A DNA stretch of 40,113 nucleotides, from NCBI GenBank assembly GCA_005879585.1, contig VBKG01000162.1:1-40113 (forward strand), in the 5' to 3' direction. Origin of the DNA: Deltaproteobacteria bacterium. GTDB taxonomy: Bacteria; Desulfobacterota; Binatia; DP-6. A program made the translations under genes and the position numbers. The notes under the pieces are model-generated. The model was not told the DNA's origin, made no database searches, and saw nothing but the letters and a program-made list of their open reading frames with translations. Positions 1-40,113 of the stretch are shown in pieces (position 1 is the stretch's first letter; each line of letters opens with the position of its first letter).

Positions 1-612
1 ATCCTGGCCGTCAAGCCGCAGGTCATGGCGGCGCTGCTGGATGAGGTGCGGCCCGAGGTGAATCCCCGGAAGCTCTTCATTTCGATCGCAGCCGGGTTCC
101 CGCTGCGTCGGCTCGAGGCGGGCCTCGGCGGACAGGCGCGCGTCGTCCGCGTGATGCCGAACACCCCCGTGCTGGTCGGCCGAGGCATCTCCGTTGCCGT
201 CGCGGGCTCCAAGGCGACGCCGGCCGACTTGAAGCAGACGCTGAAGCTCTTCAAGGCGGTCGGCGAGGCGGTGTCGATCACCGGCGAGGATCTCCTCGAC
301 GCCGTCACGGCGGTGTCGGGCAGCGGGCCGGCGTTCGTCTACAGCTTCGCAGAGGCGGTCATCGAAGGCGGGGTGCGCGGCGGGCTGCCGCAGCCGCTCG
401 CCGCGCAGCTGGCGTACGCGACCATCGGTGGCGCGGCCGCCATGCTCTCCGAGAGCGGGCTCTCGCCGCGCGAGCTGCGCGACATGGTCACGTCCCCCGG
501 TGGCACCACGCTGGCGGGCCTCGGTGCGCTGGACGCGCATCACTTCCGCGAGGCGCTGATCGCCGCCGTCGAGACTGCGACGCGCCGGGCGCGCGAGCTC
601 GCCGCGGCGTAG
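1..612 (+). CDS. proC: pyrroline-5-carboxylate reductase, 5' truncated by window edge
   Basis: Last step of proline synthesis: NAD(P)H-dependent reduction of 1-pyrroline-5-carboxylate to L-proline in the cytosol. The frame is open from base 1 and begins in the family motif ILAVKPQ, so the N-terminal Rossmann GxGxxG part (about 60-65 residues) lies upstream of the window. The 203 visible residues contain VRVMPNTPVLVGRGISV, the dimerisation-domain hallmark TAVSGSGPAFVY with GGVRGGLP, and the C-terminal block LRDMVTSPGGTTLAGL. An internal ATG at 25 is not the start because the family motif precedes it. The gene is followed 8 bp later by yggT, the usual proC-yggT-yggU order. Family assignment is secure. 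Confidence 0.97.
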   Translation: MLAVKPQVMAALLDEVRPEVNPRKLFISIAAGFPLRRLEAGLGGQARVVRVMPNTPVLVGRGISVAVAGSKATPADLKQTLKLFKAVGEAVSITGEDLLDAVTAVSGSGPAFVYSFAEAVIEGGVRGGLPQPLAAQLAYATIGGAAAMLSESGLSPRELRDMVTSPGGTTLAGLGALDAHHFREALIAAVETATRRARELAAA

Positions 613-620
613 ACGCGTCG

Positions 621-947
621 ATGTTCCTGCTCGAGAACTTCATCCAGGCCATCGCCTTCACTCTCGACAGCCTGCTCAGCATCTATTTCTGGATCGTCCT
701 CATCTCGGCGTTGCTCTCGTGGGTGAACCCGGACCCGCGGAATCCGATCGTACGGTTCCTCTACAGCGTGACCGAGCCGGTGCTGTACCACATCCGGCGA
801 CGTCTGCCGTTCGTGGTCGCGGGCGGCCTCGACCTGTCGCCGCTCGTCCTCATGATCGGCATCCAGTTCGCGAAGATGCTCGTCGTGAAGAGTCTGTACG
901 ACCTGTCGCTGCGGGTGAGCGGCATGCCGGGCATGCGTGGCATCTGA
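621..947 (+). CDS. yggT: YggT family integral membrane protein
   Basis: A 108-residue inner-membrane protein of the YggT/YlmG family, linked in other bacteria to cell division, osmotic stress or membrane organisation; its biochemical role is not settled. Two hydrophobic segments are visible, about residues 10-32 (ending ISALLSWVNPD) and 68-90. They are separated by the family signature around NPIVRFLYSVTEPVL and the basic stretch HIRRRLP. The family often has two YggT units of about 90 residues; this is a single-unit form. The ATG lies 8 bp after the proC stop, and its 3' end overlaps the next gene by 11 bp, so proC, yggT and the DUF167 gene are probably cotranscribed. Confidence 0.9.
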   Translation: MFLLENFIQAIAFTLDSLLSIYFWIVLISALLSWVNPDPRNPIVRFLYSVTEPVLYHIRRRLPFVVAGGLDLSPLVLMIGIQFAKMLVVKSLYDLSLRVSGMPGMRGI

Positions 948-1272
948 CGCGCACGACTGGGTGCGGGCCGACGGTCACGGCGCAATTCTGCATGTTCGCG
1001 TGACGCCACGCGCCGCGCGGACGGCGATCGCCGGCATACGGGGGCAGGCGCTCTCGGTACGGCTCACGGCGCCGCCCGTGGAAGGCGCGGCGAACCGCGA
1101 GCTCGTGATCGTCCTCGCGCGTGCCCTCGCGGTCCGGCCGGCGGCGGTCACGATCGCCGCCGGCCGCCACGGCCGGCACAAGCAGGTTCGTATCGACGGG
1201 CTCGATCCCGAGAGCGTCCGCGCGCGGCTTGGTGCGGCGCTTTGCGTTGACAGTCCGACGAGGCATGATTAG
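937..1272 (+). CDS. DUF167 (YggU) family protein
   Basis: A 111-residue cytosolic DUF167 protein, the small alpha/beta family that commonly follows yggT. The core is recognisable: LHVRVTPRAARTAI (residues about 18-31), LSVRLTAPPVEGAANREL (39-56) and the C-terminal strand KQVRIDGLDPE (86-96). The start is GTG at 937, inside the last codons of yggT (11-bp overlap), which suggests translational coupling. Function is unknown; E. coli YggU is essentially a structural-genomics protein. The family assignment is firm, the role open. Confidence 0.88.
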   Translation: MASDAHDWVRADGHGAILHVRVTPRAARTAIAGIRGQALSVRLTAPPVEGAANRELVIVLARALAVRPAAVTIAAGRHGRHKQVRIDGLDPESVRARLGAALCVDSPTRHD

Positions 1273-1281
1273 ACCGCCAGC

Positions 1282-1614
1282 ATGCCCATCTACGAGTACC
1301 GCTGCGAGCGATGCGGCGTCTTCGAGGAGATTCAGCGCATCACCGACCAGCCGCTCGAGCGGTGCCCGCAGTGCGGCCGGAAGGTCCGCCGCCTCATCTC
1401 GAGCACCAGCTTTCACCTGAAGGGCTCCGGCTGGTACGTGACCGACTACGCCCGCGCGGGGTCGGGCAACGGCCGCGACAAGAAGGATTCGAGCGAGACC
1501 AAGTCGGGCACGAGCAGCGCGTCGGAGTCCAGCGGCGAGTCGAAGAGCAGCACGAAAAGCACCACCGGCACCGGTACGGACTCCGGCGGCACGACGCCGA
1601 AGACGACGTCCTGA
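1282..1614 (+). CDS. FmdB-family zinc ribbon protein
   Basis: A 110-residue protein beginning [12 protein letters not shown], the characteristic start of the FmdB/CxxC_CxxC_SSSS regulatory family. The zinc ribbon consists of CERC (residues 8-11) and CPQC (28-31), followed by [21 protein letters not shown], which is the rest of the family consensus. The C-terminal half (about 63-110) is low complexity, almost only Ser, Thr, Gly, Lys, Asp and Glu, and probably disordered. FmdB was first proposed as a transcription regulator in methylotrophs, but most members are uncharacterised. The stop codon overlaps the likely CTG start of the next gene (see hyuA). Confidence 0.9.
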
Positions 1615-3584
1615 GACGGCCGCGCAGCGGGCGTCTCGTCCTCGTCGGCATCGACACGGGCGGGACGTTCACCGACGTCGTCGCGCTCGTCGGCGGGCGT
1701 ATCCGGGTGGCAAAGATCCGCTCCACCCCTGAGGACCCGTCGCGTGCGGTCGGCGAGGGACTCCGCGCGCTCGGGGTCGCCCCGCGTTCGGCCCGTTTGC
1801 ACTACGGGACCACGGTGGCGACGAACGCGCTCCTCGAGCGGCGCGGCGCACGCGTCGTCCTGGTGACCACGGCGGGGTTCGAGGACGTCATCGAGATCGG
1901 TCGCCAGGTGCGACCGTCGCTCTATGCGCTCGAGCCGCGCCGTCCGTCGCCGCTCGTGCCGCGGAGCCGGCGGATCGGGGTCGCGGAACGGGTGCTGGCC
2001 GACGGCCGGGTCGAGCGGCCGCTCCGCCGGCGGACACTCGCGCGCGTCGTCGCGGCGGCGCGCCGTTGCCGGCCGGAGGCGATCGCGGTGAGCCTGCTGC
2101 ACAGCTACGCCGCTTCGCGCCACGAGCGAGTGCTCGCGCGCGCGCTGGCCGGTCTCGGCGTCCATCTCACGTTGTCCCACCGCCTCGTACGCGAGCACCG
2201 CGAGTACGAGCGGACGGCGACGGTGGTGGTGAACGCGTACGTCGGTCCGCCGATGACGCGCCATCTGGGTACGCTCGCCCGTGCGGCAGCGGGCGGCCTC
2301 CAGGTGATGCAGTCGAGCGGTGGGCTCGTCGGCGCCCGCACCGCCGCGACGGAGCCGGTGCGGACCATCCTCTCGGGTCCCGCCGCGGGCGTGGTGGGCG
2401 CGGCAGCGGCGGCGCGGCTCGCGCGAGTCGGGCGGATCGTCACGCTCGACATGGGTGGAACCTCGACCGACGTGAGCCTGGTGGATGGCCCGCTCGCGTA
2501 CCGGACGGAGGCGACGATCGACGGCCTGCCGGTACGGGTGCCGGCGCTCGACATCCACACCGTCGGCGCGGGTGGCGGCTCGCTCGCCCGGCTCGACGCG
2601 GGCGGGGCGCTCCGGGTCGGTCCGGAGAGCGCGGGCGCGGTGCCGGGCCCGGCCTGCTACGGGCAGGGCACGGAGCCGACCGTGACCGACGCCCACGTCG
2701 TGCTCGGCACGCTCATCGAGACGGAGTTCCTCGGCGGCGCCCTGCGCGTCGATCGTGACCGCGCCGTCCACGCGATCGCGCCGCTGGCGCGACGCCTGCG
2801 TCGCTCCATCGTGGACACCGCGGCGGGAATCGTGCGCGTGGCGACGGCCACCATGGAGCGCGCGGTGCGCGTGATCACGGTCGAGCGCGGTATCGATCCG
2901 CGCGACTTCACGCTCGTCGCGTTCGGCGGCGCAGGGGGCGCGCATGCGGCCGAGCTGGCAGGTGAGCTCGGCCTGCCGCGCGTGTACGTGCCGCGGCATC
3001 CCGGGCTCCTGTCCGCGTTCGGCGCCCTGACCGCAGAGACGATCCGCGATTTCACCTCCACGCTGCGCGCCGTCGACCCATCCGTACCGGTCCTAGCCGG
3101 CGGATTTCGCCGCCTCGAGCGGATGGCCCTCGCCACGTTCCGCAAGGAAGGGCTCGCGCGGCCGCGTCTCGAGCGCGGCCTCGACGTCCGTTATGCGGGG
3201 CAGGGCTACGAGGTCCAGGTCGGCTACGGCACGAGCTGGCGCGCTGCGTTCCACGCGCGCCATGCGGCGCTGTTCGCACACGCCGATCCGCGGCGTCCCG
3301 TCGAGGTCGTCGCCCTGCGGGTGCGGGCACGGTCCGGTGGCCGCCCGCTGCCTGGCGAACCGCCGCCGCGGCGCCGGCACCGCCTGGCGCCGATCGCCGT
3401 CCGGCGCGTCGCGTTCGGTACGCGTGCGCGGCCGACGCCGGTCTACCGGCGGATGGAGCTCCCGGCCGGGTGGGCGGCCCGCGGCCCCCTCGTCATTTGC
3501 GAATACAGCGCCACCACGGTCGTGCCACCCAGGTGGTGCGTGCGCGTCGACCGGTTCGGCGGGCTCGTCCTGGAGCGTGCGTGA
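1611..3584 (+). CDS. hyuA: hydantoinase/oxoprolinase subunit A (HyuA type)
   Basis: ATP-dependent hydantoinase/5-oxoprolinase large subunit, which with HyuB opens a five-membered lactam such as N-methylhydantoin or 5-oxoproline. Acetone-carboxylase and acetophenone-carboxylase subunits are close relatives, so the substrate is undecided. The N-terminal actin-like phosphate motif [41 protein letters not shown], the second ATPase motif [15 protein letters not shown] and [11 protein letters not shown] are all present. About 657 residues, normal length. No ATG, GTG or TTG occurs between the end of fmdB and the first conserved motif. The only near-start is CTG at 1611, overlapping the fmdB stop as CTGA. 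The first in-frame GTG after it (near 1707) would delete the ATP-binding motif. Confidence 0.9.
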
Positions 3585-5152
3585 TGGACGCAGTCGCGCT
3601 CGCCGTCGCCAACCAGCGGCTTGCCGCCGTGGCCGAGGAGATGGGCGTCGTGCTCGGCCGCACGGCGGTGTCGCCGAACATCAAGGAGCGACGGGATTTC
3701 TCGTGCGCGGTCTTCGACGCCCGCGGCGCGCTCGTCGCGCAAGCGGCGCACATCCCGGTGCACCTCGGCTCGACGGCGCTGTCCGTCCGCGCCGCGATCG
3801 CCGGCGTGCCGCTCGGCCCCGGCGACGTGGCGATGCTGAACGACCCGTTCGCGGGCGGTACCCATCTGCCCGACGTGACGGTGGTGGCCCCCGTCTTCCT
3901 GCGCGGACGCCGCCGGCCCTTCGCCTACGTCGCCAATCGCGCGCATCACGCCGACATCGGCGGGATGGCGCCGGGGTCGATGCCGCTCGCGACGGAGATC
4001 TACCAGGAAGGCCTGCGGCTGCCGCCGGTCCGCCTGATCGCCGCTGGGCGGCCGCAACCGGACGTGCTGGCCATCTTCCTCGCGAACACGCGCGTCCGTG
4101 CCGAGCGCGAGGGCGATCTCATGGCGCAGTGGGCGGCGCTCCGCGTCGGCGCGGACCGGCTGCGTGCACTGGTAGCGCGTGTCGGCGGGGTGGGTCGGCT
4201 CGCGCGCCAGATGGCGGCGCTGCAGGCCTACTCGGCGGCGCTCATGCACGCGAACCTCGCCCGCATCCCGCGCGGCGTCTATCGCGCCCGCGACGTGCTC
4301 GACGACGACGGCCTCGGCACCGAGAACATCCCGATCACGGTCGCGATCGGCGTCGGCGGCGGCCGCGCGCGCATCGACTTCAGCGGCTCGGCGCCACAGG
4401 TGCGCGGCCCCGTGAATGCCAACTTCGCGGTCACGCGATCGGCGGTGCTCTACGTCTTCACGGCGCTCGCGCCCGAGCCCATCCCGCCGAACGAGGGGCT
4501 CGCCTGGCCGCTCCGCATCGTCGCGCCCGAAGGCTCGATCGTCCACGCCCGCTTCCCGGCGGCGGTGGCGGGGGGCAACGTGGAGACCTCGCAGCGCATC
4601 GTGGATGTGGTCCTCCGCGCGCTGGCGCCGGCACTGCCGGCCCGTATCCCTGCGGCGAGCGCCGGGACGATGAACAACCTGGCGTTCGGCGGCATGCTCG
4701 GCGGGCGCGCGTACTCGTACTACGAGACGATCGCGGGCGGAGCCGGCGCGGGACCCGGGGGACCGGGCGCATCGGCCGTTCACACGCACATGACCAATAC
4801 GATGACGACGCCCGTCGAGGCCCTCGAGGCCTACTACCCGCTGCGCGTCCGGCGCCAGGCGGTGCGGCGCGGCTCGGGGGGCCGCGGGCACCACCGCGGG
4901 GGCGACGGGATCGTACGCGAGATCGAGTTCCTCGCGCCGGCCGAGGTGACGCTCCTCGGCGAGCGCCGCCGCGTCGCGCCTTATGGACTCGCCGGCGGTG
5001 AAGCGGGGGCGCCGGGTCGCGACGTCCTCACGCGGGGTGGCCGCACGCGGCGCATCCCGGCCAAGGTGACGCTCGGCGTGGAGGCGGGGGACCGGTTGCG
5101 AATCGAGACGCCGGGGGGCGGCGGCTTCGGCCGCCCCCGGCGTCGTCGCTGA
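3584..5152 (+). CDS. hyuB: hydantoinase/oxoprolinase subunit B (HyuB type)
   Basis: Partner subunit of the preceding HyuA; the two normally form a cytosolic complex. The 522-residue protein matches HyuB over its length: [17 protein letters not shown] (about residues 27-43), [77 protein letters not shown] and the glycine-rich [16 protein letters not shown] near the C-terminus. The ATG at 3584 overlaps the hyuA stop as TGATG, so translation is probably coupled. A longer in-frame start at 3470 would lie wholly inside hyuA and adds only arginine-rich, non-homologous sequence, so it was rejected. The pair is solitary here, with no amidohydrolase or transporter next to it. Confidence 0.93.
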
Positions 5153-5155
5153 AAT

Positions 5156-5551
5156 TCAGGCTGCCTTGCCGCCGATCTGATCGACTCGCCGCTCGAGGTG
5201 CGCAACCCGCCGGCGAAGCTCCCTCACCTCGCTCTCAGTCACGAGATTGAGGCCCTTCACGACCGTCTCCACCAACCGCCCCGCCTGCTCCTCGAAAGTT
5301 GCCATGATCCGCGCGCGGCGCTCCTCGAGCTCCTCGATGGCCTTTTCCGCGCGCTTGCGAATCGTCTGCTCGAATTTGAGCGCGTCCGCGAGCAGGTCCG
5401 AGACACTGTCGCGTCGCGTGCGCGAGATCAGCGACTGCGCGTCGCGCCGGAGACGGCCGACGATACGCTCGCCCTCGCTCTGAACGCGCCTCACTGAAGC
5501 ACGGACATCCTTCATTGAAATCCGCGCGGTGCGCGCCGAAGCTTCCGCCAT
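5156..5551 (-). CDS. phasin-like polyhydroxyalkanoate granule protein
   Basis: A 131-residue, highly charged, all-helical protein resembling phasins, which coat polyhydroxyalkanoate granules. A central helix of about 70 residues (LLADALKFEQTIRKRAEKAI and beyond) is followed by a hinge (GLNLVTESEV) and a C-terminal heptad coiled coil (LRRRVAHLERRVDQI), a layout shared by phasins and the BMFP/UbiK-type family. I chose ATG at 5551 because a strong AAGGAGG ribosome binding site lies 9 bases upstream (5561-5567). An upstream TTG at 5572 would place that site inside the coding region. It is convergent with hyuB, with only 3 bases between the stop codons. The assignment rests on overall pattern; a general coiled-coil protein is the alternative. 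Confidence 0.7.
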   Translation of the reverse strand: MAEASARTARISMKDVRASVRRVQSEGERIVGRLRRDAQSLISRTRRDSVSDLLADALKFEQTIRKRAEKAIEELEERRARIMATFEEQAGRLVETVVKGLNLVTESEVRELRRRVAHLERRVDQIGGKAA

Positions 5552-5594
5552 TACGCTGGTCCTCCTTGGCAAAGAGTTGGGGGGGTGAAAACGG

Positions 5595-5624
5595 CTGCTA
5601 CTACGCAGTGCGTCGGGAAGTCAA
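5595..5624 (-). promoter_or_regulatory. candidate promoter of the phasin-like gene
   Basis: On the minus strand, TTGACT (5619-5624) is followed after 18 bases by TAGCAG (5595-5600), a good -35 box with a weak -10 box. It lies about 45 bases upstream of the ATG at 5551 and has a run of A residues just upstream. Assignment is by consensus only. Confidence 0.35.
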
Positions 5625-5651
5625 GGGCCTTTTTGCACGGGGTGGGTGAAA

Positions 5652-5677
5652 GCGCTCCCCATGTGGCAAGGGAGCGC
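5652..5677 (-). terminator. GC-rich hairpin, probable terminator of the secreted-protein gene or operator
   Basis: A perfect 8-bp inverted repeat, GCGCTCCC (5652-5659) and GGGAGCGC (5670-5677), with a 10-base loop. It sits about 70 bases downstream of the minus-strand stop at 5744 and about 100 bases upstream of the phasin start. An AT-rich patch (5678-5705), exceptional in this window, abuts one side. Read on the minus strand the hairpin is followed by only TTT, so termination would be weak; a regulatory site for the phasin gene is the alternative. Confidence 0.4.
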
Positions 5678-5743
5678 ATTAACTAGTTGATTTTAAGCGA
5701 TTTATGTGCTGCCGCGCGACAATCGGCGCGGTTCGCTAGCGAC

Positions 5744-6076
5744 TCACCTCCCGATGAAATGCACGACCCCGTCGCGTGTGAGGAGGCGGTCGGGGATCTC
5801 GGCAGGACGGGCACGGTGCGCGCCCACAAGGTGGGCGACGAACTCGTCGCGGTCGGTGAATCGACGGCGATCGACGTCGCATTCGTACGGGGTACGGTCG
5901 ATCGTCACGGTGCCGGGGATCAGGTGGTGGTAGCGGCGGCCGAAGTAGTGGAGTCGCTGGTGCTCCTCGGGCGGAACGGGAACGATCGCATCGACCGTGG
6001 GTGCCGGCACGTCGCCGGCGCAACACCATCGCGCCGCCGCCACGGCAAGCAACAAAAGCGGCCCGTACGAACGCAT
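5744..6076 (-). CDS. small secreted protein of unknown function
   Basis: About 110 residues. The start at 6076 gives a plausible signal peptide: MRSYG, a hydrophobic core LLLLAVAAA, then WCCAG before DVPAPTVDAI. No clean lipobox precedes the cysteines, so type I cleavage after CCAG or CCA is more likely. The mature part is rich in His, Arg and aromatic residues (HYFGRRYHHLIPGTVTID, then YECDVDRRRFTDRDEFVAHL). I do not recognise a family. The CxxxxxxxF...H spacing faintly recalls a zinc-finger half but lacks the second cysteine. A longer GTG start at 6109 is possible but would put charged residues before the hydrophobic core. Monocistronic, upstream of the phasin-like gene on the same strand. 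Confidence 0.6.
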   Translation of the reverse strand: MRSYGPLLLLAVAAARWCCAGDVPAPTVDAIVPVPPEEHQRLHYFGRRYHHLIPGTVTIDRTPYECDVDRRRFTDRDEFVAHLVGAHRARPAEIPDRLLTRDGVVHFIGR

Positions 6077-6117
6077 GTCACAACCGTACGGTCGGTGCGC
6101 GCGAGTCACAAGCCGGT

Positions 6118-6146
6118 TTGACCCTCTGGGACGATTCGCGTAGGAG
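6118..6146 (+). promoter_or_regulatory. candidate promoter of tRNA-Val
   Basis: TTGACC (6118-6123), a 17-base spacer and TAGGAG (6141-6146) lie just upstream of the tRNA, whose first base is 21 bases after the -10 box. Five of six -35 bases fit the sigma-70 consensus and the spacing is ideal; the -10 box is weak. The position makes it the likely tRNA promoter. Confidence 0.55.
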
Positions 6147-6166
6147 CGGGCCGTCCGCGCTGCCCC

Positions 6167-6240
6167 GGTCGCATAGCTCAGCTGGTTAGAGCGCCTGCCT
6201 CACATGCAGGAGGCCCGTGGTTCGAGTCCACGTGCGACCA
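6167..6240 (+). tRNA. tRNA-Val (anticodon CAC)
   Basis: A complete 74-base cloverleaf. Acceptor GGTCGCA (6167-6173) pairs with TGCGACC ending at 6239, with discriminator A at 6240. The D arm contains TAGCTCAG and GGTTAGAGC. Anticodon stem CCTGC/GCAGG encloses loop CTCACAT with anticodon CAC at 6201-6203, which reads GUG valine codons. The T arm is CGTGG TTCGAGT CCACG. The 3' CCA is not encoded (ATTTT follows), so it must be added enzymatically; the T run right after the tRNA may end transcription. Confidence 0.97.
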
Positions 6241-6255
6241 TTTTATCTGGAGGCC

Positions 6256-6608
6256 CGTGCGGTGCTCGCGCGGCTTCGCCGCGCTGTGCTCCTCCGTTGC
6301 CCCCAGACCCCGTCGGCCGGCTTGCGCGCTCACGCGCGCGGCCTCCGGGTGCAGTGGAGCCGTGCGGTGCTCGCGCGGCTTCGCCGCGCTGTGCTCCTCC
6401 GTTGCCCCCAGACCCCGTCGGCCGGCTTGCGCGCTCACGCGCGCGGCCTCCGGGTGCAGTGGAGCCGTGCGGTGCTCGCGCAGCTTCGCTGCGCTGCAGT
6501 CCTCCGGTCCCGCAATATCCTGTCGGCCGGCTTGCGCGCTCGCGCGCGCGGCCTCCGGTTGCAAGTGGGGGCCGGTGCGGTGCTCGCGCGGCTCCGCCGC
6601 GCTCGCTA
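6256..6608. repeat. 105-bp tandem repeat array between tRNA-Val and the aldolase/SDR gene
   Basis: Units start at 6256, 6361, 6466 and 6574. Units 1 and 2 (105 bp each) look identical base for base. Unit 3 is diverged and 108 bp long, and unit 4 is a 35-bp partial copy running into the 3' end of the neighbouring minus-strand gene. Each unit carries a GCGCGGC-TTC-GCCGCGC hairpin and a second GC palindrome. The unit length is a multiple of three, so several frames stay open, but composition is alanine/arginine-rich in every frame and I call no gene. The array fills the whole convergent gap between the tRNA (+) and the aldolase fusion (-). Confidence 0.9.
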
Positions 6609-8702
6609 GCGCGGGGTCGCGTCCGGGAGGCCGCCGTCGACCGGGATCGTCGCGCCCGTCGTTGGCGTCTGGCGCGTGGCGAAGAAGAGAACGGCGCGGC
6701 CCACGTGGTCGGCGGTGACGCGCGCTTTCAATAGGTTGCGGCCGCGGTAGTAGTCCTCGAGCCCCGCTTCGTCGAGACCGCGGGCGCGCATGCGGTCGGG
6801 ACCGACCGTCGCCCAGAGGCCCGAGCGGCGGGCGCCATGGGAAAAGACGGCGTCGGGCGCGACCATGTTCACGCGCACGTCGATGTCCGCGAGCTCGAGG
6901 CTCGCGATGCGGGCGAGCTGGTGGGCCGCGGCCTTGGTGGCGCTGTAGGCGCCGAACTTGGCGCCCGGCGCGAAGACGTTCTTCGTCGACACGAGCACGA
7001 TGTCGCCGCCGGTGCCCTGGAGCTTCAGATGGCGGGCCGCCTCGGCCATTACCAGCAGCGCGCCCTCGACGTTCACGCGCTCGAGGCGACGAAACGCTTC
7101 GATCTCCAGGTCCGGCAGGCCGGCGACGTGCGCCAGCCCTGCGTTGACCACGACGATGTCGACGCCCCCCCAGGTGGCGGCGACGCTCGCGAACGCATCC
7201 GCCACGGAGCTCGCGTCCGTCACGTCGAGCGGCACGCCCGCGACGCGGCTCCCGAATGGGCCGGCGAGGTCCGCGACCAGCGCGTCGAGCGCCTCGCCGG
7301 GGAGATCGGTCGCCGCGACGTGGCAGCCGTGCGCGAGAAGCGCCTCGCAGATCCCCGAGCCGATCGCGCCGGCGGCGCCGGTGACGATCGCCACCTCGCC
7401 CGCGAGCGGGGCCTCGCGCGCGGCGAGCTTCGCGTGCTGGAAGGTGTGGTACTCCATGTCGAACAGCTCCGCTTCCGGCAGTCCCTCGTAGGCGCCCATC
7501 GCCGCGATGTCCGCCTTCACGGCGAGCGTGTGCGCCGTGATGTCGCGCGCGACGATGGCGGCCCGGACGTCGCCCCCGGTGCAGAGCGCGCCGAGGCCGG
7601 GGAGGAGCACCACGCGCGGCAGGGCGTCGAAGCGGCCGAGTCCGTGGGGCAGGCGGGCGGCATGGCGCTCGAGGTAGGCCCGGTACGCCGCCGAGTAGCC
7701 CGCGACGGCTTCCCGCAGCTGCGTCGCGAGGCGCGCCGGCTCGTCGTAGGCTGGCCGCTCGATCCAGAGCGGGAACGCCTTCGTCCGGATGAGGTGATCG
7801 GATGTGAGCGGCGGCGTGAGGGCCAGCGCGCGGTTCTCCTCGCGGTCGACGAATGCGAGCACCTCGGGCGTGACGAGCGGCACCACGACGACGCGGCGGT
7901 GCGGCCGATCCGCGTCGCCCGTCGGCTCCGCGAGGGCGCCGCGCAGCACGGGCGCCACGTGGCGGAGGCGCGCGCGCGCTAGCTCGACCGACATCGACGC
8001 GATCCGGGGGGCGGCCCTGCGCGCCAGGTACGTCTCGGCGCGCGTGACGAGCTCGATCATCGCCTCGTAGGCGGCGCGCGCCGTCGGGCCCCACGTCATG
8101 AGCCCATGGCGCATCCAGACCATGCCGCGGCGGCCGGGCTCCGCCTCGTACGCGTCCGCCACGGCGCGCGCGAGCTGGAAGCCGGGGCGGACGTAGCCGA
8201 GCACCGTGACCTCGTCGCCGAGCGCGTCGCGCACGAGCCGCTCGCCGCCCGCCTGGTTGGTGAGCGCGAGGATCGCGTCGGCATGCGTGTGGTCGACGAA
8301 CTTCTCGGGCAGGAACGCGTGCACGAGCGTCTCGAGCGAGGGGGTGGCGCTGCGCGCGTCGAAGAGATGCGTGCGGAGCTCGTTCGTCATCGCCTCGTCG
8401 TCGAGCGCGGGCAGGGCGCGGAGCTTCCGCAGGTAGCCGAGGTCGACGCCCGGAAGCCCGTCTGGCTCGAGCGTCGCGAGATCGTGGCCCGACGCCTTCA
8501 CGTAGAGCGCGGGGATCGTCTCGCCGAGGCGATTCGTGAAGGTGCCCTTCACCGATGTATTGCCCCCGCCGTGAAGGACGAGCCGGTCGTCGCCGCCGAG
8601 GAGCCGGCTGGTATACGTGCGCAGCGCCAGGTCCTCCCCCCAGCGCGACGCGTAGCGTGCGACGAACGCGGCCGCGTCCTCCTCCGACCAGCGCGACCGC
8701 AT
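6606..8702 (-). CDS. bifunctional class II aldolase / short-chain dehydrogenase (RhaD/RhaE-like fusion)
   Basis: A 698-residue cytosolic fusion. The N-terminal class II aldolase/adducin domain (about residues 1-390) has HGGGNTSVKG (44-53), the metal-ligand region VDHTHADAI and WMRHGLMTWG. The C-terminal classical SDR domain (about 430-698) has cofactor motif TGAAGAIGSGI, NAG, catalytic Ser in LVSTKN and YSATKAA with the Tyr-Lys pair. In the best-known family members, one half cleaves a ketose-1-phosphate such as rhamnulose-1-phosphate and the other oxidises lactaldehyde. The sugar here is unknown, since no rhamnose isomerase or kinase is nearby. Start ATG 8702 is 3 bases after the epimerase stop. 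It is the last gene of the lsrF-rpe operon, ending in the 105-bp repeat array. Confidence 0.9.
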   Translation of the reverse strand: MRSRWSEEDAAAFVARYASRWGEDLALRTYTSRLLGGDDRLVLHGGGNTSVKGTFTNRLGETIPALYVKASGHDLATLEPDGLPGVDLGYLRKLRALPALDDEAMTNELRTHLFDARSATPSLETLVHAFLPEKFVDHTHADAILALTNQAGGERLVRDALGDEVTVLGYVRPGFQLARAVADAYEAEPGRRGMVWMRHGLMTWGPTARAAYEAMIELVTRAETYLARRAAPRIASMSVELARARLRHVAPVLRGALAEPTGDADRPHRRVVVVPLVTPEVLAFVDREENRALALTPPLTSDHLIRTKAFPLWIERPAYDEPARLATQLREAVAGYSAAYRAYLERHAARLPHGLGRFDALPRVVLLPGLGALCTGGDVRAAIVARDITAHTLAVKADIAAMGAYEGLPEAELFDMEYHTFQHAKLAAREAPLAGEVAIVTGAAGAIGSGICEALLAHGCHVAATDLPGEALDALVADLAGPFGSRVAGVPLDVTDASSVADAFASVAATWGGVDIVVVNAGLAHVAGLPDLEIEAFRRLERVNVEGALLVMAEAARHLKLQGTGGDIVLVSTKNVFAPGAKFGAYSATKAAAHQLARIASLELADIDVRVNMVAPDAVFSHGARRSGLWATVGPDRMRARGLDEAGLEDYYRGRNLLKARVTADHVGRAVLFFATRQTPTTGATIPVDGGLPDATPR

Positions 8703-8705
8703 GCG

Positions 8706-9425
8706 CTACCGTGCGCGGAGCGCGGCCAGCATGGTGCGCGCGTTCTCGGCGGGCGCCTTGCCGTCGAACACCGCGCTCCCCGTGACGACCAGGTCGACGC
8801 CGCTCCCGGCGAGCGTTCCGACGTTCTCGCGCGTGATCCCGCCGTCGACGCCGAGGAGGATGCGCCGTCCCGCCCGCACGAGCAGGCGGCGCACGTCCGC
8901 GATCCGTCCCATGGTCGCCGGGAGGAACTTCTGGCCTCCCCAGCCGGGGTTGATGGCGAGCAGATGCACGAGGTCGAGCTCGTCGAGCAGCGGCTCGAGG
9001 ACCGCGATCGGCGTCCCGGGGTTCAGCGCGACGCCGCGGACGATGCCGCGCGCCGGGTCGTTGGCGTTCTCCATCGTGCCGAGGCGTTGGAGGACGCGGT
9101 GGATATGCGTGCACGACTCGGCGTGCACGGTCACGACGTCGGCGCCGCCGGCCACGTAGTCGCCGAGCTTCTCGAGCGGCTCGTCGATCATCAGGTGGAC
9201 GTCCTTCAGGAGCGGCGTGCGCACGGCCTTCACGAGCGGCGGGCCGAACGTCATCATCGGCGTGAAGCAGCCGTCCATGACGTCGAAGTGGAGCAGGGCG
9301 ACGCCGGTGCCGTCGAGGCGGGCGAGGTCCGCCCCGAGCGCCATCAGGTCCGCCGTCAGGATGCCGACGCTGATCGTCGGCGCGAGGCTCGCTAGCCGCG
9401 CAACGAGGCTAGGAGATTGACCCAA
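8706..9425 (-). CDS. rpe: ribulose-phosphate 3-epimerase family protein
   Basis: A 239-residue TIM-barrel epimerase interconverting ribulose-5-phosphate and xylulose-5-phosphate or a related sugar phosphate. Visible motifs are HFDVMDG (metal His46, catalytic Asp48), DVHLMI (His77), VALNPGTP, INPGWGGQKF and LGVDGGI carrying the second catalytic Asp. The canonical DGHFVPN is changed to DGCFTPM, so the conserved His and Asn of that loop are Cys and Met; substrate specificity may differ from housekeeping Rpe. The only usable start is TTG at 9425 without a clear ribosome binding site, and the N-terminus is about 10 residues longer than usual. It lies between the lsrF-like gene and the aldolase/SDR fusion on the same strand. 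Confidence 0.88.
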   Translation of the reverse strand: MGQSPSLVARLASLAPTISVGILTADLMALGADLARLDGTGVALLHFDVMDGCFTPMMTFGPPLVKAVRTPLLKDVHLMIDEPLEKLGDYVAGGADVVTVHAESCTHIHRVLQRLGTMENANDPARGIVRGVALNPGTPIAVLEPLLDELDLVHLLAINPGWGGQKFLPATMGRIADVRRLLVRAGRRILLGVDGGITRENVGTLAGSGVDLVVTGSAVFDGKAPAENARTMLAALRAR

Positions 9426-9436
9426 GCTGAAATACT

Positions 9437-9615
9437 CCGCGCGCGAAGCGCGCGGCCGAGCGGAGCGAGCTGGGGAGTGGGCCCCGTCGGGCTCTGCCCG
9501 ACGGGCGAGGGGACAGGGTCCCCTCGTGATTCAGACCGCGGCCGAGCGTGAGCGAGCGGGGAGTGGAGCCCGACGGGCTTTGCCCGGCGGGCGGCGAGGG
9601 GCGGGACGCCCCTCG
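9437..9615. repeat. cluster of five GC hairpins in two degenerate tandem units
   Basis: The 195-base gap between the lsrF-like gene and rpe contains consecutive perfect or near-perfect hairpins with 3-base loops: 9437-9455 (8-bp stem), 9483-9505 (10 bp), 9506-9526 (9 bp), 9568-9592 (11 bp, one mismatch) and 9595-9615 (9 bp). They form two diverged copies of a unit of about 90 bp, marked by GAGCGAGC and GGGAGTGG. No gene is seen here. The last hairpins lie 5 bases past the lsrF stop, so they may protect that mRNA end or attenuate read-through into rpe. Confidence 0.85.
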
Positions 9616-9620
9616 CTGAT

Positions 9621-10526
9621 CTACACGGCGACGCGCCGGCCACGTTGCTCGTCGCGCCGCAGCGTCTGGTAGAGGTCGTACGCCTGCTCGGGCTTCATGA
9701 GCTGGTGGACGACCGCGCCGACCGCCTGGATCATCGCGACGGGCGCCTCGGACTGGAAGATGTTGCGGCCCATGTCCACGCCGGCCGCACCCTCGGAGAC
9801 CGCGCGGTACGCCATCGTGAGTGCGTCGCGCTCCGCGAGCTTCTTTCCGCCCGCCATCACGATCGGTACGGGGCACGACGCGGTCACCGTCTCGAAGCCT
9901 TCCTCGACGTAATACGTCTTCACGAAGTGCGCGCCGAGCTCGGCGCAGATGCGCGTCGCCAGGCGGAAGTACCGGGCGTCACGCGTCATGTTCTTGCCGA
10001 CGGCCGTCACCCCCAGGGTGGGAATGCCGGCCCGGATGCCCTGGTCCACCAGCCGGGTCATGTTGTGCACGGATTGCGTCTCGAACTCGCCTCCGATGAA
10101 CACCTGGACCGCCATCGCGGCGACGTTCAGACGGGCCGCATCGTCGACGTCGATCGCGAGTTGCTCGTTCGAGAGCTCCTTCAGGATGCTCGGGCCGCCG
10201 CTCGCGCGCAGCACCACGCCGTTCGCGAATGCCGCCGGCACCGTGGTGCGCAGGATGCCGCGCGTGCACATGAGGGCGGTGGCGTGCGGCAGGAGCGGGA
10301 CGATGTTGACGTCGACGCGCTCGAGGCCGGCGGTGGGACCCTGGAAGTACCCATGGTCGATGGCCAGCATGACGGTGCGTCCCGACGCCGGGTTGAAGAC
10401 GCGAGCGAGCCGGTTCTGCATGCCCCAGTCGAGCGCGCCGGCGCCCTTCAGGAAAAAGGGCTCGTGCTTCGCCGGTACGTCCAGGTGGTAGTTCTTCGTG
10501 TCCTTCAGATCGTCGACGTCGGGCAC
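9621..10526 (-). CDS. lsrF: LsrF-type class I aldolase/thiolase
   Basis: A 301-residue TIM barrel closely matching E. coli LsrF along its length: [25 protein letters not shown] (about 52-65), [31 protein letters not shown] with Lys203 at the Schiff-base position, [11 protein letters not shown] and [11 protein letters not shown]. In E. coli, LsrF transfers an acetyl group from 3-hydroxy-2,4-pentadione-5-phosphate to CoA in autoinducer-2 breakdown. Here no lsrK, lsrG, lsrR or Lsr transporter is adjacent, so a different phosphorylated sugar or diketone is equally possible. GTG start with AAGGAG 7 bases upstream (10534-10539). First gene of a three-gene minus-strand operon, separated from rpe by a hairpin cluster. 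Confidence 0.9.
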
Positions 10527-10585
10527 CTTGTCTCTCCTTCGCGCGTGAGCGCTTCGCGTGCCGGTGACGATCTCAAAAAACGCGC

Positions 10586-10607
10586 GCGGCCGTCAAGCAG
10601 CGGCCGC
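10586..10607 (-). promoter_or_regulatory. inverted repeat overlapping a candidate promoter for the lsrF operon
   Basis: GCGGCCG (10586-10592) and CGGCCGC (10601-10607) form a 7-bp inverted repeat with an 8-base gap. The gap contains the minus-strand hexamer TTGACG (10591-10596, edge shared with the arm), a plausible -35 box about 65 bases upstream of the GTG at 10526. The overlap would suit a repressor site. The matching -10 region is poor. Confidence 0.3.
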
Positions 10608-10654
10608 AAAGCGTGGCAGCGCGCCGACGCTTGGTGTACGGACTTCCCCCAACG

Positions 10655-11332
10655 ATGATCGCGCTCGCGGACGTGCACAAGGTGTTCCGCCAGGGCGAGA
10701 CCGAGGTGCGCGCGCTCGCCGGCGTGTCGCTCGACATCGCCGCGGGCGAGTTCGTGGCCGTGCGCGGTCCGAGCGGCTCGGGCAAGAGTACGCTGCTCCA
10801 CCTGATCGGCGGCCTCGACCTGCCGAGCGGCGGCGAGATCCGGATCGACGGCGCGCTGCTCTCCGATCTCAGCGACGACGAGCTGACGATCTTCCGCCGC
10901 CGGAAGATCGGCGTCGTCTTCCAGTTCTTCAACCTGCTGCCCACGCTGTCGGCCGAGGAGAACGTCGCGCTGCCGCTGCTGCTCGACGGCATCCGCGCGC
11001 GCGCCGCCCGGTCCCGCGCCGCCGCCGCGCTCGAGCGGGTCGGGCTGGCGCACCGCGGGCGCCACCGGCCCGACCAGCTCTCCGGCGGCGAGATGCAGCG
11101 CGCGGCCGTCGCCCGTGCGCTCGTGATCGAGCCCCGGCTCATCCTCGCCGACGAGCCGACCGGGAACCTCGACACGGCCACGGGCGAGCAGGTGCTGTCG
11201 CTGATCCGCGCCGCGAACGCCGAGCGTGGCTGCACCGTCGTCCTCGTGACGCACGATCCCCGCGCGGCCGCGTACGGAACGCGGACCGTTACGCTGAAGG
11301 ACGGGGTGGTCGTCGCGACGCCGAGTGGCTGA
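10655..11332 (+). CDS. ABC transporter ATP-binding protein, LolD/MacB type
   Basis: A 225-residue ATPase of the MacB/LolD/FtsE class, which powers lipoprotein release, macrolide export or similar mechanotransmission systems. Walker [10 protein letters not shown] (about 36-44), Q-loop [17 protein letters not shown], signature [15 protein letters not shown], Walker [13 protein letters not shown] and switch LVTHD are all intact. I chose ATG at 10655, giving the standard start [10 protein letters not shown]; an earlier in-frame start at 10613 adds unrelated residues. No FtsX-like permease or membrane-fusion protein flanks it: the next gene is convergent 3 bases away. The partner must be encoded elsewhere. 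Product class is certain, transported substrate unknown. Confidence 0.9.
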
Positions 11333-11335
11333 ACG

Positions 11336-12424
11336 TCACCAGCCGGCGAGGTCCGCGGCGCGCAGGCGGTGGAGCTCGGCGTCGCCGAGGAACGCGCGGT
11401 CGAAGACGGCGCGGCGGAACCATAGGTGGAGGTCGTACTCCCAGGTAAAGCCGATGCCGCCGTGCAGCTCGGTGGCGACGCGCGCCGCGCGGTCGTAGAG
11501 GTCGGTCAGGTGTGCCTTGGCGAGCGCGGCATGACGCTCGAGGCGCTCCGGGATGTGGTCGTAGGCGTGCGCCGCGTACCACCAGAGCGACAACGCGGGC
11601 TCGAGCTCCGTGGCGAGGTCGGCGAGCTGGTGCTTGACGCCCTGGAAGCCGCCGATGGGCTGACCGAACTGCTCGCGCGTGAGCGCGTACTCGACCGTCA
11701 TGTCGAGGCAGCGCCGCGCGCCGCCGTAGGCGTCGGCGGCGAGGAGCACGAGCCCCGCGTCGCGCGCCCGGTCGATGGCGCGCCGGCCACCGGCGACGAC
11801 GACGCCGGGCGCGTCGCCGAGCGTGACGGCAGCCACCCGCCGCGTCATGTCCGTGCCGCGGAGCGCAGCCACCTCGAGGCCGGGCGCGCCCCGCTCGACG
11901 AGCCAGAGACCGGGCCCGTCGCCGTCCTGGGCGGCGACGAGGATCGCGTCGGCGACCGCCGCTGCCGGCACGAGGAGCTTCCGGCCGGTGAGCCGGCCGT
12001 CGCGGGCGCGGGTGGTGAGCGCGGCCGCGTCCCACACGCCGCCCTCCTCGCCGAGGGCCACCGTCACGATCGCCCGTCCGGACGCGACGGCGGGGAGCCA
12101 GCGTGCCTTCGCGTCGCTGTCCTCGCTCGCGAGAAGCGCCGCCGACGCCATCGCGCAGCCGAGGAACGGCCCCGGCGTGCATGCCCGGCCGAGCTCCTCG
12201 GCGGCGAGTGCCAGGTCGAGCAGCTCGAGCCCCGCGCCGCCGTGCGGCGTCGGGATGGCGAGCCCCGGGACGCCGAGGTCGGCGAGCCCCTGCCATAGCG
12301 CCGCGTCGTGTCCGCTCTCGCTCTCCATGATCGCGCGGACGCGCGTCGTCGGGCACTCGCTGCCGAGGTAGCGCCGGATCGTCTCCTTCAGGAGAACCTG
12401 GTCTTCCGAGAGGCCGAAGTCCAT
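11336..12424 (-). CDS. acyl-CoA dehydrogenase, small subunit of a probable heteromeric pair
   Basis: A 362-residue flavin-dependent acyl-CoA dehydrogenase homologue starting [20 protein letters not shown]. The helical N-terminal domain ([20 protein letters not shown]) and C-terminal domain ([41 protein letters not shown]) are well kept. The middle domain lacks the usual PGxGSD flavin/substrate motif; in its place stands GEEGGVWDA. Such subunits typically pair with a second subunit that has the motif, as in the actinobacterial alpha2beta2 enzymes of steroid side-chain oxidation. The upstream gene is exactly such a partner, 11 bases away. ATG at 12424 was chosen over an earlier start that adds only arginine-rich sequence inside the neighbour's 3' end. 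Confidence 0.9.
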
Positions 12425-12435
12425 GTGCCGCTCGC

Positions 12436-13647
12436 CTATTTGCGGGCGTCGCGTGGCAGGCCGAGGCCGCGCTCCGCGATGATGTTGCGCTGGATGTTGG
12501 CGGCGCCGCCCGCGATCAGCACGCCGAGCGACCACATGTACGCGAGGCCGAACATGCCCATGGCGGGTGCGTTCGGCTCACCTGGCGCGAGGAGCCCGCG
12601 GTCGCCGACGACATCCATGGCCAGCTTCGCGATGTCGTAGCCGAGCGTCGTCGAGTAGAGCTTGGTGACCATGCCGCCGAGCCCGTGGTCGTTCCCGCGC
12701 GCGCTCAGCGTCAGGAGACGGTAGCCGTGGTACTCCGCCGCGACGAGCCGCGCCTCGAGCTCCGCCAGCCGGTTGCGGATGACCGGGTCCTGGATGACGG
12801 GGCGGCCGCCGCGCTCGACCGCCTGCGCGAGCATCACGAGGCCGTCGAACGTCCGCCGCGTGAGATGCGCGCCGCCGATCAACGCCCGCTCGTGCTTGAG
12901 CGTCGACCGGCTGACCACCCATCCCTGGCCGCGCCGGCCGACGATGTTGTCCGCCGGTACGCGCGCGTTCTCGAGGAAGACCTCGTTGAAGTCCGCGTCG
13001 CCCGTCATCTGCCGGAGCGGACGCACATCGATGCCCGGCGTGTTCATCTCGATCAGCAGGTAGCTGATCCCGTCGTGCTTCGCCTTCTCGGGCTCGGTCC
13101 GCACGAGCGCGAACATCCATTCGGCCTCGCGCGCGTTCGAGGTCCAGATCTTCTGCCCGTTCACCACCCAGTGGCCGTCGTCCAGCACGGCACGCGTCCG
13201 AAGTGACGCGAGGTCGCTGCCCGCACCCGGCTCGCTGTAGCCCTGACACCAGCGAATCGTGCCGAGCAGCGTGTCGCGGATGAAGCGCTCCTTCTGCGCC
13301 TCGGTGCCATGCTCGAGCAGCGTCGGCACGAGCATGCTCGGGCCCTGACCCATGATCTCGAACGGGGCGCGGGCGCGGCGAAACTCCTCGGCGATGATCG
13401 TCGATTTGAGCGGGTCGCCCGGTTGCTCCGAGCCGCCGTAGCGCCGCGGGACGTGGCGGTAGAGATAGCCGCGCTCGATGGCGAGCAGGCGGAACGCGGT
13501 GGCGCGGGCGTCGGTCCGGACGTGGGCGCCGGTCAGGTCGGCGATGCTGTCCGCCGCGCCCGACGGCGCCTCGTTCCAGTGCTCGCCGAGGAAGCGACGG
13601 ACCTCGGTGCGGAAGCGTTCGTACTCTGCGCTGTAGGCGAGGTTCAC
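12436..13647 (-). CDS. acyl-CoA dehydrogenase, large subunit of a probable heteromeric pair
   Basis: A 403-residue acyl-CoA dehydrogenase. It has QGYSEPGAGSDLASLRTRAV (flavin and substrate contact), WVVNGQKIWTSNA, EVFLENARVPADNIVG, GWVVSRSTLKHER and a C-terminal GGAANIQRNIIAERGLGLPR. It introduces the alpha-beta double bond into an acyl-CoA, probably together with the downstream 362-residue subunit. The GTG start at 13647 is supported by AAGGAGGG (13654-13661) 6 bases upstream. The substrate cannot be read from the sequence; the two-subunit arrangement favours bulky acyl chains such as steroid or terpenoid side chains over simple fatty acids, by analogy with FadE28-FadE29 systems. Confidence 0.93.
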   Translation of the reverse strand: MNLAYSAEYERFRTEVRRFLGEHWNEAPSGAADSIADLTGAHVRTDARATAFRLLAIERGYLYRHVPRRYGGSEQPGDPLKSTIIAEEFRRARAPFEIMGQGPSMLVPTLLEHGTEAQKERFIRDTLLGTIRWCQGYSEPGAGSDLASLRTRAVLDDGHWVVNGQKIWTSNAREAEWMFALVRTEPEKAKHDGISYLLIEMNTPGIDVRPLRQMTGDADFNEVFLENARVPADNIVGRRGQGWVVSRSTLKHERALIGGAHLTRRTFDGLVMLAQAVERGGRPVIQDPVIRNRLAELEARLVAAEYHGYRLLTLSARGNDHGLGGMVTKLYSTTLGYDIAKLAMDVVGDRGLLAPGEPNAPAMGMFGLAYMWSLGVLIAGGAANIQRNIIAERGLGLPRDARK

Positions 13648-13717
13648 GGAGAACCCTCCTTCCCTCCGGATCGCTTACCAGGATCCGGAGCGCCGAGACA
13701 AACGCGCGCGCGAGGAC

Positions 13718-13933
13718 TCAGCCGAGCAGCGCACTCGCCACGAAGCGAACGGTCGCCATCGAGCCGTTCAGCAGGTCGGCGAGGACGTCGACGAGGATCG
13801 AGCGCACGGCAACGTCGCGGCCGAGGCGCTCGAGGAGGTCCGCGCTGTCGCGCAGCCCCTGGACCATCGCGTCGAACTGATCGATCTGGCTCTGCGGCGG
13901 GCCTGGATGCGGCCTGCGCACGACTTCCTGCAT
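13718..13933 (-). CDS. small hypothetical protein upstream of the acyl-CoA dehydrogenase pair
   Basis: A 71-residue open frame with ATG at 13933 and a weak GAGG 10 bases upstream. After a proline-rich N-terminus the sequence is amphipathic helical (FDAMVQGLRDSADLLERLGR, then ILVDVLADLLNGSMATVRFV), unlike the arginine/proline-rich noise of the other frames here, so I think it is real. It is on the same strand as the dehydrogenase pair, 70 bases upstream, and may be cotranscribed. No family recognised; no signal peptide or convincing membrane segment. Confidence 0.5.
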   Translation of the reverse strand: MQEVVRRPHPGPPQSQIDQFDAMVQGLRDSADLLERLGRDVAVRSILVDVLADLLNGSMATVRFVASALLG

Positions 13934-14035
13934 GACAGTTTTGCCTCATAGCCCCGTGCGCCGACGCTGACAAGCCGGGGCCGGAAAAAAACTCGAGTGG
14001 ACGCGCCGTGACCGTGTGCTACGAGTCGAGCGACG

Positions 14036-16384
14036 ATGCGGACCGTCCGTCGCGTGCTGGCGATCGTCGCTGTGCCGATCGTCGTGATCGCCGCCGTCGC
14101 GCTCGTGCGGCTCGACGGCCGGGTCCGCGCGTATCTCGCGGGTCCCGCGCTCGGCGCCGTGCGCATCTATGCGGCGCCCACCATGCTGCGGCGCGACGCG
14201 CCGGTGCCGGGAGGTTCGCTCGCGCGGAAGCTCGCCCGTCTCGGATACCGCCAGGCCGAGGGCGGCACGCTGGCGCCGGGTACGTATCGAATGGCGGGCG
14301 GCGCCGTCGAGCTCACCACGCGTTCCTCGCCGGCGCCGTGGGGCGCGGCGTCGCGCGCGGCGCGCATCGCCGTGCAGGGGCGCCGCGTCAGCGACATCCG
14401 CTCCGCCGACGGCGCACCGCTCGATGCGCTCGAGCTCGAGCCCGAGGTGCTCGCGACGCTCGGCCAGAGCGGCGGAGCGCTCGACGCTGGCGCGGACCCG
14501 GCGCCGCCCGCGTGCCGCGCCGCCGTCCTCGCCGCCGAGGACCGGCGCTTCTTCCGCCACCCCGGCATCGATCCGACCGCGGTCGCGCGCGCGCTGCTGA
14601 CGGACCTGCGCGCGGGCGGGCGACGACAGGGTGGCAGCACGCTCTCGCAGCAGCTCGCCAAGAACGTGTTCCTGACGCCGCGCCGCACGCTCAGCCGGAA
14701 GGTGCGCGAGGCGATGCTCGCCCTGCTGCTCGAAGCGCACGCATCCAAAGAGGAGATCCTCCGCCGCTACCTGGCATCGGTCTACCTCGGCGAGGACGGC
14801 GCGGTCCCGATCCATGGGTTCGCCGAGGCGGCGGAAGCGTACTTTGCGAAACCGCTCGGCGACCTCGGCCCGGCGGAGTGCGCGCTGCTCGCCGGCATCA
14901 TCCGCTCGCCGAACGGGCTCTCGCCGCGCCAGCACGGCGCCGCCGCCGTCGCGCGGCGCAACCGCGTGGTCACGGCGATGGTCGAGGACGGCGCACTCGA
15001 CGAGGCGACGGGTGCCCGGGCGCGTGCCGAGCCGCTGCGCCTGGCGGCGCCGCGGGTGCGCCCGGTGGGTGCGCTGTACGTCGCCGACGAGGTGGCGCGC
15101 GAGATCAGCCATCTGCTGCCGCCCGACGCCGCTCGCGCGCCGGGTCTCGCGGTGTTCACGGCGATCGACCCCGACGCACAGCGCGAAGCCGAGCGCGCCG
15201 TTCGCCGTCGCCTCGACGGGTTCGACCGGATTCGCCCGCCGCGCCGGCGCGACACGCGGCGTCTGCAGGCCGCGCTGCTCGCGATCGATCCGGCGAGCGG
15301 CCGCATCCAGGCGCTCGTCGGCGGGCGGGACTACGGCTCGAGCCCGCTCGACCGCGCGGTGCGGGCCCGTCGCCAGCCCGGGTCGGCGTTCAAGCCGTTC
15401 GTCTACCTGGCCGCGCTCGACCCGGCCCGCAACCACAACGGCGGCGTCCGCACGGTGGTCTCGCCGCTCGACGACGTGCCGCTCGCGGTGCCGGCCGGCG
15501 CCCGCATGTGGCGGCCCGTCAACTACGACGGAGTCTTCCACGGCAGCGTGCCCGTCGAGGATGCGCTCGCCGAGTCGATGAACGCCGCGACGGCGCGTCT
15601 CGCGCTCGACGTCGGCCTCGACACGGTCGTCGCAGCTGCGGGCGACGTCGGCATTCCGGGCCCGCTGCCGGCCGTCCCGGCGCTGGCGCTCGGCGTCGCG
15701 GAGACGTCCCTCCTCGACCTGACCGCGGCCTACGGTGTGTTCGCGACGGGCGGCATCAAGCGACCGCCGCAGCTCGTCGTCGGCATCACGTCGTCGGCGG
15801 GTGAGACGCTCTACGCGGCGCCCACCGAGGAGACGCGCGTTCTCGACCCGGGCGTCGCGTATCTCGTGACGCACCTCCTGGAGCGCGTGGTCGACGCGGG
15901 AACGGCACGAAGCGCCCGCCGCGCCGGCATCGACGGCACTGCGGCCGGCAAGACCGGAACGACGGACGACACGCGCGACGCCTGGTTCATCGGGTTCACG
16001 CCCGAGGTCGTGGTGGGGGTGTGGGTCGGGTTCGACGACGGCGCGCCGACCGGGTTCACCGGCGCGCAGGGGGCGCTTCCCATCTGGATCGACTTCGTGC
16101 GCGCCACTGCCGGCGCCGGCGCGGCGCGGCCGTTCCCGGTCCCCGACGACATCGTCTGGCGGGACGTCGATCCGTCGTCCGGACTGCTCGCGACAGCTGG
16201 CTGCCCGGAGTCGCGGCGCGAGCCCTTCCTCACCGGCACCGAGCCGCAGCGCGAGTGTGATCGACACCGCGGGGTCTGGACCGCCGTGGGCGACGGGCTG
16301 GGAGGTGCGCTCCGCGGCGGCGGGCGTGCGATCGAGTCGGGGGGGCGACGGCTGTTCGGCTGGATGGGCCGGCTCTTTCGCTGA
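14036..16384 (+). CDS. mrcB: bifunctional penicillin-binding protein, class A (PBP1B-like)
   Basis: Inner-membrane peptidoglycan synthase that polymerises lipid II and cross-links stem peptides. The 782-residue protein has one N-terminal membrane anchor (about 7-24), then a region resembling the UB2H domain of PBP1B (about 45-140). The GT51 glycosyltransferase follows, with catalytic Glu168 in AAEDRRFFRHPGIDP and RRQGGSTLSQQLAKN. The transpeptidase has SxxK at Ser450-Lys453 (PGSAFKPF), ESMNAATARLA and KTGTT at 639-643. All catalytic residues are present. After the transpeptidase, the C-terminus has CPESRREPF, a two-cysteine tail often seen in PBP1s. Monocistronic start; the helix-hairpin-helix gene follows 31 bases later. 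Confidence 0.95.
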   Translation: MRTVRRVLAIVAVPIVVIAAVALVRLDGRVRAYLAGPALGAVRIYAAPTMLRRDAPVPGGSLARKLARLGYRQAEGGTLAPGTYRMAGGAVELTTRSSPAPWGAASRAARIAVQGRRVSDIRSADGAPLDALELEPEVLATLGQSGGALDAGADPAPPACRAAVLAAEDRRFFRHPGIDPTAVARALLTDLRAGGRRQGGSTLSQQLAKNVFLTPRRTLSRKVREAMLALLLEAHASKEEILRRYLASVYLGEDGAVPIHGFAEAAEAYFAKPLGDLGPAECALLAGIIRSPNGLSPRQHGAAAVARRNRVVTAMVEDGALDEATGARARAEPLRLAAPRVRPVGALYVADEVAREISHLLPPDAARAPGLAVFTAIDPDAQREAERAVRRRLDGFDRIRPPRRRDTRRLQAALLAIDPASGRIQALVGGRDYGSSPLDRAVRARRQPGSAFKPFVYLAALDPARNHNGGVRTVVSPLDDVPLAVPAGARMWRPVNYDGVFHGSVPVEDALAESMNAATARLALDVGLDTVVAAAGDVGIPGPLPAVPALALGVAETSLLDLTAAYGVFATGGIKRPPQLVVGITSSAGETLYAAPTEETRVLDPGVAYLVTHLLERVVDAGTARSARRAGIDGTAAGKTGTTDDTRDAWFIGFTPEVVVGVWVGFDDGAPTGFTGAQGALPIWIDFVRATAGAGAARPFPVPDDIVWRDVDPSSGLLATAGCPESRREPFLTGTEPQRECDRHRGVWTAVGDGLGGALRGGGRAIESGGRRLFGWMGRLFR

Positions 16385-16415
16385 GCCGGGGCTGCGGGTA
16401 TAGGCTCCGGCGCTC

Positions 16416-16706
16416 ATGCCGAGTGGTCACGCGGTGCGGGCCGTCTGCCTCGTGGTCGCGCTCGTCGCGCCCGCGTGCGGGCTGCTGCACGGCCACCGTG
16501 AAACGCCGGCGCCGAATGTCGTCGACCTGAACGCCGGCTCCCGGCGCGCCATCGAAAATCTCCCCGGCGTCACGCCGAGCATGGCGCGCCGGATCGTCGA
16601 GGGCCGACCCTACGGAGACGCCCATGAGCTGGTGGACCGCCGGATCCTGACGGAGCGCGAGTTCGGGCGGATCGTCGACCGCGTGACGGTCCGCGGCCGG
16701 CCGTGA
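16416..16706 (+). CDS. secreted helix-hairpin-helix protein (ComEA-like domain)
   Basis: A 96-residue protein with an N-terminal signal (hydrophobic AVCLVVALVAPAC). The cysteine after APA could be a lipidation site, although Pro at -2 makes the lipobox poor. The mature part is one helix-hairpin-helix unit: VDLNAGSRRAIENLPGVTPS, MARRIVEGRPY, and the second hairpin HELVDRRILTEREFGRIVDR. The same fold occurs in ComEA, the periplasmic DNA receptor, and in many envelope-bound HhH proteins of unknown role. It lies between PBP1B and the antiporter, both on the same strand with short gaps. DNA binding is plausible but unproven. Confidence 0.8.
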   Translation: MPSGHAVRAVCLVVALVAPACGLLHGHRETPAPNVVDLNAGSRRAIENLPGVTPSMARRIVEGRPYGDAHELVDRRILTEREFGRIVDRVTVRGRP

Positions 16707-16717
16707 ACTGAGCCGCC

Positions 16718-18073
16718 GTGGAACTCGAACTCGGCTCGCTTCTCCCCGTGTGGAGCGCGATCCCCTTCGCGGGGATCCTCCTATCGATCGCGCTGTTCCC
16801 GCTGCTCGCGCCCGTTTTCTGGCACCATCATTACGCGAAGGTCTCGGCGGCCTGGTCGGTGGTGCTGGCGGGGCCGTTCGTGCTCGGCTACGGCGTGCCG
16901 GCCGTCCACGAGCTCGCCCATGTGGCGGTCGTCGACTACGTCCCGTTCATCATCTTGATCTCGACGCTCTTCACCATCGGTGGCGGCATCTACGTCCGCG
17001 GATCGCTGCGCGGGTCGCCCGCGACCAACTGCGTGCTGATCGCGATCGGGACGGTGCTCGCGTCGTGGGTCGGTACGACGGGGGCAGCGATGCTCGTCAT
17101 CCGGCCGCTGCTGCGCGCCAATCGCGCGCGCCGCCATCGGGCGCACACGATCGTCTTCTTCACCTTCCTCGTGGCGAACATCGGCGGCGCCCTCACGCCG
17201 CTCGGCGACCCGCCGCTCTTCCTCGGGTTCCTGCACGGCGTACCGTTCTTCTGGACCTTCACGGTATGGAGGGAGACGGCGACGGCGGCCCTGGTGGTGC
17301 TCGCCGTCTACGCGGCGCACGACGTCTACTACTGGCGGCGCGAGGACGCGCTCGTCCGCGAGCCGCATCGCGGCCCGCGTGAGCCGCTCGCCATCGAGGG
17401 CTGGCACAACCTGCTGTTCCTCGGCGGCGTGCTCGGCGCCGTGATCGTGTCGGGCATCTGGTCGGGCGGCGACGTGGTGATCCTCGGCGTGCGGCAGCAG
17501 GTGCAGAACCTCGTGCGCGATGCCGTCCTGGCGACGATGATGGCCGCCTCGTGGCTGACCACGTCGGCGCGTATCCGGGAGCAGAACGAGTTCTCGTGGG
17601 GGCCGATCCGCGAGGTGGCGATCCTCTTCGCCGCTATCTTCACCACGATCATCCCCGCGCTGGCGATGCTGCGCGTCGGAGAGCGCGGGGCCATGGCATT
17701 CGTGGTCCGGGCGGTGCGCGAGCCGGCGCATTTTTTCTGGGCGAGCGGGATCCTTTCGTCGTTCCTCGACAACGCACCGACGTACCTTACGTTTCTGTCG
17801 ACCGCGCTCGGCCGCCTGTATCCGGGCGTCGGTGAAGACGTCGCGATTCCACGACTGATCGAAGCGCACGCGGCGTATTTGCGTGCGATCGCCACCGGCT
17901 CCGTGTTCATGGGCGCGAACAGCTACATCGGAAATGCGCCGAATTTCATGGTGAAGTCGATCGCGGAGGAATCGGGGGTATCCATGCCGTCGTTTTTTGG
18001 GTACATCATCCGTTATTCATTGCCCGTTCTGATACCCGTGTTCGCGCTCGTCACATGGCTGTTTTTCCGATGA
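16718..18073 (+). CDS. sodium/proton antiporter-like membrane transporter (NhaD/ion transporter superfamily)
   Basis: A 451-residue polytopic inner-membrane protein with about 11-12 hydrophobic segments, from FAGILLSIALFPLLAPVFW to the C-terminal VLIPVFALVTWLFF. Conserved points of NhaD-like transporters appear as STLFTIGGGIYVRG, the first signature GTTGAAMLVIRPLLRAN, VANIGGALTPLGDPPLFLGF, SSFLDNAPTYLTF and GANSYIGNAPNFMVKSI; the paired GxxLTPxGDPP and NAPN elements are typical inverted-repeat ion-binding hairpins. It most likely exchanges Na+ for protons; a dicarboxylate carrier is the alternative. GTG start at 16718, 11 bases after the upstream stop. The unknown gene that follows begins only 7 bases later. 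Confidence 0.88.
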   Translation: MELELGSLLPVWSAIPFAGILLSIALFPLLAPVFWHHHYAKVSAAWSVVLAGPFVLGYGVPAVHELAHVAVVDYVPFIILISTLFTIGGGIYVRGSLRGSPATNCVLIAIGTVLASWVGTTGAAMLVIRPLLRANRARRHRAHTIVFFTFLVANIGGALTPLGDPPLFLGFLHGVPFFWTFTVWRETATAALVVLAVYAAHDVYYWRREDALVREPHRGPREPLAIEGWHNLLFLGGVLGAVIVSGIWSGGDVVILGVRQQVQNLVRDAVLATMMAASWLTTSARIREQNEFSWGPIREVAILFAAIFTTIIPALAMLRVGERGAMAFVVRAVREPAHFFWASGILSSFLDNAPTYLTFLSTALGRLYPGVGEDVAIPRLIEAHAAYLRAIATGSVFMGANSYIGNAPNFMVKSIAEESGVSMPSFFGYIIRYSLPVLIPVFALVTWLFFR

Positions 18074-18080
18074 TGCAGTC

Positions 18081-18671
18081 TTGACGCGTTGGGATGAAAT
18101 CGCGGTGCAGGGCCGAGACGACGTCGTGCGGGCGTTCGTCGCCGGGTTCCTCGCTGCGCGCGGTGGCCGCGAGGGCCAGGTCATGTTCGGCTCGGATCTC
18201 CATCTGGAGCCCGAATCGCTCGGGGAGCGCGTGAAGGAGCTCTTTCTGACCGGCTCCCACGTGGTGCTGGTGGCTCCGGAACCGCTGGCCGAGGCGCTCG
18301 CGGACGCGTTTCGCGAGCACGGCGGCGCCGGCGCGACGCTCGAACGTCGGCGGGCGATCCGCGAGGCGGCATTCGGATTTCGCGCCGAGATGTTCTCCCG
18401 TTCACTCGCGACCGCGTTCCGCCAGGCGCTGCAGGATTCCGTGCCGCAGGGCACGCGCGCCGATGATCTCCAAGAGACGGAGGACGTGCATCCCGAAGCG
18501 CACGGCGTGGAGCTGTATGCGCCCGTGCACGATTACATTTATCGCGCATCGGGGCGTGTTGCGGGGTCGTTTCCGGGCGTTGTCGAAATACGACGACGTC
18601 TGGCGGAGATGGAATTCGTCCAGGTGGAACGGTTACATCTCGAAGGAAATCAGCCCGAAATCATCCGATAA
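18081..18671 (+). CDS. conserved-looking protein of unknown function, coupled to the antiporter
   Basis: 196 residues, no signal peptide or membrane segment. The body is acidic-amphipathic: LFLTGSHVVLVAPEPLAEAL, a central helix with FRAEMFSRSLATAFRQALQD, then a C-terminal part with YAPVHDYIYRASGRVAGSFPG and MEFVQVERLHLEGNQPEIIR. I do not recognise the family. The start is TTG at 18081, 7 bases after the antiporter stop, with no ATG or GTG upstream in frame. This spacing suggests cotranslation and perhaps a cytosolic accessory role for the transporter. Codon use is somewhat less GC-biased towards the 3' end than in the neighbours. Confidence 0.65.
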   Translation: MTRWDEIAVQGRDDVVRAFVAGFLAARGGREGQVMFGSDLHLEPESLGERVKELFLTGSHVVLVAPEPLAEALADAFREHGGAGATLERRRAIREAAFGFRAEMFSRSLATAFRQALQDSVPQGTRADDLQETEDVHPEAHGVELYAPVHDYIYRASGRVAGSFPGVVEIRRRLAEMEFVQVERLHLEGNQPEIIR

Positions 18672-18722
18672 GTCTTGCGGCCGCGTACGGCTTGGAGTAG
18701 GAGCAAGCCTCTTCATCCTCAC

Positions 18723-18730
18723 AAGGAGGT
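18723..18730 (+). promoter_or_regulatory. near-perfect ribosome binding site of the AT-hook gene
   Basis: AAGGAGGT matches the 16S anti-Shine-Dalgarno core completely and ends 6 bases before the ATG at 18737. Most starts in this window have weak or no such site, so this one marks a highly translated gene. Confidence 0.85.
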
Positions 18731-18736
18731 GGCGGC

Positions 18737-18940
18737 ATGCCGCGCCAGAAGAGTCTCATCACGGTGATCCGCGATCTCGTTCGCCAGGAGATCAGCAAGG
18801 CGATCTCCGGTCTTCTCGGGGGAACGGGCGGCAAGGGACAGAAGACGGGGACACGGCGGCGGCGCCGGCGCCGCGGGCGGCGAGGCCCGGGCCGGCCACC
18901 CGGTTCGCGGAACCGCAAGCGCGCGGCGGCGAGCGCGTAG
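18737..18940 (+). CDS. small basic AT-hook protein, possible nucleoid protein
   Basis: 67 residues. The first third is an amphipathic helix (SLITVIRDLVRQEISKAI), followed by a glycine-rich linker and a tail with ten arginines in sixteen residues, then GPGRPPGSRNRKRA, an AT-hook core (GRPPGS-type with flanking basic residues). The N-terminal helix could mediate oligomerisation and the tail DNA binding in the minor groove, like histone-H1-like or HMGA-like bacterial nucleoid proteins; RNA binding is an alternative. It is followed 4 bases later by the convergent stop of the ClC gene. Confidence 0.75.
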   Translation: MPRQKSLITVIRDLVRQEISKAISGLLGGTGGKGQKTGTRRRRRRRGRRGPGRPPGSRNRKRAAASA

Positions 18941-18944
18941 CCCG

Positions 18945-20927
18945 CTAGAGAGCCTGCGCGACGCGCAGCGCCTCGGCGGTTCCTGCCAGCACCAGGCTGT
19001 CACCGGCGCCGAGCGGTCGGTCGGGGTCCGGAAGCTCGTATCCGGACTCGATGCGTCCCGACGGCCGCACGGCGAGCACGGCGACGCCGTACCGTGCCCG
19101 GCAATCGATGTCGCGGAGCGATCGCCCGACCCACGCGCCCGGCGTCGAGACGACGCCGACGCGGTACGAGTCGGCCCACTGCGGTCCCGGGCGTGCGGAG
19201 GCGGGTAGCGCCCCGAGCGCGGCGACGGTCCGGTTGTAGGCCGCGATCACGTCGGCCCGCGAGAGCAGGCCGAGCAGCCGGCGGGGATTCTCGGGATCGA
19301 CGACCGGCACGTCCTCGAGCGCTTCGCCCTCGAGCAGCCGGAACGCGTCGCCGAGGCTCGCCTCCGGGGTCAGCCGAACGAAGTGCGGCTCGCAGAGATC
19401 GCGGGCGACCACCAGCGGCCCGAGGTTCTCCTCGAGGAGGATCGAGCGCAGTGCGCCGAAGGCAAGCACCCCGACCAGCTCGCCTGCGTCGTCGACGACG
19501 GGAAAGGTGACGCTCCGGCTCCCGGCGACGATGCGCAGCACCTCGGGGAGGGTGGCGCGCTCCGGGATCGTCTCGCTGTCCCGACGATAGACGGCGGCAA
19601 TGGGGATCCGGTCGAGCATCTGCCGATCCGTCGTGGCATGCAGGCTCTTGCCCTCGGCGGTGAGACCGAGGGTGTCGATCGACTCGGGCTCGAGCCGCGT
19701 GGCGATCGTCAGCCCGACGATCGCCGTGATGAGCGCCGGGATGGTGACCGTGTAGCTCTGCGTCATCTCGAAGAGCAGAAAGATGGCCGTGAGCGGCGCA
19801 TGCGTGGTGGCTGCGAGGAACGCGCCGAGGCCGACGAGCGCATAGGACCCGCGCGGGCCCGTGAGGCCGGGCAGTAGCAGCGCCGACAGGCCGCGGAACG
19901 CCCCGCCGGTCATCGCGCCGATGAAGAAGATCGGGCCGAACACCCCGCCCGGCGCGCCGCATCCGAGCGACACGCTGCTGCCGACGATCTTCGCGGCGGC
20001 GAGCACGGCCATGTGGCCGGGTGCCAGTCGGCCCGCCAGCGCCCCTTCGACGACCGGATAGCCGTCGGAGACGTTCCCCGGCACGACGACGTCGAGCAAC
20101 CCGACGAGCGCGAGACCGGCGAGCAGCACGAGCGGGCGCGGCCAGGGACTCCGGCGCGCGCGGGCGGCGACCGCGTGGAAGAACCGGATGTAGCCGACCG
20201 CCAGGAGGCCGATCACCACCCCGAGGACGCCGTACGTGAAACACTCCCAGTAGGTGTCCAGCTCGAACGGCGTCACGGGGAACACGGGCTGGTTCCCGAG
20301 CAGGCCGCGCGCCGCCACGACGGCCGTCGTGGTGGCGACGACGATCAGGCTGAAATTCGCCAGATGCACCTCGCCGAGCAGCACGATCTCCTGCGCGAAC
20401 AGGAGGCCACCGAGCGGAGCATTGAACGTCGTTGCGATGCCCGCGCCCGCACCGCAGGCGATCAGCACCTTCCGCTCCTCGGTGGCGAGCCGGGCGAGAC
20501 GGGCGACCGCCGCGCCGATCGAGCCGCCGATCTGCGCGATCGGTCCTTCGCGTCCCACCGCGGCGCCGGCGCCGAGCGAGATGGCCGCGCCGAGCGTCTT
20601 CACGACCATCCAGCGCCGCTTCACGCTGGCGCCATGGAGATGGAGCATCTCGAGGAAGCGCGGGAACCCGTAGCCGAGCACCTCCCCCGGAAACAGCCGA
20701 TCGAGCGCGAGCAGCACGAGCCCGCCGCCGATGAGCGCGAGCGGGATGCCGATCCGGCCGAGTGGCGCGACGCGGCCCTGGAAGAGCCAGGTCGCACCGA
20801 GGATCGCGTCGCGGAAGACGACGTTTCCCACCGCGCCGAGGACGCCGGTCAGAACCGCGAGGGCGATGAGCCACGCATAGCGGCGCTCGTTCTCGACGAT
20901 GCCCCGCAGGCCGAGCGCGGGTTTCAC
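18945..20927 (-). CDS. ClC chloride channel/transporter with CBS and RCK_C (TrkA_C) domains
   Basis: 660 residues. The ClC membrane domain (about 15-430) has AVGREGPIAQIGGSIGA with the gating Glu, FNAPLGGLLFAQE, and GCGAPGGVFGPIFFIGAM (the GxFxP anion motif). The first anion motif, usually GxGIP or GHGVP, is GYGFP here. A CBS pair follows (about 445-570, ending LLGLLSRADVIAAYNR). The C-terminal RCK_C domain (about 580-660, WVGRSLRDIDCRARYGVAVL to AGDSLVLAGT) normally senses ligands in potassium channels. It is probably an inner-membrane Cl-/H+ exchanger or channel regulated by nucleotides. Start GTG 20927 follows the NTF2 gene by 5 bases; longer frames upstream overlap that gene. Confidence 0.93.
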   Translation of the reverse strand: MKPALGLRGIVENERRYAWLIALAVLTGVLGAVGNVVFRDAILGATWLFQGRVAPLGRIGIPLALIGGGLVLLALDRLFPGEVLGYGFPRFLEMLHLHGASVKRRWMVVKTLGAAISLGAGAAVGREGPIAQIGGSIGAAVARLARLATEERKVLIACGAGAGIATTFNAPLGGLLFAQEIVLLGEVHLANFSLIVVATTTAVVAARGLLGNQPVFPVTPFELDTYWECFTYGVLGVVIGLLAVGYIRFFHAVAARARRSPWPRPLVLLAGLALVGLLDVVVPGNVSDGYPVVEGALAGRLAPGHMAVLAAAKIVGSSVSLGCGAPGGVFGPIFFIGAMTGGAFRGLSALLLPGLTGPRGSYALVGLGAFLAATTHAPLTAIFLLFEMTQSYTVTIPALITAIVGLTIATRLEPESIDTLGLTAEGKSLHATTDRQMLDRIPIAAVYRRDSETIPERATLPEVLRIVAGSRSVTFPVVDDAGELVGVLAFGALRSILLEENLGPLVVARDLCEPHFVRLTPEASLGDAFRLLEGEALEDVPVVDPENPRRLLGLLSRADVIAAYNRTVAALGALPASARPGPQWADSYRVGVVSTPGAWVGRSLRDIDCRARYGVAVLAVRPSGRIESGYELPDPDRPLGAGDSLVLAGTAEALRVAQAL

Positions 20928-20932
20928 GCGTG

Positions 20933-21337
20933 CTAGGTCGGCGGCAGCTCGATGATGGCGCGGCGCAGGCGGATGGCCCAGCGGCCGCCACGCTTGACGA
21001 GCTCGTCCTCGTAGCGACCCGTGGTCTGGTGGAGCGCCCCGGGCTCGCCGACGAAGGCGAGCACGTAGGATTCGGCGCGGGCGCGCTCGCCGTCGCCCGC
21101 GATGACGACGTTGGTCAGGTAGTGACGCATGCGGATGCTCGCGGCACGCAGCGAGTCGGTGAACGCGCGCAGGCCCTCGCGGCCTTCGTGGACTCCCATC
21201 GTCGCGCCGAAATCGAGCCGGCAGTCGTCGGTGAAGAGCTGCGGCAGCGTCTCCCAGCGGCCGAGGTCGATCGCATAGCAGTACGAGGCGAGCAGCTCGC
21301 CGATGGCGACGCGATCCTCCGCGGAGAGCTCGGCCAT
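20933..21337 (-). CDS. SnoaL/NTF2-like protein
   Basis: 134 residues with the cone-shaped NTF2-like pattern: helix AEDRVAIGELLASYCYAIDL, W followed by LPQLFTDDCRLDF, EGREGLRAFTDSL, RMRHYLTNVVIAGDGERARA, then the strands ALHQTTGRYEDELVKRGGRWAI. These small folds act as ketosteroid isomerase-like or dehydratase-like enzymes, aromatic-hydroxylase small subunits or binding proteins; the DUF/SnoaL_4 type is common next to lipid and xenobiotic catabolic genes. ATG at 21337 fits the family start; longer starts add unrelated residues. It sits 5 bases upstream of the ClC gene on the same strand, an association I cannot explain functionally. Confidence 0.85.
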   Translation of the reverse strand: MAELSAEDRVAIGELLASYCYAIDLGRWETLPQLFTDDCRLDFGATMGVHEGREGLRAFTDSLRAASIRMRHYLTNVVIAGDGERARAESYVLAFVGEPGALHQTTGRYEDELVKRGGRWAIRLRRAIIELPPT

Positions 21338-21389
21338 GGCGTCGTGGTGTAGCGCACGGAACTGCGGCTGCCAAGCGACAGGACACGGC

Positions 21390-21419
21390 TTGAAAACGGC
21401 CGCGCCGCGCGCGTACTTT
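21390..21419 (+). promoter_or_regulatory. candidate promoter of the APH/DUF6285 operon
   Basis: TTGAAA (21390-21395), an 18-base spacer and TACTTT (21414-21419) lie in the divergent gap between the NTF2 and APH genes. The -35 box has five consensus bases and the -10 box three. Transcription would start near 21426, upstream of the mini-frame at 21453. Confidence 0.4.
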
Positions 21420-21452
21420 GCCCGCCATGCGACCCACGACGTGGTGCCCGTC

Positions 21453-21509
21453 ATGAGTGCGGAGCTCGTGCTGCTCGACGACGACGACCTGATGCATCAC
21501 CTTGACTGA
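21453..21509 (+). other. possible 18-codon leader frame overlapping the APH start
   Basis: ATG at 21453 opens an 18-residue frame (MSAELVLLDDDDLMHHLD) whose TGA (21507-21509) overlaps the TTG start of the phosphotransferase gene by 8 bases. The position suits termination-reinitiation, which could explain how a weak TTG start is used. The acidic run makes the peptide itself unremarkable, and chance cannot be excluded. Confidence 0.3.
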
Positions 21510-22497
21510 TCTCGCGGCCGGGCTCGCGGCCTACCTCGGCGCCCAGCTCGGTACCGACGTGCGCGTCACGGAGCTGCGCCGGCTGGCGGGCGGCGCGTCG
21601 CGCGAGACCTGGCTGTTCACGATGACGACGCCCGACGGGGCGACGGAACGGCTGGTCCTCCGCCGCGACCCGCCGGGGCACGTGATCGAGACGAGCCGCC
21701 GCCACGAATTCCTCTTGCTGCGCGCCGCCGCGGCGGCGGGCGTCGCGGTGCCGCGCGTGCGCTGGTGCGAGGAAGACCCGGCGGTGCTGGGCGCGCCGTT
21801 CTTCGTCATGGACTACGTGGAGGGCGAGACGCTCGCCCGCCGTCTCCTGCGCGACGCCGAATACGCGCCCGCGCGGGCGGCGCTTCCCGAGCAGCTCGCG
21901 ACGGCGCTCGCCCGCGTGCACGCGATCGATCTCCACGGCCCCGAGCTCGACTTCCTCACCCGGCCGGCGGGTGAGGCTGCGGCCGTCGAGCTCGGCCGGT
22001 ACGAGTCGCTGTTCCGCGCCCTCGCCCCCGAGCCGCATCCCGCCTTCGAGCTGGCGCTCCGCTGGCTCGCCGTGCGCATGCCGGCGACGTCGCGACGCAC
22101 GCTCGTCCACGGCGACTATCGCGTCGGGAACGTCATCTTCGGGCCGGAGGGCCTGCGCGCCGTGATCGACTGGGAGATGGTGCACGTCGGCGATCCGCTC
22201 GAGGACCTGGGCTGGCTCTGCGTCCGCGCCTGGCGCTTCGGCGCCGACGCCAACCCCGTGGGCGGGTTGTGCGACCGCGCCGCCTTCGTGTCGATGTACG
22301 AGCGCGCCGCCGGGGTCCGCGTCGATCCGACAGCCGTGCGCTGGTGGGAGGTCTTCGGCAACCTCAAGTGGGGCATCATCTGCATCATGCAGATGCAGAC
22401 GTTCCTCGCCGGGGTGAAGAGCGTCGAGCTCGCGAGCCTCGGGCGCCGGACGGCCGAGACGGAGCTCGAGCTCCTCGACCTGACCGAAGGGGCCTGA
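21502..22497 (+). CDS. APH-family phosphotransferase
   Basis: 331 residues, aminoglycoside-phosphotransferase-like kinase fold. N-lobe LRRLAGGASRETWLF resembles a glycine-rich loop, MDYVEGETLARRLL the hinge, LVHGDYRVGNVIF the catalytic loop (HxDxxxxN) and AVIDWEMVHVGDPLEDLGWL the metal-binding DWE. This subgroup belongs to the ACAD10/ACAD11-type kinases and is encoded near acyl-CoA dehydrogenases in many bacteria; for 4-hydroxy acids, phosphorylation precedes dehydration. Antibiotic modification is unlikely in this context. Start TTG at 21502; no ATG or GTG precedes the conserved region in this frame. DUF6285 follows after one base. Confidence 0.88.
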   Translation: MTDLAAGLAAYLGAQLGTDVRVTELRRLAGGASRETWLFTMTTPDGATERLVLRRDPPGHVIETSRRHEFLLLRAAAAAGVAVPRVRWCEEDPAVLGAPFFVMDYVEGETLARRLLRDAEYAPARAALPEQLATALARVHAIDLHGPELDFLTRPAGEAAAVELGRYESLFRALAPEPHPAFELALRWLAVRMPATSRRTLVHGDYRVGNVIFGPEGLRAVIDWEMVHVGDPLEDLGWLCVRAWRFGADANPVGGLCDRAAFVSMYERAAGVRVDPTAVRWWEVFGNLKWGIICIMQMQTFLAGVKSVELASLGRRTAETELELLDLTEGA

Positions 22498-22498
22498 G

Positions 22499-22891
22499 GT
22501 GCAGGACCGGCCGACGGCGCGCGAGCTCCTCACCGCGGTGCGCGAGTTCCTCGAGGCCGACGTCGTGCCGGCGCTCGACGGCGTCACGCGTTTTCACGCC
22601 CGTGTCGCGGCCAACGTCCTCGCGATCGTCGAGCGCGAGATGGCGAGCGAGGAACAGAGCTTGCTCGCCGAGTGGGAGCGCCTGGCGCACCTCCTCCGTG
22701 TCGACGGCGAACCGCCGGCGCGACTCGACTCACTGCGCACGGCGGTCCGGGGATTGACAGAATCGCTGGTGCGACGGATCCGGGAAGGTGAGACAGACCG
22801 AGAGCCGTTCGGGCGCGCCGTCCGTGAACACGTCCGGGAGACCGTGCGCGAGAAGCTCCGGGTGACGAACCCGCGGTATCTCGGCGGATAG
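22499..22891 (+). CDS. DUF6285 domain protein
   Basis: 130 residues, helical, with the DUF6285 pattern: RPTARELLTAVREFLEADVV, FHARVAANVLAIVEREMASE and the C-terminal VREKLRVTNPRYL. The family is a constant neighbour of APH-type phosphotransferases and acyl-CoA dehydrogenases, and may act as a partner subunit of the kinase; no activity is known. Start GTG at 22499, one base after the phosphotransferase stop. Its 3' end abuts the glycosyltransferase remnant on the opposite strand. Confidence 0.85.
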   Translation: MQDRPTARELLTAVREFLEADVVPALDGVTRFHARVAANVLAIVEREMASEEQSLLAEWERLAHLLRVDGEPPARLDSLRTAVRGLTESLVRRIREGETDREPFGRAVREHVRETVREKLRVTNPRYLGG

Positions 22892-23159
22892 ACATGAGTG
22901 CGCGTCGCGCCGCTCCCACAAGGCGGGGCGCACCGGCGAAGAAGCCGAGCGCCAGCACGCGTCCGCCGAAGATGTTCGGATACGGGGCGCCGGCGCGGAG
23001 GAACGTGGCCCGCGGACCGAGCTCGCGACGGAGGTAGGCGAGCGCCGCGCCGTCCGAGTAGACGAGCACCCGGTGATCGTCGACGAGACGGCGGAGGACC
23101 GGCAGCGAGCGGGTGGCGTTACCGAGGCCCCACGCACAGACGCCGTAGAGGATCGTCAC
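22892..23159 (-). pseudogene. N-terminal remnant of an MJ1255-type glycosyltransferase
   Basis: Read on the minus strand from GTG 23159, the sequence gives TILYGVCAWGLGNATRSLPV, then LRRLVDDHRVLVYSDG, LRRELGPRATFLRAGAPYPN and IFGGRVLALGFFAGAPRLVG. This is the N-terminal nucleotide-sugar-type half of the glycosyltransferase family related to MJ1255/VC2487 (normally about 350-390 residues). After about 89 codons homology stops where DUF6285 ends on the other strand. The frame then runs on into arginine-rich antisense sequence to a stop near 22584. The rest of the gene is absent, so this is a truncated relic; rearrangement beside DUF6285 probably removed it. Confidence 0.75.
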
Positions 23160-23255
23160 CGGTGCCCCCTGTGACCCACGGCGCCGACCCGCTCGCGGCG
23201 CCGCCGCCGCTCCACTCGTTGCAGCGCTGGCCCGAGCCCGCTCGGATCGGGCAAC

Positions 23256-24149
23256 GTGCTGATCGGCACCGCGTCCTGGACGGAGAAGACGCTGCTCGCG
23301 AGCCGAACGTTCTATCCGCCGAGCGTGACCACCGCGGAGCAGCGGCTCCGCTATTACGTCCGCCACTTTCCCGTGGTCGAGGTCGACGCGACGTACTATG
23401 CGTTGCCGTCGCTCGAGAACTCGCGGCGGTGGGTGGAGCGGTCGGGTCCGGACTTCGTGTTCGGCGTGAAGGCCTACGCCGCGCTCACGCAGCATCCGAT
23501 CGAACCGCTCCGGCTCGATCGTGATCTCCAGAGCGCGCTCCCCGCGGACCTCCGTCGCCGGAAGAGCGTTTACATGCGCGACCTGCCGCCCGACGTCCTC
23601 GACCAGGTCTGGCTCCGCTTCCGGTCCGCGCTCGCGCCGCTCGAGAGTGCGGGGAAGCTCGCCTACGTCCTCTTTCAGATGCCGCGCTGGTTCGTCCCGA
23701 GCCGCGAGTCGGCTGCATATCTCGAGCATGCGGCGGAGCGGTTCGCTGGCGTGCGGGTGGCCATCGAGTTCCGCCAGCAGGGCTGGATGACCGAGCGTCG
23801 CGCCCCGAGGACGCTCGACTTCCTCCGCGGGGCGGGCCTCGTGTACGTGAGCGTCGATGAGCCGCAGGGCACGGCGGCGAGCGTGCCGCCCCTGGCGGCC
23901 GCGACGTCCGAAGCGCTGTCGGTGGTCCGCTTTCACGGGCGGCGCGTCGAGACGTGGACCAGGCCGGGAGTGAGTACCACGGAACGGTTCCGCTATCTGT
24001 ACCGTCCCGAGGAGCTCCGGGAGTGGGTCGGCCGGATCCGCGACCTCGCCGGCAAGAGCCGCCAGGTCCACGTGCTGATGAACAACTGCTACCGCCAGTA
24101 CGGCGTCGAGAATGCCAAGGACCTGGCCGGACTGCTGGCCGCGTCGTGA
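23256..24149 (+). CDS. DUF72 (YecE-like) protein
   Basis: 297 residues, TIM-barrel DUF72 family. Characteristic parts are LIGTASWTEKTLL, the RLRYYVRHFPVVEVDATYYA block, FVFGVKAYAALTQH, VLFQMPRWFVPSRES, VAIEFRQQGW, the C-terminal RFHGRRVETW and VHVLMNNCYRQYGVENAKDL. The second block corresponds to the YecE consensus for barrel strand 2. The function is unknown; a role related to Fe-S or nucleic acid processing has been guessed from neighbours in other genomes, but nothing here supports it. Start GTG 23256 with no alternative closer. The gap to the next gene (58 bases) shows nothing notable. Confidence 0.92.
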   Translation: MLIGTASWTEKTLLASRTFYPPSVTTAEQRLRYYVRHFPVVEVDATYYALPSLENSRRWVERSGPDFVFGVKAYAALTQHPIEPLRLDRDLQSALPADLRRRKSVYMRDLPPDVLDQVWLRFRSALAPLESAGKLAYVLFQMPRWFVPSRESAAYLEHAAERFAGVRVAIEFRQQGWMTERRAPRTLDFLRGAGLVYVSVDEPQGTAASVPPLAAATSEALSVVRFHGRRVETWTRPGVSTTERFRYLYRPEELREWVGRIRDLAGKSRQVHVLMNNCYRQYGVENAKDLAGLLAAS

Positions 24150-24207
24150 CCGACCGGCCGCGGGGTCTGCTCACGTCGTGCGTGAGCTGTGATAGCAGAG
24201 TGCCTCC

Positions 24208-24789
24208 ATGAACCTCGTGATGGCGCTCGTGCCCGCCGCCGCGCTCGCGGCGGGAAACTACCTCGTGGCCGTGCAGCCCGGCTGCATCGCCTGCACGGCG
24301 TGGCTGGTCGCCGGCCCGTTCGTGCTCGCCTTGCTCCTCGTCGCCGTGCTGCCGCGCATGCCGGCTCGCGAGACGGTGGCCCCGGTCGTGGCCGCGCCGC
24401 CTGCGGCGACGGCCGAGGACGGCGCTCTCGGGCTCCTCGCGGCGCTCCAGGCGACCGGCCGGCTCGTCGACTTCCTCGAGGAGGATCTGGCGCCGTACGG
24501 CGACGACCAGATCGGCGCCGCTGTACGCGACATCCACGACGGCTGCCGGCGCGTGCTCCGCGAGCGGGTGGCGCTCGAGCCCGTGCTCGCGGGCGCCGAG
24601 GGTGACGCGATCACGATCGACGCGGGCTTCGATCCCGGCGCGATCCGGCTGACGGGCAACGTCACCGGCGCACCGCCGTTTCGCGGCGTGTTGCGCCACG
24701 GCGGATGGCGCGTGAAGACCGTGACGTTGCCCGTGCGCCGCGGACAGGACGCGCGCGTCGTCGCGCCCGCGGAGGTGGAGATCGCGTAG
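24208..24789 (+). CDS. DUF2760 membrane-anchored protein
   Basis: 193 residues. Two hydrophobic segments occupy the first 50 residues (LVMALVPAAALAAGNYLVAV and LVAGPFVLALLLVAVLP) with a CIAC motif between them. A proline/alanine linker follows, then the DUF2760 domain (about 72-193): LLAALQATGRLVDFLEEDL, YGDDQIGAAVRDIHDGCRRV, AITIDAGFDPGAIRLTGNV and FRGVLRHGGWRV. DUF2760 genes commonly precede the Hsp70-like DUF3731 gene, as here, 4 bases upstream, so the two likely form an operon and perhaps a chaperone complex at the membrane. Its function is unknown. Confidence 0.88.
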   Translation: MNLVMALVPAAALAAGNYLVAVQPGCIACTAWLVAGPFVLALLLVAVLPRMPARETVAPVVAAPPAATAEDGALGLLAALQATGRLVDFLEEDLAPYGDDQIGAAVRDIHDGCRRVLRERVALEPVLAGAEGDAITIDAGFDPGAIRLTGNVTGAPPFRGVLRHGGWRVKTVTLPVRRGQDARVVAPAEVEIA

Positions 24790-24793
24790 CCGC

Positions 24794-27535
24794 ATGGCGG
24801 CGCCCCGCTTCGTCGTCGGCGTCGACCTTGGCACGACGAACACGGCGTGCGCGTGGATCGACACCCGGGCGGGACGAACGATCCGCATTTTCGACGTGCC
24901 GCAGGTCTTGGCACCCGGCGAGACTGCGCCCCGCCCGACGCTGCCGTCGTTCGTCTATCTGGCGGGACCGCACGATCTGCCGCCGCAGAGCCTCGATCTT
25001 CCGTGGGCCGCGGGCCGCGACTTCTGCGTCGGCCTCCTGGCGCGCGAGCAGGGCGGACGCGTGCCCGGACGGCTCGTCGCCTCGGCCAAGTCGTGGCTCT
25101 GCCATGGCGGGGTCGACCGGACGGCGGCGATCCTCCCCTGGGGCGCGGCCGAGGGCGTGCCGCGCATCTCGCCCGTCGACGCCTCGGCCCGCATCCTCCG
25201 CCACCTGCGCGAGGCATGGGACGCGAGCTTCCCCGAGCCGCTCGCCGCGCAGGACGTGGTGCTCACGGTGCCCGCCTCGTTCGACGAGGTGGCGCGCGAG
25301 CTGACGCTCGCGGCGGCGCGCGACGCCGGCTTTCCCGACGTCGTCCTCCTCGAAGAGCCACAGGCCGCGTTCTACGCCTGGCTCGTGCGCCACGAGGCGG
25401 ACTGGCGTGCCCGCGTGGCGGCGCATCCGCTTGTCCTCGTGGTCGACGTCGGCGGCGGCACCACCGACCTGTCGCTGATCGCGGCGCGCGCGAGCCGGGG
25501 CGAGCTCGCACTCGAACGCGTGGCGGTGGGAGAGCACCTGCTCCTCGGCGGGGACAACATGGACATCGCGATCGCGCGCGCGGTCGAGGCGCGCCTCAGC
25601 CCCGGCCGCCCCCTCGACGCGACGCGGTTTCACGCGCTGGTCAGCCGCTGTCGCGCCGCCAAGGAGGAGCTCCTGGCCGACCCGGCGCTCGTCGAGGCAC
25701 GGATCGCGGTGCCGGGACGTGGGACCGGTGTCGTCGGCGGCGCCCTCGCGACGACGCTCGCGCGCGCCGAGGTGGAGGCGATCGTGCTCGACGGCTTCTT
25801 CGCGGCCGTCCCCGCCGACGCGCGGCCGCGGCCGTCCGCGGACCTCGCGGCGCGCGAGTGGGGCCTGCCGTTCGCCGCCGAGCCGGAGGTCACGCGGCAC
25901 GTCGCGGAGTTTCTCGGCCGGCAGCGCGAGCCGGCGGGGCAGGCGGAGCTGGCGCTCGCGCGGCCCGATGCGATCCTCTTCAACGGCGGCGCGCTCGAGC
26001 CACATGTGGTGCGCGAGCGGCTCTGCGCAGTCGTCGGCTCCTGGCATGCCCCGGCCGGCGACTGGCAGCCGGCGGAGCTCGAGGCGGAGTCGCTCCAGCT
26101 CGCCGTCGCGCGCGGCGCGGCGTACTTCGGCCTGGTCCGGCGCGGCCTCGGCGTCCGCATCGGCGGCGGCGCGGCGCGCACGTACTACATCGGGCTCGGC
26201 GGCACGCCGCCGACCGCGCTGTGCATCGTGCCGCGCGGCATGGAGGAGGGCGAGTCCGTCGAGATCGCCGACCGGGAGCTCGAGCTCGTGACCAATCGGC
26301 CCGTCGCGTTCCCGCTCTACACGGCGACCGATCGGAGCGGCGAGCACGCTGGCGACGTCGTCGATCCGGCCGCTTTCACGGCCCTGCCGCCGCTGCGGAC
26401 GGTCGTCCGCTTCGGCCGGAAGCTCGCCGATCGCGTGCTGCCCGTGCACCTCGAGGTCCGTCTTACCGAGATCGGCACGCTCGAGCTCTGGTGTCGCTCG
26501 CGTGAGACCGAGCATCGCTGGCGGCTCGAATTCCGGCTGCGCGACACCGTTGCCGGCGCCGAGCCGGCGCCGCCCGCGGACGCGGCGGTGGTCGTCGACC
26601 CGGGCCGGATCGAGGCGGCGGCGGCCCTGCTGCGCGCGGCCTTCGAAGGTCCGGACGATCCGGTGACGCTCACCCGTCGTCTCGAAGTGACGCTCGATGC
26701 CGGCCGGGATGCGTGGCCGCTCGGCACCATCCGCGCGCTGTGGGACGCGCTCTGGCCGCTCGAGCCCGCGCGCAGCCGGTCGCCGGAGCACGAGGCGCGC
26801 TGGCTGAACCTGGCCGGGCTCCTCCTCCGTCCCGGCTTCGGCGATCCCGGTGACGAGGTGCGGGTCGACCGTCTCTGGCGCGTGCTGTCCGCCGAGCTGC
26901 GTCACCCGCGTGCGGTCCAGGGGCGCGCGGAATGGTGGAACCTGTGGAAGCGGATCGCGGGCGGCCTGGCCGCTCGCCAGCAGCAGCATCTCCTCCAGCT
27001 GGTGAGTCCGGCGCTCGTCCGCCGCGGGAAGGCCCGTGGTCCGCGGCTCGCGTCGCAGGAGCTCCGGGAGATGTGGCAGGCGATCGGCAGCTGCGAGCGT
27101 CTGCCCGCGGCCGCGCGCGCGGAGCTCGGCGGCGTCCTCGTCGCCGAGGCGGAGCGCGGGCGCGTCACCGACGCCGAGCTCTGGTCGCTCGCCCGGCTCG
27201 GGGCGCGCGTGCCGCTCGCCGGGCCGCTCAACTGCGTCGTGCCGCGCGACCTCGCGGCGCGGTGGAGCGAGCGGCTCCTCGCCGCGCCCTGGCCGCGAGC
27301 GGAGGCGTACGCCTTCGCGCTCGCGCAGCTCGCCCGTGCGACCGGCGACCGCGAACGCGATCTCGACCCGGAGCTGCGCGAGCGCGTCGCGCTTCGCCTG
27401 GAGACCGCCCCGCACGGCGAGCGCGCCGCGCGGATCGTGCGCGAGCCCGTTGCGCTCGAGGCGCGCGAGCAGGCGCGGCTCCTCGACGAGTCCCTGCCGG
27501 CGGGACTGCGCCTTCGCACGGACGGCGGCGCGTGA
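24794..27535 (+). CDS. Hsp70-like chaperone ATPase with DUF3731 C-terminal region
   Basis: 913 residues. The DnaK-type actin ATPase occupies about 1-470: phosphate-1 GVDLGTTNTACAW, VLTVPASFDEVAREL, LLEEPQAAFYAW, phosphate-2 VVDVGGGTTDLSLI, GGDNMDIAIARAVE and ILFNGGALEPHVV. The usual beta-sandwich substrate domain of DnaK is not recognisable. In its place is the long helical DUF3731 region (about 480-905), including LLRPGFGDPGDEVRVDRLWR and EWWNLWKRIAGGLAARQQQH. These atypical Hsp70s have no known client. No DnaJ or GrpE is encoded nearby, so nucleotide exchange may be intrinsic or borrowed. The stop overlaps the next start as GTGA. Confidence 0.9.
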   Translation: MAAPRFVVGVDLGTTNTACAWIDTRAGRTIRIFDVPQVLAPGETAPRPTLPSFVYLAGPHDLPPQSLDLPWAAGRDFCVGLLAREQGGRVPGRLVASAKSWLCHGGVDRTAAILPWGAAEGVPRISPVDASARILRHLREAWDASFPEPLAAQDVVLTVPASFDEVARELTLAAARDAGFPDVVLLEEPQAAFYAWLVRHEADWRARVAAHPLVLVVDVGGGTTDLSLIAARASRGELALERVAVGEHLLLGGDNMDIAIARAVEARLSPGRPLDATRFHALVSRCRAAKEELLADPALVEARIAVPGRGTGVVGGALATTLARAEVEAIVLDGFFAAVPADARPRPSADLAAREWGLPFAAEPEVTRHVAEFLGRQREPAGQAELALARPDAILFNGGALEPHVVRERLCAVVGSWHAPAGDWQPAELEAESLQLAVARGAAYFGLVRRGLGVRIGGGAARTYYIGLGGTPPTALCIVPRGMEEGESVEIADRELELVTNRPVAFPLYTATDRSGEHAGDVVDPAAFTALPPLRTVVRFGRKLADRVLPVHLEVRLTEIGTLELWCRSRETEHRWRLEFRLRDTVAGAEPAPPADAAVVVDPGRIEAAAALLRAAFEGPDDPVTLTRRLEVTLDAGRDAWPLGTIRALWDALWPLEPARSRSPEHEARWLNLAGLLLRPGFGDPGDEVRVDRLWRVLSAELRHPRAVQGRAEWWNLWKRIAGGLAARQQQHLLQLVSPALVRRGKARGPRLASQELREMWQAIGSCERLPAAARAELGGVLVAEAERGRVTDAELWSLARLGARVPLAGPLNCVVPRDLAARWSERLLAAPWPRAEAYAFALAQLARATGDRERDLDPELRERVALRLETAPHGERAARIVREPVALEAREQARLLDESLPAGLRLRTDGGA

Positions 27536-28777
27536 GCGTCCGTGACCGGCGGGCGGCGTGGGCGGTCGCCGCGATCACGCTCGCGGGCGTCGCACTACGG
27601 CTCTACGCGGCCTCGTGCTGGAACGCGACGCATCCCGACAGCGCCGCGCGCCTCGAGGGCGACGAGCCGGGATACGACCGGCTGGCGCGCTCGATCCTCG
27701 CCGGACGCGGCGTCGACTGGCCCGGACGCGTCCCGCTCTACCCGCTCTGGCTCGCGGCCGTGTACGCGGTGTCGGGCGGATCGTACCGGGCCGTGCCCAT
27801 CGCCCAGGCGTTCCTCGGCGCGACCGCAATTCCGCTCGCGTACGAGCTCGCGCGCCGGGTGTTCGGGCGCAGGGCGGGCGTCGTAACCGCGCTCGGCGTC
27901 GCGCTCAGCACCCAGCTGATCGTCGAGGTGCGGCCGCTCATGAGCGAGGTGCTGTTCACACCCGTCGTCCTGCTCGCCGTGCTGCTGCTCTGGGATGCGA
28001 CGCGGGCACCGACGCCGTGGCGCTGCATGCTCGCGGGCGCGGTCGTCGGCGTCGCCGACCTCGTCCGGCCGACGCTGCTCTTCTTCCCGGTCGCCGCGCC
28101 GCTGGCGTTCGCCGCACGCGAGCACGCGCGGCGGGCGCTGCGCCATGCGCTCCCCTACGCCCTCGGCGCCACGCTCGTCGTGACGCCGTGGATCGCGCGC
28201 AACTACGTCCGCTACCACGCGCTCTTTCCGCTCGCGCTCAGCAACGCGCTTCTGTGGACGGGAAGCCCCGAGTACTACCATCTGGTCCGGGACCGCGGGT
28301 ACTCCTACATGCAGGTGTGGACCGACGTGCTGTACGCGCCCGGCTCGGCGGTGCCGGATCCTTCGTCGCTCGAGGGCGAGCGCTACTGGCGCGCGCGGGC
28401 GGTGCGGTCGATTGCCGCCGAGCCGCTCGTGTACCTGCGCTATGCCGCCGAGAAGCTCGCGACATACTGGGTCGGGGATCCCGAGGCCGACTGGGGCGGC
28501 TCCTACCCGTTCGACTTCCACGTGCTCGTCCTCGCCTTCGGCGCGTGGTGGACCGCTGCGTTCATGCCGGGGCTCGTCCTCCCCGTCGTGGCACTCGGTG
28601 CCACGTTCCTTCTCCGCGACCGCTGGCGCGATCTGCTGCCGATCTACGCGCTGCTGATCTACTGCACGCTGGTCCACGCCGCGACACACGCCGAGGCGCG
28701 GCTCAGCGACCCGCTCCAGCCCTATCTCGTGCTGCTCGTCGCGGGCGCCGCGGTGCGCGCCGCCCCGCGTCCGTTGA
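27532..28777 (+). CDS. ArnT/PMT-type membrane glycosyltransferase, 3' end disrupted or unresolved
   Basis: About 415 residues matching lipid-linked-sugar glycosyltransferases (GT-C fold). The first luminal loop carries the Asp-Glu motif EGDEPGYDRLARSIL. At least eight hydrophobic segments follow, among them VVLLAVLLLWDA, LLFFPVAAPLAFA and MPGLVLPVVALGATFLL, with LSDPLQPYLVLLVAGAAV near the end. GTG at 27532 overlaps the Hsp70 stop (GTGA). In this frame there is no stop codon until 30796-30798: it reads on for 670 codons out of frame through the whole ABC-F gene. A TGA in the +1 frame at 28775-28777, just before the ABC-F start, suggests a one-base frameshift, and I used it as the end. A true read-through fusion is unlikely. 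Confidence 0.7.
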
Positions 28778-28813
28778 CCGGCACGGCGCGGTTGGGCAAG
28801 CTGGACGGTTCGC

Positions 28814-30478
28814 ATGCTGAACCTCTCCGGCATCGCCAAGCGGTACGGCGGGCAGATCGTCCTCGGCGACGTCACGTGGGGCGTGCCCGACGGCGCGCGC
28901 GTCGGGCTCACGGGCCCGAACGGCGCCGGCAAGTCGACGCTCCTCCGCATCATCGCGGGCGATCTCGAGCCCGACGCGGGCGCCGTCGCGCTGCCGCGCG
29001 GTGCCACCGTCGGGTACCTGCCGCAGCACGTGCTCGTCCGCGGGGTGACGGTCCGCGCCCACGCGCTCTCGGCGTTCGCCGAGCTGCATGCGCTCGAAGC
29101 ACGGCGCGCCGCCGTCGAAGAGGCGCTCGCCACCGTCGATCCCGCGAGCGGGGAGTACGCGCGCGTCATGGAGCGCTACACGGCGGTGTGCGAGGAGTGG
29201 GACCACCACGGCAGGTACGACACGGAGTCGGAGACGGAGGCCGTCCTCCGCGGCCTCGGCTTCCGGGCGGACGACCTCGAGCGCGACTGCGCCGAGCTCT
29301 CGGGCGGCTGGCAGATGCGCGTCGCGCTCGCGCAGCTGCTCCTCCGCCGCCCCGACATCCTGCTGCTCGACGAGCCCACCAATTACCTCGACCTCGAGGC
29401 GCGCAACTGGCTCGAGGAGTTCCTCGCCGCCTACGCGGGCACGATCATCATGGTGGCGCACGACCGCTACTTCCTCGACGTTACGGTCGACCACATCGCC
29501 GAGGTCCTGCACGGCCGCGTGACCGACTACCCGATGACCTACAGCCGGTACCTCGAGGAGCGGGAGACGCGGCTCGAGCTCGCGCGCCAGGCCTACGAAG
29601 GGCAGAAGGCCGAGATCGAGCGGGTCGAGGCGTTCGTCCACCGCTTTCGCTACCAGGCCTCGAAGGCGGCGCTCGTCCAGAGCCGCGTGAAGCAGCTCGA
29701 GAAGATCGAGCGCCTACCGCCGCCCGACGGCCACGGGCGCGTGCTGAAGATCCGGCTGCCGGAAGCGCCGCGCAGCGGCCGCGCGGTGGTCGAGCTGACC
29801 GGCGCGCTGAAGCACTACGGCGACGTCCGCGTCTACGACGGCGCCGACGTGCTGATCGAGCGCGGGCAGCGCGTGGCGCTCGTCGGCCCGAACGGCGCAG
29901 GCAAGACGACGTTACTCAAGCTCCTCGCCGGCGTGCTACCGCTCGACGGCGGCACGCGCCGCCTCGGCCACAACGTGCGCCTCGGCTATTTCGCGCAGGA
30001 CCACGCCGAGATGCTCGACGAGACACACACGGTCCTCGAGGAGGTGATGGGCGCCGCCACGGTCGAAGCCGCCCCGCACGTCCGCGGCCTCCTCGGCGCC
30101 TTCCTCTTCTCGGGCGACGCCGTCGACAAGCGCGTGGGCGTCCTCTCCGGCGGCGAGCGGAGCCGCCTTGCCCTCGCCAAGCTCCTCCTCGAGCCCGCCA
30201 ACTGCCTCCTCCTCGACGAGCCCACGAACCACCTCGACCTGACCGCGAAGGAGGTCCTCCTGGAAGCCCTGCTCGGCTACGCCGGCACGCTCGTCATCGT
30301 CGCCCACGACCGCTACCTCCTCGACCGCCTCCCCACCCAGGTCATCGAGGTCGGCACCGGCCACGCCGCCCGCTACCTCGGCAACTACGAGGACTACCTC
30401 GCCTCCAAAGCCCGCCCCCCGATCAACAACATCCAGCCGCCCGCGGCGAAGCCGACCCGCACTGCCCGCGCGCGGTAG
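28814..30478 (+). CDS. ABC-F family ATPase (EttA/Uup/YbiT type)
   Basis: 554 residues, two fused ABC domains and no membrane segments, so it acts in the cytosol, most likely at the ribosomal E site as a translation factor rather than in transport. Domain 1 has Walker A GPNGAGKST (about 35-43), signature AELSGGWQMRVALAQ and Walker B LLLDEPTNYLDLE; domain 2 has GPNGAGKTT, GVLSGGERSRLALAK and LLLDEPTNHLDLT. Between them the linker (KAEIERVEAFVHRFRYQASK with a basic coiled coil) is the ribosome-touching P-site tRNA-interaction motif region. Both H-loops (MVAHDRYFLD, IVAHDRYLLD) are intact. Which subgroup applies cannot be settled by eye. The tail (about 20 residues) is disordered. Confidence 0.93.
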   Translation: MLNLSGIAKRYGGQIVLGDVTWGVPDGARVGLTGPNGAGKSTLLRIIAGDLEPDAGAVALPRGATVGYLPQHVLVRGVTVRAHALSAFAELHALEARRAAVEEALATVDPASGEYARVMERYTAVCEEWDHHGRYDTESETEAVLRGLGFRADDLERDCAELSGGWQMRVALAQLLLRRPDILLLDEPTNYLDLEARNWLEEFLAAYAGTIIMVAHDRYFLDVTVDHIAEVLHGRVTDYPMTYSRYLEERETRLELARQAYEGQKAEIERVEAFVHRFRYQASKAALVQSRVKQLEKIERLPPPDGHGRVLKIRLPEAPRSGRAVVELTGALKHYGDVRVYDGADVLIERGQRVALVGPNGAGKTTLLKLLAGVLPLDGGTRRLGHNVRLGYFAQDHAEMLDETHTVLEEVMGAATVEAAPHVRGLLGAFLFSGDAVDKRVGVLSGGERSRLALAKLLLEPANCLLLDEPTNHLDLTAKEVLLEALLGYAGTLVIVAHDRYLLDRLPTQVIEVGTGHAARYLGNYEDYLASKARPPINNIQPPAAKPTRTARAR

Positions 30479-30524
30479 ACGCCCTCCGCACCGCCGCGGG
30501 CGAGCGAGTGCGACCGGCGTACAA

Positions 30525-30654
30525 GGCGGGGAGGGGCCGCCGCCGAGCCGACCCCGCAGCTCCCGCGCGAGCGCGCAGCTTCGGGGGGACGCTACGGCCT
30601 ACGAGTCGCGCGTGGAGCGAGGACCGGGAGGCGCGGCGGCGGCCTCTCCCCGCC
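30525..30654. repeat. 130-bp inverted-repeat element, copy 1
   Basis: Arms 30525-30545 and 30634-30654 are 21-base inverted repeats with one mismatch (GGCGGGGAGGGGCCGCCGCC-type). The 88-base interior includes CCGACCCCGCAGC and GCGAGGACCGGGAG. It fills the convergent gap between the ABC-F and hypothetical genes. A relative of the same length lies at 35134-35263. No coding content is seen. Confidence 0.8.
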
Positions 30655-30663
30655 GCCCCCCGC

Positions 30664-31008
30664 TCACCGTCGCCCGCCGCGGCCCCGCGGCGCCCGGAAC
30701 GTCGTCTGCCCGCCCGGCGGCGCCACCGGCTTCACCGCGATGCGGTGATCCGGCATCGGGCGGAAGAGCATGGTGTCGGTCGCCCGCTTGATCCGTAGCC
30801 GCAGCTCGTTGCGCGCCACCGCATCCTCGCCGGCCGCGAGCACCGCAGGCATCGCAACCTCGATCTGCGCCTGATGCAACCCATGGGTGAGGCTCACGTG
30901 GAGCCGCTCCTGCCCGGGCACGTCACGCACCTCGACCGCGAGCTTCCGATCGACCGCCCGCGCGAGCTCCACGATGATACGGCGTGCTTCCTGCCGGTTG
31001 TCCGCCAT
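30664..31008 (-). CDS. hypothetical protein
   Basis: 114 residues, start ATG 31008 (MADNRQEARRIIVELARAVDRKL), no signal peptide. The first 90 residues look like a compact alpha/beta domain: KLAVEVRDVPGQERLHVSLT, HQAQIEVAMPAVLAAGEDAV and RNELRLRIKRATDTMLF. The tail is a basic Pro/Gly/Arg-rich segment. I do not recognise a family. It is divergent from the secreted Cys-rich gene, whose start is about 110 bases away, so the two may share a control region (31009-31118). A longer frame up to 31050 lacks support. Confidence 0.65.
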   Translation of the reverse strand: MADNRQEARRIIVELARAVDRKLAVEVRDVPGQERLHVSLTHGLHQAQIEVAMPAVLAAGEDAVARNELRLRIKRATDTMLFRPMPDHRIAVKPVAPPGGQTTFRAPRGRGGRR

Positions 31009-31118
31009 GCGTCGCCCGACGGTTAAACGGCACGGCCCGCGGCGTGTCAACGGGTCGACGCCGCTCGCTGGCCCGTGCCACCCCGGCGTGATATTAGCGC
31101 GCGGCGGTGGAGTGGAGG

Positions 31119-32588
31119 ATGGGTCGGGCGCGCCGGCTGTTCTTCGTCGTCCTGCTGGTGGACGCGCTTCTCGCCGGGCCGCTCGGGGCGGCGGTCCGGG
31201 TCACGGCATTGCGCACGGAGACGCTGTACGCCGCCGATGCCATGCCGGACTGCGCGAAGCTCAGCAAGCTCGCCGACGACGGTCTGCCGCTCAGCATCGT
31301 CCGGCTCCGGGCCGAAGCCGACGGCGCGCCGGCGGAGCAGACCACGTTCCGCTGGTCGGCGAGCGGCCCCGGCCTCCTCGTGGCCGATCTCGACATCGGC
31401 CCGGCGGGCCAGTCGGGCGCCGTCGCGGGGCTCTGCGCCGAGTTCGGCGACGCCTGCGTGCTGACGCCCGAGAAACTTCCCTTCTACACGAAGTCGTCGA
31501 TCCTCTGGGTCGCGCCCACGTGCGACATCCTGCCGAAGACGCCGTTCAAGCCCTTCCGCGGCGGCGTCTCGCGCGTCGCCGTCCAGGCGGTGACGGGAGC
31601 GCGGAAGCTCGGTCGCGCCTCGGTGAAGCTCGGCTTCGGCCATACGGCCTCGATTACCCTCTTCGCCGACGGCGCCGACGGCGTCGGCAACCGCGGTGGG
31701 ATCCCGTCGGACATCAATCCGCAGTTCGGCGCCGTGGTGAACCCGAACGGGGTGACGTTGCCCGCGCCCAACAAGTTCGAGTTCGGCACGGGCGCGGGCG
31801 AGTCCTCCTCGGTGGACGCCGGAGCCTGCACGACCACCGGCTCGAACCTCGTGTTCGACGCCTGCAAGCTCGACTTCCTGTACAAGACTGCGGGAAAGTT
31901 CGTCGCCACCGTCGCCGAGAAGTTCATGGACGGCAGCGCGCTCTGCGACAGCGTCGGCGTCCGCATCCTGAGCGCCACGATCATCCCGCGGCTCGTGGTC
32001 GAGCTGACGCCCAAGCGGCTCAACTACGCGTCGGGGGACTCCGTGAACCTGCGCGTCCGCCTCGAGAACGCGAGCCCGCGGGTCGGCGGCAGCGGCATCC
32101 TGCTGATCGGCGGCGGCGTCCTCACCTGCGAGGAGGGGGCCAAGGTCCGGACCGTCGAGCAGACGAAGAAGACCGTCTTCGACCTCCAGCACTGCTCGGC
32201 CACCGCGGACCAGGGCTGCACGCAGGACGCCGACTGCAACCCGCTCTTCTGCCAGGGCTGCGGCCAGGGCGAGACGTGCCTCACGCAGTCGCATTGCTCG
32301 ACGACGCTCACGATGCCGTGCCAGCACGACTCGAACTGCTCGCAGACGAGCTGCCCCACGTGCAAGCCGGACGAGACCTGCGTCCAGGTCCTCGCCACGC
32401 CCGCGATCGTCGTCCCGGTAGGCGGCTCCGTCGACCTCATCAACAAGCCCGTGCTCGTGCGCAACGTCTTTCCCGAGCCCGCGCACCTCGAGGACACCTG
32501 GACCGTCCAGACCTTCAACGCGGGCAACGACGACACCAAGCTGAAGTACCGCGTGCGCGGTCAGCCCGTGCCCGTGCGCACGCGCTGA
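31119..32588 (+). CDS. secreted protein with a cysteine-rich segment, unknown function
   Basis: 489 residues, probably exported: MGRARRLFFVVLLVDALLAG forms a typical signal peptide with cleavage near GPLGA. Start ATG 31119 has GGAG 6 bases upstream; a GTG four codons earlier is less likely. The body is beta-rich with few charged clusters. Near residues 350-425 is a cluster of about a dozen cysteines in spaced repeats (CTQDADC, CQGCGQGETC, CQHDSNCSQTSCPTC), resembling the CxxDxxC disulfide-rich modules common in myxobacterial outer proteins. No catalytic motif is seen. It may be a structural or adhesive envelope protein. A possible -10-like TATTAG at about 31093 precedes it. Confidence 0.75.
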   Translation: MGRARRLFFVVLLVDALLAGPLGAAVRVTALRTETLYAADAMPDCAKLSKLADDGLPLSIVRLRAEADGAPAEQTTFRWSASGPGLLVADLDIGPAGQSGAVAGLCAEFGDACVLTPEKLPFYTKSSILWVAPTCDILPKTPFKPFRGGVSRVAVQAVTGARKLGRASVKLGFGHTASITLFADGADGVGNRGGIPSDINPQFGAVVNPNGVTLPAPNKFEFGTGAGESSSVDAGACTTTGSNLVFDACKLDFLYKTAGKFVATVAEKFMDGSALCDSVGVRILSATIIPRLVVELTPKRLNYASGDSVNLRVRLENASPRVGGSGILLIGGGVLTCEEGAKVRTVEQTKKTVFDLQHCSATADQGCTQDADCNPLFCQGCGQGETCLTQSHCSTTLTMPCQHDSNCSQTSCPTCKPDETCVQVLATPAIVVPVGGSVDLINKPVLVRNVFPEPAHLEDTWTVQTFNAGNDDTKLKYRVRGQPVPVRTR

Positions 32589-32591
32589 CGC

Positions 32592-33812
32592 CTACTCGAG
32601 CACGCCCGCCGCGCGCAGCCGGTCGAGCTCTGCGGCCTCGATCCCGAGCAGCTCGCGCAGCACGACGTCCGTGTCCGCGCCGAGACGCGGCGCGGGACGT
32701 TCGATCCGCGGCTCCATTGCCGAGAAGCGGATCGCGTGCGTCTCGACCGGATGGGTGCCGAGCACGTCGTGCTCGACCGTCCGGAAGTGGCGGCGGTGCG
32801 CGAGCTGCGGGTCGTCGTGCAGGTCGCCGAAATCCTCGACCGGCGCCGCGTCGAGCCCGGCCGCCTGCAGGTGGGCGGCGACGTCGGCGGCGGTGCGCGT
32901 CGCGGTCCATTCGGTGAGCCGCGCCTCGATCTCGTCCTCGTGCCGTCGGCGGCCGTCGACTGTGGCCAGCACGGGCTCGAGCGTCCACGCGGGGCGGCCG
33001 AGCGCGCCGGCGAGCCGCCGCCAATCCTCGTCGTCGTGCACGGCGATCGCGGCCCACCGGTCGCGGCCGTCCTCGTCGGCGCAGCGGAAGACGCCGTGCG
33101 GGACCGCGTGGCGCGAACGGTTTCCCATGCGCGTGAGGATCTCTCCGTTGGCCGTGTAGGTGAGCAGCGATTCGCTGAGACACACGATCCCCGCTTCCAC
33201 CTGCGCGAGGTCGATGTGCTGTCCGGCGCCGGTGCGCCGGCGGTGGAGGAGTGCCGCGGCGAGGAGCAGCGCGGCGAAGCGCGGCGAGAGCGAGTCGGTG
33301 ATCGTGCCGAACGGCCCGACCGGCTCGCGGTCGGGCCATCCCGTCAGGTGGTTGAAGCCCGCGAGCGCCGAGCCCTGCCCGCCGAAGCCGGGGTAGGCGC
33401 GGTCGGGCCCCGTCTGGCCGTTGAGGCACGTGCTGATCATCACCAGGTCGGGGCGCTCGCGGACGAGCGACTCGTAGTCGAGTCCCCACCGCGCCATCGC
33501 TCCCGGGGCGAAGTTCTCGGCGACGGCGTCGGCCGCGATGGCGAGCCGGCGCGCCAGCGCGACGCCTTCGGGGCGCGACAGGTCGAGGGCGATGGAGAGC
33601 TTGTTCGGGTTCAGCACCGCGAAGTGCGCCGAGCCGTCGACGCCGCCCGGCGTGGTCGGGGTCAGACGCAGGATGCGCAGGAAGTCCGGCCGCCGGCGCG
33701 ACTCGACGCGGATCACCGTCGCGCCGTGGTCGGCGAAGTAGCGGGTGGCGATCGGGCCGGCGGCACCGCCGCCGAACTCGAGGATGCGCATGCCCTCGAA
33801 GAGCGGCGTCAC
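32592..33812 (-). CDS. CaiB/BaiF family CoA-transferase
   Basis: 406 residues, class III CoA-transferase, which moves CoA between carboxylic acids through an aspartyl-anhydride intermediate. Seen are MRILEFGGGAAGPIATRYFA, GATVIRVESRRRPDFLR, LNPNKLSIALDLSRPEG, the transferase segment GQHIDLAQVEAGI with the expected catalytic Asp, and a typical C-terminal PAPRLGADTDVVLREL. Start GTG 33812 overlaps the upstream CoA-transferase stop as GTGA, so the two are coupled and may form a heteromer; a very long frame reading back to 34631 is only antisense shadow. Substrate unknown; the neighbours suggest catabolic acyl-CoAs. Confidence 0.92.
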   Translation of the reverse strand: MTPLFEGMRILEFGGGAAGPIATRYFADHGATVIRVESRRRPDFLRILRLTPTTPGGVDGSAHFAVLNPNKLSIALDLSRPEGVALARRLAIAADAVAENFAPGAMARWGLDYESLVRERPDLVMISTCLNGQTGPDRAYPGFGGQGSALAGFNHLTGWPDREPVGPFGTITDSLSPRFAALLLAAALLHRRRTGAGQHIDLAQVEAGIVCLSESLLTYTANGEILTRMGNRSRHAVPHGVFRCADEDGRDRWAAIAVHDDEDWRRLAGALGRPAWTLEPVLATVDGRRRHEDEIEARLTEWTATRTAADVAAHLQAAGLDAAPVEDFGDLHDDPQLAHRRHFRTVEHDVLGTHPVETHAIRFSAMEPRIERPAPRLGADTDVVLRELLGIEAAELDRLRAAGVLE

Positions 33813-35050
33813 ACGACCCCCTCGGCCCGCAGCCGTTCGACGTCCGCGGCGGCGAGCCCGTGCGCGTGCAGCACCTCGGCCGTGTGCTCGCCGAGGCGTG
33901 GCGCTGGCCTCCGGATGGCGACGCGCGCGCCGTGCGTGACGGCGAACGCGCCGGGGTAGCGAAGGGTACCGCGGCCGGGGTTCTCGACGTCGACGAAGAA
34001 GCCGCGGGCGGCGAGCTGCGGCGAGCCTGTGATCTCGCGCGGCGTGTTGACCGGCGCCAGCATGAGGCTCCGCTCGCACGCGGCCCGGTAGAGCTCGGCC
34101 GTGGTCTTCGTCGCGAAGAACGCGCCGAATTCCCGGGTGAGGAAGTCGACGTCCTCCTGCGTCAGCAGGTTGTGATTGTAGCTCTTCCAGTCGATGGCCT
34201 TGAGACGCGCCGACGCCATCCCGTGCTCGTCCATGTACGCCACCATGGCGATCAGGCCCGGCACGCGCGCCGGTCCGCCGCGGAGCGCGAACGACACGAA
34301 CCCGTCGCGACACGGCCAGATCTCGCGCTGGATCGTCCGGCCCGCGTGCATGAAGGCGCCGACGCGGCTGCCGCGCTGGCCGGTCATCCTGAACATCGCC
34401 GCGGTGCCGATGCTCGGCATCACCATCGCCGCCTGGAGCGAGACGTCGACGTGCTGGCCCTCGCCACTCTGGTCGCGCGCGAGCAGCGCGAAGAGCACGC
34501 CGACGGCAGCCTCGAGACCGCCGTGGTAGTACGAGACGGGCAGGGAGCAACGGACCGGGGCGCGGTCGGGGTCGCCCGTCGCATAGAGGTTGCCGCTCGT
34601 CGCGACGACGGTGAGGTCCGAGCCGCGCCATGCGGCGCGCGGGCCGGTCTGTCCGAACGGTGTGATCGAGCAGAGGATCGCACGGCGGTTCCGCGCGTGC
34701 AGCGTCTCCCAGCCGAGGCCGCGCGCCGCGAGGCTGCCGGGCGCCTCCGTCTCGAGGACGACGTCAGCCCGCTCGGCGAGTGCGAGGAACAGCTCGCGTC
34801 CGCGCGGCCGGTCGAGCGCGAGCGTCATGCCGCGCTTCGAGGTGTTGAGGGCGAGCCACAGGAGCGACCGCTCCGCGTCTACGACGCCACCCCAGAACGG
34901 CCCGCGCCGCCGCGCCCGATCGCCCTCGGGCGGCTCGACCTTCACGACGTCGGCGCCGAGATCCCCGAGAACCTTCCCCGCGAAGAACCCGGGCTCCGCA
35001 GCGAGGTCGAGGACGCGAATGCCGGACAGGTCTCCGTCGCTCTGCGTCAC
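33809..35050 (-). CDS. CaiB/BaiF family CoA-transferase
   Basis: 413 residues, second class III CoA-transferase: GIRVLDLAAEPGFFAGKVLG, GADVVKVEPPEGDRARRRGP, LNTSKRGMTLALDRPRGREL, SITPFGQTGPRAAW and GQHVDVSLQAAMVMPSIG with the catalytic Asp. In place of the short loop usual near residues 15-20 it has AAEPGFFAGK, a deviation from the PGPYA-type motif (AGPxA). GTG start at 35050 with no clear ribosome binding site. It overlaps the downstream CoA-transferase by 4 bases. The pair resembles heteromeric class III systems such as benzylsuccinate CoA-transferase, in which both subunits are homologous, but here both carry an Asp, so either may be active. Confidence 0.92.
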   Translation of the reverse strand: MTQSDGDLSGIRVLDLAAEPGFFAGKVLGDLGADVVKVEPPEGDRARRRGPFWGGVVDAERSLLWLALNTSKRGMTLALDRPRGRELFLALAERADVVLETEAPGSLAARGLGWETLHARNRRAILCSITPFGQTGPRAAWRGSDLTVVATSGNLYATGDPDRAPVRCSLPVSYYHGGLEAAVGVLFALLARDQSGEGQHVDVSLQAAMVMPSIGTAAMFRMTGQRGSRVGAFMHAGRTIQREIWPCRDGFVSFALRGGPARVPGLIAMVAYMDEHGMASARLKAIDWKSYNHNLLTQEDVDFLTREFGAFFATKTTAELYRAACERSLMLAPVNTPREITGSPQLAARGFFVDVENPGRGTLRYPGAFAVTHGARVAIRRPAPRLGEHTAEVLHAHGLAAADVERLRAEGVV

Positions 35051-35133
35051 GGGCCCGTGTCCTAGCAGACTGACCGGCCGGGGTGAACGAGCAGCTGGCC
35101 GCCGCTCGGCGCGCGACCTGAGCGTTGGCGCAA

Positions 35134-35263
35134 GCGGCAGGGGCGCCGCCGACGGAGCGACCCGCAGCCGTTAGCGCGCGCCGCGCGGGCGCGTGGGACG
35201 TCGCAACCTCGCCGGCGCGCTTACGGCGAGGACCCGGAGCGGAGTCGGCGGCGCCCCTGCCGC
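35134..35263. repeat. 130-bp inverted-repeat element, copy 2
   Basis: Perfect 20-base arms at 35134-35153 and 35244-35263 (GCGGCAGGGGCGCCGCCGAC and its complement). It has the same length as the element at 30525-30654 and shares the interior motifs GCGACCCGCAGC and GCGAGGACCCGGAG, as well as the CCGCCCCCCG flank after the right arm. It sits in the divergent gap between the CoA-transferase operon and the LLM gene. The remainder of this 314-base gap shows no gene. Confidence 0.85.
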
Positions 35264-35364
35264 CCCCCGACGCGCCGCTCTGGGGGAACGTCTCGCCGCG
35301 CGTCGTACGGCAGTCGAGGTGACCATCTTTCGCCGCGCAACCCCGATGCGCTAAGACGCCGGCC

Positions 35365-36291
35365 ATGAAGATCGGCATCGGCATCGGAGACATCGCGGGC
35401 GCACCGGCGGACGTCGACGGCCTCGTCGCCCAGGCGAAGCGCGCGGAGGCCGACGGTTTTGCGAGCGGCTGGTTCGCCAACATCTTCGGCATGGACGCGA
35501 TCCTCGCGGCGGCGCTCTGCGCGCGGGAGACCGCCCGCATCGAGCTCGGCACCGCCGTCGTGCCGACGTATCCCCGCCATCCGGTCGCGATGGCGCAGCA
35601 GGCGCTGTCCGCGCAGGCGGTGGCGCGGGGTCGCTTCGCGCTCGGCATCGGCCTCTCGCACCAGGTCGTGATCGAGGGGATGTTCGGCTTCTCGTTCGCC
35701 AAGCCCTACAGCCACATGAAGGAGTACCTCGCGGTGCTCGGCCCGCTCATCCGGACGGGCAGCGTGAGCCACGCAGGCGAGGAGTACCGGGTGAACGCGC
35801 AGATCGCAGTCCCCGGCGCGACGCCGTGCCCCATCCTCGTCGCCGCGCTCGCGCCGAGGATGCTGGCGCTCACGGGGCGCGAGGCGGACGGGACGATCAC
35901 GTGGATGACCGGGCTCCGGACGATCCGCGAGCACACCGTCCCGCGCATCCGCGAGGCCGCAGCCGCGGCCGGCCGGCCCGCGCCGCGCGTCGTGGTCGGG
36001 CTGCCCGTCGCCGTGACGCGCGAGGTGGCGGCGGCCCGCACGTCGGCGGCGCACGGCTTCCAGATCTACGGCGCGCTGCCCTCCTACCGGCGGATGCTCG
36101 ATCTCGAGGGGGTCGAGGGGCCGGGCGACGTGGCGATCGTCGGCGACGAGAGCGCCGTCGGGGAGCAGCTCGAGCGTCTGGCCGAGGCGGGCGCCACCGA
36201 CTTCCTCGGCATCCCGTTCCGCGTCGACGGCGATGCGGATGCGCCGGCCCGCACGCGCGCGCTGCTCGCCCGGCGCGCGGCGAGGTCCTGA
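35365..36291 (+). CDS. LLM class oxidoreductase, probably F420-dependent
   Basis: 308 residues, TIM-barrel luciferase-like monooxygenase/reductase fold, N-terminus MKIGIGIGDIAGAPADVDGL, ARETARIELGTAVVPTYPRH and RFALGIGLSHQVVIEGMFG. It most resembles the subgroup using coenzyme F420 (TIGR03564 type); FMN cannot be excluded from sequence alone. Substrates are typically hydrophobic ketones, hydroxyls or lactones. ATG 35365. The stop (36289-36291) is followed 5 bases later by a large inverted-repeat element that separates it from a second LLM gene on the same strand. Confidence 0.88.
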   Translation: MKIGIGIGDIAGAPADVDGLVAQAKRAEADGFASGWFANIFGMDAILAAALCARETARIELGTAVVPTYPRHPVAMAQQALSAQAVARGRFALGIGLSHQVVIEGMFGFSFAKPYSHMKEYLAVLGPLIRTGSVSHAGEEYRVNAQIAVPGATPCPILVAALAPRMLALTGREADGTITWMTGLRTIREHTVPRIREAAAAAGRPAPRVVVGLPVAVTREVAAARTSAAHGFQIYGALPSYRRMLDLEGVEGPGDVAIVGDESAVGEQLERLAEAGATDFLGIPFRVDGDADAPARTRALLARRAARS

Positions 36292-36296
36292 AGCCT

Positions 36297-36593
36297 AGGA
36301 GCGCGACCCAAGACATCTTGGGTCGCGGAGCGGAGGCGAGAGTGTTGCGCCTTCGTCACGCCCGACCGCCGTGCCGCGGCTGGCAAAGCCAGCGCGGCAG
36401 AACAGGCACGCGCCGTCGCAAGGTCTCGCGGGGCTCGTTGATCCGTTCGCAACTGGGCTTGTTCGCGGCTGCGAACCGCGCGTGTTCGTTTGCCGCGCTG
36501 GCTTTGCCAGCCGCGGCAGGTCGGTCGGGCGTGATGCGGACGGAGCACGCCCGCGTCCGGTTCGCGACCCAAGATGTCTTGGGTCGCGCTCCT
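36297..36593. repeat. 297-bp nested inverted-repeat element (MITE- or REP-like)
   Basis: Outer arms 36297-36326 and 36564-36593 are perfect 30-base inverted repeats. Each contains a 24-base palindrome (36303-36326 and 36564-36587) with 11-bp stems and a 2-base centre, CA on the left and TG on the right. Inner arms 36356-36399 and 36491-36534 form a 44-base inverted repeat with two mismatches, each carrying a GCTGGC-AAA-GCCAGC hairpin (or its complement). The arms look related from the ends to about 36418 and from 36475. No transposase gene is inside; the frames here show only repeat translations. Confidence 0.9.
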
Positions 36594-36601
36594 GCCGAGC
36601 G

Positions 36602-36742
36602 TCACGGACCCGCGAGCGGGCGGTAGTAGTGCACCGCCGAGCGGCCCGTCTCGCGTAACGCATTTCCGACGAACGCGCCGTACCACTGGCCGTTGCCGAC
36701 GAGACATGTGTGCCACGCGGTGCACGACGTCCGCCGCTCCAC
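36602..36742 (-). CDS. possible 46-residue protein upstream of the second LLM gene
   Basis: Starting GTG 36742 with a weak GGAAG 9 bases upstream, this minus-strand frame reads 46 residues of unusually coding-like composition: TSCTAWHTCLVGNGQWYGAF, then VGNALRETGRSAVHYYRPLA. It has two cysteines in a CTAWHTC spacing, three aromatic clusters and no arginine/alanine bias, unlike the noise frames around it. A TGA closes the same frame about 42 bases upstream, so it cannot extend. It lies between the inverted-repeat element and the LLM start, on the opposite strand. No family recognised; it may also be the tail of a gene cut off by the LLM gene. Confidence 0.45.
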   Translation of the reverse strand: MERRTSCTAWHTCLVGNGQWYGAFVGNALRETGRSAVHYYRPLAGP

Positions 36743-36780
36743 TTGACATGGCTTCCGCGTAAATCGAGAGATGCGACGTC

Positions 36781-38025
36781 ATGAGATTCGGCATCTTCTA
36801 CGAGCACCAGATTCCCCGTCCCTGGGAGAACGGCGACGAGCATCGGCTCTACAAGGAGGCGCTCGCCCAGGTGGAGCTCGCCGACCGCCTCGGCATCGAC
36901 TTCGCGTGGGAGGTCGAGCACCACTTCCTCGAGGAGTACTCGCACTCCTCCGCGCCGGAGGTTTTCCTCGCCGCGGCGAGCCAGCGTACGCGGCGCATCC
37001 GGCTTGCCCACGGGATCACGCTCATGCCGCCCAACTACAATGCCCCGGCGCGGGTCGCCGAGCGCATCGCGACGCTCGACCTCGTGAGCGACGGCCGCGT
37101 GGAATGGGGGACAGGCGAATCGTCCTCGCGGATCGAGCTCGAGGGCTTCGGCATCGACTACATGGCGAAGCGGGAGATGTGGGAGGAGGCGGTCCGCGAG
37201 ACCGCGAAGATGATGTGCATGGAGCCGTATCCCGGCTACCAGGGGAAGTACTTCTCCATGCCGGTACGGAACGTCGTCCCGAAGCCGGTCCAGAAGCCGC
37301 ATCCCCCGCTCTGGGTCGCCTGCTCGAACCGCGACACCATCAAGCTCGCGGCGCGGCTCGGGATGGGGGCGCTCACCTTCGCCTTCGTCGACCCGGCGGA
37401 TGCCCGGTACTGGGTCGACGAGTACTACGACACCTTCAAGCGCGAATGCACGCCGATCGGCCGCGCCGTCAACCCGAACATCGCGATGGTGACCGGCTTC
37501 ATGTGCCACGAGAACCCCGAGGTGGCGGTCGCGCAGGGGCTCGAAGGCTTCAAGTTCTTCGGCTTCGCGCTCGCCCACTACTACATCACCGGCACGCACG
37601 TACCGGGTCGGCTGAGCGTGTGGGACGAGTTCAAGAAATCGACGCCGTTCCCGATGATGCCGACGGGCGGCATCGGCAGCCCCGATCAGGTGCGCGAGAA
37701 CCTCGTGCGCTTCGAGGAGGTCGGGGTCGACCAGGTGATCTTCATCCAGCAGGGCGGCAACAATCGGCACGAGCACATCTGCGAGTCGCTCGAGCTCTTC
37801 GCGGCGCGCGTGCTCCCCGGCTTCGCGGAGCGCCACGAGGCGCGCGAGCGCCGGAAGGCAGAGGCGCTGGCGCCGTACGTCGCGCGGGCCCTCGGTCGCA
37901 TGCCGCCGCTCGCGCCCCTGGCGGAGGTGCCGGCCGTCGAGTCCTATCCGGTATTGATGCAGCGGCTCGGCGTCGACATCTCCCAGATCGGCTCGGCGCG
38001 GCCGGTGGGCCGGCCGCGGGATTGA
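36781..38025 (+). CDS. LLM class flavin-dependent oxidoreductase
   Basis: 414 residues, luciferase-like monooxygenase family: MRFGIFYEHQIPRPW, LGIDFAWEVEHHFLEEYSHS (equivalent to the W-x-E-H-H motif of luciferase alpha subunits), IRLAHGITLMPPNYNAPARV, RVEWGTGESSSRIELEGFG and PPLWVACSNRDTIKLAARLG. It uses reduced FMN, or F420 in some subgroups, and oxygen to oxidise an aldehyde, ketone, alkane or organosulfur compound; which one is unknown. It is longer than the 300-350 residue average because of a C-terminal extension (about 365-414). ATG 36781. No flavin reductase is adjacent. Confidence 0.9.
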   Translation: MRFGIFYEHQIPRPWENGDEHRLYKEALAQVELADRLGIDFAWEVEHHFLEEYSHSSAPEVFLAAASQRTRRIRLAHGITLMPPNYNAPARVAERIATLDLVSDGRVEWGTGESSSRIELEGFGIDYMAKREMWEEAVRETAKMMCMEPYPGYQGKYFSMPVRNVVPKPVQKPHPPLWVACSNRDTIKLAARLGMGALTFAFVDPADARYWVDEYYDTFKRECTPIGRAVNPNIAMVTGFMCHENPEVAVAQGLEGFKFFGFALAHYYITGTHVPGRLSVWDEFKKSTPFPMMPTGGIGSPDQVRENLVRFEEVGVDQVIFIQQGGNNRHEHICESLELFAARVLPGFAERHEARERRKAEALAPYVARALGRMPPLAPLAEVPAVESYPVLMQRLGVDISQIGSARPVGRPRD

Positions 38026-38039
38026 GTTGGCCCGTCGGC

Positions 38040-40113
38040 TCAGGCTGGCGGCGGGCCGAGCGCGCGGTCCATCGTCGAGCGCAGGTCGGTCACCGAGAAG
38101 GGCTTCCGGAGAAAGGCCGCGGCGCCGGCGTCTGCGAGCCGGCCGCTCGCCACTTCCTCGCTGTAGCCGCTCATGAGGATCACCCGCGCGTCGGACCGGA
38201 TCGTCCGGATCTCGCGGCACGCACCTTCGCCGCTGAGGCGCGGGAGCGTCAGGTCGATCAGCACCGCGTCGATCACGGGGGCGTGGGCGCGGAACACCTC
38301 CACGCCTTCGTGGCCGTCGCCGGCGACCAGTACGCTGCACCCGAGCCTTTCGAGCATGTGCATCGTGACCGCGCGCACGTCTTCCTCGTCGTCGACGAGG
38401 AGGACGGTCCGCGTGCTCGGCTCCGCCGGCGGCCGGACGTCGCTCGGCGGCTGCTCGGCGCACGGCAGGAAGATGCGGAAGGTCGTGCCCCGTCCGGGCT
38501 CGCTCTGCACCGAGAGCCCGCCCCGATGTCCGCGCACGATGCCGAGCACCGTCGCCAGGCCGAGACCGCGCCCGGCGAACTTGGTCGAGAAGAACGGGTC
38601 GAAGATCTTTCCCATGCTGGCCGGGTCGATGCCGCCGCCGCTGTCGGCCACCTCGAGGCACACGTGCGGTCCGGCGGACACCTGCGAGCCGCGGTGCATC
38701 CGCCTGATCCCGGTCTCGTCGAGCTGCACGGCGGCGGTCCGCACCGTGATCGTGCCGGCGTCGCCGACGGCCTCGGCCGCGTTGATGACAAGGTTCATCA
38801 GCACCTGCCGGACCTGGCTCGGGTCGCCCGACGCCTCGGGCAGGCGTTCGGCGAGCTCCGGACGGACGACGACCCCCACCGGGATCGACACGTTCAGGAG
38901 CTCGATCGTGTCCTCGACGGCGGCATTCACGTCCACCCCCTGAAGCGAAACGGGCTCCTTCCCGGCGTAGGCGAGCATCTGGCGCGTCAGCTCCGATCCG
39001 CGGCGCGCCGCGGCCTCTATCCTCCGGAGGCTCTCCCGCACGGGTGAGTCGTCCGGCAGCTCTGCAGCGGCGAGCGACGCATTGCCGAGGACGTTCACCA
39101 GCAGGTTGTTGAAATCGTGGGCGACGCCGCCCGCGAGCACCCCGAGGCTCTCGAGACGCTTGGCTTCGAGCAGCTTGCGCTCGAGGGCGAGCCGGGCGGT
39201 CTCGGCCCGCTCGCGCTCGGTCACATCAGTGGCTATGCCGATCACGCCGCTCGGCGTCCCGTCCGCGTCGAGCATGGGATTCAGACGGCACTCGTAGATC
39301 ATGTCGCCGGACACGCCGAGCCAGGTGAGCTTCTCGCCGGCGAGCGCACGCCTGAAGTAGCCGGCGGCCCGCTCCGCATCGCTCACGAAGGCGGCCAGCA
39401 CCTCGGCGAAGTGCCGCCCCACGACCTGGCCTGGTTTGAGACCGAGTCGGGCGAGGCCGCGTCCCTCGGAGACGGTGCAGACGCCGGCCCGATCGAGCGT
39501 GAAGAGCACGACCGGCGCGCCGGTGATGACCGTCCGTAGACGCGCCTCGCTCGCGGCGAGCGCCTCTTCCATGCGCTTCCGCTCGGTGATGTCCTGGGCG
39601 CAGACGATCGCCCCGCCATCACCGATCGGGCTCACGTTGGAGACGAATACGCGCTCGGCGCCCTCGCGCGTGACCATGCGCGCCTCGACGCCGTGCACGG
39701 ACTCGCCCTTGAGTGCACGCCGGATGCCCGCGCCGACCATGTCGCGCCATGACGCCGGGACGCAGAGCCGGAGGTAGTCCTGACCGATCGCCTCTCCCGT
39801 CGGCCACCCGAGCACGCGCACCGCCTCGCGATTGAACTCCATGATGCGCCCGTCGCGAGCGAGGACGACGATGACGCTGCCGGCGATCTCGACGAGCGAT
39901 CGGTAGCGCTCGGCGCTGGCGTGCGCCTCGCCGTGGGTGGCCGCGAGCGTCCAGCGGTGGCCGAAGTCGCGCTGGCGCCAGCGCTCGCGCAGCGCGGTCA
40001 TGATGACCGCGACGGCGCTCGACGCCATGAAGACGAGCAGGTTGGCGGCGAAATGCGGGTCGTCAAGCGTATGCGTCCATGCCGACGCGGCCACGTAGTC
40101 GCCGAGCACCGCG
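38040..40113 (-). CDS. PAS-domain hybrid histidine kinase with receiver, 5' truncated by window edge
   Basis: At least 690 residues; the 5' end is beyond the window because the frame is open at 40113. In order: a membrane segment (about 22-40 of the visible part, LLVFMASSAVAVIMTAL), PAS domain 1 (RYRSLVEIAGSVIVVLARDG) ending CAQDITERKRMEEAL, PAS domain 2 (ARLRTVITGAPVVLFTLDRA) ending IATDVTERERAE, HisKA with phosphorylated His in GVAHDFNNLLVN, HATPase (NLVINAAEAV, DSGGGID, GRGLGLATV), then a receiver with acidic pocket LLVDDEEDV, phospho-acceptor Asp in VLIDLTLPRLSG and Lys in LRKPFS. No output domain and no cognate regulator are visible downstream. A GTG at 40109 may be internal. Confidence 0.95.
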   Translation of the reverse strand, partial: AVLGDYVAASAWTHTLDDPHFAANLLVFMASSAVAVIMTALRERWRQRDFGHRWTLAATHGEAHASAERYRSLVEIAGSVIVVLARDGRIMEFNREAVRVLGWPTGEAIGQDYLRLCVPASWRDMVGAGIRRALKGESVHGVEARMVTREGAERVFVSNVSPIGDGGAIVCAQDITERKRMEEALAASEARLRTVITGAPVVLFTLDRAGVCTVSEGRGLARLGLKPGQVVGRHFAEVLAAFVSDAERAAGYFRRALAGEKLTWLGVSGDMIYECRLNPMLDADGTPSGVIGIATDVTERERAETARLALERKLLEAKRLESLGVLAGGVAHDFNNLLVNVLGNASLAAAELPDDSPVRESLRRIEAAARRGSELTRQMLAYAGKEPVSLQGVDVNAAVEDTIELLNVSIPVGVVVRPELAERLPEASGDPSQVRQVLMNLVINAAEAVGDAGTITVRTAAVQLDETGIRRMHRGSQVSAGPHVCLEVADSGGGIDPASMGKIFDPFFSTKFAGRGLGLATVLGIVRGHRGGLSVQSEPGRGTTFRIFLPCAEQPPSDVRPPAEPSTRTVLLVDDEEDVRAVTMHMLERLGCSVLVAGDGHEGVEVFRAHAPVIDAVLIDLTLPRLSGEGACREIRTIRSDARVILMSGYSEEVASGRLADAGAAAFLRKPFSVTDLRSTMDRALGPPPA

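Follow-up and report, generated by a model that had tools for sequence, protein, structure and literature searches.

Gene-less small repeats are common in bacteria, and what leads them to harmless sites is seldom clear. Several described systems come close to the element considered here. In REPINs, which are linked to RAYTs, REP units form inverted doublets (PMC3116915); TAG stop codons are often provided by REP termini (PMC3733652), and TnpAREP cleaves at CT (PMC8266576). TIRtrons and double-hairpin TIR repeats of P. putida, P. fluorescens, and S. maltophilia combine a REP-like stem with a second stem-loop, are often dimeric, and adjoin a tyrosine transposase gene (PMC3733652). A further precedent comes from the IS5 group. 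The target duplication of IS5 is Py-T-A-Pu, in most cases CTAG (PMC5493358), and MITEPsy1, an IS5-group MITE with 18-nt linear terminal inverted repeats and a related insertion sequence (ISPsy2), duplicates 4 nt when inserting at CTAG or YTAA (PMC3189936).

The window, i.e. the whole stretch of 40,113 nt that was analysed, harbors at 36297-36593 a nested palindrome that a sequence-only reading had described as a gene-free set of inverted repeats within inverted repeats. This description is borne out by the sequence, including the lack of any gene inside. Positions 36297-36326 are the reverse complement of 36564-36593 over 30 nt (31 including the next base), and each of these outer arms holds the 24-base palindrome GCGACCCAAGA-(CA/TG)-TCTTGGGTCGC. 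The 44-base inner arms (36356-36399 and 36491-36534) are present but, pairing at 42/44 positions, not perfect; each contains the second hairpin, in which a single G is bulged. As had been proposed, the four hairpins all fold independently. Taken as a whole, the arms extend over 103 nt at 87% complementarity and enclose 91 nt, and folding as DNA yields -149.5 kcal/mol vs. -78.7 +/- 3.6 in shuffles (z -19.8). In shuffled sequence, 0 occurrences of the 22-nt palindrome core with up to 3 mismatches are expected. Rfam gave no match at gathering score, the long stem producing only generic sub-threshold matches to miRNA precursors. Terminal inverted repeats, here perfect over 30 nt, together with absent coding capacity are characteristic of a MITE of a DDE transposon.

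Sequence comparison divides the element (36297-36593) into two convergent units and an inter-unit spacer of 91 nt (36400-36490). The left unit lies on the plus strand (36298-36403; covariance model R1, 96.7 bits, E 2e-15) and consists of an outer hairpin, a core, and an inner hairpin. Its outer hairpin, CGCGACCCAAGA-CA-TCTTGGGTCGCG (36302-36327), is predicted by folding and by stem pairs that covary across the family, and its inner hairpin, TGCCGC(G)GCTGGC-AAA-GCCAGCGCGGCA with the bulged G in parentheses (36372-36399), by folding and the family alignment. The right unit occupies the minus strand (36487-36592; R1, 95.2 bits, E 4e-15), with the inner hairpin folding at 36491-36518 and the outer hairpin at 36563-36588. 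A CTAG at the left end (36295-36298) is a candidate target site or end tag; at the right end, the CTAG expected behind the outer hairpin is lost and reads CCTG.

The element had been placed between two LLM genes of the same strand. Both neighbors indeed match the PF00296 profile of luciferase-like monooxygenases on the plus strand (35365-36291 and 36781-38025), and the TGA stop of the first (36289-36291) ends about 3-4 nt before the left CTAG. A remnant of a convergent gene intervenes, however, on the right side: only the 3' end of this minus-strand gene (...GNGQWYGAFVGNALRETGRSAVHYYRPLAGP*; about 36601-36720, TGA stop at 36601-36603) is left here and the remainder is lost, whereas the gene is intact in the congeners G001 and G002. 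Since the last 120 nt of this gene border the element on the right, it is in fact framed by a pair of convergent stop codons. According to BLAST, the orthologous place in G002 carries a single unit of another subfamily directly behind the same stop codon, and that in G001 a glutathione-transferase-like gene (named from its translation) and no element.

The palindrome belongs to a dispersed family. In the host's own genome (G000; 5.28 Mb in 625 contigs), a DNA search with the element finds about 40 further places, mostly with 76-81% identity over about 105 nt, which follow a common plan: CTAGGAG, outer hairpin, a core of about 45 nt, inner hairpin bearing a single bulged G, a spacer, and then the same mirrored. 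A search for the exact 24-nt palindrome, as had been suggested, returned only its two arms; the repeats form a divergent family. The outer hairpin core CGACCCGAGA-N1-10-TCTCGGGTCG occurs 93 times in this genome and its reversed control 0 times. With the half of about 108 nt taken as the unit, on which the covariance models A1 and R1 were built, 99 units are found, arranged as 41 convergent pairs spanning 203-420 bp (18 of them at 335-337 bp, the mode) and 17 single units, so that the whole family occupies about 50-58 places. No other arrangement was seen within 1 kb of any of the 99 units, and the readable inner sides of several singles show remains of a partner unit. The 41 convergent pairs are the inverted doublets that characterize REPINs and BIMEs. 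With about 58 places, a site of replication or recombination, one of the functions originally considered, is unlikely.

Nineteen full-length copies share a mean identity of 97.6%, and their flanks are mutually unrelated, which argues for a recent spread by a route other than segmental duplication. The contigs are short, and chimeras can create palindromes; even so, that the palindrome arose by chance or during assembly has practically no probability left, since the element recurs with both halves at tens of positions in the congeners G001 and G002, and also in independently published MAGs. The picture of a single copy, absent from relatives and devoid of a target footprint, does not apply.

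Orthologous empty sites point to mobility more directly. Five elements, three on contig C460 and one each on C289 and C284, face empty sites (E1-E5) in G001 and/or G002, the presence/absence pattern expected of a mobile element: 230-340 bp in the own genome correspond to a short intergenic spacer in the relative, and coding continues on both sides. The notion of a MITE or a BIME-like REP cluster is thereby sustained in the form of a dispersed, mobile MITE/BIME-like repeat, with head-to-head pairs as the only paired arrangement. In the empty-site relatives, CTAG stands as or near the stop codon at E1, at E5, and at E2 in G002, and a CTGA stop without CTAG is found at E4 in both relatives and at E2 in G001; for these latter sites, insertion into a pre-existing CTAG would need an extra step. 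At E1 and E3 in G001 (L214 and L217, on its contig C91), the two intergenic places hold a different hairpin-rich repeat (…ATCAGCGAGGGGCTCC..CCCCTCGCCCCGGCGGGCGAAGCCCGCCGGG…). At E2 in G002 (L216, on its contig C220), a short tandem duplication of the gene end (CTGGCTCGTCGGCTAG…ATCAGCCTCCA…) is found where the own genome has the element.

The ends of the element are closely tied to CTAG. This tetranucleotide lies within 12 nt of 44/80 element ends, vs. 2/1709 random 22-nt windows. In 228 kb of loci from the own genome, it is depleted about six-fold relative to base composition (101 occurrences where 589 are expected), and about half of those that remain lie at ends of the element, a share to be read against the choice of these loci around elements. 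CTAG on both sides of the element may be a short target-site duplication; being identical to its reverse complement, it could also be part of the element itself. Gene ends are found at the same boundaries. Gene-like frames (at least 100 open codons, GC3 of at least 0.80) stop at one end in 18 and at both ends in 11 of 39 elements (29/39 in total), and after shifting the boundary by 60-300 nt, they do so in 0-2 of about 35. Genes also end at 7 of 18 unoccupied CTAG sites; the link to stop codons may simply reflect the places in which CTAG occurs and insertion does no damage.

The family is thus very probably a non-autonomous mobile element of two facing two-hairpin units of about 108 nt each, which move as one piece and insert at CTAG. 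Insertion at CTAG would leave this tetranucleotide standing at each element end. A good part of the rare CTAG sites are gene stop codons (..C TAG), often common to two convergent genes, and the preference for CTAG would consequently bring the element to lie directly behind stop codons. Insertion at such stops would spare both genes, leaving as surviving copies those that reach exactly from one stop codon to the other. In this way, a rare tetranucleotide doubling as stop codon would explain the near-perfect fit between genes. As a by-product, the hairpins behind the stops might terminate transcripts or shield them. A single enzyme acting in trans would recognize the hairpin ends, most likely as folded single strands in a REPIN-like manner and less likely as DDE-type inverted repeats.

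The placement between convergent stop codons, with strong hairpins 5-9 nt past the stops, would also be expected of a bidirectional 3'-end element owned by the host, i.e. a selected, non-mobile terminator or mRNA stabilizer. This explanation is improbable: orthologous genes in the congeners manage without the element, near-identical copies lie within unrelated flanks, and the family is restricted to one bacterial family. A terminator scan of the element gave 1 hit (weak, in the spacer) vs. 0.4 in shuffles, and no T run follows the outer or inner hairpins of the window element, as an intrinsic terminator would have it. The stems are conserved in a manner to which a host function could equally lay claim. 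Among 42 diverse units, 10 of the 20 stem pairs show changes on both sides that restore pairing and just one one-sided change is seen, counts that are inflated by sequence kinship and to which arm-to-arm palindrome repair could contribute. G-T intermediates are practically absent from the unit stems, which fits with pairing being kept at the DNA level.

A hairpin scan of GTDB genomes additionally uncovered a compact cousin with a related head and a different body in a Myxococcota-labelled MAG (FCS_M_Myxococcota_02). It reads CTAG-CAGGC-[CGACCCAAGAC..GTCTTGGGTCG]-GCTTGCGCCGCAAA-[CGGAGCCC..GGGCTCCG]-TCAG-CTAG and is present in at least 23 copies (loci L075-L117, on CAMYLJ contigs). CTAG flanks it on both sides in 23/23 copies, and a gene-like frame ends there in 20/23. 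The cousin shares with the window family the head (CTAG-[CG]AG-NN-CGACCCRAGAC hairpin), a second hairpin, the CTAG ends, and the placement at stop codons. It differs in being one unit of about 70 bp with no inverted partner and with a different second hairpin. It is not symmetric, has two subterminal hairpins, and contains only a poor inverted repeat (about 7/11, by eye). Because it lacks the inverted-pair build, its CTAGs on both sides show that such ends are more than a mere consequence of symmetry. It is rather doubtful that both belong to one widespread superfamily of two-hairpin CTAG/stop-codon inserters, with singles in one phylum, inverted pairs in another, and a transposase neither of the classical RAYT nor of the IS4/IS5-type DDE kind.

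Among the Y1 and PF01609 genes searched, none could be tied to the element. The element could be a REPIN proper, i.e. an inverted REP-type pair moved as ssDNA by a host RAYT (HUH Y1), in which CTAG would take the place of the GTAG tag; this is a tentative option with somewhat less than an even chance. The head-to-head doublets, decayed singlets, and compensatory changes are those of REPINs (PMC3116915), and the bulged hairpin with an adjacent tag ending in TAG resembles TnpAREP substrates cut at CT (PMC8266576). Outward tags and extragenic dispersal are further traits shared with REPINs and BIMEs of the GTAG REP type, in which the TAG of the tag is often used as stop codon (PMC3116915, PMC3733652). 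The head CTAGGAGCGCG is similar to Xanthomonas REPs (GTAGGAGCGCG...) (PMC2817692), and the compact cousin likewise speaks for this option with its non-symmetric build and two subterminal hairpins. The window family differs in its CTAG(GAG) tag in place of GTAG and in a unit that includes an additional, bulged hairpin and measures about 108 nt instead of 20-40 nt.

RAYT-like Y1 genes are found in the own genome (6), G001 (7), G002 (5), G003 (2), and G006 (1), those of the own genome matching NF047646 at E 1e-8 to 1e-12, which is below the cut-off of that model. G004 and G005 yield no Y1 match although both carry elements, and the search of G003, where Y1 genes are matched, found no element, so that the agreement between RAYT presence and repeat abundance known from REPINs is missing. 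The binding by a RAYT-type enzyme suggested by the sequence-only reading finds no support here either: no unit lies within about 1.5 kb of any Y1/RAYT-like gene found in searching seven genomes (assembly gaps being a caveat), and the REP-type stem-loops sought beside RAYT genes amount to scattered short stems that form no family. The RAYT-like Y1 proteins (L052-L057, L198-L212) have the motif GGxRxGAGRK in common at the N-terminus; near their genes, no repeat of the window family is found. Since these RAYT features are lacking, the family falls outside the REPINs strictly defined. Between or beside the units, no transposase gene was seen in assemblies that break at repeats; TIRtrons and TIR repeats, whose unit likewise joins a REP-like stem to a second stem-loop, differ in this respect. 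The single units were considered as possible autonomous copies and dismissed, with inner sides that hold decayed partner units and ordinary genes.

Derivation as a MITE from an IS5-group-like DDE transposon, with the outer arms as terminal inverted repeats and CTAG as a 4-bp target duplication, is a somewhat less likely option than a REPIN proper. The target preferences of IS5 and MITEPsy1 agree with it. IS5-group MITEs such as MITEPsy1 are similarly gene-less, with inverted ends and CTAG/YTAR on both sides, and even the non-symmetric cousin has CTAG on both sides. The poor inverted repeat of the cousin argues against this origin, as does the near absence of PF01609 (DDE_Tnp_1), which is matched once in the own genome and not at all in the element-bearing G001, G004, and G005; no unit is present at the PF01609 loci. 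In the window family, the ends are themselves hairpins, not linear repeats as in MITEPsy1, and no related insertion sequence was found. As to the type of enzyme, three features (the bulged hairpin, the REP-like head, and the cousin's lack of symmetry) tip the balance slightly towards the REPIN/TnpAREP precedent over that of IS5/MITEPsy1. The many near-identical copies, the empty sites in congeners, and the compact cousin make both the target choice and the moving enzyme directly testable. Searches of an open-access library found no description of a CTAG/stop-codon element in this lineage, which does not prove that there is none; as far as this literature shows, the real, mobile, REPIN/MITE-like family is new.

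The distribution of the family is narrow. Among 118 relatives searched, it is found only in the bacterial family of the host (5/6 same-family relatives, 0/112 others). The scan of GTDB genomes added the MAGs DP_23, DP_26, and OFTM107; hairpin matches in Terracoccus, Terriglobus, Embleya, Luteitalea, and a Clostridia MAG do not have the CTAG head and were taken as chance. The plasmid sequences searched gave no match, and the viral contigs one stray hairpin without a unit. The subfamily of the window element (CCCAAGA stem) has a single copy in the own genome, more than 20 in G001, and more than 10 in G002. The window copy is 95% identical to one copy in G001 (L170), vs. only 83-86% for the neighboring genes, a difference that hints at arrival by transfer, with constraint as the alternative. 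Two copies within G001 are 99.7% identical to each other.
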